Shown here piece by piece: positions 1 through 64,000 of a stretch of 64,000 nt of DNA (position 1 is the stretch's first letter; each line of letters starts with the position of its first letter). The stretch is from contig WFMF01000167.1 in the NCBI GenBank assembly GCA_011033025.1, positions 1 through 64,000 of the forward strand. Direction: 5' to 3'. The translations under genes were made by a program, and so were the position numbers. Origin of the DNA: Beroe forskalii (Eukaryota > Ctenophora > Nuda > Beroida > Beroidae). The notes beneath the pieces were generated by a model, which searched no databases, was not told the DNA's origin, and saw only the letters and a list, made by a program, of their open reading frames with translations.

Positions 1-1026
1 TGGTGAAAGTCACGTGGTTTGTTGGGGGTCACGTGGTTTGTCACGTGGCTCAAGCACGGTGGTTGTTGTGAGAGATGAGCGCAGGAGTTTTAATCTTCAC
101 CAATCATGGACTATGGAGAAAAATATGAATACCACACACTTTACTTTAAAGTAATTAAATATGTTATAATTGTTCGAGATTTAAAATTGAACCGAAAATG
201 ATTTGATTCTATTTTCATAATAATACAGTATGCTTCTTTTTCGAGAGTATGAAGCGTTTGATTCAGTAACAATTAATGCCCAAATTTGGTGGATTAGCCA
301 TATCAGTCGTACATAATATGAAGTATTGAAGTATATAGCTACCCATCTAACTAGTCTACTACCTAGTCCTAAGTAAAACGAAGGGACTTAAAAATGTATA
401 AAAGAAAACACAGGCACAACACATTACAACACAATAAGGGAATTCGTTATAGAATTTAACTTGATCTATATCTCACAGACACATAATATCGTCTTATCTT
501 AGTATCTTTAATATTTTGATAAATTAACCAGTCATAAAATAATAACTTACAACGTTATTAAGAAATGGGAGGCAAATAAAATTGTTAGCTTTATTTGACA
601 TTAATAATCTTCGTAAAAAGAGCAGGGTAACACTGGGCCAGCCATAATCTAAAAGCAACACAGAACTACAGAAATTCAAAAAACTTTTGAAGTTATATTT
701 GTTCATTGTTCATTAAAAAACATGTGTGCAGCTACCAGCTATCATACAGGAAACAATTTAAAATTCTTTGACGATCATTTCGCAAATAAAATCTCAGATG
801 ACTTAAAAATGCCATCCCAAATGATGCTCAGATATGCATCGGTAATATCACAATATCAATAACAATATCAGTATTCAGTAACATCGGGAAAAGTGTTATC
901 TTTTATCTGTCTAAACATATACACGATGACAAGGTTGATGATATAAATTTATAAATGCCATAAAAATCTTCATAAAAATCTAAGTACATTATCAAATGCA
1001 TTTTAAAACACTATTTAAATCTGACT
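1..1026. other. AT-rich flank, no gene seen
   Basis: I see no coding exon here. Three CACGTG hexamers (E-box palindromes) occur within the first 50 bases, at about 11, 30 and 42, inside a short imperfect tandem repeat. The rest is AT-rich sequence lying downstream of the 3' end of the minus-strand FPGS gene. The short open frames are not supported by similarity to anything I know. Confidence 0.5.
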
Positions 1027-2601
1027 TTACTCTCCACAAAGGGCAGATTGCGACTGGTTAGGTTGTGACCGCTCATCCAGGAAGTTTGGTTGTAAGACAT
1101 GAAGAGTTGCCCCGATGAGATGAATGCTGCCAGTAACCAACACATCTACTTCCAGACCACTGCTTTCTATGTGAGCAATGGCTTCCTCTACAGAGGAAAA
1201 GGAGAAGGCAGGCACATCCGGGCACATCTCAGACCATTGGCGCCGATTCTCCTCTGCTCTTTTCACCATGCCACTCTTGATGTCTTCTGGCCACTCACAG
1301 TCCTTCACGACGTAGGTGTTGCTAGCTATGTTGGGGCAGAAGATCACTTGGTCAAGCGGTATATCACTCGTTATGATGTCCAGGAATTGCTTGATCTGCC
1401 TGTCACGGGTTGTGTTGGCTATCAGTATCTTTTGCCTTTTGTTGGGTGTTGACTCGGTGCACCTCTTAAACCACTTACTGCACATCTTTATACTAACTGG
1501 TGTATGAGCTCCATCTAAATAAAAAGTAGAGCTATTCCTGTAAACAATATGATAACGCCCAGGCCACTGACAATACTTTATACCCTCTAAGAAGGGCTTT
1601 GGTATCAGGAAAGGAGAAGACACTACCTCACGCACCCCATCACCATTGCAGAGTGAGTTAGACTTTTGTTCCCGGATAGAGATCCAGGTCTTGGCAAGCT
1701 GGAGAGCCAGTGAGACGTTGTCTGACCAGGTCTCAGCAGCAGTTGCCGAGGAAGGGGCATTGGGGTACTCCTCCAGAGAAGGGACAGTCAGCAAAGGAGC
1801 TGCTTTGGAGGCAGCCTCCTCCCTCAGCACAGGGACACTGTCCTGGTAGTGTTGTGGAACAGTTAGCACGGGGACTCCTGGTTTCATGATCCCAGCCTTC
1901 TCCCAGGCTATCTCGCCGATTGTATGCCCTAAAATGGAGCAGTGGTCATAGCCCAGGTGGGTGATGGCTGTCACGACAGGATCTGGAGTAACGTTAGTGC
2001 AGTCAAACCTCCCTCCAAGACCCACTTCCATCACAGCGACATCTACCTTCTCCTGCAGAAATACGTAGTATGACATGACCACCAGGTACTTTATGAAGGA
2101 GGGGTATCGCGAGGGAACCTCGTCAGCATTCTCTATTTTACACTGAGAAAACTTCTCCCACATCTCGTGGAAGTATTTGCTGAAGAGCTCTCTTGATATA
2201 ACCTGTCCGTTGAGCCTTATTCGCTCCCGGATTTCCATAAGGTGGGGGCTGCTGAAGAATCCTGTGGAGTAACCTGAATGTCGGAGGATTGACTCAGTCA
2301 GAGCACAGGTAGAACCCTTGCCTTTGGTTCCAGCAACGTGAATCACATTGAGAGACTTCAAATCAGATGAAGTTATCCCAAGCCTTTCGAGGTAAATTCT
2401 TGTTAATTCCACGTTAGCATTCCTGGTATTGTATTGCTGGGTTTTACTTTCCTTCTCTGAATTTGATACCACACCAGATATTGATTGAAGGGATGTCAGC
2501 TTTTCCACAGCATCATCATGAGCAGGACACCTCGAGAAGCCACGTGATGACACCATTCTATAACGAAGAGTGTTGTGGAAGTTCTTAATGAGGAGCTGCA
2601 T
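1027..2601 (-). CDS. FPGS: Folylpolyglutamate synthase, single exon
   Basis: 524-aa uninterrupted frame from ATG to stop. The family adds glutamates to reduced folates using ATP, which retains folates in cytosol and mitochondria. Visible landmarks: P-loop GTKGKGS at residues 91-97, the omega-loop motif SSPHL at 117-121, EVGLGGRFDCTN from 192, a THLGYDH segment at 214-220, EKAGIMKPG at 234-242, GRYH at 348-351 and YLDGAHTP at 361-368, in the usual order for the Mur-ligase fold. Length is close to other animal FPGS proteins. The first 45 residues are basic and poor in acidic residues, like a mitochondrial leader, and a second Met at position 16 could start a cytosolic form; that dual use is inference from the family. 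Vertebrate FPGS has many introns and this copy has none, so it may be a retrogene or an intron-poor lineage gene. No frameshift or missing motif was seen. Confidence 0.96.
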   Translation of the reverse strand: MQLLIKNFHNTLRYRMVSSRGFSRCPAHDDAVEKLTSLQSISGVVSNSEKESKTQQYNTRNANVELTRIYLERLGITSSDLKSLNVIHVAGTKGKGSTCALTESILRHSGYSTGFFSSPHLMEIRERIRLNGQVISRELFSKYFHEMWEKFSQCKIENADEVPSRYPSFIKYLVVMSYYVFLQEKVDVAVMEVGLGGRFDCTNVTPDPVVTAITHLGYDHCSILGHTIGEIAWEKAGIMKPGVPVLTVPQHYQDSVPVLREEAASKAAPLLTVPSLEEYPNAPSSATAAETWSDNVSLALQLAKTWISIREQKSNSLCNGDGVREVVSSPFLIPKPFLEGIKYCQWPGRYHIVYRNSSTFYLDGAHTPVSIKMCSKWFKRCTESTPNKRQKILIANTTRDRQIKQFLDIITSDIPLDQVIFCPNIASNTYVVKDCEWPEDIKSGMVKRAEENRRQWSEMCPDVPAFSFSSVEEAIAHIESSGLEVDVLVTGSIHLIGATLHVLQPNFLDERSQPNQSQSALCGE

Positions 2602-2808
2602 TACTTCTCACCATTAGCAACATTCCTCAACATAAAACATTTATCATTCTACTGAATCAGTGGACAGGTCAGTGCATTTCATATTTCTGTTAGGGACGTT
2701 TAGGCCTGCGATACATGAAGCATCAAAACAATCTTTTTTCAGGGTACTGTATTCTCTTCAATTTGAAAATATGCTTGGAACAAGAACTTTAGGGAAAATG
2801 AGAGAATA

Positions 2809-3085
2809 GCGGTGGCACTAATATACGGCTGTTTTAATCAGACGGCCGCAAGGCACAATTTATGGACGTTTTACAGGACTTTACAGCCATTATACAGCCC
2901 TTAGACGTATCTTTAAAGTTTTAAAGCAGCCATTTTGTCACTGTTACAACGCCGTGAACGGCTGTATATAGGTTTAAAAAGCCGTTTAAGTACCGTATAA
3001 CGGCCGCTTAATAACCGTATCATGCCAAAAAAGCCGTTTTACAGCCTTACATTGCCTTATAACGGCCGTAGAAGTGTCACTGCAG
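2809..3085. mobile_element. Small TIR-like element rich in ACGGC/GCCGT
   Basis: The ends read GGTGGCACTAATATACGGC on the left and, reverse complemented, CAGTGACACTTCTACGGC on the right, an imperfect terminal inverted repeat of about 18-20 bp. The interior repeats ACGGC and GCCGTTT motifs on both strands, so it can fold on itself. No ORF and no clear target duplication were found. It lies about 200 bp upstream of the FPGS start codon, within what may be promoter DNA. Confidence 0.5.
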
Positions 3086-3089
3086 TCCT

Positions 3090-4240
3090 CTAATTTTTAA
3101 TTAATTAACAGATTCAATTTCAAGACCAACAAAACACACAATATAAAGGAAAAATAAATCAATCAGGTACATACATACTTACATACTACAATACTTTGTA
3201 CTGTGTACATTATAAAATGATCAATAAATATTTTTTAAACAAGCGCTTTTCATTTTCATTAATTGGTTATTAAGTATATTCTTCAAGTTAATAAAGTTAA
3301 ACTCCAAAACTTAAAATCCAAACATAAATATATTATAGCGGTTGAGCTAAAAATCTTCAATATATAACATTTTCTTAATAAAGTTTTGTGCGAACTGTAA
3401 TACTGTAATTATCAATTTCGATCTTTTTACAAGTTTTATTTTAGATTTTATCCATGAAAAATATTCTCATGTCATAAATAGACATTGAAACATTACTATT
3501 GGAAAAATAATTCAATTGTGGCGGAGCTTTTATCAGAAGATTATAGGGTTACCCGACAGCAATACCTACAACACAATTATATAAATTTGAAACTGAAAGA
3601 TTAAAAAATGCATTAATAAACGATTCCAAAATATAAAAATATGAAATCAAACATAATTAAACACTGACAGTTTACGATAATTTGGTCCATAAATATGGGC
3701 TGAGGAGGGGTAATTCTGAGAATTGAAATTAAAAAATTAACATGAGCCATGATTGTAATTGGTAACAATGTCGTGACAGGTTCATTATTTGAAATGATCA
3801 GTAAAAATAAACACCACTTTTACAAAGCATTTTCTCTGAATGTGAAATACCTGTACATCTTTTCAACTCAGTGCCTATTGACTTATTGAGTATTGTCGCC
3901 CCAACTATGCCGGACTGCGCAACAAGTTCGTAAGACTTAATAATGTTTAGAATAATATGTAGATTTAATCCTTTATAATAATGATGATAATAATAAACTA
4001 TGGTAGCTTGGAGACAGCAACGAAAGAAGTTAAAACTACTAACCCTTTATGCACAGCTGTCTATTAGAGCTGAAATAAGACATTCAATCCAAAATTTCAA
4101 AAAACATGCATAAGGCATGTTGATTCAAAGCAGCATAATCAAAATGCTTTCAGATGCATATTTAATTATAATTTTCAATTAGTTGTTATATTAAAACTTT
4201 TATCTGGACTCTGGATTGTGGAAAATGTAACTTCTATGAT
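3090..4240. other. AT-rich intergenic DNA, no gene seen
   Basis: The sequence between the 5' end of FPGS and the 3' end of the next minus-strand gene is AT-rich, with scattered poly-A/T and an ATGATGATAATAATAA-like microsatellite near 3978-3996. I found no exon, RNA gene or long repeat in it. Confidence 0.4.
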
Positions 4241-4245
4241 CTCCT

Positions 4246-5445
4246 TTACTCTGGTCCTGTCTGTGGTCGGTAGTCCCTTCTTCCAGACAGCCACCTGTGA
4301 ACAGGAGTCACTGTTTCAGCAAGCAACCCAAAGTAAACCGTCTTAGTAGCAGCCAGCCAATCAAACATGACCTTAGAAAACCACTGGCAATTGTCCACAG
4401 ATCCGTGGTACTGCTGACCCAGTTCATCAGTATCTACAAGACGTTGGATGAGAGCCCTCACACTCCTGTCACCCTTACAAACATCCTCCGTTATGAGCTG
4501 AGGTCGCCAGTAAAACCAGGATTTGCACCTCAACTCACTCCCTACCTTGTCTCTGACATCATCCTGTGAGACACCATTCTGCAGGATAATGTAGGAGCTG
4601 TTCTTCTCAAGTGACCACCAGACCTCTTGCAGCGAATTGGTGTCCTTTGTATTGAACGTGATGTAAGAGTGGAAAAGGACCATGTTAGTGAAGAATTTCT
4701 CACTTAAAGGTACCTTGTGGACGTAAACATTTTGTATCTTGTTGCTACCTGAAGGGTCTAACTCAGTTTGCAGAACACCCAAGAGATCTTGACCAAAGTC
4801 CTGCCGACCAGTTGATCCAATCAAATCTATGAACCTGATCACACCTTTCCACGCATCACCAGTGCTTTGGAACCCTGGACTTCGAAGCACTCCCTGAAGC
4901 GGCCAGAAACTCTTGGTCTTTGCCAGTTTATCGAACATTTCCTTGCAGAAGTGAAAGGTATCCCCAGGATCACGCTCAAACTGAATCTCTACGATGTACT
5001 TATCATTGATGAACCTCATGAGGGACTCAACAGACGAATTGCTCTCATCCTGCCGTATTAACCTGGAACGTGCACCAAAAAGCTGGCCGTAACTCAAAAC
5101 ATCGTCATCAGGATAAGGATGCGTGAATTGACTGAGGAGCAACTCTCCCGGACCATCTTTGTAGTCAGCATTAAAGACCCACCACCTATCATCATCGGTT
5201 TGCAATGTGACTAAGTAGAAATCCGGGTAGTTGTAGTTTGCATAGGTTGATAAGGTTGATCTTATTCCTCGGTTGTTAAAACAACCGTAAACTTGAACCC
5301 TGGTAATTCTTTTGTTGGTGGAACCACCCAGCATGATTTCTTTAGCTCGGTCTAGACTTATTGCCTCATCCCAAGGAGGAATGATCCCCGTGCTGAAGCG
5401 AATGAGGTTGTGATATCTGACATCTCCTCCAAGGTAGCAAGACAT
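4246..5445 (-). CDS. Uncharacterised 399-aa protein with two related domains; H/NC motif in the second
   Basis: Single uninterrupted frame from ATG at 5445. I do not recognise a named family. The protein contains an internal duplication: residues ~73-183 align by eye with ~254-373. Matching segments include FHFCKEMFDKLAKTKSF (164-180) against CQWFSKVMFDWLAATKTVYF (353-372), SSVESLMRF (137-145) against RSVRALIQR (327-335), and FYLVTL (76-81) against HSYITF (259-264). The second copy has His259 at the start of a predicted strand and Asn352-Cys353 in DNCQWF, recalling the His...NCEHF arrangement of LRAT-type NlpC/P60 thiol hydrolases. The first copy lacks both residues at the aligned positions, so it would be catalytically dead. 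No signal peptide or membrane segment is evident. The enzyme-fold reading is inference; a Trp-rich structural duplication without catalysis is the alternative. A TTGCAG just before the ATG could be a splice acceptor for a noncoding exon. Confidence 0.78.
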   Translation of the reverse strand: MSCYLGGDVRYHNLIRFSTGIIPPWDEAISLDRAKEIMLGGSTNKRITRVQVYGCFNNRGIRSTLSTYANYNYPDFYLVTLQTDDDRWWVFNADYKDGPGELLLSQFTHPYPDDDVLSYGQLFGARSRLIRQDESNSSVESLMRFINDKYIVEIQFERDPGDTFHFCKEMFDKLAKTKSFWPLQGVLRSPGFQSTGDAWKGVIRFIDLIGSTGRQDFGQDLLGVLQTELDPSGSNKIQNVYVHKVPLSEKFFTNMVLFHSYITFNTKDTNSLQEVWWSLEKNSSYIILQNGVSQDDVRDKVGSELRCKSWFYWRPQLITEDVCKGDRSVRALIQRLVDTDELGQQYHGSVDNCQWFSKVMFDWLAATKTVYFGLLAETVTPVHRWLSGRRDYRPQTGPE

Positions 5446-5709
5446 ACTGCAACCTAATAAGGAGTGAAGATTTTTAAACTCAATCGCAACAACAACAGCA
5501 GCAACAAAATACGAAAGGGGTATAAAGTAACGATGTAATTGTAGAATTCAAAACAACACACCAGAGAATACATAGCAGTGAAACACACTGATAACCAACA
5601 GGAAATGATCAGATTTAAAACTTTAAAATAAATATTTGGCATTAAAAATGACACAACATCATATCATCTATAATAATGATACCCCTGCCTGATAAAAACA
5701 TCTAGAACA

Positions 5710-5864
5710 GTTATCACCACCAAAACCGTTGGACGGTTGGTCTAGTAACCCCCCGCTGGTTTGGATGTGATCAGCCCATTTTGTCTCTTTTTAGGTTCCG
5801 TTGTCACATCCAAACCCGCGGGGGGTTACTAGACCAACCGTCCAACGGTTTTGTTTGTGATATC
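5710..5864. mobile_element. Foldback element with ~60-bp arms
   Basis: The left arm (about 5710-5770) and right arm (about 5803-5864) are nearly perfect reverse complements. They share CAAAACCGTTGGACGGTTGG and then a CTAGTAACCCCC stretch, with mismatches mainly at the outer ends and around CCCGC. The loop is only about 32 bp (5771-5802). There is no coding capacity. The form fits a snap-back MITE. It sits about 265 bp upstream of the ATG of the 399-aa gene. Confidence 0.8.
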
Positions 5865-5880
5865 TTGACAGATGTATGTA

Positions 5881-6000
5881 GTTTGAACCCATATTACTTG
5901 CCCAAAGGCAGTTTGGACCCACGTAACTTGCCCTCACGTGATCCGAACCCACGTTACTAGCCCACATGCAAGTCTAACCCACGCAACTTACCCAGACGAA
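5881..6000. repeat. Four degenerate 30-bp tandem units
   Basis: Units begin with variants of ACCCACGTAACTTGCCC and recur every 30 bp four times before decaying near 6010. They lie directly beside the 5710-5864 foldback and before the 143-bp tandem repeat, forming a composite repeat island. Confidence 0.75.
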
Positions 6001-6050
6001 GTCCCAAACTACGTTATTCTAACTTGGAATTACTAGAATTGATATATTTC

Positions 6051-6372
6051 TTAATTTCTACAAATCGTCCACGTGAACTCACGTGCTAAAATATAGCAAC
6101 CAGATCTAATTTCACTTGCATTAGTCGTATTTGAACTCATTTCAACGTAAACAAGTCGAAAATCCCGTGTGAATATCAATTTTTTTAAATCCCCTAATTT
6201 CTACAAAACGCCCGTGTGTACTCACGTGCTGAAATATAGCAACCAGATCTAATTTCACCTGCATTAGTCGTATTTAAACTCATTTCAACGTAATCACGCC
6301 AAAAATCCCGTGTAAATATCAATTTCTTCAAATCCCCTAATTTCTACAAAACGTCCGCGTGAACTCACGTGC
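6051..6372. repeat. 143-bp tandem repeat, 2.3 copies
   Basis: The phrase TAATTTCTACAAA recurs at about 6052, 6195 and 6338, giving a period of exactly 143 bp twice. Units share CACGTG-type hexamers (ACTCACGTGC), AGCAACCAGATCTAATTTCA and TCATTTCAACGTAA. A diverged relative in inverse orientation is visible around 61480-61950, inside the insertion at 61081-62418, so the sequence is dispersed. Confidence 0.8.
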
Positions 6373-6699
6373 TTTACTAGTCCATCGTATATTTCCCATC
6401 CCTTTTCACTGTGAGACATGGAGAAACCATCATCAGTTCACCATCGTATCACAGAATAGGACTACAGTACAAATTTTCGTCATTCACGTAATTTCAATCA
6501 ATTTGCAGTTCAATTTTTAGAAGCCTCCCACGTCAACAATCTTCGGCCTATCACCCTCAAACTCGTTTTATAGCTAAATCTCAAGGTCTAAAAGCAGCAT
6601 ATCATAGTAAAACATAATCCGATGAAAACTCTTTGAGTTAGAGATGTTCAAAGTAGCGCAAAATAGCGTTCTATCGCAAAATATGTTATTTTAGTGGTT

Positions 6700-7215
6700 T
6701 TACGCGATTTTGATGACGTCATTACAGCACCAAAATAGGCTCAGACCAACTTCCTATATAGCCTAAGCCAAAATTCCGCCTTAGAACAACATACTTTGGC
6801 CGGTCTCATCTCAAGATAAGTCGCAGTTCTTGACATCTCACTCGTTTAAGCTTTGTCCCATAATTTGGAAATCGATTTTTCACGGTACCTTAGAAAATCG
6901 TGCATATCTCGATGAAAATTCGAGATAACCCAATGATCCATATTATTTTCTGAAAGCTCTTTAAATTTGCTAAAAATCATTCTGAAAAATCAGAGAGCTA
7001 CCTCCTTTCCTTCTTGGTGAAAAATGCGCTCGAAAATGGCCAATTTTCGCTAAGAAAGCAATAAAATTCCGCTAAGTTGATGACGTCATAAAAGTGTCAT
7101 AATGACGTCACCAGACTTTCTCACATAGCCTAATCCACAATCCCATCTTAGATCAACAAAACGTGACCTCGATCATGGCTCTACCATTTCCCGTTCTTGA
7201 GATCTCATCTTTTTT
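6700..7215. repeat. Diverged ~370-bp direct repeat with TGACGTCA palindromes
   Basis: The segment starting TGATGACGTCATTA near 6711 resembles the one starting TGATGACGTCATAA near 7079. Both continue with a TAGCCTAA block, a CTTAGA(A/T)CAACA block and TTCTTGA(C/G)ATCTCA. Three TGACGTCA (CRE-type) palindromes are present at about 6713, 7081 and 7102. No ORF is seen. It may be part of the same dispersed element as the 143-bp repeat, since part of it (the TAGCGTTCTATCGCAAAATA region near 6660) also has a counterpart near 61470. Confidence 0.55.
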
Positions 7216-7331
7216 AGTTGGGTCCCAATTATCATGATATTATTATTATATATTATATCTTATATCACCCTGTGACACTCGTTCCTCTAATATATACCCT
7301 GGCCAGTCTTTTTTATTACCGCGGGGGGTTA

Positions 7332-7349
7332 CCGCCCTGGCCAGGGCGG
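7332..7349. repeat. Perfect 18-bp GC palindrome
   Basis: CCGCCCTGGCCAGGGCGG is its own reverse complement and stands out in AT-rich surroundings. A GCGGGGGGTTAC string just before it also occurs in the right arm of the 5710-5864 foldback. Confidence 0.6.
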
Positions 7350-7582
7350 GAATTGAATCAATCAAAGCTGTATCAGATAAGAAACCCTTCAGATAAGAAT
7401 CATAATTCGCAAAACACAAGTGATTGATATCGCCTAATTGTTTCATATCATGAACGTGACGGTCGTTGGTTCAAAGCCCCGTTAGCACTGGTAATTTTCA
7501 TGCCATTCGAGTTTTTGGGTGCGACTGTCGACTATTCAACTTACGGCACAACTTGATGGTGGATAAGTTTTACTTAGGCACC

Positions 7583-10500
7583 TCATGTAGCCCCTAACAC
7601 AGCTGTATTATATAAGTCCGACCCTTTCACGTAGATTTCAAAGGTTGGCATTCCAGCAGCTATGAGAATATTGTTTTGAGTTAGGAGAGTCAACAGACTC
7701 GCAGATTTATCCACTTCAACCTTCTTGTCACCTGAAATAAATCAAGCATACAGTTTGAAAGTCAAAAATGGTGGCTGATCAAAAACACAACCTGTTGAAA
7801 ATGATTTCCAAAATACATAATTGCAGACCAGAAAGAAGCTAATATGTATACGGTTGGGATCAGAAAATACATGAATACATCAACAATAGCGCATTAGTAC
7901 AACCAACAGAAGAACAAACCAGAGTCGTAGATGACAGCGATTGACTGCAGTGTGTATTCCCCATCTGAATCCCACTCAGGACTGCTGCCCTCAGGAGGGA
8001 ACATGTAGGCGAGGTGATCAGAAATACTGTGGATCTGAGGGATTAGGGAACATGTAGGCGAGATGATCAGAAATACTGTGGATCTGAGGGATCAGGGAAC
8101 ATGAAGGCAAGGTGATCAGAAATACTGTGGATCTGAGGGATTAGGGAACATGAAGGCGAGGTGATAAGAGATACAGTGGATCTGAGGGATTAGGGAACAT
8201 GTAGGCGAGGTGATAAGAGATACAGTGGATCTGAGGGATTAGGGAACATGAAGGCAAGGTTATCAGAGATACTGTGGATCTGAGGGATTAGGGAACATGT
8301 AGGCGAGGAGATCAGAAATACTGTGGATCTGAGGGATTAGAGAACATCTAGGCGAGGTGATGAGAGATACTGTGGATCTGAGGGATTAGGGAACATGTAG
8401 GTAAGGTGATGAGAGATACTGTGGATCTGAGGGATTAGGGAACATGTAGGCGAGGTGATCAGAAATACTGTGAATCTGAGGGATTAGGAACATGTGATGA
8501 GAGATACTGTGGATCTGAGGATTAGGGAATACAGTGATCAGAAATACAGTGGATCTGAGGGATTGGGGAACATGTAGGCGAGGTGATCAGAAATACTGTG
8601 AATCTGAGGGATTAGGGAACATGTAGGCGAGGTGATAAGAGATACTGTGGATCTGAGGGATTAGAGAACATGAAAGCGAGGTGATAGAAGATACTGTGGA
8701 TCTCAGGGATTACTAAGATTGAAATCAAGGGGAATATTCACCGAGATCTATTACTTCATTAGCAGAGATGTATGAAAGGAGACTGTAGATCAATGTTTTA
8801 TCATGATCCAGCTTACAAGTAAGAAAAAAGCAGGCATCCAAACTCTCGCAGAATCGGCACATTTAGACATATCATAGACTCCAATTTATGAGTTACCTCG
8901 CAGAACTGCTGGATGACGTCACTAGTACAATGGCCAGGGTAGAGGAGTCTGACAGGCCACACGAGCTGCCCCTCCTCATTCAGCGTCACGTGACCATGGG
9001 AGGAGCACTTCAGACTTTCTACCAGCCTCCCGTCCCGCTCCACCTGACTTTCATGCTCTTCATCTGATGGTTCATGGGCGAATTTGTTCAGTAAGCAGGA
9101 TTTTTCACTTCAAAGTTATAGCTAGAAATTTAATTATCATGGCTCACTCGGCGCTGTTTCGCCAGTGACACTCAGAATCTATGGGTGATCTATAGAGCCA
9201 TAGATCACCCATATATCATCGCTCCGCATTGCATCAAATACAAGCTCACTATAATTTCCACATTAATCCATTCAATCCCATCATCTAAACGTCCTGTCAC
9301 AGTCTAAGCTGAGCAGTGGTATGACAAGATTCAGCTTGAGCTGCCAGACTAATTCAATGAACGTGAGGCATGTGTAGATTATGTCTGAAATATTCTAGGT
9401 ATATTTCTAACGTTTATAAAACGTACCAGGCAGGTAAAGGTTTAATTGCCTTTCCCGTAGCGCACATAGAAGCTCTTGGTTTTGTCTTCGTTCCTTCACT
9501 TCAAATGCCCGTCTTTTTCGCTCATTTCGCTCGTCTTCTTTCAACTTCTGCAGTTTTATATTTGGAATTTTGAAAACAAATATCGAGACAGATACTTTAG
9601 AAGGTTTTTATGATTCAAGCCTCGGCGTTAAATCCTTCACGCAAAATTCCATGATTAGTGTGACGATTTCAAGACCACCCATTAATAAACATTCGACGTC
9701 AAACGCGAAAAATATACCAGTTTTTCACAGCGATATCACTGACACAGCGCTAAAATCCCACGCATGTGACAGTCTTCTTTATAGAGTATCTTATTAACTA
9801 CCGCATTAAATCCGTTCTTAACTTCTTATAATATAAATGTTTATTGATCGGAACCGATAAATATCTATATCGGAATATCTATCATTGGCAACTTATTATT
9901 AAAGCATTTGATTACGTAAAAGATACCTACCCAACCATGCATAATATCGTACGGGGCGCGTTGCATAAAACAGATTGCCCCATCAACATATATACACTGA
10001 TTAACTAACGAACAGCATATTTTCTATAATATGCACGACTTTATTATTGTCAAATGAACCATTTACCCCATTTAATAAACCAGACAACGAAATTCTTAGT
10101 TACAGAAATCATACTTTCTGAAGGAAATATTTGTTCACAGGACTCAAAATGAAATTCCAAATACACCTGGTATGGTTGGTGTTACCCGTTGACCCTCTCC
10201 GTTAACTTAAATACTCATTTATAGGAGGATAACTGATTGGGAACTGGGATTTGTAACACTTAACTTCACAACTTCATAACTTACAAGCAAGTCAAATGAC
10301 CTGTGCGAATAAGTTACAGTGTTATGATAGTCACCGTTTATAAAATCAACGAAAGCAGTTATTTAAGATTTGTATTATTTACATTGATAACCGTTGATAA
10401 CTTTATCATGTTGTGTTAGTTGTTTTGGTGATTTCTTGATATATCGTACGGTGAAAGTGTTTTATAGTTTAATACGTACAGTATAGTCAGTAATATTACA

Positions 10501-12620
10501 AAATATATTCATTCTCACAGCAGGCATTACTCAGTCTCAGTGGTTGGCAGTCGATTCGATTTGTTGAGACAATCATCATGATTAATTACTAAGTTCGGTG
10601 AAACATCATAAGAAAACCTGTGCAGCTTTGAGTTTCATGTTAATTAAATCTTTGTTCTGTTTATCAATAGCCAGTCCTTTGTCACACCACTCGATAACGC
10701 TGCTTCTGTTCCCTGGAGCAATGAAATATCTCTCACTGGTGGTATATAGGCTAGGCGTTGTTCTAAAATCGATGTATTGATAAGTTGGTTTTAACTTTAC
10801 ATTCCTAAATTTAAGCACTGCAACCTATAGTCAATGGTAGAGTCAGCAGCTGGTTTTTCACCACTTTTTCAATCTTGGCTCAGGGTTCTTTACTGGTCAC
10901 TGATTGGCACGATAATACTCGCCCAATACTTGATTGACTTTTAATGTTGGCCACGCACTCTCTCCAATTTACTGCTCCACTGTATGTCTCCACAGTTTGA
11001 ACCAGCCACCAATTTTACATCGCAACACTGATAGGAGTGACTCTCTGTGCAGGCTCGCTAGTGGTCGCTTAATGCACATTGGGATGCATCCAATGAGGCA
11101 GAACTAACAGCATGGGTACCATTAGCATATCAGTGCTACCAGACATGGTAACGTGACGATTTATAAAACGTGACTTTGCCTTTGTTTGTACGGCAGAATC
11201 GTCTCTGTCAGTTCATACGTTAGTTCATATCTTTATTTAATCGAGTTCTGAGCATTAATAAATAGCATCAAATTTTTAGAAATTTGAGAAATAAGCCTAA
11301 GTAAAGTTACCATTTAATGAAATCAAACTGACCTAACTTCATTTATGGGTTTATCACAATATCACAATAACAATGTCAATGCTTGCATGTAATAACCACA
11401 TCTGCAATTTGGCTACACTGTAAACATTTGCACGTAAGGTAATCAAGGGCAACACCTAGTGTTCACCTTCAGTTACTTGGGCCGTTGATGCCTAATTTGA
11501 TGACTTCTGTTGTCAAAGGCTGCATATCCCTTGGTCCCTGATTAAATTAAAGTCGGACACCCGAAGTACCTATCTGATTTGGTGAGTTTATACCCATCCA
11601 ATTGTTATTGGGTTATCCAGTCTCATCAAGATTTAGTAAATATCGTGTGTTTTGGCAAGAAATACCTAGCTTGTTTTGTGCCAGGGCTCCTCTCGAGATT
11701 GCTTTCATGTATGTTGGTTCTAACTCGAGTGCTTTTTCACTATCGTGTGTTGCTCGCCTGAGATATAAAACACTTTTTGTTTCGTAATTTACAATTTTCA
11801 TTACTTCATTGAATATTCAAGTATCAATATTCAAGTTGCTGTAAGGCATATGACAGAACATTGCATCGGAACTCACCTAAAGTTGCCAATGGAGAACTGA
11901 GCAGCAGCTCTGTTGCAGTATAGTTGAGCATTAAGCAAGGTGTTAGAGCAGTTCTGTGCTAGCCCCTCTGGTAAAATCAATATGCATTAAGTTGGTGAAG
12001 TTTTAGCTATTGACCTCAATTTGAGAATTATGTCATGAATATTAACCTAGTACTCCAGCATTATTACAATTATAAAGCTAAAATTTGGTGCAAGTTTTAG
12101 ACCATCACTAACAAATTTACCTGAATAGCTGATTATTGCCTTATGAAAACCTTCTGGTGTCCCCTTTTTGTACTCAGTATTCCCATCTTCTTTATAACTT
12201 TGGGCATTACCCTCAAGATCCTCATCATCACCATACATCATATCTAGATGAGCTGCTAACATGGGCCACTTCTTTCTATCAATTTCACCTGGATTCATGG
12301 AAAACTGATATGTTAACATTTATAATTCACAAATAATTGTCTGGATTATATCAGATGTCCCAAAAATGCTACAAAAGTAAACCTGCACAATATTGGTTGT
12401 GTTTAAGACACCTGGCATCATTTCATGAATAATACCTACACAAAAATTTGATCATTGTCTCACCATCAATCACTTCTTGAGGAATTTTGTCCATAAATAA
12501 GGGATGCATATCCATTTCTTTGCGCCAGTCTTCTCCAAATGGTTTCAATCCCATTTCTTTTGCTTTTTCAATAAGCTGCATACACTCATCATGTGATAAA
12601 TCATCACAGTCATCAAACAT
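7583..12620 (-). CDS. TTC4: TTC4/CNS1-type TPR co-chaperone, nine coding exons
   Basis: Exons on the minus strand: 12620-12464, 12288-12121, 11967-11877, 11757-11666, 10712-10618, 9547-9427, 9063-8897, 8034-7920 and 7731-7583. All junctions have GT donors and AG acceptors, the phases agree, and the sum is 1155 bp, giving 384 aa plus stop; human TTC4 is 387 aa. The family binds HSP90/HSP70 through three TPRs and its C-terminal wheel domain. Visible similarity: WRKEMDMHPLFMDKIP (N-terminal region), SYKEDGNTEYKKG and KAIISYSEGL (TPR1), YCNRAAAQFSIGNFR (TPR2), KALELEPTYMKAISRGALA then VIEWCDKGLAID (TPR3), a charged RKRR-rich helix, then LVWPVRLLYPGHCTSDVIQQF and a final FEIYVKG strand. An in-frame TGA 24 bp upstream of the ATG at 12620 supports the start, but CAG directly before the ATG leaves a spliced 5' UTR possible. 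Exon 8 is preceded by 15 tandem copies of its own acceptor region. Confidence 0.93.
8022..8715 (-). repeat. 49-bp minisatellite derived from TTC4 intron 7/exon 8 boundary
   Basis: About 15 copies of a 49-bp unit, seen as recurrences of GGATCTGAGGGATTAGGG (plus strand) at 49-bp steps from 8031 to 8696, with one shortened unit near 8490-8530. On the gene strand each unit holds AATCCCTCAG followed by ATCCACAGTATT, which is the exon 8 splice acceptor and the start of exon 8 (IHSISDHLAYMF). The array therefore lines up many candidate 3' splice sites. Because 49 is not a multiple of 3, use of a neighbouring unit would shift the frame; only steps of three units keep it. Confidence 0.9.
9181..9215. 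other. Short perfect hairpin in TTC4 intron
   Basis: ATGGGTGATCTAT and ATAGATCACCCAT are reverse complements separated by about 7 bases. It lies in intron 6 of TTC4. No U-run or other sign of function was seen. Confidence 0.6.
9840..10560. other. TTC4 intron 5 interior, no feature seen
   Basis: AT-rich intron sequence between exons 5 (ends 10618) and 6 (starts 9547 on the minus strand). No RNA gene, repeat array or nested ORF could be supported. The next large intron interior, about 10720-11660, is likewise featureless to me. Confidence 0.4.
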
Positions 12621-12751
12621 CTGAACTCCTAATAATGGCCTATCTCAGATAAATCAAATCATAAACTGAACTGAATTGAATATCTTTCTCCAGAATAGTA
12701 ACAATAAAATATTTTTCAAATAAGTATCTGCAGTTGCAGGTGCAGTGTGTG

Positions 12752-13385
12752 GGCTAAAAAATGGTTGGACTTAACTCTGCCGCGGACCCGGTGGACCCGG
12801 TTAGGTTTAGGGTAGAGAAAAATTGACCTTTGAACCTGTGAAGTCACTCAGCCCCGTTTATATCGGAGACCTACCACATAGGGGGAGGGGGTGTTTGGCC
12901 AAATGCGGATGTCCACAATTCATGGAAATTTTGAGCGATTTGATGGCTATTTCACCAGAAAATTATGAAATTTTGGGGCCAAAAATGTTGTCCGTGAGAG
13001 GACTCTGCTGGTGCAGTTGTACTCCACAGGTGGACTCCACCTGTGGACTCTGCAGGTGGACTCCACCTGTGGACTCTGCAAGTGGATTCCGCTGGTGGAT
13101 TCCACTGGTGGACAAAAACTCCGTGGTGGACTCCAATCCGCGGCGGACTTTTTTCCCTGGTGGACTTTTTCGGTGGACTGTCCACCAGTGCACGGCGGAG
13201 CCCGAACGGACCCACAGCCGACCCACCACTCCATGGCGGAGTTTCGAAAAGTCCGCTGCGGGTCCACCAAAGTCCACCAAAAAATTTTTATGGTGGACTT
13301 TAGTGGAGTCCGCAGCGGACCCGCAGCGGGTCCACCGGGTCCGCAGCGGGTCCGCAGCGGAGTTAAGTCCACCCATTTTTTAGCC
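12752..13385. mobile_element. 634-bp TIR element with 8-bp target duplication
   Basis: Both ends read GGCTAAAAAATGG inward, continuing as TTGGACTTAACTC on the left and GTGGACTTAACTC on the right. The direct repeat AGTGTGTG flanks it at 12744-12751 and 13386-13393. An 8-bp duplication is compatible with hAT, Merlin or P-like transposases; the GG start slightly favours Merlin, but no transposase is present. The interior is dominated by GTGGAC/GTCCAC motifs on both strands (12945-13365), which leaves long open frames in several phases that are not genes. A piece of a different TIR element lies inside at about 12798-12876. Insertion is about 130 bp upstream of the TTC4 start codon. Confidence 0.82.
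12798..12876. mobile_element. Terminal fragment of the 17621-18725 TIR family
   Basis: GGTTTAGGGTAGAGAAAAATTGACC, then GTGAAGTCACTCAG, CCCCGTTTATAT and GGAGACCTACC reproduce, with mismatches, the right terminal region of the element at 17621-18725 (right end at about 18650-18725). It is nested in the 12752-13385 element. No matching second end was found nearby, so this is a solo end or a remnant. Confidence 0.65.
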
Positions 13386-13439
13386 AGTGTGTGCCCCCAA
13401 TGATGCTGTTTAAATTATAATATATAAACTGTGTTGCTC

Positions 13440-13690
13440 AGGAATCCGGAGTCCTGGGTGGCCCAGCCTTGCAGTTGTAAGCTGGGAGGGGCACGTGGGC
13501 CGAAACCCCTCCGTTTCCCTTTGTCACCTGCTGATGGGACACCTACATCGCAGATGGCAGGGAGACCTTTCAACTGTAGGGTAACCGCTGATGATTCACA
13601 GTTTAGTCTCTTCTGCCTCTTATGTCAATCCTTAAATTAGAAAATTGATTACAGCATTTTTGTTATGTTTTTGTATAGCTATACACCTCT
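13440..13690 (+). repeat. Dispersed repeat, mate at 20065-20235
   Basis: The stretch TTTGTCACCTGCTGATGG, GATGGCAGGGAGA, GTAGGGTAACC, CTGCCTCTTATGTCAA, TTAGAAAAT and the ending CACCTCTATAGAT recurs in order at 20065-20235 with many single-base differences. Both copies run in the same orientation. It may be the 3' end of a non-LTR element, but no ORF is attached. LINE copy 1 abuts its right end. Confidence 0.7.
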
Positions 13691-13694
13691 ATAG

Positions 13695-16350
13695 ATATTA
13701 TTATTATTATTATTATTAAATCTAACAATAGTACAGTACATATAAGCATATACATACTATCATACCTCTTCACGTAGGCATAATATACACTTCCGATAAT
13801 TCTATCAACTTCAGATCACTGAATCAATAACTTGATAAACTAGTTAAGTCCTTGAAAGTAGACATAAATCATTTCGCAGGACGCAGTTTATACAGAGGTG
13901 CCCGACTCTGGTCACTATGCATTACCAAAATTTAATAAATACCAAAATTTAGTTCAATACCAAAATATAAATATATTTTACACTAGGATAGCAATCACGC
14001 GTTAAGCAGTTCTAAAGTAATGATGGCAAAGTCGCTCTTAACTTTAGAGTCCATGATCATATTTTAACATCCTGTCTTTGAATGTCTTTGAAAGTCTTTG
14101 AAAGTCTTTGAAAGTCTTTGAAAGTCTTTGAAAGTCTTTGAAAGTCTTTGGAAGTCTTTTACTCCTTTAGAGTCCTTTGAAGTCCTTGAAAGTCTTTGAA
14201 AATCTTCAGTGGCAGTTTTTTTTAACAGCTTTTGTCAATCCTAAGAAGTTATTATTGAGTTCTTCACAGTCTCCCAACAGCCTTCAGATTATGTAAGGAT
14301 CTTGATAATTTGTAAATAAAGCTTATAGCTCCCAGGTTAAGGTTAAAGGGTTAGGGATGACAATGTACATTTGTTGATATCTTTTCAAATCATGTGCCTA
14401 TTGGTGGCAATCTAGCAATTTATAACTACTTCATCGGATTTTCGGTCAGGATCCAGATAGCAAGGGTGTCTTTTCAAGAAAATCGTGCTGTGTCATGATG
14501 AACTTGGTTCTATTGATAAACATTTGGTGCAGTTTAGTGTTATCTGGCATCAAGATTTTTGAGACATAGTTGCTGTGATCATAGGCATTTCTATCAGAGG
14601 TCTGGTCCAGTATTTCTATAAGTTGTTGGAAGGTTGAGTCTTTAAGTTCATTACATTCCAATAATTGGTGGTAGGCTGTGTCTTTTTTGATTCGCTGCAA
14701 AAGGGACAAGAGTCTTCTCTTGGATCGTTGGTGACTGCTGCTCTTGAGTGGCCAAAGAGGAGGGAGTTGCCATGGATAAAGTCAAGCATATAGCTATCCT
14801 CCTTTTTTGTGGTGGAATGATTGAATAGGAGTGTTTTGTTGTCCATGGTTTTACCCCTTCTGAGGAGGTACAATGCTGTGTCAAGACATGTAGCACTAAT
14901 GTCTGAAATTGTCCCAAAGTTACTATATTTTCTGCATATTTCTTCTAGCCAGATTTTCTGCTGATAGGAATTGATTTCACATGTCTTGTACATTATATCG
15001 GGATTTTCTAAAGAAGTAAAATCAATCAAGTTTACTGACCTATAGCTGTTTGATTGTGTGACATAACCATTATGTGATTTCTGATGTTTTGCTTTTTGGT
15101 ATTTAAGGTATTTTTTGATAGCTAAGAGTTGGGAAAAGAACTCTTTATATAGGGAACCATCAACCTGCACCAATGTAGAGGTTACGAAGTCTTTATCAGA
15201 CATTGCCTTACATAGGAACTTAACTGTCAACACTTCTAGTTGTATATTGAGTGGTGGGATTTGTAGACTCATTTCTACTATGTCTCTGTTAGGGTTTAGA
15301 GTAGCCCCCGAAATCTTCATTATTATCTTGTTCCAGAAACTTTGAATATTTCAAGGTTGTTCCAGAGCCAAAGTGGGGATGCATAATGGAGCTTGGTAAG
15401 AATTAAGGCTTTGAGCAACAAAGACAGACTTCTCACATTTAGACCATGGTTTCTATTTGTAGATTTTGTAATCAAACCCCATTTTTTGTTGCAATCTTTA
15501 AGCTTTTGATTGGCATGTTCCTTGAAACTAAGGTTTTCATCGAGAATGACTCTAGGACTTTGGTTGATTTGACATACTTTATGGTTTTTCTGGTTGATTT
15601 TTTAGCTCTGGGATTCTATTCTCATTCGAGGGCGATTTGGTTTTGAGAATGATAGCTTCTGTCTTGTCTTTGTCACAATTGATTACCAATTTGTTCTTTA
15701 TACACCATTTCGTGAGATGGTCACATACCAATTGAGCTAGCTTATAGCATTCATCCAGACTGGTGTGTGAGATGAGTATAGTGCCATCATCAGCAAACTT
15801 AAAGCAGCTCATCCAGGACTGAATGGAGTGTGGAATGTCCTTTTTCATGTCTGTGATGTATATGAGGAATAGGATTGGAGAAAGAGCTGAACCTTGGGGC
15901 AGCCCAAATAGTGCACAAAGATGATCTAAGCCAGTGAATTTGTTGACAGACAGGCTAATCCTTCTATTGCTGAGGTAATTATTCAGCAGTCTTAGCATTT
16001 TTCCTGATACCCCAATTTTTCTAAGCTTGACTATGAGCCCTGGTATAGACCGAATCGAAGGCTTTTTTCAAAGTCTATGAAGAGTATAATGCCATTCAAT
16101 TTTTGGACGTTTTATCTCAGACAAATTGGCCAGGAGTCTGAATAGGTATCTGGTTGTTGATTTACCACATGCAAAGCCTTCTTGGTCCTCATCCTCTACA
16201 TCATCTGTGACTGACATGTATTGCCTAAGGCGGCTATCAAGTATCCTCTCCAGAATTTTACCTATGTATGAGGTGATGCTTATTGGTCTGTAGGACCCTG
16301 GCTTTAAGTATGTTGGCTTGCCTGCTTTTCTTATAAATCGTACATTAGAT
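13695..16350 (-). mobile_element. 5'-truncated Jockey/I-type LINE, copy 1
   Basis: Read on the minus strand this matches the 3' 2.7 kb of the element at 24-33.3 kb almost base for base. It starts inside the reverse transcriptase region (TCTAATGTACG at about 16349) and ends in a (TAA)n tail at 13695-13718. It holds RT pieces at 16397-16068 and 15998-15579, including the FADDGTI catalytic block and the LPQGSALSPILF motif, then a C-terminal part at 15320-14616 and 14709-14446 with the CPFC...H...C zinc knuckle. Frames are broken near 16080, 15600 and 14690. The break near 31950 in copy 2 is absent here, and the one near 14690 here is absent in copy 2, so the two copies decayed independently. No target duplication is visible. 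Confidence 0.92.
14076..14205 (-). repeat. 10-bp microsatellite in LINE 3' UTR
   Basis: About ten near-perfect TTTGAAAGTC units inside the 3' UTR of LINE copy 1. The same array in copy 2 (32778-32932, read as GACTTTCAAA) has about 15 units, so it varies in length between copies. Confidence 0.85.
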
Positions 16351-16448
16351 AAGACATTGGATGCACTATTACATGTCAGTGGAATGTTATTTTTCACTGA
16401 TATTCTACCTTGTCAATATGTAATAAGTTAAATTTCAGGTTATATGTC

Positions 16449-17432
16449 ATGAATCAAGAACAGCCACAAGCCAGCAAGTGTGAAGGTATTCCAGCTCAAA
16501 ACATCTTACTGTTCTGTTACTCACTTCTATCTGCAATCACAGGAACATTTGGAAACATTTTTGTTATATATTCTATCAAAAAATGCAGATCTTTTCGCAT
16601 GAATAAAATCAACTTAAACTTCATCAAAAATGTAGCATTATCTGACATGGTTTACATTGTTACTCGTATCATACCAGTCAGCATAACCAACTTGACATTA
16701 GACTGGAAACTGGGACATGAGGTGTGTTACATCTCATCGACTCTAGCATCTATTTCAGCCATTGCAAACATGAATTTCATAGCTGGATTGACATTATATA
16801 GACTTATGATGCTATCATTCCCATTATGCAACTTTGCAACTGTCAGAAAGTACATTCAATTACTATGTTATATGATTTGGGCTTATTCTAGCATCTTGGG
16901 TATCAGGAGTATTTTTCTGAAGACAAAAGCAGTGTTTGTCAAGCAAATATCAACATGCATCATGCAGTATTCTTACACAGGAGTTGAAAATATAATATAC
17001 TCAGTTCTATTCATCTTAGCCCCATTCTCTTTAATCATTCTCAGTAACATTTTACTGGCCATAAAAACATTTGTCCATTCCAGAAAAATTAGAACCAATA
17101 CACAAATAAGAATAACAAGATCAGGTATAAAGCTTATCATAGAAAAGCGCCGAAGGCAAGCAACTCTTACAGTTGGCAGTTTATCAATGCTGTTGATAGT
17201 TTCTTGGTTGCCTGGTCTGATAAAAAGATTTGGTGGTTTACAGAACACACATCCTGGATTATCTAAAGCAACAATATATTTATTTTTCATCAACTCATTT
17301 GGAAATCCAATTTTATATACTCTCTGCAGCCAGGATTTTAAAAATGTAGTTCAGCAATCAGTGCAAAGGTGGGTGAAAAATACTGCCAGGGCAGCAAGAT
17401 TACCAGTGTATCCACTTAATCCATTAAATTAA
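16449..17432 (+). CDS. Rhodopsin-type (class A) G protein-coupled receptor
   Basis: 327-aa frame from the first ATG at 16449; the open frame extends to 16410 but without ATG. TTTCAG at 16433-16438 could be an acceptor for an upstream exon. Seven hydrophobic segments are visible. Numbering from 16410: TM1 has GN at 48-49; TM2 LSDMVY with Asp79; Cys106 at the start of TM3 and Cys183 in loop 2 form the expected disulfide; TM3 ends LYR (130-131) in place of DRY; TM5 LAPF around Pro205; TM6 SWLPG (265-269) in place of CWxP; TM7 NPILY (299-303). A basic third loop EKRRRQ (246-250) precedes TM6. The ligand cannot be told; the overall shape is that of peptide-receptor-like orphan GPCRs. LINE copy 1 ends only about 100 bp upstream, so promoter or 5' exons may have been displaced or lost. 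Confidence 0.88.
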   Translation: MNQEQPQASKCEGIPAQNILLFCYSLLSAITGTFGNIFVIYSIKKCRSFRMNKINLNFIKNVALSDMVYIVTRIIPVSITNLTLDWKLGHEVCYISSTLASISAIANMNFIAGLTLYRLMMLSFPLCNFATVRKYIQLLCYMIWAYSSILGIRSIFLKTKAVFVKQISTCIMQYSYTGVENIIYSVLFILAPFSLIILSNILLAIKTFVHSRKIRTNTQIRITRSGIKLIIEKRRRQATLTVGSLSMLLIVSWLPGLIKRFGGLQNTHPGLSKATIYLFFINSFGNPILYTLCSQDFKNVVQQSVQRWVKNTARAARLPVYPLNPLN

Positions 17433-17819
17433 TTAAAAGTTTAAGCATGTACAATTTTAAGTGTTTATCTTTTTTATTCATTCCAATTGATTCAGGCAAA
17501 CTTTTGAATTGGTATTTTTGAATTGATCAAATTATCATTGAAATAATTTTGTACAGAATATTTTGATGCTTAACTTCAAGTTTATAAATTCGGTCTCGGT
17601 ATAATTTTGCTGCATGCTATGGTATGTCTCCCATATAAACGGCTCTGAGCGACGTCACAGATCTGAACGTCAATTATTATGTATCCTAAGGTCTAATATC
17701 TAAGAAATTTGTGTGACGTTGCCGACCGGTTTCTGGAATGCGGACGTTTTTCTTACGTTGAAGGACCTTGCTTGTTGGCCGTTGACATGACAGACCGCCT
17801 CGTGAATTGCGCTGACCAA

Positions 17820-18270
17820 ATCCTTCCTAAGCCCGCATAGGTGTGTGTTCGTCAATCGTTGATAGACCCTTCCGAGCGACGCGCCGCGCGCAGCTTGCGC
17901 CAGCGGGTTACTGGAATACTGGGTTAGACATCGTCTGACAATTCCCCTAACCAGGGGTGTTTCCTAAGCCCCCATAGGTGTGTGTACGCGCGCGGCGCTT
18001 CTGAGGAAGCGCGCCGCGCAACTGGCAACGCAGACAGGGATATACGTGTTTAGCAACAGGGGTGTCGCGAGCAAGTGTGTGTACGGTACGCGCCGCGCGC
18101 TTCCTCAGCCCGCATAGGTGTGTATACGCGCGCTTCCCTGTGCTGGGGAAGCGCGCCGCGCGAGCCACACAGGGATATAATATACGTGTTTAGCAAGCCG
18201 CATGCTTCCCTACACAAGGATATACGTATTTAGCGAACCAGATCCCTAGTTTTACGCGCGCGCGCACGCA
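17820..18270. repeat. GC-rich inverted and direct repeats inside the TIR element
   Basis: CCCGCATAGGTGTGTRTACGCGCGC occurs three to four times with variants, paired with GGAAGCGCGCCGCGC in inverse sense, and AGGGATATACGTGTTTAGCAA occurs three times. Dense CpG in an otherwise AT-rich window and potential Z-DNA (CGCGCGCGC at 18255) set it apart. Confidence 0.75.
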
Positions 18271-18569
18271 TTTGTCAGAAGGGAAGGGGTCTGACAAGCA
18301 CATGGCGCCTTGTCGTTTCGTGACGACGCGAGGTCGGCCTCCCATATAAAGGGAATCATTATCTATGACAATGACGTCACTCAGTACGCCATTCTGTTCC
18401 GACAGGATGGCAACGGGGAGGAACGGGACTCTCGTCCCATCCGGGCGCTCGGAAGCGCTTGTCTCGGCCAGCAGCTTCCTCTCCTGGGCGCCGCCTGGGC
18501 CCTCGCAGGTCCATCCCCCTTCTAGTAGTAGTAGACGTCACTCAGAAAATATAATTAAGCGCACCTAGC

Positions 18570-18662
18570 GCTTTAACTTTTAAGGATTTGGGTTAGGGTC
18601 AGGATTTGTGAGGGTTAGGATTAAGGTTAGGGTTTTGGTTAGGGCTATGGTTAGGTTTAGGA
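18570..18662 (+). repeat. Degenerate telomere-like TTAGGG tract
   Basis: GGGTTAGGG, GAGGGTTAGG, AAGGTTAGGG, TTGGTTAGGG and ATGGTTAGG follow one another with small spacers. It is part of the 17621-18725 element, because the GGTTTAGG just before the TIR is also seen in the fragment at 12798. Interstitial rather than terminal telomeric DNA. Confidence 0.7.
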
Positions 18663-20939
18663 TAATGAAAAATTGACGTTTAGATCTGTGACGTCACTCA
18701 GAGCCGTTTATATGGGAGACATACCCGACGCGACGCCCCTTGTTAGGGGAAATCAGTTCAAACAAAATTATCAGACACTATAGTTTACAACGATTGAATG
18801 TATCATTTGTTTTTATTTTTCATCCACTTATGATGTTTACTGCCAAATTGGTACATCACACAGGAATAGCTTGCACTGTTAATGTTATTAGTATCATTAC
18901 ATTTTCAGTACACTTCAAACTTCTTCATGGAAATTATCAGATTGATCATAATCATCAATAAATATCAGTCATTATTAAATATCGTTCCGGCTCGATTGAA
19001 TTAGAGATCGATAAAACACAAAATTTGCTGTCTGTGAATTTACTTTCGACAATCTCTATCAAAAGAAACGTACGAACGGCAAAATTCCTAATTAAATCGA
19101 TCCGTGTGCACACATGGGCAAGAAAACCACAAGGGTGGAATGGCGCGGACTTATGACTTTTATGAAAAACAGAAAAGTTTGAATATCAGTTTCCTTTATT
19201 TAAATTACTACAAACATGCAGGGATTATGAATTATACAATACTTTAAATTCTGCTGTTCTCAGTCCTCACTAAAAAGAAATCTTTTAATTACGTCTCTTG
19301 AAAATCAAAAATAGTATAAAAGCGGAAATATCTCAACATTACTCTAGAACCAGTCGATTTTAATCAAACACGCAAACTTCCTGAGAAGTAGACCTAGGAA
19401 GCTACTATCAAGACCAGCCGAAGAGTCTGCCGATGCCTGCAGGGGCCGGTGAGTTGGTCTTCTTGATGACGATAAGGTACGCTCCTCGTCAGGCAGGTCG
19501 GGGAAATCGGGGGTTTTTAATTTTTAAGGCAACATTTTTAGGCCGCGTTTGTCGCTTTGAGAAAGGTGTCAAAATTTTTGTTCCATCAATAATATTATTT
19601 AAAAAACCAGCCAAAGGTCTTCTATACCAAATTTTTTGGGTGTTTTGCTTTTGACATAAGTTTTTTCTTGAGCATTTTTTATCTATTGAATTGATTTTTT
19701 TTTAAACATTTTAGAGGGGTTTTTAAACAATTGGTTAGTTTGAAATGATCGGGATTTTTTTAAAGTTAGAAATTTTTTGATTCGATAATATCTTTTTTAA
19801 TCTTTAAAAAGGGTTACATTCATTAAAAATAACATGGGTTGTTTGTCGAAATTCCCATTCAATTATGAAAAACTTATGGGTGCCTTAGTCTTGTTGACAA
19901 ATGTTTTGAAATTTTTAATAATCATTTGCACTTTCAAACAAAAGTATCTTTTTGCCCAGAATTTTGTCTAAATGATATGGGGCTCAGGGGTTGAAAACAA
20001 CAGGTTAAAAAAGGGGTTAAAAAGGATGTAGGGGCCAATAAAAGCCCTTTTTGGCTTGAAATTAAATTTTGTTTTGTCACCAGCTGATGGCCCTACTTGG
20101 ATGGCAGGGATTTTACAACGTAGGGTAACCTGATGTTTCCCCAAGTTTTTCTTCCGCCTCTTATGTCAACCCTTTGAATTAGAAAATAATCAAATTTTGT
20201 TTGTTTGTAGTTCCCCATACACCTTATAGATAAGACTTTGGATATGGGGTGTTTCTCATCCTGTTTTTTAAATATTTGACTCTCTTTGGGATTTTAACCT
20301 TTTTATCTATCTCAGCAGTTTGTTTTTTAGAAGAAATTAATTTAAATTATTTATCTCAAAAAAAGATTCAGGATCATGGGGACATTTTTTTATAATGAAT
20401 TAATATTTTCATTTTCTTGCTTTTAAAAAACCAAAAGTTCCGACCCCCATTGGACACTTTTAAGGGGGACCCAACAACATAAAAAAAGATTTGAAAGAGA
20501 GATATTTTCAGAACCTATCAAACTAAATTCTGACTTTTCAATCCCGGGGAAAGGGAAAAATTTATATTTAGATTGGAAAGCTGAAAAAAAATGATGAACT
20601 GGGGAACGGGTTTTGTCATCCCCTCAGAGACATAGCAAATAGCGCAATGATAGAATATTCAGGGAATGGATTTAAGGTTTTGATGCCTTCCAAAAAAACG
20701 CTGTTTAAGTGCCGAAATTTTCATATCAGTGAAAAAAGTGGCCATTATCTTGTGTTTTTGTTAAAAACCATGGGGCACGGGAAATGCCCAACAAAAAGTT
20801 AACTAACTGACAGAATCATGTTGTTCAAAAAAAATTTGAAAAAATTTAATTATAATAACTTCAACACCCTAATGTTGACTGTCCTATTCAAAGCTGAGGA
20901 AAAATAAAGAAAAGTATTCCTTTTAAAAAGAAAAAAGAA

Positions 20940-21930
20940 AAATGATCAAAGGATCAGGTTTTAATTTATATCATAATGCTAGATCGTTTAAAAACAAGAT
21001 CTATGATACCCATTATTCAAATAGAAACATTGACTTTTCTTGCTTGAGTGAAACATGCTATTTCACAAATTGTCCTTCACATCCACTATTCAATCTTTTG
21101 GGTATGCAATCATCCACAAATCACAGGAATAACCAAGAGGTGGGGAACTGCTGTCATATACAAAGCTTGTTTTAAAGCCAAGAGTTGAAGCACAGTTCTT
21201 TTTCTGAATTCACTTCCTTTGAATGTACATGTGTTTCATTCAAACAACAGGTTCAAAATATTTTTTTTGCAGTCTTATATAGAACAGGAGCCTTGACCAA
21301 AAGTATTTTTCCAGGAATTTGAGACTCTTATCTAATTTTTGTTACAATTTGATGATGTGGTTTTGGCTGGTGATCTCAATATACATTTGAAAATAAGAAG
21401 GACAAGAAAGTCAAGGAGTACTTGACTTATTTGTGTCTTATGGTCTCAAACAACACATTAATCAACCCAACTCATAAAGTGGTGGAATTGATAAATTACT
21501 TACATTTCACTTGATAGGAAAATGTTATTTCAGTACAGGAGGTAGATTCAAAGGACACTTTTGGATCAGACCACTTTCCAATTTACTGTAACATAACGAT
21601 GACTCTAGTTTAAAATTTTTTAAAAACTGACATAGAAAATTTCCTCGGGATCAAGGTGCTTTTACTAAGACCTTAATCATGTTTTGTCAGAATTTGAACT
21701 GTTTGGGAGCTTTGGGCTCTACAAAAGTTGAAATCCAACCTTGGCATTGTCACTGATAACCATGCACCTATTCAAACAAAAAAATATAGCAGTCATGGAT
21801 AATGCACCTTGGTTTGACAAAGAGTACAGAACCTGAGATCCAAAAGGAGATATGCTGAAAAAATATGGAAAAAGCATGATAGACTTTCTGACTATATAAA
21901 AATTACAAGGAACTTTGGTAAAAAGTTCAC
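20940..21930 (+). pseudogene. Decayed LINE endonuclease domain
   Basis: Fragments in shifting frames follow an apurinic endonuclease of non-LTR elements: HNARSFKNKI near 20970, DFSCLSET near 21030, LAGDLNIHLK near 21365, GSDHFPIYC near 21565 and then PWFDKEYR and RSKRRYAEKIWKKH near 21810-21880. Frameshifts occur every 50-150 bp; some may be sequencing errors in this stretch. It is not part of LINE copy 2, whose own endonuclease is at 26.6-27.25 kb. Confidence 0.75.
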
Positions 21931-21942
21931 AAAAGTTGTGAT

Positions 21943-22225
21943 TTTTCCAATGGATCCATTGGATCCATCATGTCCAATGGACATGTTCAATGGATCCATT
22001 GGACATCCATTTGGGTCCCTTGAACATGATGTCCATCGGTAAAATGTTCAATGTGTTCAAAGGATCCAATGGATCCATTGGATCATTTTGATGTTCAATG
22101 GACATGTAATGGATCCCAAAGGATGTTCAATGGATCCATCTGAGTGATCCCAAAGGAACAATCACCAAACATGGTTTGGGAGATGGACATCAGACTGGTA
22201 TTTTTTTTCATTGGATCCATTGTGT
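21943..22225. repeat. GGATCC-rich minisatellite, left locus
   Basis: Irregular repeats of CCATTGGATCC, ATGTCCAATGG and GTTCAATGGATCC. The same motif family, but much more regular, forms the array at 33303-33580. Confidence 0.75.
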
Positions 22226-24150
22226 TTTAAACTTAACAACACTACTAATCAAAATTTGAGGTATGTGCAATGACAAACGGTGAGACAATGACACAAGAGC
22301 TCACAAAACCTTGAAAACAACCGCCTCACCTCACCCTCCACCCTACTTCACCCTCACTTCCCACCCTACTTCCCATCCTCGCCCCCATCCTCCACCATCT
22401 TTGCCAGGGGTCTTGGCAGCCCTAGTGCTTGTGGGAAGATCCCTCCCCTAAGTGGGAACTCCTGAGGTAACCTTGATTTACGAAATAGTAATTGGCGGAG
22501 TAATTGAAGTACAGTGGTCCAGAACTTTTATCTGAAGTAACTTAGGATCTACATTACTCGGACAGTATTGAAGAAGTTTTTATAGTATTTCTCAGGGACA
22601 ATAATGGTGAATGCCATTGTCAAGTCAAAAACAGAGATACATCTCATAGTATCTCTAACCAAGACATTTAACATTTACCCCTTTAGTGTGCTTCAAAAGA
22701 CCTCTGATATTATTGAGGAGTATAAAGAAAAGATAAATGCAACTAAAGAAGTTGAGGAAAGCAACAGATAGTACAGAAACAGAGCAACTCATCAGGTTTT
22801 ACTTTGATAGCTCAAATTTAATCCTCGTATGTCTAGACAATAATTTGTCTCCCTACTGCTCACTTGATTGTTGCCTTTAATTGTCACAACAAGTGAAGTG
22901 TCTCAAAAGTGCCATCACATTTCGAGACTCAAATCAAATTTGCTCATCCAAATTTCAGCTATCAATGATGTTGATAATTACCTGCTTGTACCATGGCAGT
23001 GCTACAACATACAGCTTTTGAATGTTGCTATTGCAATGTTTGAGGAGCATATCTTCAACTCCAAGTTCTGAGGCAGGAAATTCACCACCATCCTACCAAA
23101 CCTCTATGCATGAAGCTTCTAAAAAACTTTCCAAGAAATCTCAAGTAGAGAAAAAGGAGGTTAAATTTGAGGATATGATGTTCATTTTAAGGACTAATAT
23201 TTTGAATGTACACTATTCTTATCAGCAGAAAATTTTCTATTTATATACATGGGCAAAAAGCTCCAACCCTCCAGGGATTAGTTTTGATAAATTATGTGTA
23301 ATGGATGGTGAATTGCCTGAAAACTCACCATAATAGAGATGTACAGGCTAATAACTCAAGATTTCAGTGATAATGCACTGAACAAAGAAAAGTCAAACTG
23401 GCATTACAAATGGAGTCAATAAACAGTGTTAGTAAAAACCTGAATAGTATTATTGCTTACTTTGATCTAGAACTACCCTTTGCACTAAAAAGAGAAATAT
23501 AAAATTGCCCGAAGCAAGTTTTACATCTAGCCACTACCAGCAACAACTTCTACTGACCCTCTGAATGAAAAAAACATAATGTTTTGATGCCCAATCAAAT
23601 TTCATCTGTATGCTTGTTGAGGTTTCTGAACAAGAATATGAAGTTTGTATTACAAATAAGCAAAAGAACTCTATGCTGTAAACATTCATTCAATGCTTAG
23701 CTTTGAAGATAGGAAGAAGATTTTGTTCCAGTCATATCTAAGCAAAAAGAACCACATACTGGGATTACCTGGTCTGCCCTCACGCAGTCACAAATGATAT
23801 CAATTGCTAAAGATAAATGCCCCAATCTAAACCTAAGCAAAGTCTCTGTAACCAAACATTCCAGGCTATTTATCTGCTATAATCAAAAAGTCCAGTGAAT
23901 ATAAAAATCACTTCAAAATGCATCCTCTTCGAATCTAACTCACTTTTGGCTTTTCCATAGATGACCCATTAGAATTTTGTGATTGAGAGTCACAGAAGAC
24001 ATTGAAGAAAAAAAGAAGATGATATCCTCATATAAACCATCTTCAACTCAAAAAAGAGTAACAAGAGAAACACTACTCCCAACAAGAAAGAAGATAAGAC
24101 TTGCTCAAAAGTAAATTCAACTATTCCAGCAAATGAAGTAGTTGCTGCAA
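22226..24150. other. No intact gene; possible 5' region of LINE copy 2
   Basis: CCACCCTACTTCACCC-type simple repeats fill about 22320-22400. The rest is AT-rich with short broken frames, the longest about 100 aa (23022-23333), which I do not recognise. Because the same minisatellite lies at 22.2 kb and directly after the LINE tail at 33.3 kb, this stretch could be the 5' UTR and early ORF1 of LINE copy 2, but no sequence landmark proves it. Confidence 0.35.
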
Positions 24151-24154
24151 TACA

Positions 24155-26604
24155 GTGAGAATCGGATCTGAAACTGAGAAAGATGAAACCATAATGGATC
24201 AAAATAATACTCTACCAAGACTTTTCAATGAAGAACGAAGGTTAGAAGCAATGAACCTGAAATATCAAAAAGTTTCCATAATAATTTCAGATGAGGACTG
24301 TCTAGCAGTAAATGGCAATATAGTAGAACAGGAGGAGAAATCAGACATACTACATAATATCAATGAACCAGTCAAATCAACATCCACAGATAATGAACAA
24401 CATCAAGAAACTGGTGTTAATGAAGTTTATGTAGCTGTCAGTAGTGCTGTTATAACCAAAGATGAAGTTACCAATAACTTGAGTCAAATTGAAGACTTGA
24501 ACGAACAAGAGATATTGAACCCAAAGAACCGTCTGGACAAGGGTATCAGAATATGAAATTGAAAGCAGAGACTCATGATAGCAAAAGCAGTGAGACAGAT
24601 AACAGGACTAGTGACTACACTAAGCAACAATGAAGAATGTTCTATTCATGAAGGACAAGGTGACATATCAACAGGCAATGGTGCACTAGAGAACAACCCA
24701 CTCATAGCATTGGAACTATAGAAATATCTCTCCTTACTAATACAGAGATGATCATGAAATCTTTCCAAATACAACCAACAATTCCATAATGCTAGGTCAA
24801 ACCAGCCACACTCCAAACCACTAGGCTCTTCAACACCCTTCAAAATATGACAATCCACAAAACATTTTGATGAAAATGTTTCAGTGTCTTCAGAAAACTA
24901 CTGCTCAACATGCAAACTTCATCTTCTGAGAAATCACCCAATGCTTTGTCTGCAGTATTACTGTCCACCAAACATGCTACATACAAAAGAAACTGGAAAA
25001 GCCATTCCCCTTCATACTACTAATTGTTTCTGATAAATTAGTCAACCATAAGTGGTTCTGCAATGAGTGTGTTGACTATCTCTTGGTGCACTCATCCAGA
25101 AATGGCAAATCTCTAAATACAGAGTCTATCCCACAAGACCACACTGGAGCCCAGACCCAAGACAAACCACACCTACTCAGCAGCTCATCAATTGATCTTA
25201 TGCATTCTGAAAGAACCACCAATTCTAACCAAAACTCAGATTCCAAAACTGACGTCAATTCTGTAGAATTGGAAAAGCATGAAGAGGACAGGAATGACAA
25301 AGATCTGGTAATTTATGATAGCCAGGCTACAGTCTCCGTGACTAAAACATTATTGAAACCTGCTGAACATATCATTCCACTAATCAATGAAATAACCAAA
25401 ACTACAGAAGCCTCTGCTAAGAAAATCTGTTGCTTAGAACAACAGAACAAAGCTCTCCAGGAAAATGTTGCCAAAATAACAAAACAACTAACCAACAACT
25501 TGCAAATGTTTGACAGACAGATGTCCAAAATTGAAAAAGCCCTAAATTCAGAAAAGAATCAGAGCCCAAATCAACATGAAATGGGATTGGTTAATGATAT
25601 GAACTGCACTTTGAAGGAAGCCAGTAGAATGATAACAGATAACAACGTCCTTTTGCTAAACATCGAAGCAACCACAACAGGACTAACAGATAACATAGAG
25701 GCACTCAAGCCACAAAATAACCACTCTTCCAAATTGGGGACAACCAACATGCTTTACAGTGACTTAGTAAGATCAAAAACCTATGAGGGATCAACAGTAA
25801 GATACCAACCAATAAAAACAAATGTAGATCCAAAAAATACTATCATAATAACTAAGGACATTGACAGGAGCATGGTTCATAACAGCAGCAGTATCCGCTC
25901 TAACTTCAATAAACACTTTAAAGATACTGCAATAAAGACTGCATTTCTATCAAAAGGAGGATCAGTATTCATTGAGCTTGAATCAGAAGAAACTGCAAGA
26001 CATGTTACTACAAACTGGAAAAAGCTTTCTTCACCTCTCCTAACAAGCCTGAAAATATGACAAAATGTGATATTAAACGAACTGAATAAATCTATATTAG
26101 TTAAGGATGTCCCAACCGAAATCTCAGTCAGTGAGATCGAAAATGCGTTGCCAGAGGGGGTCAGTAACACTGACATTAAAACTACACGATTTGTGAAGAG
26201 AGATGGAACACGCTTAACTATAACTGTTAAGATAGATCTCAAAGACTCCAAGGATGTTGATATCTGTATAAGTCAAGGAATCATGCTAAATAACAGAAAA
26301 CTGAACAGAATAGAGAAGTTCAAACCACGACAGAGAGTGATACAATGCTACAATTGCTTTAAATTTGGTCATGTAGCAAAACTCTGTAGCCAAGGACACC
26401 CAACATGCCAAATGTGTGCTGAGAGCCACAGTCCAGACGAGTGCCACATGCAAACTACAAAGTGCTCCAACTGCAACTCAAATCAACACTATGCAACAAG
26501 TCGTGACTGCAGTACTTACAAAAGATCAAAGAAGCTCTCCTGGCAAGGAGAACATCATAAGTGCAATAAAAATAGCTTGCCCAACATACTTCCACGTTTC
26601 ATGA
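24155..26604 (+). pseudogene. LINE copy 2 ORF1 (PHD-like, coiled coil, CCHC x3), broken
   Basis: Nucleic-acid-binding ORF1 protein. Segments: 24176-24556; a broken part with a C4HC3 pattern (CSTC at 24902, CFVC at 24942, HQTC at 24966, WFCNEC at 25053) that fits a PHD finger with one frameshift; 25083-26060 with heptad-like Leu/Ile spacing around EQQNKALQENVAKITKQL; an in-frame TGA at 26058; then 26067 on, with LVKDVPTEIS (RRM-like) and knuckles CYNCFKFGHVAKLC, CQMCAESHSPDEC and CSNCNSNQHYATSRDC. After the third knuckle the likely frame shifts by one and ends IACPTYFHVS at TGA 26602-26604, overlapping the ORF2 ATG. Confidence 0.8.
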
Positions 26605-29600
26605 ATATTGCACAAATAAATATTTCTAAAATGTCATCACATTCAGAAATTGCTCTCAACAAATTTGTCCATGATAATGACCTATCAGGTGTAGCCATTC
26701 AAGAATCAGGAACCTGGATTCCTACTCCTAACCTCTTCACAGAAATGAAGATATTTCAAAATGACATGTCATGTACCCCTTCATCATTAAAAGGAGTAGC
26801 ATTGGTGCTTAACCAAAACCTCCTGCCGGAAAAAATAGACACACTAGAAGACCAATCCCTTGATGCAGTTTGGTGCCAAATCAAACTTAAGGGCAAAAGA
26901 ATAATCATTGGGTCAGTCTATACAGCTCCAACATCCAATAAAACAGATGGACTGCTAAAGCTATTGAATCACATCAGGGCAGTCAGGGAATATAGAAAGA
27001 AATACCATTTGATTCTATCATAGTATATGGTGACTTCAATGCCAGAAATCAAGACTGGGGAGATCACACACTGAATGAAAGGGCAAACTAATGGCAAAAT
27101 TCTTAGAAGAGGAGGAACTATCAGTTTGTTCACCATTTGACCTGACATTTGTTTGTGAGGGGGGTGGGAGTGTCATTGATCTTGTATTAGCAGAAGGCCC
27201 AATATTGTCGAAATTAGGACCTCAATGGATTGACAAAGAAGTTGAGCTATTCTTAAGTAAAAGAATTGTTTAAGTAAAAGAATTGTTTTATTAATCTCCA
27301 TATTCAATCAATACAATCACACTCACACGCAAAAATACGAATGTAAACGCTAGGGAGCTACAGGATGTGGCCTGTGTAATGCAAGACAGGCAATTGACAG
27401 TATTCGACACAGTAGGTAGAAAGATCTTTGTCATGTATCATAATAATATGTATATCTCATAATGTAAAGTATCTATGTAATTGTAACAGTATTTTCCATT
27501 AAGTTCGAGATATAGTATACTTACGTTTCTCAAATCATAAGTTTATATGGTTGCTAGTAGTAGTCCTAGCATTGCAGCATTCGTTTTACCCAATAAGATG
27601 GGTTTGAGAAAAGCAAGTCAAAAAAACAAATGGTTCAACAAAAATCTTTAACCACTCTGCTTTCTAAGGCTCCCTTGTTGAACACGAGAGCATCAGTTAT
27701 GGTATATTGGACGAATTATCAACCAAATATACCGTTGCACAATGCACAGCTGGATAAAGCTTTTTGTCTACCTGATATTGACAGGTCACATGTGGCGAAT
27801 CAGGCTTTCCAAAATTGGTCAGATAATCTTGCTGTCTAAGGACATTAGCAAGCTAAGGGCGAACATTGACCAATTTTAATAGAGGAGTGACCATAAACGA
27901 GTAGAACAGAAGTTGTGGCTGGAGAAAGGACACAGTGGCGATTTGCTTCATTGTGCCCCTTGGGACCACCTGTCCCACTGGTCATGGTCACAAAATTTCA
28001 ACAAAAAAAGAGAGATACTTCAAGATAACTTAATTAGACGGCGTTCGGATATACATAATGTGATAAATGTATATCATTAATTGACAAGGGTTGCCTGATG
28101 ACCCATGTATGTTGAACTCTCATTAGAACATGAAAGTCGTCGACTTATAATATTTTGGTCTAAAGTTTGAATTTGACGTCAACTCTACAACACATTTCAT
28201 TAACATTCCAAAATAGTGGATGATAAAGTACGTTTTCATTAGCATAGAATATGCATGACAGTATATTAATATTATGCAAATTAAATAAAGATGAAATTAT
28301 GAAATTATTCACATGATTTACACCTTACCTATATAAAATTCCATCCGTTTGTCATGGTCGACCTGTTGAACCAGTTCACTTTTACAGTGATAATTTTGAA
28401 ATTTGGGTTCAAAAATGGCATTAACATTGGTCAGCTGCTTTGCAACAGAAGTTTCAGTTAGTAGATTCGACTTTAGAAAATTCAGTAAAGTTTTCGTTGC
28501 TCCAGGTATCCATGTCCTTAACCTGCCCTTCGAGGAGAGATCTCTTGAGTAAGCTTTTGATCAGGTTTTCGTCACTGTGTAGGCCACATTTTCCAACATC
28601 AAGAATTTTGATAAAGTTATTCCAGAGCCAGGGGGCTTTGTATGTGAAGTACTTTGAGGGATTGGGTGTAAGAAAGCGGTTTAGATTCCTTTTAGATAAA
28701 TTGACCATTTGATATAAGGATACAGGTTCTTTACAGTGTACTATTTTCAATTTCCATGATACACCTCAAACGGTATATATTTTGTACAGTCAATAGATTA
28801 TGCTTTTTGAATAACGGTTTAGAGGGTTCTCTAGAGTAAAATTCTTTATCAAGTTTCTGCATTCCATATTCTCGAGCTCGCACAATAAGTGCGAAACTTT
28901 TCAAGGAAAGCCTCCTTGTCCCCAAACATAATACGTAAACATTTCTTCTGTGTTCTAAAATTGAATCTAGATTACCTAGTGCAACTCCTCCCCAGACAGA
29001 AATTGCATAGCTTAAGTGAGATTCAAAGAGTGAGTGATAAATTTGCTTATGAAGTTTTACAGGAAGACAACTTACAATGCGATATAATCTACCACATGCA
29101 CTTTTTAGTCTCTTATTGAGCTCCAAAATGTGTGGTTTCCATGACAATTCGTTATCAATAGTAACACCTAAAAATTTCGTTTCGTTTACAGCTTTAATTA
29201 TCTTTCCTTTTATAGTAAGTTGGGATTTGTCTGATTCTACGTTAGTTATCTGTTTACTACGTGGTGAGAAGATCATATGGCAGCATTTCTTAGTATTAAT
29301 GTGAAGAAGATTTGATTCCATGTATTGGGAGATGTCATTCAGGACCTTATTAGCATTTGAGTAAGCTTCGTCAATAGTGAGGCCAGTCACAAATATGTTA
29401 GTGTCATCAGCAAACAGCACTAGTTTACAATCTTTATTTAAATTAGATATGTCATTGATATACAAAATAAAAAGCAGTGGACCAAGAACTGAACCTTGTG
29501 GTACACCAAACTTAACAGGAAGAACTTCAGATACTTCATTTAGTGCACTCACGAGCTGCTTTCGATTTTTTAGATAGCTCTCTATTAAGTTCAGTGCATT

Positions 29601-32537
29601 TCCCTTAATGCCATAGTTACTTAATTTGCATAATAGTATTTTGTGGTCTAGGGTATCAAATGCTTTACTAAGATCTATAAAAATTCCTAAAGTATGCATT
29701 TTTAATTTCTTTTGCTCTTCTATGTAAGCAACTGGTGCCCCAATACGTGGCCATCTCCCAATTATTCAAAGAATTCTGGTAAAAAGCCCAGAAAAACAAG
29801 TTTCCACGAAAGTTCCAAATTGGAAAGCAGCAAACTGGGAGGGGTGGTCACAGGAGATCGAAACTTCCCTCAGTTACCTTCAAAATGGTCAAATGAGTCA
29901 GATTGATAATGGAAAGCAATTATGGGATCAATTCCTTGGAATTATCCAAAAAGCTAATGAGTCATTCATCCCCTTAAAAACTATTTCTATTCACTCAAAA
30001 CCATTTTGGACTGATGCACTAACTATTATGGCCAAGGATCTCATCGCATCAAGGTCAGTGTATAACAAAAGATCCACTCCATACAATAAAGAAATCTTTG
30101 ACCAGAGTAAATTGAAACTCAAAGAAGAACTGACAAAACAAAAAAACGACTGGATAAAGAAAAGAACAGAATCTCTCAACATCAAAGATACGACACTATT
30201 CTGGAGAAAGTATAAAAGGATATTTGGTGCAAACCATGACAAGTACATTGGTAACTTGCTTGATGGAAAAAGTTTACTGACATCAGATAGTGAAAAAGAA
30301 CAGCTGTTACATAAGGCTTTCTTTACTGGTAACCATTTGAAAGGTCAACAAGTAAATCATTCCCATGATGAGGAAACCAACACCAATCATAAAGCCATCA
30401 TTGCAAATTTTCATAACAATAATTTACTGTCACACGCCTCGCCAATAAATGAACATATATCCTTGGAGGAAATTAAATCAGCTATCAAAAGACAGGAAAC
30501 TACTGACAAATCAATGGACCCAGATAGCCTACATCCATGCATATTAAAAAAGCTGGGGACAAATGCTCTTCAAGCACTACATCAAATGTTCAACTGGTCC
30601 TTTGAGACTGGTAATTGGATTTGGGACAAATCTAATGTACGATTTATAAGAAAAGCAGGCAAGCCAACATACTTAAAGCCAGGGTCCTACAGACCAATAA
30701 GCATCACCTCATACATAGGTAAAATTCTGGAGAGGATACTTGATAGCCGCCTTAGGCAATACATGTCAGTCACAGATGATGTAGAGGATGAGGACCAAGA
30801 AGGCTTTGCATGTGGTAAATCAACAACCAGATACCTATTCAGACTCCTGGCCAATTTGTCTGAGATAAAACGTCAAAAATTGAATGGCATTATACTCTTC
30901 ATAGACTTTGAAAAAGCCTTCGATTCGGTCTATATACCAGGGCTCATAGTCAAGCTTAGAAAAATTGGGGTATCAGGAAAAATGCTAAGACTGCTGAATA
31001 ATTACCTCAGCAATAGAAGGATTAGCCTGTCTGTCAACAAATTCACTGGCTTAGATCATCTTTGTGCACTATTTGGGCTGCCCCAAGGTTCAGCTCTTTC
31101 TCCAATCCTATTCCTCATATACATCACAGACATGAAAAAGGACATTCCACACTCCATTCAGTCCTGGATGAGCTGCTTTAAGTTTGCTGATGATGGCACT
31201 ATACTCATCTCACACACCAGTCTGGATGAATGCTATAAGCTAGCTCAATTGGTATGTGACCATCTCACGAAATGGTGTATAAAGAACAAATTGGTAATCA
31301 ATTGTGACAAAGACAAGACAGAAGCTATCATTCTCAAAACCAAATCGCCCTCGAATGAGAATAGAATCCCAGAGCTAAAAATCAACCAGAAAACCATAAA
31401 GTATGTCAAATCAACCAAAGTCCTAGGAGTCATTCTCGATGAAAACCTTAGTTTCAAGGAACATGCCAATCAAAAGCTTAAAGATTGCAACAAAAAATGG
31501 GGTTTGATTACAAAATCTACAAATAGAAACCATGGTCTAAATGTGAGAAGTCTGTCTTTGTTGCTCAAAGCCTTAATTCTTACCAAGCTCCATTATGCAT
31601 CCCCACTTTGGCTCTGGAACAACCTTGAAATATTCAAAAGTTTCTGGAACAAGATAATAATGAAGATTTCGGGGGCTACTCTAAACCCTAACAGAGACAT
31701 AGTAGAAATGAGTCTACAAATCCCACCCCTCAATATACAACTAGAAGTGTTGACAGTTAAGTTCCTATGTAAGGCAATGTCTGATAAAGACTTCGTAACC
31801 TCTACATTGGTGCAGGTTGATGGTTCCCTATATAAAGAGTTCTTTTCCCAACTCTTAGCTATCAAAAATATCTTTAATACCAAAGAGCAAAACATCAGAA
31901 ATCACATGATGGATATTGGAATGTCACAATATCAAACAGCCATAAGTCAGTAAACTTGATGGATTTTACTTCTTTAGAACATCCAGATATAATGTACAAG
32001 ACATGTGAAATCAATTCCTATCAGCAGAAAATCTGGCTAGAAGAAATATGTAGAAAATATAGTAACTTTGGGACAATTTCAGACATTAGTGCTACATGTC
32101 TTGACACAGCATTGTACCTCCTCAGAAGGGGTAAAACCATGGACAACAAAACACTCCTATTCAATCATTCCACCACAAAAAAGGAGGATAGCTATATGCT
32201 TGACTTTATTCATGGCAACTCCCTCCTCTTTGGCCACTCAAGAGCAGCAGTCACCAACGATCCAAGAGAAGACTCTTGTCCCTTTTGCAGCGAATCAAAA
32301 GACACAGCCTACCACCAATTATTGGAATGTAATGAACTTAAAGACTCAACCTTCCAACAACTTATAGAAATACTGGACCAGACCTCTGATAGAAATGCCA
32401 ATGATCACAGCAACTATGTCTCAAAAATCTTGATGCCAGATAACACTAAACTGCACCAAATGTTTATCAATAGAACCAAGTTCATCATGACACAGCACGA
32501 TTTTCTTGAAAAGACACCCTTGCTATCTGGATCCTGA
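26601..32537 (+). pseudogene. LINE copy 2 ORF2 (endonuclease, reverse transcriptase), split
   Basis: Starts at ATG 26601 (MNIAQINISK). Endonuclease landmarks: QINIS, IQESG, GSVYTAP, YGDFNARNQDWG (after a frameshift near 27020), GGGSVIDLVLA, then GAPIRGHLPII at 29740 beyond the inserted element. The RT frame 29729-31953 has FIDFEKAFDSV, GLPQGSALSPILF and the catalytic FKFADDGTI. A frameshift near 31950 leads into 31956-32537, which carries the C-terminal knuckle CPFC-x7-H-x4-C. The protein would nick target DNA and copy its RNA at the nick. Not functional as read because of at least two frameshifts and the 2.5-kb insertion. Confidence 0.9.
27253..29728 (-). mobile_element. Second, unrelated LINE inserted in minus orientation
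   Basis: It breaks the host LINE between codons for EVELF (27252) and TGAPIRG (29729). The minus-strand frame 29729-28731 encodes an RT fragment starting just before FIDLSKAFDTLDH, with FGVPQGSVLGPLLFILYIND and the catalytic LFADDTNIF, continuing to about 28451 in another frame (TYKAPWLWNNF). This is CR1/L2/Jockey-like but distinct from the host RT. The 5' end is cut inside RT. The 3' end at the left carries two copies of a 17-bp unit CAATTCTTTTACTTAAA (minus strand), which is a short tandem tail. The 1.2 kb between RT end and tail is noncoding. Confidence 0.85.
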
Positions 32538-32777
32538 CCGAAAATCCGATGAAGTAGTTATAAATTGCTAGATTGCCACCAATAGGCACATGATTTGAAA
32601 AGATATCAACAAATGTACATTGTCATCCCTAACCCTTTAACCTTAACCTGGGAGCTATAAGCTTTATTTACAAATTATCAAGATCCTTACATAATCTGAA
32701 GGCTGTTGGGAGACTGTGAAGAACTCAATAATAACTCCTTAGGATTGACAAAAGCTGTTAAAAAAAACTGCCACTGA

Positions 32778-32932
32778 AGACTTTCAAAGACTTTCAAAGA
32801 CTTTCAAAGACTTTCAAAGACTCTCAAAGACTTTCAAAGACTTTCAAGACTTTCAAAGACTTTCAAAGACTTTCAGAGACTTTCAAAGACTTTCAAGGAC
32901 TTTCAAAGACTTTCAAAGACTTTCAAAGACAG
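32778..32932 (+). repeat. 10-bp GACTTTCAAA microsatellite
   Basis: About 15 units in the 3' UTR of LINE copy 2, with occasional 9-bp or substituted units. Homologous to the shorter array at 14076-14205. Confidence 0.88.
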
Positions 32933-33302
32933 GATGTTAAAATATGATCATGGACTCTTAAAGTTAAGAGCGACTTTGCCATCATTACTTTAGAACTGCT
33001 TAACGCATGATTGCTATCCTAGTGTAAAATATATTTATATTTTGGTATTGAACTAAATTTTGGTATTTATTAAATTTTGGTAATGCATAGTGACCAGAGT
33101 CGGGCACCTCTGTATAAACTGCGTCCTGCGAAATGATTTATGTCTACTTTCAAGGACTTAACTAGTTTATCAAGTTATTGATTCAGTGATCTGAAATTAA
33201 TAGAATTATCGGAAGTGTATATTATGCCTACGTGAAGAGGTATGATAGTATGTATATGCTTATATGTACTATTGTTAGATTTAATAATAATAATAATAAT
33301 AT

Positions 33303-33580
33303 GTCCATTGGATCCAATGGATCCATTGTGTCCATTGAACACCATTGGACATGTCCATTGGATCCATTGGATCCACTGCACATTATGTCCATTGGATCCA
33401 TTGCGTCCACTGGATCCAATGGATCCATTAGACATTGTGTCTAGTGGATCCATTGTGTCCATTGGATCCATTGGATCCATTGTGTCCATTGGATCCATTG
33501 TGTCCATTGGATCCATTGTGTCCATTGGATCCATTGTGTCCATTGGATCTATTGTGTCCATTGGATCCATTGGACATGTT
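33303..33580. repeat. 18-bp GGATCC minisatellite directly after LINE tail
   Basis: TCCATTGGATCCATTGTG is repeated with few changes, starting at the first base after the (AAT)n tail. All frames are open across it, giving artificial Met-Asp-Pro or Ser-Ile-Gly repeats. The related, more decayed locus is at 21943-22225. Confidence 0.9.
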
Positions 33581-33589
33581 ATTTATGAT

Positions 33590-33904
33590 CATTTGCCAGA
33601 TTTGTTTCCTTTAGACTCTGAGAGTCTGGGCCAACCAACGTCTGGCAAAATATAATTACGTTGACAGACGTTGTCTGCCCCGTATCTTTCAAAATACAGA
33701 TTCTTCGAGTCTGGGCGACGCCTGGCGATAATGACATTACTTCGAAAATACAGACTTTGAAAATACAAATTGACAAATTTGGGATGATACCCAACCAAGT
33801 GTCCCAATCCACATTTGGACGTCACACTAGCATTGCTATTTGATCCCACCAAATCAGGATTAGGAGTAGGAGAAAAAAAACCAGCGTAGAAGCTATCTAA
33901 GCGG
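33590..33904. other. No gene seen
   Basis: Unique-looking AT-rich DNA between the minisatellite and segment copy A. AAAATACAGA and GTCTGGGC motifs repeat two to three times without a clear period. Confidence 0.4.
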
Positions 33905-34012
33905 AAACTTAGGTCGATCGAAAATTAGGTTTAATGCAAAAACGCGCACAATTTGTACAAATGTCGCGCGTTTGCGCGTTGCAGCGCCATTAACTAGACA
34001 AAAAAGTATCCG

Positions 34013-34087
34013 CGCGTTCCAGAATTTCCGAAAAATTGCCACTTCACACGCGCGCGTGTGTGAAGTGGAAATTTTTCTGAAATCCTG
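34013..34087. other. Hairpin at the uninterrupted insertion site
   Basis: CCACTTCACACGCGCG and GTGTGTGAAGTGG form the inner arms, and flanking TTTCnGAAAAATT sequences extend the pairing to about 36 bp each side. In copy B the 4.5-kb element at 56222-60742 sits at this hairpin centre. Confidence 0.8.
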
Positions 34088-35724
34088 GTTTTGCCCAAAG
34101 GTAAGACGGCGACATTGTGTGCATGGGAATTTGTATTTGGACGTGCAGTAATTAAGTTCACAATTAATGGAATGCAGCCACCTGTATTCTACCCGGAATT
34201 TTGTTGGCAATGAAAAACACTCAGAAGACAGGGAATCATGAACTCTTTCATCAAACCCTATGACGTTTCATTACATTGTAATGTGAGTAGCAACGACGTT
34301 TCGTTTGGGAAATCTGATTTTAATTTCCCCAACCCCTTTGCCCATGTGACTGGCATATGATCAAGGTATATTCCACACACTTTTCCTGGATAGACTCTTA
34401 CTGACAGTGTCACATATTATGTTTCTCTTCGGAAAAAAGCAGATACTCGAAGGGTGATGGAATGACCGGTATAAAGAGCCAAGTGTAATGATCCACAAAT
34501 TATGAAGCCCGTTAATCAATCCATATCTCTTGCGACAAAGAGATAGGGATAAAAAACATAAGGAAAATCGTTTGTTCATGGATCTGAACTTTTTACCGGT
34601 TCTTCCCGCATCCCTCTCGACGTTTTACTTGCAACCAATAAACCCGGATAAACTGGAAATCCAAGTCACGGCTGCTTATATAGAATCATCGTGAAGAAGG
34701 TAGGAGAAATCGACTGGTCAGAATATCATAGCATGGTGACTGGTGACTGGTCAGTGGATGGAAGCGAGAGCAAAGTGGTGACATATCAAGCATATTTCAC
34801 GTTCGGTAAACCAAGCTTCACTGTCAAGGAGAATATAAGATTCTGCCCATTCACATTCAATACATTTTACAGACGTCAAGCTTCATTTGAATTAGGGATC
34901 GTTCGCATATACCGTAATAAATTTCGAGGTCTCGAAATCGTTAAACAATGGGATGAAAACCCCTCCCTCTCCTTTGATGATTACGTTATGTGTGAAAAAT
35001 CCCTAACAAATTGATACTAAACCAATTAAAACACAGTTATAATAAGTAAAGTGAGTGATTCATGGAAAATAAATACAAGCTTACAAGTACAGTCTTCAGT
35101 TGAAAACCACCAAACACGAATAGTCGAATAAGTCCCACGACATGATACTCACAATATTGATACAAAATTATCAATAGTATTGCAATAATACTGCAATTTT
35201 AAAATTAACTGTAAAGAAAGTGCCTTCAAAGAACTTCCCAACATACTAGCATATGTATCAAGATTTGCCGAAAATTAAGCAATAGGTATTTCTCCTCTAA
35301 TCTATGCCATGGATAAGTTTCCAAATTCTGTGGACCAGTGATCCTGATGAAGTAAAGTCATTCCGACCGACAGAAAAGTGATATTGTCAGTTCCTTCAAA
35401 ACGTGGACGACCTTCACCCGTGGTTGAAGTTGATGCTCACTCCCGTAGGACCCCGGTGGTCTCCCGCAGTGATTCACTCGAAAACATAACCCCGCTGGGT
35501 CGGATAGGAAACGGCAGATTCGGATGGCGCTTGTCAATTGTGCCATGCATCGTCGCACTCAGAGCAGATTTCCGTAGGCGTTTCGGGATGATAACTGAGG
35601 AAGAATAAGATAAGTAAATGCCGGTTGCCTCTTAAATCAATAGACAAATTAACAAACACGTCATTTAAATGGAGAGAATAGCACCATATATTACGTAATC
35701 ACCTAGGGGGACGGGGTTCCTAAT

Positions 35725-35935
35725 GGTAGTCGGTCATTTGACCTTACTGGACAGTTGGCCTAACTGGACAAATGGCCTAAACTCCTAAAACACATTCCAA
35801 CTTTAATTCCGCCTTAAATGTTTCTGATTAGGCCATTCATCCTTTACCAAATCGCGGACAATCGGCCTAATCAAGAGTATAATTAGTGTGAACTGTGTCT
35901 AAATGAAGAGCAGACAAGCGGCCTAAACAAGGGTC
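35725..35935. repeat. Clustered GGCCTAA/TTAGGCC motifs
   Basis: GACAGTTGGCCTAA, GACAAATGGCCTAA, GATTAGGCCATTC, GACAATCGGCCTAA and GACAAGCGGCCTAA occur within about 210 bp, in both orientations. Conserved in copy B (about 63500-63700). Such clusters resemble subterminal protein-binding repeats of DNA transposons; function is inference. Confidence 0.6.
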
Positions 35936-36240
35936 TCAGCGACAGCAATGTGGATAGCCTGCTCCTAGTCCAGAAGGATGGATTACAAGAGAAGGCCCCT
36001 GGATTCCAACTAGTTCAGAAGGTTCTTGTGAAAGGTGGTCGTCTTCCCAGGAAAGAGCCCATAAAAGAGGGGTAGATGCCAGTGGTCAGTGAAGAGGCGA
36101 GGTGCCGATTTGAAGGTTCTATCCATAATGGAGTGTTCTGCATTACATGTTATTGTAACAAATACAGCTACTGTTAACTTGATTTCGAGGGGGCAGGGGG
36201 GGGTTAAAATCAGCCAAAAATGAATTACGTAATATGTGAA

Positions 36241-37690
36241 TTGATAATGTGGGAGAAAGGAAGGGATAATAGAATTGAATTGAGAAGGGGAGAATAATTG
36301 AGATCTGTTTCCCGTATTCCATGCTCGAGCAACCGGCACGCACCACTTCCTATATCATATTCGTGGGTCCATCTCATCAGAAGGGGGCCGTTACAGTACC
36401 CTCTCACTTTGAAGGCTGAGCAGATATTGCTGAGACAGAGTCAAGGTGGCTTCAAATCACTGTATGAGAAGATATCACAAATGTCAACACCTTAAGATAG
36501 GAACCATGAGTGCGGGTCATCTGGAATAAATGTGGGTTTGTTCTGGGTAAGTATTGGGAATCGTTTCGGAATTGAAGTGAGGGTCAAGTAGCGAAATGCA
36601 ATTGAACTCGGGCGGGGGAGAACAATTGTGAATTGATAATGTGGGAGAAAGGAAGGGATAATAGAATTGAATTGAGAAGGGGAGAATAATTGTGATCTGT
36701 TTCCCTTATTCCATGCTCGATCAACCGGCACCACTTCCCATATCATATTCGTGGGTCCATCTCATCAGAAGGGGGCCGTCACAGTACCCTCTCACTTTGA
36801 AAGCTGAGCAGATATTGCTGAGACAGAGTCAAGGTGGCTTCAAATCACTGTATGAGAAGATATCACAAATGTCAACACCTTAAGATAGTAACCATGAGTG
36901 CGGGTCATCTGGAATAAATGTGGGTTTGCTCTGGGTTTTGGGAATCGTGTGTGAATTGAGGTGAGGGTCAAGGAGCGTAATGCAATTGAACTCGGGCGGG
37001 GGAGAACAATTGTGAATTGATAATGTGGGAGAAAGGAAGGGATAATAGAATTGAACTGAGAAGGGGAGAATAATTGTGATCTGTTTCCCGTATTCCATGC
37101 TCGAGCAACCGGCACTATTTCCTATATCATATTCGTGGGTCCACCTCATCAGAAGGGGGCCGTTACAGTACCCTCTCACTTTGAAGGCTGAGCAGATATT
37201 GCTGAGACAGAGTCAAGGTGGCTTCAAATCTCTGTATAAAAATGTATCACAAATGTCAACACCTTAAGATAGGAACCATGAGTGCGGGTCATCTGGAATA
37301 AATGTGGGTTTGCTCTGGGTATTGGGAATCGTGTGTGAATTGAAGTGAGGTGCAAGGAGCGAAATGTAATTGAACTCGGGCGGGGGAGAACAATTGTGAA
37401 TTTACAATGTGGGAGAAAGGAAGGGATAATAGAATTGAATTGAGAAGGGGAGAATAATTGTGATCTGTTTCCCTTATTCCATGCTCGAGCAACCGGCACC
37501 ACTTCCTATATCATATTCGTGGGTCCATCTCATCAGAAGGGGGCCGTCACAGTACCCTCTCACTTTGAAAGCTGAGCAGATATTGCTGAGACAGAGTCAA
37601 CATAGCATCAAATGTCTTAGAGGAGAAGGTATCATAAATGTCAACAGCTTAGTTTGTCAACTGTGCTCTGCCCATCGAGTCTTCTAAATC
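36241..37690 (+). repeat. 384-bp satellite, about 3.5 units
   Basis: GATCTGTTTCCC(G/T)TATTCC recurs at 36302, 36694, 37078 and 37462, a period of 392 and then 384 twice. Each unit carries CTCGAGCAACCGGCAC, TCTCATCAGAAGGGGGCCGT and TGCGGGTCATCTGGAATAAA. Both strands are open for 60-100 codons per unit, which is why ORFs recur; none looks like a protein gene. The same satellite lies inverted at 47283-47753 beside the N gap. Confidence 0.92.
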
Positions 37691-37711
37691 CAGACTGACA
37701 AACTAAGTCGT

Positions 37712-38600
37712 GAGACTTCGTTTTGGGCGCAAAAAAGAATCGCAAAGGCCATGTTTTTTATACAATTCTCCTTGAATATATGCCCTTAAATGCTCAGGAA
37801 CAAAGTTATTGGCGAAAAACTAATTTTGGTCATTCGCAAGACATGGCAGATGTAATTTTTTTTTTTGTATCTCGGCCCAGGAAGGTTGTAGAGACTTCGT
37901 TTTGGGCGCAAAAGAATGGCAAAGGTCATGTTTCTATACAATTCTTTCTGGATATATGCCCCATAGTGCTCAGGAACGAAGTTATGGGTCGAGAACCACT
38001 TGTTCAGTGAAGCGCAATATACAGTTTGGAGGCAATTTTTGTATCTCGGCCCAGAAAAGTCGTAGAGACTTCGTTTTGGGCGCAAAAGAATCGCAAAGGC
38101 CATGTTTTTATACAATTCTTCCTGAATATATGCCCTTAAATGCTCAGAAACAAAGTTATTGGCGAAAAACTAATTTTTTGGTCATTCGCAAGACATGGCG
38201 GATGTAACTTTTATATCTCGGCCCAAAAAAGTCGCAGAGACTTTAATTTGGGCGTAAAAGAATCGCAAAGGCCATGTTTTTATGTAATTTTTACAGAGAA
38301 CTTCCTCTAAAATATTCAAGAACAAAGTTATGGACCATAAATTGATTTTCAGTCATTTGCCAGACATAGTATCTCAGCCCAGGAAGTTCGTAGAGTCTTC
38401 GTTTTGGACGCAAAGAAGCAGTAATGGCTATGTTTTTATAGGACTTGTTATTAATAAACATTTTATGCCAAACAATATTCCTATTGAGCTATGGCAATAC
38501 ACTGATTTTCGGTCTTTCACAAGACATGGCGGATGCAATTCGTGTATTTTTGTACCATAACTCGGCCCAGATAGTTTGTAGAGACTAGAGACTTCGTTAT
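37712..38600 (+). repeat. ~175-bp tandem array, left (plus) half
   Basis: About six units recognised by GAGACTTCGTTTTGGGCGCA at 37712, 37891, 38065, 38237, 38393 and 38587. Two unit types alternate: one with CATTCGCAAGACATGGC and one with GTGAAGCGCAATATACAGTT. The inverse array is at 40140-41320. Confidence 0.88.
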
Positions 38601-38629
38601 GGACGCAAAAGAATTGAAGAATAGCTTAG

Positions 38630-39020
38630 TCTTAGTAAAACGGCCAGGGTTGGTTTAATCGACCAGGCCGGTGGCAGCCATGCTGAGCATGGAGACTATC
38701 CCTAGTACAAAAGGCGAAGGGTGTGAACTCCTGGGTGGTTTTTAGGCCACCAGGGTGCCGGGGATATTCTGAGCTGAGAGCAGCCATTCTGTCCAGGACC
38801 TCTCTGGACCAGCAAGCTGCCAACGCCCATGGCATCAATCAGACTGTAAAGCAAGACGAGGCTTGCTCGCAGATTAAGTCAGAGATCTGCCGACAGTGGC
38901 TATGTACCACCTCCCTTCGTCTAGATGAGTCACTGGGAGGTCTGACCCAGCCAGACTGTGTTAATAATATTCCCATTGATTGGGATTAAACTAGGCTCAA
39001 TGGGCAAAGCCCAGTTCCAG
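38630..39020. other. Unrecognised moderately GC-rich block between inverted arrays
   Basis: Open on the plus strand at 38723-38989 (CRQWLCTTSLRLDESLG) and on the minus strand at 38632-38838. Codon use and composition differ from the AT-rich surroundings, and short inverted pairs such as CCAGGGTTGG occur. I cannot assign it; a remnant of a retroelement 3' end is possible. Confidence 0.4.
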
Positions 39021-39204
39021 GGTGCAGCCTGGAACAGAAGGAAGGAACAAGAAAAGTAATGGCCATTTTCATTATATGCAACATGCCCTAAATTACATGC
39101 CATTTTTAAACTCTATCGTATCATTGAACGTTTTAACTTGCTCCCTAAGTCATAAATTTACATGTGTCAAGCGTAACCCTTCAAGGTTCCTGTGCCAAGA
39201 GTTC

Positions 39205-39420
39205 ACGGTCAGGTAGTGCAGTTGCCAGTTGGTTAAGGCGTAGATCAATAGTTCAATTGAAAGACCATTGCTGGTTTGATTACGGGCCTGCCTACCGTAC
39301 TAAGGGCGAGGGATTCATCTCGAGTCTATGCAGCCTGGCAGTTTACTCAGCCAAGCGAACACGAAACTGGGCAGGAGGGAAAAATAAGAAGCTGCCCATA
39401 AAAATTTACTTTAATCCTTA
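39205..39420 (+). mobile_element. tRNA-derived SINE-like sequence
   Basis: TGCCAGTTGGTTAAGGCG near 39220 fits the polymerase III A box with D-loop GGTTAAGGCG as in leucine or serine tRNAs, and GCTGGTTTGATTACGGGC near 39270 fits a B box and T-arm. The cloverleaf is too degenerate to be a working tRNA, and about 120 bp of unrelated 3' body follows. It sits in the spacer of the inverted 175-bp arrays. Only one copy was seen in the window. Confidence 0.6.
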
Positions 39421-39769
39421 TATTCCTGTTATTGGCTGTTAAGTGTTACAGCTGTTTGAATGGAAGTAAAATCTTCAAATAAAAATGAAATCAAAACTCT
39501 GCAAACTCGCTTTTCGTCCCATAACTCTGTACATGAGTATTCTAAAGCATATGATTATTGACAAGTCGCACATAAACACGGCCATTACATGGAGAAAGTC
39601 TCAAACATCAAGGGTACCAGAGGCATCCCTGGAGCTGCAATCCGCCAATGCCGTAAGTGGTTTCTGGTGACCTATGGCAGCCGGCAGTGCCCATCGGGGC
39701 ATGGTTAGTGGTTACCCCCTACTTTACAATACAATGCAAATGACAGTAACCCCAACAATATATCCCCAG

Positions 39770-40140
39770 ACTAATTTAACCCGAACCCCTTACCCTAACC
39801 CTGACCTCGAGTACTAATATAACCCCATATCTATGGCCTAGAAGCCCTCTTAACTTAAACCCTGGCTCATATAACTTAATATCAATTACCGGTACCCTAA
39901 CTACAACCCAACCCTAATCCTCGCCCCCTAAGGGTTAGTAAGGTTCAGGTTGTGGGGTTTTGACTAGCATTAGAATTAAAGGCTTGAGGACTCCGATTAT
40001 GGGCGACAATTATTAAGGCTTGAGTGATGGTTATAGCCATAGGCCTGCGATTATTGTTGGAATGTTAGGGTTCAGGGTTGGAGTTTGGGGTGTGGCTTAC
40101 CGGCTTAGGTTTATGGTAAGGTGGTAGGGTTATGGTTAAA
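39770..40140. repeat. Degenerate telomere-like CCCTAA/TTAGGG tract
   Basis: AACCCCTTACCCTAACCCTGACC and CCCAACCCTAATCC on the left part switch to AAGGGTTAGTAAGG, GTTAGGGTTCAGGG and GTAGGGTTATGGTT on the right, so the C-rich and G-rich strands face each other across about 39930. The right part runs directly into the inverted 175-bp array. Confidence 0.65.
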
Positions 40141-41320
40141 GTTTAATAAGAGGTGAGTGGTGACTGGTGAGGGATTGAAGGTAGGGATTTTGTAATTTTA
40201 GTTTCTATTCGAAAACTAACAAGTCGTATATAAACATGGTCATCGCGATTCACTTGCACCAAAAACGAAGCCTCTACCACCTTCCCGGGCCGAGGTACAA
40301 AATTAGCCTCTGCTATGTCTGTCAAATGACTGAAAATCAATTTTTGGCCCATAACTTTGTTCCTGAATATTTTAGAGGAATTTCTCTGTAATAATTACAT
40401 AAAAACATGGCCTTTGCGATTCTTTTACGCCCAAATTAAAGTCTCTGCGACTTTTCTGGGCCGAGATACAAAAATTACATCCGCCATGTCTTGCGAATGA
40501 CCAAAAAATTAGTTTTTCGCCAATAACTTTGTTCCTGAGCATTCAAGGGCATGTATTCAGGAAGAATTGTATAAAAACATGAACTTTGCGATTCTTTTGC
40601 GCCCAAAACGAAGTCTCTACGACTTCTCTGGGCCGAGATACAACAATTGCCTCTGAACTGTATATTGCGCTTCACTGAACAAGTGGTTCTCGGCCCATAA
40701 CTTTGTTCCTGAGCATTTAAGGGCATATATTCAGGAAGAATTGTATAGAAACATGACCTTTGCGATTCTTTTGCGCCCAAAACGAAGTCTCTACGACCTT
40801 CCTGGGCCGAGATACAAAAATTACATCTGCCATGTCTTGTGAATGACCAAAAATTAGTTTTTTGCCAATAACTTTGTTCCGAGCATTTATTCAGGAAGAA
40901 TTGTATAAAAAAACATGGCCTTTGCGATTCTTTGCGCCCAAAACGAAGTCTCTAGTGACTTTTCTGGGCCGAGATACAAAAATTGCCTCCGAACTGTATA
41001 TTGCACTTCACTGAACAAGTGGTTCTCGGCCCATAACTTTGTTCTTGAGCACTATGGGGCATATATCCAGAAAGAATTGTATAGAAACATGACCTTTGCC
41101 CATTCTTTTGCGCCCAAAACGAAGTCTCTACGACCTTCCTGGATGAGATATAAAAATTACATCCGCCATGTCTTTAAGAATGACGAAAAATTAGTTTTCG
41201 CCAATAACTTTGTTCCTGAGCAATTAAGGCATATATTCAAGGAGAATTGTATAAAAACATGGCCTTTGCGATTCTTTTTGCGCCCAAAACGAAGTCTCTA
41301 CGACCTTCCTGGGCCGAGAT
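40140..41320 (-). repeat. ~175-bp tandem array, right (minus) half
   Basis: About seven units carrying TGCGCCCAAAACGAAGTCTC at 40442 (variant), 40597, 40776, 40936, 41113 and 41281, the reverse complement of the array at 37712-38600. Unit types alternate as on the left. Together they form a 3.6-kb imperfect palindrome around a 1.5-kb spacer. Confidence 0.88.
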
Positions 41321-42559
41321 ACAGAAAATCAGCCAAGTTTATTACAGAAAAAAGGGCGTGGCCGATTTGGGCCTGTTGCTAACAAAAATTTCGTTGGCAA
41401 CAAGGCCCATTTTGTTTTTGATGGCCTTAATTACCGAAATCAGTCGAGAAAACGCTTTTAACAAAGAAATCTAACGGATGGAGGTTTGGTCTCTGACTAT
41501 GGCACATATTAAATATTTCGATCAAACTCGCTACTTTTACTGAAAACACACCCTATAATTAGATTATTATCTGTCCACTGCTCAAAATACAAGGTTGCTA
41601 TTTATTGAAGCCGATATGATGTTGAATCAACTTTCTAATTTAACGCAATTTAGTTTATAATAATTACGGCAATACTTATAAATGGTGAACTAACCCTGAG
41701 TCAATGATGAGGTTAAGGTGACTGGAGCTGTCAGTTGCAATCAGCGGAATGGGTCAGGACTCAGATAGGGAAGCAGGAATTAGGGGTTGTAAATAGCGCC
41801 AATCTCATTGGTTGACCTGAAAATGAGATCTTTGATAGTATGGCATGTTAGAATATGTTTTACTTTAAACTACCCAGTGTAGCAGGCTCATAGCCAAGAT
41901 TCTTCTGGTTAGGGTCCTGCACGGTGAGCAAGTTATGGTAGTGGTTTGGGAAGCAGCCCCAAAATGTTCCAGGACCCAAACATAATAAAGCACTAATCTA
42001 TCTGATTAATCCTAGCAAATTTCATCATTTTAAAAGCATATTATTGAAAGGATATATATTTAACACGTTTCTAAATGTACTCTCATTCTATTGTTATAGT
42101 AATAATTTGCAGGGTGTGGTAAAAAATTATAAAGAATTGGGCATTTTTTCACAAGTGAAATCAAACAATGCAATTTGGGTCAGTCTTGTGTCAGCAAAGT
42201 GTTATCAGTGCAGCATGCAAACAATTGAACTGAAACGAAATCCTTAAATGACCATAAAGTATATGAAATTCTATGAAATAGCCAGTTTTCAGTCGAGACT
42301 ACAATTGCATGAATCAATGTAAATAAATAATGTGTCAACATTAGTGGGGGGAATGTCACTGTCCCAAATGTCCCTGTCCCAATTTAATTTTTTTGAGTTA
42401 GGGACTGTCATTTGAGACATTTGGGACAATTGGGACAAATGAAAAAGTGGGAAAAAATAAGTGATTTTCAAATTTGTCCATTCAAATAATTTCTGACTAT
42501 TTCTGTCAGAAATTTATATCTATGCTACTAAACATGGTAAATTTAGCAATCTGTCTAGA

Positions 42560-42770
42560 CCAAGTAGCATGCCAGTAGCAGGTACCAGTATTGGGCCAGT
42601 AGCACGCCAGTAGCACTTTAGTATCACGTCAGTAGTGCACCAATCAAGCTTAAAGCCAGGACACTAGTAGCACGCCAGTATGTGATCTGATACTGGCATG
42701 CTACTGGCATGCTACTAGCATAATACTAGTGTGATGCTGGCGTGAGGTGGGCCTGATACTTGTAGTAGTG
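42560..42770. repeat. CCAGTAGCACG minisatellite and its inverse
   Basis: GCCAGTAGCACGCCAGTAGCA on the left half is mirrored by ACTGGCATGCTACTGGCATGC on the right half. The motif reappears near 43760-43840 and 46000. Confidence 0.75.
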
Positions 42771-42904
42771 GAGGAATTGGGGTTCATATCAGGTAATTCA
42801 TAGGTCTGGGCTGAGCGGCCAAGGAGGGTACCGAAGTAGAGAAATGAGACGAGCTTACACTAGGCAACTTCAAATGATAGAGTAACAGCATACTCATGGG
42901 ACTA

Positions 42905-43250
42905 CACGGCCCCCCCTAAGGGGGGGCCAGGCCCCCCCCCCTAGTTTTCAAAAGGCCCCCTGTAGAAAAATCTTAGGGGGGGCCTTGGCCCTACCTAAGA
43001 TTTTCTCAAAAAATTGAGCATAGAATGGAGGTCAAAATTTAGTTCATTAGACAGAAATTTTCCTGAAATTAACCCTTTTTCAGAGTAAAATCAATGAATA
43101 AAACATTATTTTAGTACTATTTTTAAGCAAAATAGTAAAAATTATGGCTATGAGAAATAAAAATTTGCCTATGTCAATTTTGGCCCCCCGTAGTTTTCAA
43201 AAGGCCCCCCCTAGAAAAAATCTAGGGGGGGCCTTGGCCCCCACTAGCTC
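42905..43250. repeat. Duplicated poly-C/poly-G block
   Basis: GTAGTTTTCAAAAGGCCCCC followed by TAGAAAAA and TCTAGGGGGGGCC occurs at about 42940-42990 and 43190-43230 in the same direction, with about 190 bp of AT-rich DNA between. Each copy folds through its C-run and G-run. A small insertion inside the foldback at 41.5-47 kb is likely. Confidence 0.7.
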
Positions 43251-43999
43251 GAAAAAGTGTGTAATGGCATGAGCATACTGAAATGTAAACATCAGCGATA
43301 ACTCTGAAGGGGGTTCCGACTATAGTGTGAATTCGGCTATCTACGAATAGGATTAACTAGACAATCAAGTATCGCCTGTGGAAAGTCCACATCACGGGAA
43401 GTGGATAACTTGGATCAGTCTAGAATAGTAAATCCTCGTAGATGTCTAGCAGGTGCCACAGCGTCGTGACCCCAAGGGTAACGAGTCGAAAACACAACTC
43501 CTCTTAAATACAAGATTGACCTATAGCTTATTAAAATAGATAACGTTTGACTGTCATGAATACGTCGCACAATCAATCATAATAATAAAATGAAAAGAAT
43601 AAGAAACAGATAAGACTAGATAACACTATTCGTATCACGTCTAGTTAATTAATATGAAAAGCTGTTATCATCTTATCAGAAATAACATACTGTGAAATAT
43701 ATTCCATTCAATCTCATGATAGAAATATGCACTAAAATGTCCTGGATAATATTTAATACTACTACCCTACAACATACTGGTGCAATACTGGTGTGGAGCT
43801 GATGTGATACAGGTGGGATACTGGCCTAAACGGATTGCTCAATTTACCTAAACCATACTTCTACTCTACTATACTAGGTAAGTAAGTAAGTAGGTCAGTT
43901 CAACTGATATTTTAACATTGACGCAGCTGTTGTTGCATTGGAACTGCCATCTTTCTCATATCATATGTTATGGTGCTCACAAAATAACCATTTGAGTCC

Positions 44000-44330
44000 C
44001 CTTTGTCCCAAATTAACGTCATTTCCTTTGTGAATTTGTCCAAAATGTCACATTTGAACCAAATTTCACATTTGTCCCAAATGTACCAAATGTCACATTT
44101 GTCCCAAATGTCACAGTTTTCCTTGTCCCAATTCATTTTTCAAGACCCATTTTTTCTGTTTCATGTGTCCCAATTGTCCTTTTTGTCCCATTTTTACCAG
44201 TTGCAAGTCAATTTTTGAGTCCAAATTGTCCCATTTTCTCTGTCCCATTTGTCCCAAATGTCACATTTGTCCCAAATGTCCCAATTGTCCCTGTCCCAGA
44301 TCCACTTTTTTGAGTTAGGGACAATTGGGA
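44000..44330. repeat. TTGTCCCAAATGTCACA minisatellite
   Basis: About 14 irregular copies of TGTCCCAAATG or TGTCACATTTG. Scattered copies lie at 42360-42440, 45320-45370, 45830 and 46170, all inside the same foldback, so the motif belongs to that family's interior. Confidence 0.8.
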
Positions 44331-44409
44331 CAATGGCACCCCCCATTAGTGTGAACCTTGAAAGCAATATTTTAGATTCTACAAAATGAGCAGTCTTATT
44401 GAATATAAA

Positions 44410-45180
44410 ATATCAATTCAATTGAAAAATACCAACCTTTCAGGGAAATTTAGAGGAATTGAGGTTTAAGTGGCATCCAAGCGACTGATACTCCTCAAAC
44501 AACAGGTGAAATGCAGTTACTTCCATTCCTTGTGATGGAAATTGTGATTAGTCTCTGGTATTTCAAATCCAATCTGAATTATAATAATAATCTTATGTAA
44601 GTTGTAAAACATTAGATAATGGTAAAGGGTTATCCTCTACGGATTTTATCTAAGTTCAATTTTTTATTCAATCATCAAAATCCAGAGTAATATGTTAATT
44701 TTCTCTCTTTCACATCTACACTGCAGTCAAGTATAATAAGTACCTGACCTTAAAGTTCAAAACATCTTATTCAAAGGTTCGAATTTAAAATCAACACATC
44801 TTATTCAACATTATTTTCCATGTTTTTGTTTTAAGGTGACTTTCAAGCAAGATGATGACTGATAGTGTTGATTGTAAATTCGAATCTTTGAATAAGATTT
44901 ATCAAATACTTAGGCCTGGTACTTATTATAATTGACTGCAGTGTAGATTCGAAGAGAGAAAAAACATATAGTGGTTTGAAGATGTGGGGAATTGAACTTA
45001 GATGAACTGAGTCTGTAGAGGGAAATCACCATTATCTCAACCAGGGTACTTGGCAGGGCTTATTATTATAATTCAGGCATCCTTTGAAACACCAGGACAA
45101 AGCCTGTGTAGCATGAGGTTGGAAGTAACTGTATTTAGACCTGTTGTTTGAGAGAGTTATCGCTTGGATGCCATCTTTTC
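44410..45180. repeat. Secondary palindrome centred near 44825
   Basis: CATCTACACTGCAGTCAA at 44715 pairs with TTGACTGCAGTGTAGATT at 44934, and TTATTCAAAGGTTCGAATTT at 44770 pairs with AAATTCGAATCTTTGAATAA at 44877. Outer parts (GCATCCAAGCGA at 44472, TCGCTTGGATGCC at 45161) also pair. It is nested inside the larger 41.5-47 kb inverted repeat. Confidence 0.8.
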
Positions 45181-47282
45181 AGCTAGGCTCAATTTATAAA
45201 TTTCATTGTTCTATTTTGAGAATCATTTGAACTTTTGAAGAAATGATCGCGCGACTAACTGCTCATTTTTTAGAATCTAAAATATGTTATAATTTTGAAG
45301 TAAGGAAAACTAATGATCCAATTGTCCCAAGCCCCAAAAAGGCATGTTTGAGGACAATTGGGACATTTCCTTCAAATATCAATGTGTTACTGGGAGGTGT
45401 ACCCTATCATAAATGGGACAATTTGGACTCAAAATTGACTGCAACTGGTAAAAGGAGGCTACAGACTTTGGGACAATATAACAGAAAAATATTGAAAAAA
45501 TGAATATTTCCAAATGGAAACACATCCTCTGGGGACCAACTTGCCAGCCCCATTTATCAAATGCTTCTAGTTTGTACAACACTTTGAGCAAATGGGGTAA
45601 ATATGACGTTATGACTGAGATATTATGGGACTCAAATGGTTGTGTTTGAGGTACAGCATTTTACAGCATTATTTTCGTCATAACATATGATAAGGAGAAA
45701 GACGGGGACTCCAGTGACAACAGCTCTCATGTTAAAATCCCCCGTTTAACTAGATCTACTTGATGGTTGATAAGGTAGAAAATATTATGACCCTGTATGG
45801 TTTGAAAATTTAGCAACTGTTTGTCCCAATGTCCACCTGTCCCAAACCAGTCCCAAACCAAAATTGCACTGCGTGGACAGAAACTTTGGAATCACACTAA
45901 CATCATTCTAGTAGCAAACAGAGACGAATTATCAGATAATAATGGCGTGCATTTATGTCCTGGCTTTGCTTGATTTGATGTAATACTTGCGTGATACTAC
46001 TGTCCAACTGGCATGCTACTGGGTCTAACATCCTACTTATCTACTTCTAGACAGATTGCCAATTTACCATGATTATAATTCAGATTGGATTTTGAAACAC
46101 CAAGACATAGTTAGAAATTTCCATCAATAAAAATGGAAGTAACTGCAAATTCACTTGTTTTTTTCCACTTTTCATTTGTCCCAATTGTCCCAACAATTAC
46201 TCAAATGACAGTCCCTTAACTCAAAAATTTTTTGAATTGAATTGAATATTTTGGAAATAAAATATTGTTGTTCACTAATGTTGACACATTATTTATTTAC
46301 ATTGATTCATGCAATTGTAGTCTTCGACTGAAAAACTGGCTATTTCATAGAATTCTGTACTTTATGGTCATTTAAGGATTTCGTTTCAGTTCAATTGTTT
46401 GCATGCTGCACTGATAACACTTTGCTGACACCAGACTGACCCAAATTGCATCGTTTGATTTCACATGTGAAAAAATGCCCAATTCTTTATAATTTTTTAC
46501 CACACCCTGCAAATTTCTACTATAACAATAGAATGAGAGTACATTTAGAAACGTGTTAAATATATATCCTTTCAATAAAATGCTTTTAAAATGATGAAAT
46601 TTGCTAGGATTCATCAGATAGATTGGTGCTATATTATGTTTGGGTCCTGGAACCTTTTGGGGCTGCTTCCCAAACCACTACCGTAACTTGCTCACTGTGC
46701 AGGACCCTAACCAGAAGAATCCTGGCTATGGGCCTGCTACACTGGGTAGTTCAAAGTACCACATATTCTAACATGCCATACTATCAAAGATCTCATTTTC
46801 AGGTCAACCAATGAGATTGGCACGATTTACAACCCCTAATTCTCTGAGTCCTGACCCATTCGCTGATTGCATCTGACAGCTCCAGTCACCTTAACCTCAT
46901 CATTGACTCAGGGTTAGTTCACCATATATGAGCATTGCCTTATTTATTATAAACTAAATTGCGTTAAATTATAAAGTTGATTCAACATCATATCGGCTTC
47001 AATAAATTGCAACCTTGTATTTTGAGCAGTGGACAGATGATAATCTTATTATAGGGTGTGTTTGGCCTTTTCGACACCTCGAGAAACTGGCAGATCAGAA
47101 GACAGAACACATGTTATTTGTTGAATGAGATTAACAGGCCTGAGCCGGGTTGAGTTTCAACCTACCTAGGTCCTAGACCCCTTGCATCTCTTGTACGTGT
47201 TTGCCCATTGCTGGAAATCCGAGACCATTCTTTGTAGACCACCTGTGTTTCAGTTAAGTAGCGAGTTTGTTGATCAAAATAT

Positions 47283-47753
47283 CTAATATGTGCCATCACG
47301 ATTTAGTAAGTCAGTCTGGATTGAGAAGACTCGATGGGCAGAGCACAGTTGACAAATTAAGTTGTTGACATTTATGATACCTTCTCCTCTAAGACATTTG
47401 ATGCCATATTGACTCTGTCTCAGGAATATCTTCTCAGCCTTCAAAGTGAGAGGGTACTGTGACGGCCCCCTTCTGATGAGATGGACCCACGAATATGATA
47501 TAGGAAGTAGTGCCGGTTGCTCGAGCATGGAATAAGGGAAACAGATCACAATTATTCTCCCCTTCTCAATTCAATTCTATTATACCTTCCTTTCTCCCAC
47601 ATTATAAATTCACAATTGTTCTCCCCCGCCCGAGTTCAATTGCATTTCGCTCCTTGACCCTCACTTCAATTCACACACGATTCCCAATACCCAGAGCAAA
47701 CCATCATTGATTCCAGATGGCCCGCACTCATGGTTACTATCTTAAGGTGTTGA
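47283..47753 (-). repeat. 384-bp satellite, inverted, cut by gap
   Basis: Reverse complement of the satellite at 36241-37690, including GATGAGATGGACCCACGAAT and CGCCCGAGTTCAATTGCATT. One unit and part of the next are visible before the N run. Confidence 0.92.
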
Positions 47754-47853
47754 NNNNNNNNNNNNNNNNNNNNNNNNNNNNNNNNNNNNNNNNNNNNNNN
47801 NNNNNNNNNNNNNNNNNNNNNNNNNNNNNNNNNNNNNNNNNNNNNNNNNNNNN
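47754..47853. other. Assembly gap, 100 N
   Basis: Exactly 100 Ns, the usual placeholder for a gap of unknown size, placed inside a satellite. The sequence after it (47854-48100) has inflated homopolymers and is probably low-quality consensus. Confidence 0.98.
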
Positions 47854-48587
47854 CCCCAAATTAAAATTTTTAAAAGGTTGTTGGGGAAAATTTAAATTCG
47901 TCTTTTGTGTCGGCTGAAAAAAAAACTGATTTTGAACTCTTTTCCCTTACCGTGAACCCCCTTTTTGCATCACCTATGTAATCCCCAGGGGCTTTTTAAT
48001 GGTTTTTTTACGTTCGGGGCCCTCGGGGTGGGGCAAAGGGAAATAATCACCAAACCCAAAAATTGGAATATCGGCCCAAGCACGTGAAAAAAAGCTAAAT
48101 TTTTCATGAGCGTTTCAATCGTTTCAATCTCATCGATCATTACCATTTCTTTGGTTTCACATTCTACCTTCCAGTTGTTTGTACGGAAATTCTCTTCTGC
48201 GCTGCTGCTGGATCACGTCGGGATAGCAATATGCTTGTACACTGTGTATACATTTAAACTTTTCCAGTCGTTAGATTTTTGTTTGAATTATTCTCCATCT
48301 GCTTGTTGATTCAGCATGCTTTTTGTACACTACTCAGATGCAGCTTGCACCGATCCATCATGCGATTATAACATGCTACACATTTCTCCTCTTTAATTCG
48401 CTGTCCTCCGATGATTTTATAGGTGTTGTCTTATATTTCTAAAGACTGTTTTACAGCTTAAATAAATGTTAAATTATGATTACTTCAGTATTTAATAACG
48501 TTTTAACTTAACATTCCTTTTTGTATTACGTTTTTGTGTGCTTTAAATTTTAATACATCCATAGATTTTTCAAGGGGCAGCTCGTTT

Positions 48588-48893
48588 TCATAATAACCAC
48601 CCTCCTGTAAACCGCTGTCCAGGCTTGCAATTTTTCTTGCAATTTTTGATGAAAATCTCAGTTCTATTCATGTGTTGATCGATGTTTCGCCGAAATGCTG
48701 TTGAAGACCCCATCATTATCAAATCAAATAAATGATTTTTCATCTCTCCCTCTATAGATGTGAAGTAGCGGACCAATAGATCAAGGAATCTGAAGAATGA
48801 CAACTCCTGGAACCCCAGCTCCCCCCACCTCACCAGGTAATATCCCGGAGAATGGTAGGCGGTTGAACGTGACTTCATGGGGGCTGAAGTCAT
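48588..48893 (-). CDS. Unrecognised 101-aa ORF, divergent from PLAC8
   Basis: ATG at 48893, stop at 48588, no repeats. The composition is protein-like: GELGFQELSFFRFLDLLVRY, then EMKNHLFDLIMM, then a basic, Cys-containing tail IKNCKKNCKPGQRF. It starts about 170 bp from the PLAC8 start in the opposite direction, so a shared bidirectional promoter is possible. I recognise no family. A GT inside CTGGTGAGG at about 48830 matches a splice donor, so it could also be the first exon of a longer gene. It may be chance. Confidence 0.38.
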   Translation of the reverse strand: MTSAPMKSRSTAYHSPGYYLVRWGELGFQELSFFRFLDLLVRYFTSIEGEMKNHLFDLIMMGSSTAFRRNIDQHMNRTEIFIKNCKKNCKPGQRFTGGWLL

Positions 48894-49062
48894 TGATTAG
48901 TCAGTGACGTCAGCCGCCCGCCTTTCGCGCTCAAAGATCATCGCCATAGGCGTGTGCTATCGTAGATCATCTGGCAATTGCACTTGATTTATAGTGAATT
49001 GAAAGCCAAGATTGACGATTCACATTAATTCCCGTCATCCTCATTCATCACTGCTCTGTCCC

Positions 49063-50369
49063 ATGATAACTCATGATGCCCAGTCTCTGCCTGTACCTGA
49101 CTTTTTGCTGAAACCCCCTTACTGTCCTGTAGCCACCCCTACACCTGTGCCTGCTGTAGAAACTGTAGAAACTGCGGATGGTCTGGGTCAGGAAAAGAGC
49201 TTGGATCAGCAGGAACCTGTGACGGTGCAACCTCTCAACGGCTACTCGGATGGAGGACCAGGTATACAAATAACTCTTTTCGGTCCTATTTTACGTGGTT
49301 TTAATTTTTATCGATCGATCCATGTGCAAACTGCACACATAATATATGGGTAACCCTTCCCTTTTCGCAGAGTTCACGACCATCCCAGCCTCGACACCAC
49401 TCCCTACAGAAGAACCTCCTGCCAAGCCTGTGGAGGAAGAACCTCCCAAACCCACCTGGGCGCACGGACTCTTCGGGTGCTTCGACATGGACGTCAAACT
49501 CTGTGAGTGGGAAATAGGTCCTCAACTGTTTGGGACACATCGGTAGATCGGATTTATTTGGTTGATCGATCAACTTCATTTGATTGACTATGTTTTCACA
49601 GAAAAATTTTGATAACCGTGTAAAGATCTAACTATAATATTGCCTTATTATACTCAATTGGTGCTTGTTTCAAACATCAGTCGTTTGAATGGAGTTGGTC
49701 GATCGACCGATTCCATTCGATCGACCTGTTATACATGCCCCTTCCGTGGGACAACTGCGTAATGCATATTGACGCTGACGTTTACTTTCTCATGTGACTG
49801 TGACCTAGCAATCAAGCATTCGTGGTTAACTTCAAAAACACATGCTTCCAAAAAGAAAGTTCCTACTTAGTTCTTTTACTAATATTTATCATCATAGATT
49901 TATTATCTACTACCATAACATCTAAATATATACTCTTCTCAGTGGGCTTATCGATGTGCTGTCCGTGCATTACATTCGGAGCTAATGCTGAGTTGCTAGG
50001 AGAAGACTGGATGCTCTACTGTTTGTTCTGTATCTTACCGGGGGCAACTTGTTACTTCGGACCCTACATCCGCCAAAAAATACGCAAAACCTTCGAAATA
50101 GAGGTTTGACGATTGCTCAAAAGTGCTGAATAATATTAAAATTGATAGGAAACTCGTGGAATCAGTTTTTAGAATACTATAAGCTAAAATTTACGGTTGG
50201 TAACTTTCCATCCTTCTAAATATCATATTTGACTTATTTTCAGGGTACAGACAACGAGGACGTTTTATCCTACCTCCTATGTCCGTGTCTGTCCATCATC
50301 CAAGAGACTCAGCAGTTGAAGTCGGCTGGTATGAAACCAGGCGGTGAAGCTATGAATAGGATTCAATAG
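49063..50369 (+). CDS. PLAC8-domain protein, four coding exons
   Basis: Exons 49063-49261, 49371-49502, 49943-50103 and 50244-50369, all with GT-AG borders and matching phases, total 618 bp, 205 aa plus stop. The first ~95 residues are Pro/Glu-rich (TPLPTEEPPAKPVEEEPPKP). The PLAC8 (cornifelin/PLAC8) domain begins WAHGLFGCFDMD, then CCPC at 116-119 followed by ITFGANAE, a hydrophobic Cys-containing stretch (LYCLFCILPGATCYF), YIRQKIRKTF, and the second CPC at 177-179 followed by LSIIQETQQLKSAG, the typical C-terminal signature. PLAC8 proteins are Cys-rich, usually membrane-associated, and have roles from cell-size control to metal handling; which applies here is unknown. The start is the first ATG in frame; noncoding 5' exons are possible. 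A small foldback lies 17 bp after the stop. Confidence 0.92.
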
Positions 50370-50385
50370 ACGTATGGAATTATTG

Positions 50386-50536
50386 CGGTGACAGTTCTAA
50401 CTGCAGTTTGCGCGTCTTTAGTGTACGCGACTTCAGTTTCCGTGGCATAAAGATAAAGATTACAAATTGTCCGAACGCCGCGCAAATTTGCGCCGCACAC
50501 ACAAAGCTGCGCAAACTGCAGTTGAAACTGTCAGTG
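50386..50536. mobile_element. 150-bp foldback in PLAC8 3' region
   Basis: GGTGACAGTTCTAACTGCAG and, reverse complemented from the other end, CACTGACAGTTTCAACTGCAG, both followed by TTTGCGC, give TIRs of about 28 bp. There is no ORF. Its place suggests it is transcribed as part of the PLAC8 3' UTR. Confidence 0.75.
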
Positions 50537-50539
50537 TTA

Positions 50540-51722
50540 GAGGATTAAATTGAGGACGACTCTTAACGAAGTGTCGTATGCAATCTGGACATTTCCAGGA
50601 CTCTGGGGTTCCCATTTGAAAACAAGGACAATTATCGCTGGCAGGATCTTTTTCCTTTTTTCGTTTTATTTCAGCACTCACTCACTTTGTAGCATTACAG
50701 ACAATCGCAGATATGTTCACGGCTCTAATTTGGCCGTTCAACAGCAACATATTTTTGAATGGATATCACACAGCCTAGTTCACGCAGAGAAATTATTTGT
50801 GTAAATTTATTTTTAAATTTACGTCTTTTAAATCGTATCTGCTTGCTTAGTATAATATCCATGATTTCAATGCCCTTTGTCGATTTAACAGTCGTCAGTC
50901 GATTCGTATTCTTAATTCTTAAACTGGTCGAAAAATCTTTGAAATATAACGATACAAGTTGTTATAATATGGTTGGATCAATACTTAATTCTCTGCTTTG
51001 ATTATGATGTCAAAGTAATTCATTCAGTTTCATAAATGAAGGTCTCTTTCTCCATATCCGACAATCCGTATTCTAAGAATCAATGGCGATGGAGTGGTTT
51101 TTGCCGGATAAATGGATCATCATCGAAAACTGAAAGTTTACCCATTCCCCTTGAAGTGAACTCGACATGGTTTGAATGGAATCATAATTATCTTTTCTTG
51201 AAATGGTTGGTCAATACAGAACCGTAGTGAAGGAAGGATGTAATTGCTTTTTGACTCACTAAAAATCACAAGATACTTTCCATAAAATAATGCTATATTT
51301 CATGCACATATATTACATCTGTAGACGGTTTTATTCGGTATGCAATAATTTAAATTTAAATATTTGAAAGTGTCCTTCAAATAATTCATATTAAAGCGTT
51401 TTAAATCATAGTCTCTGTTAAATCATAAATAATGAGTTTAAGTTAGCTCCATACATAAATAAATTTTCCTTTGATTCGATTCACATAATTATTAAAATCA
51501 AAATGAATGCTTTTGTTAACTATACAGTTATGACATCTGTATCACTATTCGCTCATTACGGCTGTTAAAACCGCATCAGCTTAGCCATTATCATAAACAA
51601 CCAATCTGAAAGCTTATGCCAACTGTTTTCCCTCCTCCTGTCAGTTTGCAAATCAGTCGTTTGTATCTTAGTGATTCCTCTCTTAAAAGCTGAAAGCTCA
51701 TCATGCTCTCTCTGAAAGCTCA
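50540..51722. other. Convergent intergenic region, no gene seen
   Basis: AT-rich DNA between the 3' ends of PLAC8 (+) and the actin-like gene (-). Short plus-strand ORFs of 63-84 codons show no recognisable motif. CTGAAAGCTCATCATGC is repeated in tandem at about 51690-51728. Confidence 0.4.
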
Positions 51723-53155
51723 TCATGCCCCACTAAACTCATACAAGACATGTGAGTTATCCACTGCATGCTCCAGATAACACCTCTGATTAATCAGCCC
51801 AGACCCATACTCCTCATACTCCCCCTTACTCACACTCATCCTACTAAACGTCTCAAGAGCTCCCAACACAGACCCTCCAACCCAAGGCATAAACCTGGCC
51901 TCTGCTGCCACACCAGACCGTACAATCCTGGATGTGTCAGGAAGTAGCACTTCCAAAGAATCCCTAAATCCAGGGGTATCAGTAGTTCCCCCAGACAGAA
52001 CAATGTCCGTGGGAGTGCCTCCTCCCTCGAGGAAGGAAATGGCTTTCCTGACTGATGTGGCGAGGGAGTTGGGACCTGAGAAGAGGGAGTGGAAGGGAGC
52101 TGTCCGCTGGGAGGGGCTGAGGGTGATGGTCGTTCTATCAGGGAGGGAGTAGATGGCACTGGGAGGAGGGTGGTCCAGGGAGACTCGGCAAATCCTTTCC
52201 TGGGAAAGTGAGATGTGGTTGGGAATAGCATTCAATTGAGAAGAATAAATGAAAAACTGAACAGCGAGAAATTTCTCCGAGTTTTTATTTTTATTTTTGC
52301 ACTTTGTGCAGTTTATGTTTAATGGTCTATAAGAAAAAATTACCTACCTTTATGTCGTTAGCAAGTTCTCTGTGAACTGATGAACCTAGTCTGAACCCAA
52401 ACGTTTTAAGGGAGTTTAGCAGGTAATTGGTGATATCATCACCACTGTAGTGCAAGCTCACCATGCCCTGTGGCAGTGACTTTCCTGCAAAGAATGGATC
52501 TGAAGATCAACCACTGGGTCAATGAGATAACCAATCATTCATTCGAATATTGATTTCTTGGTTTCTTAGTCATTCAGTAAAATAATAAACATGCACAGTA
52601 CAGAAAAACAAAATTAATTTATTTCTTCTCTACCTTGAAGGAATGGCAAGACAGAACTTTGCCCAGCCCCAATATCAACCACAACCCCCGAGGTTCTCCC
52701 ACTGGCGTACAGTGAAAGTACACTCTGTGCCACCAAGGAGAACCTCGGGACGTTGAAATCCTCGAAGAATATCTCTGTTTTGATCTCCCGAGTTCGGGGA
52801 GGTTCAGCTATGGACTCTGTCAGTAGGACGGGGTGGTGGGTGTGGTCTATGTGGAGGTGGTCTTTGATCACCCCTTGCCAGATCTGAAATGGAAAGTTTT
52901 GAGGTTCTTACAAACTCGCGAATAATTAGGAAAATAGTACATTTCCATTTTTAACAGGGTTCTAAAACAGTACAAACAAGTACAAATTCATTAGTAGTTT
53001 TAATTTTGCCCTTGACTCTAGAGAGTCAAGGAATCATGCCCATACCTGGTGCATGGCATCCCAGTCAGTGATCCTGCCCCATGTGACAGGTCTGACTAAG
53101 GTTGCACTGTTTCTCCTGACTAGAGCTTCACACCCCACGTAGCAGGAGGTGTTAT
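51723..53155 (-). CDS. Actin-related protein, four exons seen, N terminus not found
   Basis: Exons on the minus strand: 53155-53046, 52883-52634, 52484-52348 and 52256-51723, with GT-AG borders and consistent phases; about 343 residues are visible. Actin-fold landmarks in order: SCYVGCEALVRR, RITDWDAMHQIW, HPVLLTES, SVLSLYASGRTSGVVVDIGAG, LPQGMVSLHYSGDDITNYLL, VHRELANDIK, IVLSGGTTDTPGF, WVGGSVLGAL and the C-terminal EYEEYGSGL region. The first 40-50 residues (phosphate loop 1) must lie on an exon upstream of 53155 that I could not find within about 3 kb. The phosphate-2 loop reads DIGAGQSSVLP where actin has DSGDGVTHTVP, so the Asp and the catalytic-site His are replaced. It is closer to conventional actin than to Arp10 by eye, but I cannot assign a subfamily. 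It could be an actin-like orphan with altered ATPase. Confidence 0.88.
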
Positions 53156-53159
53156 CTAG

Positions 53160-56085
53160 GTTGGAACAGGGTTGCTAAATAGTTAAAGAGTAAATACGTG
53201 CAACAATCGTCAAAAATTATACACGTATTTATCTTCAAAATACGTGACTTACTATGTAAAAATTCAAAATTGGGGAGGAAATATATGGCACATCTGCGTT
53301 GGTGTCGTATTTTTGCGTATGTTTTTAAAAAATACCTTGGTGGGGGTTCCTCCCCACGACAGTGGGGACCACTAGTCGGGGGAGTGACTCTCCACTGAGC
53401 CCTGCTTTAGTTGAGTGAGTCCCGCAGTCTAAGACAACAACTTCACCCATCGTGTGTCATCCTGTATAAAAGGGAGGAGACTGAGAGAAATGTCCACAAT
53501 TTGTGTACACATGCATCGATCGATCACGATGAAGGGATTGAAAAGGCCGCATTTTACAGTGCGTGCAATTTACTTCTTTTCTTTCCAAAGAATTTCAGTC
53601 GGAATTGAAACGCTTTCATGATTACCGATCGGTCCTTGTGCACTCATATGGGTTATGACTTGACAAGTTGACAATCTGGTAGAGAGGATGACTATAATGT
53701 TCACTGTTCTTTAATGAACATGGGTGAAGTTTCACGAAAGATAATTGGTGACTGAGAGGACTCCTGCATGTTTTAGAATGGTGTACTGATAACGCCCTGC
53801 TTGATTAAGAACAAAATGATAAAGCAGTCTCTGAAATTTCGTGAAAAGTTTAAAGTACAATTGCATGGTAGATTTAAGTCTTAAAGGCGACGAAAATTTA
53901 ATGACTCGCTTATAAATACCTAACCTACTACTCTACTATACTGAGCTGCGTTATTTCATTATTTTAATGTTTATTGCATCGAAAATTCAAAACTCATGGT
54001 GCTAAATCTCTAATAAATAAGATTACATTCCAATATTTTGAGAATGAAGGTTAAGAACTTTTAGAAGAAGAAGAATGAAGATTTAGAGCTGTTAGAATGA
54101 GAATTAAATTTTCTCAAGTGCTTCACAAAATAATGCAGGACGTTAATAAATGAATCATTATTCACAAGAGGATTAAAACGCAGTGATTACTTTAATTGTA
54201 ATCATGGGACTCTTATTCAACAACCCGATCCGTGAAATCAGAATACTTTATTAAGAGTGGACTATTATTAAATTAATAACGCCGATACACTTAACATTAT
54301 TTCTAGAAATGAATTTAACAGATTTAGTTCAGGGGTCGCTAGAATATTAGATAGTATTGGGTTTCTTTTTCGAAGCTAAGGACAGCGAATCTGTTCAGAG
54401 GACTGCAATTATGGTTAACCTTGTGCAAAAAATTCTAATTTGATCCAGACTTAAGTCTAAACTACTAAACTAGAGTAAAGCTGCTAAAGACTTTTTATAG
54501 CAAGGTAGTACTAGTAACTTACTGATCAAAATGAGCCTAGGTATGTTGACAAGCGTAAAATTCTTCTAAAATGAAGGTATTGAAATGAAAACTTATGACT
54601 TACAAATCACAAATTACAGACAATGTGCACATATTTTATACGGTTCTATCATGTGATCTGAAGTGTTGTTTCGACGGAAGATTTTTATCTCTCGCATGCC
54701 CTGCAAGCACGTAAATTTGCAAGTAATTTGATTTGTGTGACTGAAATGGATAATTTTAACCTGCGAAGTAATTTAAGGAATTTTCGCCCTGAGAAGTTCC
54801 CATCGGACTTTCATTTCGGTTTAACAAAAACATGATCAAATTTGAGCGAGAGTGCAGTTGGAACTTTGGCTGAATATTTTCTCAATCCCCATGTGAAAAT
54901 TTGAATTATTTTAATCTTATTTCTGCTGTTGCATACCGAGTAACCTGATAATGCAAAGAGGTTCAGCGTGGAGAATAATTATCTGTGGAAATGAAAATAA
55001 CAGCTGTTTTGGGCTTTTGCCAACAGTTAACAATAACGGCCATAACATAATGCAGTGCAAAAAGAATATTATGAATATTTTAACAAATTATGTGCGTTGT
55101 AATTCATGATTCAATAGCTTACATCCCTTACGACAATATAATGGCTTATGAGAATCGCAAAATGAAAACAAATCAGCTCAAAAACAATAAAATGTGGAAA
55201 CGTAACTGGTCCCTTTTAGTTGTTATAATTATTCCCAATTTAATGATAGAGCCTTATTACATAGCATCTCACGTTATTGTCCTTAGGTAATTATTATTCT
55301 GCAAGTTACCTATAGCTATCCATACTTCATAATTAAGCAAGGCTCACCTTGATTGGTTCATGATAACTACGCTAGAAAGACGAACTCACTGAAGGCTATA
55401 ATTAGCGTATAGATGCTAATTGGGCTTTTCAATAAATTGGTTTTAATGGAAACTTCTAACAATCTAACAAGATATTAGGATCGGGTGCGACTCTTTGTCT
55501 ACGAAGTTTTTCTTCTCATGTACGACAATAGCAATTTTTCGATTTTAATAATAAAAAAATAGGGGGGTTCATGCTGGCAGGGGGAAGGCGGCATAGCTGC
55601 TGCTGCCTCCCCCTTTTGGACGAAAAATGTTGTTAATTCTGTCAGAATGAGAGCCTTGAGCCGAATCAAAATAAAACATTGAATGTTACTTGCGACCTCC
55701 TTTTTGGAAATCTTGCTACGCCCCTTGGGAGGGTTTTATTTTGGGGAGGTTCCCCCAATCGATTGGGGAGGTTCCCCTAATCGTTTATTCGACAAATCGT
55801 GTTTAAAAGTCTACAGTGTATTCATATTATCAGTAAGTTCATTCGATAACGGGAAGACTTAGCAATATCCATATGTACATTAAACACAAGGAAATATTAG
55901 TAGAATCACACCACAATTGACAGTATTCAAAAGGTAGACACATATTGATATATGTACATTGTACAAGCAAAAGTAAAACAAAACGATGTGTTGACAATAA
56001 AATACCTTTAAAAATTGATACTGGAATATACGTCTAGTGACTAGCTTAAATCTAATTGAATGTAGATAAGGCGGTTGCATCGACT
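53160..56085. other. Gene-poor AT-rich stretch
   Basis: No exon, RNA gene or repeat array could be supported. Minor notes: a GTGGGGGTTCCTCCCCACGAC hairpin near 53339-53370, and GGGGAGGTTCCCC repeated in tandem near 55742-55778. The missing 5' exon of the actin-like gene may lie here or further upstream. Confidence 0.4.
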
Positions 56086-56744
56086 TGGGTCGATCGAAAA
56101 TTAGGTTTAATGTAAAAACGCGCACAAATGTCGCGCGTTTGCGCGTCGCAGCGCAATTAACTAAACAAAAAAGTATCCGCGCGTTCCAGAATTTCCGAAA
56201 AATTGCCACTTCACACGCGCGCAGGACATGTTTTACGGGACTTGTGTCAAGCCGCGCCGCGAATTTCAACACTCAAAAATAAGCGCTTCTGCGCGCGCAT
56301 TGTACTTCTCCAAGCACGCTGCAAAATTTATCAACAATGCACAATCCCGTTCACACTATAGTATCAGTCGCAGTTCCGACTTGTTGTCTATCTCTTTATA
56401 GTTGTAAGTTTACGAAGTAAGTTTCAGCTATTGCTCTATTGATTTTGACACAGTTTTGAAATTTGGGTATCAAATGTATAGTGCTTTGTTTGATTTTGAT
56501 TGTCCCTCAAAACCATCAATATTCAAATATGTCTGCTTGAAAGCAATAATAAAAGATGGACATACAATTTCAGCCTGATGATGTCGAACGTTTTAACTTG
56601 ATACAAAACATGTTTTTGAGGTGGCTAACCTAAAGTAAGGCTTTAAAATTGCTAATCAAACTGAAAGTTTGGTGGCATGTGCGTGAACAGTGTGTGAAAT
56701 GGGAATCAAAGTCTCATGTAGGTATGAGACGTGGCAATTTGAGG

Positions 56745-58225
56745 CGATATATTACCCAAAACTTCCCAATGCAATAGTTCCAAACTAACAACACTCAACC
56801 CTTAGCCACGCCAAAATCCCACGTATGTGAGAAAAATGTGTATCAACTACCAGGCCATGGGACGTGGCAATTGGAGATCACATATGCCTCCAAAACGTAT
56901 TATTATGATGAGAAAACATATTTCAGAGTTCCTGAGTAACAAACCAACCAACTCCAACTTTCGGCCACGCCCAAATCCCAGGTCCCATAAATGCGCCGCG
57001 AAAAGTGTGTCAAATGTTTCCAAAAGTTCCATGGATGGGACGTAGCGATTTGAGAGACCAGATATATGACCTGAAAACATATTATTATGATGAGATAATA
57101 ACATATTTTAGAGTTCTGAGGTGCTAAACAACCACGCCCAACCCGGCCACGCCCAAATTCCATGAATGCTCGAAAAGTGTGTCAAATCTATGTCAAGCCA
57201 TATAGGACGTGGCGATTTGAGCCAGATATGCCTCCAAAACGTATTATTATGGAAAAACATATTTTAGAGTTCCTGGTGCCAAACCAACCATCTCAACTTC
57301 AGTACGCCCAAATCCCACGTCCCATAAATGCTCGAAAAGTGTGTCAAATCTGTGTCAAGCCATACGTGGGACGTGGCGATTTGAGACCAGATATATGCCT
57401 CCCAAAACGTATTATTATGATGGGAAAACATATTTTAGAGTTCTGAGTGCCAAACCAACCATCTCAACCCTCGGCCACGCCCAATCCACTGTCCCATAAA
57501 TGCTCGAAAAGTGTGTCAAATCTGTGTCAAAAGTCCTACGGATGGACGTGGCGATTGAGACCAGATATGCCTCCGAAACGTATAATTATGATGGGAAAAC
57601 ATATTTTAGAGCTCCCTGAGTGCCAAACCAACCATCTCAACTTTCGGCCACGCCCAAATCCCCCACGTCCCATCAATGCGCGAAAGTGTGTCAAATATGT
57701 GTCAAAAGTCCCATGGATGGGACGTGGCGATTTGAGACCAGATAGGCCTCAAAATGTATTATTATGATGGAAACATTTTTAGAGTTCTTGAGTGCCAAAA
57801 CCAACCATATTTTCCCTCGGCCACGCCCAAATCCCACGTCCCATAAATGCACAAAAGTGTGTCAAATGTGTGTCAAAAGTCCCATGGATGGGACGTGGCG
57901 ATTTGAGGCGATATATGACCTGAAAACGTATTATGATGGATAACATATTTCAGAGTTCCTGGAGTGCCAAACCAACCATATCCAACTTTCGGCTACGCCC
58001 AAATCCATCCCATAAATGCGCGAAAAGTGTGTCAAATATGTGTCAAAAAGTCCCATGGATGGGACGATTTGAAACCAGATATGCCTCAAAACGTATTATG
58101 ATGGGAAACATTTTTAGAGTTCTGAGTACCAAACCAACCATCTCCAACTTTCGGCCACGCCCAAACCTAATCCCACGTCCATAAATTTGGGGCGGCGGCC
58201 AAATATGTGTCAAAAGTCCATGGAT
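56745..58225 (+). repeat. 176-bp satellite, left array
   Basis: About eight units with GGGACGTGGCGATTTGAG, CAAAACGTATTATTATGATG, CAACTTTCGGCCACGCCC and GTGTGTCAAATATGTGTCAA. Many small indels compared with the right array. Confidence 0.9.
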
Positions 58226-60720
58226 GGGACGTGGATTTGGGCGTGGCCAAATCAGGAACTCGAAACATGTTATCCCATCATAACAATACGTTTTCAGGTT
58301 ATATCGCCTCAAATCGCCACGTCCCATCCATGGGACTCTTTGACATATTTGACACACTTTCGCGCATTTATGGGACGGTGGGATTTGGGCGTGGCCGAAA
58401 GTTGGAGATGGTTGGTTTGGCAATCAGGAACTCTGAAATATGTTATCCCATCATATAATACGTTTTGGAGGCATATCTGGCCTCAAATCGCCACGTCCCA
58501 TCCATGGGACTTTTTGACATATTTTTACATTTATGGACGTGGGATTTGGGCGTGTGGCCGAATGTTGGATATGGTTGGTTTGGCACTCAGGAACTCTAAA
58601 AACATGTTTTCCCATCATAATAATGGTTTGGCACCATATCTGGTCTCAAATCGCCACGTATGTTTTTCCCATCATAACAATACGTTTTGGGACGGTATTT
58701 TGGGCTGGCCGGAATGGTTGGTTTGGTACATGGCTTGAAATATGTTTTCCCATGACAATAATTTTGGCGGCATATCTGGCTCAATCGCCACGCCCATTAC
58801 AGGGACACAATTTTCGGGATTTGGGCGCTGGAGGGTTGGGCGGTTGGTTTGGCAATTAGGAACTCTAAAAACATGTTTTCCCCATCATAGTAATACGTTT
58901 TGAGGCATATCTGTCTCAAATCGCCACGTCCCATCCATGGGACTTTTTGACACATATTTGACACTTTTCATGCATTTATGGGGACGTGGGATTTGGGCGT
59001 GGCCGACAGTTGATATGGTTGGTTTGGCACTGTGAACTCTGAAATGGCGTTATCCCATCATAATAATACGTTTTCAGGTCATATATCGCTCAACCGCCAC
59101 GTCCCATCCATGGGACTTTTGACACACATTTGACACACTTTTTGTGCATTTATGGGACGTGGGATTTGGGCGTGGCCGAGGGTTGGGCGGTTGGTTTGGC
59201 ACTCAAGAACTCTAAAAAATGTTTCCCATCATAATAATACATTTTGGAGGCCTATCTGGTCTCAAATCGCCACGTCCCATCCATGGGACTTTTGACACAT
59301 ATTTAACACACTTTTCGCGCATTTATGGGACGTGGGATTTGGGCGTGGCCGAATGTTGGATATGGTTGGTTTGGCACTCAGGAACTCTAAAATATGTTTT
59401 CCCATCATAGTAATACGTTTTGGAAGCATATCTGGTCTCAAATCGCCACGTCCCATCCAAGGGACTTTTGACACATATTTGAAACACTTTTCGCACATTT
59501 ATGGGATGTGGGATTTGGGCGTGGCCGAAAGTTGGAGATGGTTGGTTTGGCACTCAGGAACTCTAAAATATGTTTTCCCATCATAGTAATACGTTTTGGA
59601 GGCATATCTGGTCTCAAATCGCCACGTCCCATCCATGGGACTTTTGACACATATTTGACACACTTTTCGCGCATTTATGGGACGTGGGATTTGGGCGTGG
59701 CCGAAAGTTGGAGATGGTTGGTTTGGCACTCAGGAACTCTAAAATATGTTTTCCCATCATAATAATAAGTTTTGAGGCATATCTGGTTCTCAAATCCCAC
59801 GTCCCATCCATGGGACTTTGACACATATTTGGACACACTTTTCGCGCATTTATGGGACGTGGGATTGGGCGTGGCCGAAAAGTTGGAGATGGTTGGTTTG
59901 GCACTCAGGAACTCTAAAATATGTTTTCCCATCATAATAATAAGTTTTGGAGGCATATCTGGTCTCAAATCTCCACGTCCCATCCATGGGACTTTTGACA
60001 CATATTTGACACACTTTTCGCGCATTTATGGGACGTGGGATTTGGGCGTGGCCGAAAGTTGGAGATGGTTGGTTTGGCACTCAGGAACTCTAAAATATGT
60101 TTTCCCATCATAATAATAAGTTTTCAGGTCATATATCGCCTAAAATCGCCACGTCCCATCCATGGGACTTTTGACACATATTTGACACACTTTTCGCGCA
60201 TTTATGGGACGTGGGATTTGGGCGTGGCCGAAAGTTGGAGATGGTTTGTTTGGCACTCAGGAACTCTAAAAATATGTTTTCCCATCATAGTAATACGTTT
60301 TGGAGGCATATCTGGTCTCAAATCGCCACGTCCCATCCATGGGACTTTTGACACATATTTGACACACTTTTCGCGCATTTATGGGACGTGGGATTTGGGC
60401 GTGGCCGAAAGTTGGGGATGGTTGGTTTGGCACTCAGGAACTCTAAAATATGTTTTCCCATCATAATAATACGTTTTGGAGACATACTTGGTCTCAAATC
60501 GCCACGTCCCATGGCTTGACACAGATTTGACACACTTTTCGAGCATTTATGGGACGTGGGATTTGGGCGTGGCCAAGGGTTGGGCGTGGTTGGTTTGGCA
60601 CTCAGGAACTCTAAAATATGTTATCTCATCATAATAATATGTTTTCAGGTAATATATCGTCTCAAATCTCCACGTCCCATCCATGGGACTTTTGACACAT
60701 ATTTGACACATATTTGACAC
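58226..60720 (-). repeat. 176-bp satellite, right array (inverted)
   Basis: About 14 units in the opposite direction, e.g. CGCCACGTCCCATCCATGGG at 59268, 59444 and 59620, a period of 176 bp. Units between 59200 and 60480 are nearly identical, suggesting recent amplification. Each unit also contains its own small palindrome GTCCCATCCATGGGAC. Confidence 0.92.
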
Positions 60721-61080
60721 AAGTCCCGTAAAACATCGCCTCCACGCGCGTGGAAATTTTTCTGAAATCCTGGTTTTGCCCTAAGGTAAGACGGCGACAT
60801 TGTGTGCGTGGGAATTTGTATTTGGACGTGCAGTAATTAAGTTCACAATTAATGGAATGCCGCCACCTGTATTCTACCCGGAATTTTGTTGGCAATGAAA
60901 AACACTCAGAAGACAGGGAATCATGAACTCTTTCATCAAACCCTATGACGTTTCATTACATTGTAATGTGAATAGCAACGACGTTTCGTTTGGGAAGTCT
61001 GATTTTAATTTACCCAACCCCTTTGCCGATGTGACTGGCATATGATCAAGGTATATTCCACACACTTTTCCTGGATAGAC

Positions 61081-62418
61081 GGGGGGGGGGGGGGGGGTCG
61101 ACCTATTTTTGTTTTTTGTTTTTTTGTTAAGGTAAATGTTGTTTCTGAAAAACAAAAACAAAAAAACAAAAAACTAATAAAACAAAAAAAACAAAAAAAT
61201 AAAAAACAAAAACAAAAACAAAAAAAAAACAAAAAAACAAAAAAAACAAAAACATAGTTACAAAAACATAAAACATAAAAACAAAAAAAACAATAAAAAC
61301 AAAAAACTACAATAAAAACAAAAAATACAAAAAACAAAAACATAAAAACCAAAAACATGAAAACCAAAAAAATACAAAAAATATGAAAGGGAATTTGGTT
61401 TGTGCCCATTTTGCTGCTGTGGTGTCGTCTTCAAAATCAAGTGAAACCACTCTAATAAAGTATTTTGCGATAGAACGCTATTTTCCCTACTCTGAACATC
61501 TGTAACTCAGAGAGTTTTCGCCAGATTGTGTTTTACTTCGATACACATTGCTTTTAGACCTAGAGATTTAGCAATAGAGGAGTTCTCAATTTAAGGCGAT
61601 CGGTCGAAAATTTTTGTCGCAGGAGGCTTCTAAAATGTAACTGCCAAATGCTTGAAATTACGTTTAAGACCGAAACTTTTAGAATGTAGCCCTATTCGGT
61701 GATACAATGACGAAGTGATAATGGTTTTCTCAATGCCTCAATAAATAGGAATGAGAAATCTACGATGATATTGTGAAGCACGTAAGTTCACGTGGATGTT
61801 TTCTAGAAATTAGGGATTTCAAGAAATTTATATTTGCATAGGTCATTCGACTTGATTACCTTGAAACAAGTTCAGATGCGATAGAAACACGTAAATTTGA
61901 TGTCAGTTTCTGTATTTCAGCCGTTGAGTTCACGTCGATGAGTTGAAGGAATTGATAAAAATACGTGACCAATGTTGTTTGTTCCGAGTTAGAATAAGGT
62001 TTGGTTATGTGGGCTCGAACTGACAAAATGAATTTGAAAATGGATTTTCCACACTCAATTCAGCAGAAGGTTACTACGCCAACCTTAATAACTTGATGTA
62101 TCAATAGTATTATATTTACTCTTTTATTTGTTTTTTAATCTATTTTGTAATTTTTGTATTTTTGTATTTCCTGTTTTTTGTTTTTTTTGTTTTTTTGTTT
62201 TTGTTTTTTTGTATTTTTTGTTTTTTTTGTTTTTTATGTTTTTTTTTTTTTTTGTTTTTTATGTTTTGTATTTTTTGTATTTTTTGTATTTTTTGTTTGT
62301 TTTGTATTCTTTTTTTTTTGTTTTTTTTTTTGTTTTTTTGTTTTTTGTTAAGGTAAATGTGATTTTTGAAAAAACAAAAACAAAAAACAAAAAAACAAAA
62401 ATATATGTCGGCCACCCC
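61081..62418. mobile_element. 1.3-kb TIR element with 6-bp target duplication
   Basis: Flanked by ATAGAC at 61075-61080 and 62419-62424; copy A has a single ATAGAC at 34390-34395. The left end is a 17-base G run then TCGACCTATTTTTG; the right end, reverse complemented, is GGGGTGGCCGACATATATTTTTG. Next to each end is a T-rich/A-rich hairpin around TTAAGGTAAATG. The middle (about 61440-62060) is related, inverted, to the repeat island at 6000-6700. No transposase ORF; the Phe- or Lys-rich frames are low-complexity artefacts. Confidence 0.82.
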
Positions 62419-64000
62419 ATAGACTCTTACTGACAGTGTCACATATTATGTTTCTCTTCGGAAAAAAGCAGAGGCTGCTTATTTAGAATCATCGTGTAGG
62501 TAGGAGAAATCGACTGGTCAGAATATCATAGCAGAAACCATGGTGTCTGGTTAGTGGATGGAAGCGAGAGCAAAGTGGTGGCATATCTAGCGTATTTCAC
62601 GTTCGGTAAACCAAGCTTCGCTGTAAAGGAGAATATAAGATTCTGCCCATTCACATTCAATACCCTTTACGGACGTCAAGCTTCATTTGAATTAGGGATC
62701 GTTAAACAATGGGAAAAAACCCCCTCTCTCTCCTTTGATGATTACGTGATATGTGAAAAATCCCTAACAAATTGATACTAAACCAATTAAAACACAGTTA
62801 TAATCTAAAGTAAAGTGAGTGATTCATGGAAAATAAATACAAGCTTACTAGTACAGTCTTCAGTTGAAAACCACCAAACACGAATAGTCGAATAAGTCCC
62901 ACGACATGATACTCACAATATTGATACAAAATTATCAATAGTATTGCAATAATACTGCAATTTTAAAATTAACTGTAAAGAAAGTGCTTTCAAAGTACTT
63001 CCCAACATACTAGCATATGTATCCAGATTTGCCGAAAATTAAGCAATAGGTATTTCTCCTCTAATCTATGCCATGGATAAGTTTCCAAATTCTGTGGACC
63101 AGTGATCCTGATGAAGTAAAGTCATTCCGACCGACAGAAAAGTGATATTGTCAGTTCCTTCAAAACGTGGACGACCTTCATCCGTGGTTGAAGTTGATGC
63201 TCACTCCCGTAGGACCCCGGTGGTCTCCCGCAGTGATTCACTCGAAAACCTAACCCCGCTGGGTCGGATAGGAAACGGCAGATTCGGATGGCGCTTGTCA
63301 ATTGTGCCATGCATCGTCGCACTCAGAGCAGATTTCCGTAGGGCGTTTCGGGATGATAACTGAAGAAGAATAAGATAAGTAAATGCCGGTTGCCTCTTAA
63401 ATCAATAGACAAATTAACAAACACGTCATTTAAATGGAGAGAATAGCACCATATATTACGTAATCACCTAGGGGGACGGGGTTCCTAATGGTAGTCGGTC
63501 ATTTGACCTAACTGGACAGTTGGCCTAACTGGACAAATGGCCTAAACTCCTAAAACACATTCCAACTTTAATTCCGCCTTAAATGTTTCTGATTAGGCCA
63601 TTCATCCTTTACCAAATCGCGGACAATCGGCCTTATCAAGAGTATGATTAGTGTGAATTGTGTCTAAATGAAGAGCAGACAAGCGGCCTAAACAAGGGTC
63701 TCAGCGACAGCAGTGTGGATAGCCTGCTCCTAGTCCAGAAGGATGGATTACAAGAGAAGGCCCCAGGATTCCAACTAGTTCAGAAGGTTCTTGTGAAAGG
63801 TGGTCGTCTTCCCAGGAAGGAGCCCATAAAAGAGGGGTAGATGCCAGTGGTCAGCGAAGAGGCGAGGTGCCGATTTGAAGGTTCTATCCATAATGAAGTG
63901 TTCTGCATCACATGTTATTGTAAGAAATACAGCTACTGTTAACTTGATTACGAGGGGGCAGGGGGGGTTAAAATCAGCCAAAAATGAATTACGTAATATG

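Follow-up and report, generated by a model that had tools for sequence, protein, structure and literature searches.

Introduction

Tetris, a foldback element of Drosophila virilis, carries tandem arrays of an ~220 bp unit, variable in number, in both of its inverted arms. In the part of the published account drawn on here (PMC4079207), it is described as apparently non-autonomous, an autonomous partner not having been found, as generating duplications of 8–10 bp, and as having a repeat unit with a 37-bp stretch in common with its terminal domain. According to the same part of the account, the arrays sit within inverted repeats that can be as long as 1735 bp, together with an inner domain and flanking domains reaching 866 bp, and only three structurally complete copies are recorded. 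Galileo, a Drosophila element of the P superfamily whose transposase is of the P type and whose inverted repeats measure 0.5–1.2 kb, also has foldback-like arms, and the sections cited report that its internal tandem repeats contain additional binding sites for the transposase (THAP) (PMC3688188). The oyster Cg_HINE elements, classed as non-autonomous Helentrons, are dispersed mobile elements with a satellite-like array core (PMC7492417, in part), while the Mutator/Foldback element Tm1 of root-knot nematodes has composite inverted repeats of variable length, non-autonomous forms, 9-bp duplications and an identified Phantom-like transposase (PMC3169594, in part).

Here we describe a family of elements in the ctenophore Beroe forskalii, represented in a window of 64,000 nucleotides (the whole stretch of DNA that was analysed; contig WFMF01000167.1). 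Like Tetris, the family is apparently non-autonomous, has tandem arrays of variable unit number in both inverted arms, and is flanked by 8-bp duplications. In contrast to Tetris, the inverted end is only 29 bp long, a domain outside the arrays is present on the left only, the arrays meet at one common junction, an arm holds as many as ~24 units among the copies read, and matching duplications flank 16 copies. The binding sites in the Galileo repeats correspond to the mechanism proposed below. Unlike Cg_HINE, the elements have inverted repeats at their ends, 8-bp duplications and head-to-head arrays. We found no account of the family in the literature searched, and we do not claim that none is in print.

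Structure of the window copy

The preliminary description had read the locus as a single TIR transposon composed of two opposing satellite arrays (about 8 and 14 units) and 500 bp of single-copy DNA, bounded by ~29-bp terminal inverted repeats and an 8-bp direct repeat. The features are collected in Table 1. Both arrays are present, the minus-strand one measuring about 8.3 and the plus-strand one about 13.5 units by aligned length; the terminal repeats have the expected length and agree at 26 of 29 bases, and CACGCGCG stands on both sides of the element. The DNA outside the arrays is also there, but is a little shorter than claimed, and this stretch between the left end and the left array has no counterpart on the right side. 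In inverted orientation the two arms are 85% identical over 1491 bp. As in Foldback-type elements, the opposing tandem-repeat arms are able to fold back; the long inverted repeats continuous to both termini that also mark that type are absent. The target inverted repeat is imperfect.

Table 1. Features of the window copy and of a related site (window positions)
Feature	Position	Strand	Remarks
Element, window copy	56222-60742, 4521 bp		member of dispersed family (family A)
Left target-site duplication CACGCGCG	56214-56221	.	
Left terminal inverted repeat, 29 bp, CAGGACATG type	56222-56250	+	
Left domain outside arrays	56251-56680, ~430 bp	+	without long frame; common to family copies
Left satellite array, ~8 units of 176 bp	56680-58234	-	units well matched from 56857
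Inverted junction	58224-58234	.	degraded form of the family's common junction
Right satellite array, ~13.5 units	58224-60710	+	
Partial unit (unit positions 1-105) closing right array	60606-60710	+	joined to end
Right terminal inverted repeat, GAGGCGATG type	60714-60742	-	
Right target-site duplication CACGCGCG	60743-60750	.	
Paralogous site without element	33907-34365	+	93% to joined flanks, ~10 extra bases at junction

End sequences and target duplications across the genome

It had been proposed to search the assembly for the ends and to examine each hit for duplicated flanks and an inverted interior. A 23-base core of the end occurs at 52 places in the 216-Mb host assembly, 51 of them exact, and the reversed control at none. 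The outer bases differ between left and right ends, a difference that is kept across the family and equals the three mismatches of the window copy. Among 25 left ends, conservation is 0.992 over the first 29 positions and 0.915–0.984 further inward, and mean pairwise identity across the first 450 bp of these ends is 0.919.

Matching 8-bp flanks were found in 16 of 17 same-contig pairs of family A (14 exact, 2 at 7/8), the window copy having an exact duplication, and in 9 of 13 pairs of a sister family, B, all 9 exact; one of the four failing B pairs (C595) is probably mispaired. In a cross-pair control, 2 of 870 comparisons matched at 7/8 or better and none exactly. The two families together thus show an 8-bp duplication in 25 of 30 pairs, 23 exact. 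Matching inverted ends at both borders and a duplication of fixed length at different sites are the marks of class II TIR elements. A comparison of flanks covered 14 of the 17 A pairs, the remaining three being represented by short ends only, and gave no match between any two at E 1e-10.

Ends without partner or duplication, which the preliminary description had named as evidence against its reading, were seen in part. In the sequence examined, 11 left ends and 7 right ends lack a partner, one locus (C658) has a clipped left end and no right end, and the flanks at C580 are mismatched. Exact 8-bp flanks link four left ends to four right ends located on other contigs (4 exact in a comparison of 12 left with 8 right rows, C580 being in both sets), giving four split insertions, at which element-mediated rearrangement and misjoining cannot be told apart. 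Because four insertions are split over contigs and the C580 flanks are mismatched, misjoins are likely somewhere in the family.

Array size and the inverted junction

The 14 full copies span 1689–6259 bp, differing mainly in satellite number (1.2–10.9 minus units and 3.8–23.5 plus units), and all 14 contain arrays in both orientations. Orientation switches at an identical place in the unit in 14 of 19 readable copies, the window copy being counted among the 19; the other five comprise its degraded form, one mirrored switch and three different ones. The common junction sits at a short motif found in both orientations within the unit. Across 13 copies, C273 excluded, the last full unit on the right is more like its counterparts at the end of other copies (0.939, n=78) than the inner units of the copy to which it belongs (0.893, n=111). 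This unit and the junction are specific to their position, and unit number varies between copies.

At up to 3 mismatches the unit core has 796 sites, 304 of them within the 30 family-A loci examined and 31 within the B loci L037, L038 and L040; at the same threshold none lies in L029, L030, L031, L036 or L039. At least 100 sites are exact, and each of the 100 listed (contigs C155 to C358 only) is in or no more than 7 kb from a family-A end. Minisatellites are also present in L037.

Transposase search and superfamily placement

Five transposase families were sought genome-wide and their matches compared with 136 end sites; no matched end pair encloses a transposase match, and no autonomous partner with these ends was found. 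In sister-family elements L036–L038 (long), L039 (short) and L040 (middle part), arrays and short frames were seen. A Pfam scan of nine frames of L031, L036, L037 and L038 detected no transposase domain and gave one weak match, to Seryl_tRNA_N (E 0.0046), below its cut-off.

hAT elements produce 8-bp target duplications, with a preference for T as the second and A as the seventh base. The length agrees with the duplications described here; the preference does not, T2 and A7 occurring together in 3 of 25 duplications and each of them in 7 of 25. The genome holds 23 hAT matches, none between matched ends and the nearest 25.7 kb from an end. MULE transposases gave 46 matches, none in a matched pair, one of them 5.3 kb inward of an unpaired left-type end (C296). 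Merlin-type PF12762 gave 35, again none in a matched pair; the nearest lie 1.4 kb from a 2-mismatch end site (C609) and 2.3 kb outside a B element (C203), and another lies 11 kb inward of an unpaired right-type end (C914). PF21787, representing the P type found in Galileo, and PF18758 (KDZ, Zisupton/KDZ) had no match in the genome, with control genomes equally silent. The size of the full copies does not fit MITEs, which are under ~0.8 kb, and the 8-bp duplications do not fit Helitrons and Helentrons, which insert without target duplication.

End motifs and satellite motifs in sister families

GTGTCAA is 34x over Markov expectation in family-A interiors, GGGACAA 5.9–33.6x in four B1 stretches, and GTCCCGA 46x in the single locus from which family C is known, a reading of whose flanks revealed no 8-bp duplication. 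The interiors of A, B1 and C are each enriched for their own family's inner end motif and not for those of the other families. The composite motif of A occurs 150 times in A and is absent from B1 and C, while that of B1 occurs 36 times in B1 and is absent from A and C. The half-motifs GGGAC/GCGAC and GTGTCAA/GGGACAA switch jointly, no mixed composite being present in A or B1. The right end directly adjoins the array; the left end, ~430 bp away from it, bears the same family-specific inner motif. Since homology between A and B1 units extends along their length, the two satellites are not independent origins. The partial locus L031 is an exception: its end motif is GTGACAA, seen twice in the interior (0.5 expected), and its interior contains GTGTCAA 12 times (0.6 expected). 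These joint changes of end and satellite support the earlier suggestion that the terminus gave rise to the array, but that support does not reach the direction of descent. The unusual part is that the interiors follow their own end motif, as if they were multiplied transposase-binding sites.

Alternative explanations

An ordinary satellite palindrome, in which an array was inverted in place and the end and direct repeats arose by chance, would fit the finding that units are about equally alike within and between copies, as in a classical satellite. We consider such an origin extremely improbable, given that identical ends, the left/right difference, duplications and junction recur at many loci, that the 100 exact unit-core sites listed keep to the neighbourhood of family-A ends, and that the duplication counts far exceed the cross-pair control. 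An assembly artefact, with the junction near 58.2 kb a misjoin of repeat reads, would be in keeping with the split insertions and the mismatched flanks of C580, yet it too is very improbable: misassembly is strongly argued against because the junction is common to 14 of 19 copies and present in degraded form in the window copy, around which the duplication matches exactly. The misassembly against which the preliminary description had cautioned is therefore not borne out.

The agreement between satellite and end motif could also reflect gene conversion, or shared descent of the end and adjoining unit, with no binding function. The direct contact between right end and array, the homology of A and B1 units and the broken pattern at L031 all speak for this explanation, to which we give slightly less than an even chance; against it stand the left-end motif, at a distance from the array, and the joint change of both half-motifs, although conversion between the two ends could still account for this. 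Membership in a Mutator-like lineage, proposed by the Tetris authors for Tetris, is possible but rather doubtful. Tetris, with its 8–10 bp duplications, was assigned there according to the portion cited (PMC4079207), and the MULE match at C296 lies inward of an end; however, the duplications here are 8 bp as opposed to 9 in Tm1 (PMC3169594, in part), and ~0.3 such neighbours are expected by chance from 136 end sites and 46 matches.

Proposed mechanism and significance

The occurrence of the ends at 52 places, the duplications of the same-contig pairs and the opposed arrays of the full copies lend good support to the mobile-element reading of the preliminary description. We favor, with a probability of about 0.85, a non-autonomous DNA transposon of the cut-and-paste type (class II), foldback-like in design. 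A transposase encoded elsewhere would recognize the ends and, with an 8-bp stagger, insert the element. The palindrome would have had a single origin, through a strand switch at the short motif present in both unit orientations, and would then have spread by transposition, with arrays growing and shrinking in the middle by unequal exchange or repair slippage. On the model of the Galileo repeats, the odds are about even that the satellite unit derives, by multiplication, from the end part recognized by the transposase, the arrays providing putative secondary binding sites. More tentatively, satellite DNA may represent a multiplied recognition site that evolves in lockstep with the ends, as arrays built on their own end motif in three families would suggest, with new satellites arising in competition for transposase and spreading as mobile palindromes.

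The origin and dispersal of satellites is an old question. One genome here offers many insertions of one satellite palindrome, with intact target duplications and differing array lengths, together with sister families in which satellites and ends differ at corresponding places, so that two ideas become testable: that satellites can originate through amplification of transposase-binding sites, and that mobility depends on array length. In addition, such mobile palindromes are plausible breakpoints of rearrangement.

Sites lacking the element

A candidate empty allele on C247, where an element-less copy of the left flank lies ~5.9 kb onward in the same contig, was rejected, only ~6 bases beyond the duplication matching the right flank of C518. 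The readable uninterrupted site that had been claimed exists in the form of paralogs; none is a perfect empty site, since all three carry ~8–11 extra bases at the junction. Besides the site in the window (Table 1), these are found on C345 and C170, which match the joined flanks at 83% and 81%, respectively.

Anatomy and relatives of the element

The preliminary description placed opposing arrays of a 176-bp satellite, terminal inverted repeats (TIRs) and an 8-bp direct repeat at 56222–60742 and took them for a single mobile TIR transposon; the observation was confirmed, and the interpretation was found to be essentially right. The arms of this window copy, aligned inverted, are 85% identical over 1491 bp. 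What raises the element above the routine is its many duplication-bounded copies, a shared palindrome with variable arrays, and ends and satellite that change in parallel.

Features of the window copy, and contigs (C numbers) carrying unpaired ends
Feature	Position or contigs	Orientation	Extent
Left target-site duplication, CACGCGCG	56214–56221		
Left end	56222–56250		
Domain between left end and arrays			about 430 bp
Left satellite array		minus	about 8.3 units of 176 bp
Inverted junction	about 58224–58234		
Right satellite array		plus	about 13.5 units, last one partial
Right end	60714–60742		
Right target-site duplication, CACGCGCG	60743–60750		
Left-only ends (11)	C247, C313, C155, C368, C734, C869, C358, C285, C636, C445, C691		
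Right-only ends (7)	C518, C913, C251, C219, C461, C159, C878		

The window is positions 1–64000 of contig C211 in a host assembly of 216 Mb and 1134 contigs. In this assembly a 23-base end core was found at 52 places, 51 of them exact and one with a single mismatch (two were allowed), and its reversed control at none. Searches for left and right ends with up to two mismatches returned 79 and 57 sites, against 0 and 2+2 in controls. Family A, to which the window copy belongs, has CAGGACATG at its left ends and GAGGCGATG at its right ends; the few exceptions are C734, C285 and C658. Ends of the sister family B are CAGAACATG, or CAGGACATG/GAGGCGATG with GCGAC replacing GGGAC. Family C, known from one locus on C35, carries CAGAAGATG at both ends; no matching duplication was seen on reading its flanks. 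Across 25 left ends, the mean major-base frequency is 0.992 over positions 1–29 versus 0.915–0.984 further in. The window copy is among the more diverged of these ends, its closest relative standing at 0.922, compared with 0.96–0.99 for most others.

Target duplications and independent insertion

Family A pairs (n = 17) are copies whose left and right end types lie on a single contig, separated by less than 10 kb. The 8-bp flanks are identical in 14 of these, agree at 7/8 in two and are mismatched in one (C580). In family B, 9 of 13 pairs have identical flanks and four fail (C292, C346, C327:69 and C595), the two C595 ends probably not being partners. When each left flank was compared with the right flanks of all other copies, 2 of 870 comparisons reached at least 7/8 and none was exact. 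No strong consensus was found in the 25 good duplications.

Outside the pair count lie the unpaired ends listed in the table and C658, which has a clipped left end and for which a right end was not found. Left and right ends on different contigs share identical 8-bp flanks in C247/C518, C734/C913, C358/C219 and C580/C461 (four exact among 12 × 8 rows); the C461 contig terminates within its element. These split insertions reflect either misjoins, in arrays that are difficult to assemble, or breakpoints of rearrangement, and identical flanks on different contigs offer a cheap check for both.

A comparison of flanks (up to 900 bp, E 1e-10) took in 26 left ends and 19 right ends, with 14 of the 17 family A pairs among them, and no matches were detected among those 14. 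Homologous flanks were found in C1024/C691, C580/C445 and C461/C518/C285. The C691 locus matches family A over about its first 80 bp and differs in the interior, so is not a full family A copy; its left flank nevertheless aligns with the C1024 left flank at 90% over 256 bp, and the final 8 bases of the two are the same.

The joined flanks of the window copy match window 33907–34365 at 93%, C345 at 83% and C170 at 81%. Each of these sites has about 8–11 additional bases at the junction and is therefore a paralogous, imperfect empty site. The paralogous target (window ~34.03–34.07 kb and loci L034 and L035) is an imperfect inverted repeat, whose arms read CACTTCACAC and GTGTGAAGTG in the paralog within the window. 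The left flank of the element stops within this inverted repeat, and the window copy's right flank is without the right arm.

Array length and orientation switch

Fourteen full copies span 1689–6259 bp, with minus arrays of 1.2–10.9 units and plus arrays of 3.8–23.5 by aligned length. Twenty-one loci were examined for the orientation switch, of which C518 and C251 showed none. In 14 of the remaining 19 the switch involves unit positions 58 and 120 (in C1080, 122 instead of 120), which overlap by 15–17 bases; the junction of the window copy is a degraded version at this place (65/120), that of C351 is mirrored, and those of C580, C273 and C572 are different. Because the overlap is a short motif present in the unit in both orientations, it suggests that the palindrome arose by a single strand switch.

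In 13 copies, the last full plus unit stands at 0.939 to the last units of other copies versus 0.893 to the inner units of its own array, while inner units stand at 0.932 within copies versus 0.928 between them (800 sampled). The array edge thus appears to be inherited with the end, while the middle turns over.

Parallel change of ends and satellite

Motifs were picked after the sequences had been read; as a check on the choice, all 7-mers of each left end were scanned against the interiors, giving own-family peaks at end positions 15–24, the inner part. GTGTCAA, from the A end, occurs 7.7 times per kb of interior in A, 0.12 in B1 (a division of B, represented by four stretches) and 0.24 in C (one locus), while GGGACAA, from the B1 end, occurs 3.3 times per kb in B1, 0.22 in A and 0.24 in C. 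The C-end words ATGTCCC and GTCCCGA reach 7.3 and 4.4 per kb in C, and 0.30 and 0.04 in A. Some other end words are also frequent in one or more families: ATGTTTT in A, GACGTGG in both A and B1, and GGACATG in both C and B1. The own-family enrichment is therefore a tendency with clear peaks rather than a clean rule.

The composite GTGTCAA-A-GTCCC was counted 150 times in A and never in B1 or C, and GGGACAA-A-GTCGC 36 times in B1 and never in A or C; mixed forms are absent from A and B1 and occur once in C. Aligned A and B1 units are homologous, with 20 identical bases in a row directly ahead of the composite site, and diverge at the site mirroring the ends (GGGAC...GTGTCAA in A ends, GCGAC...GGGACAA in B1 ends), the second half-motif in the unit being inverted relative to the end. 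At two loci, motif counts were compared with expectations from first-order Markov resampling (20 draws). L030, with end GGGACAA, is consistent (7 GGGACAA seen, 0.7 expected); L031 is an exception, its end being GTGACAA and its interior holding 12 GTGTCAA (0.6 expected) and 2 of its own motif (0.5 expected). The third end type, GTGACAA at C203 and C725, is represented by ends only.

A family B element also has, in its middle (L037 3204–5387), a pair of adjacent minisatellite arrays with a 21-bp period. Between its arrays (L036 2863–5176), the family C element has short mirrored-looking repeats of the GAATTCAGGT/GAATTCACCT type, perhaps a nested inverted-repeat insertion.

Mobilization and classification

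A transposase acting in trans with an 8-bp stagger would account for the ends, duplications and dispersal, and the unit may be a secondary binding site for it. One precedent is Galileo, in which the THAP domain is bound by the repeats (PMC3688188); such a role has also been suggested for Tetris (PMC4079207). Among 23 hAT, 46 MULE and 35 Merlin-type matches, none lies within a matched end pair. The nearest matches lie 1.4 kb from an end site with two mismatches (C609), 2.3 kb off and outside a B element (C203), 5.3 kb from an unpaired left-type end on its inward side (C296, a MULE match) and 11 kb from an end (C914). By design the element works like foldback elements but lacks one of their defining features, long inverted repeats that run without a break to the two ends, and it is therefore filed as a variant of satellite-bearing TIR transposons.

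Surroundings of the window copy

In the left flank, the piece at 56066–56134 occurs dozens of times, frequently in inverted pairs with a spacing of about 320 bp, and looks like another small inverted-repeat element. A second opposing-array pair (37705–38367 and 40226–41329; period ~174 bp, inverted alignment up to 92%) adjoins a 384-bp-period array at 36235–37651; a simple scan revealed no convincing end repeats around the pair. Frames in the window matched actin and reverse transcriptase, both above cut-offs, and together with the assembly size these matches mark the genome as eukaryotic. Segments 15579–16067 and 29728–32537, whose translations have long identical stretches in common, are parts of one non-LTR-type reverse-transcriptase element, the latter carrying an RVT_1 match.
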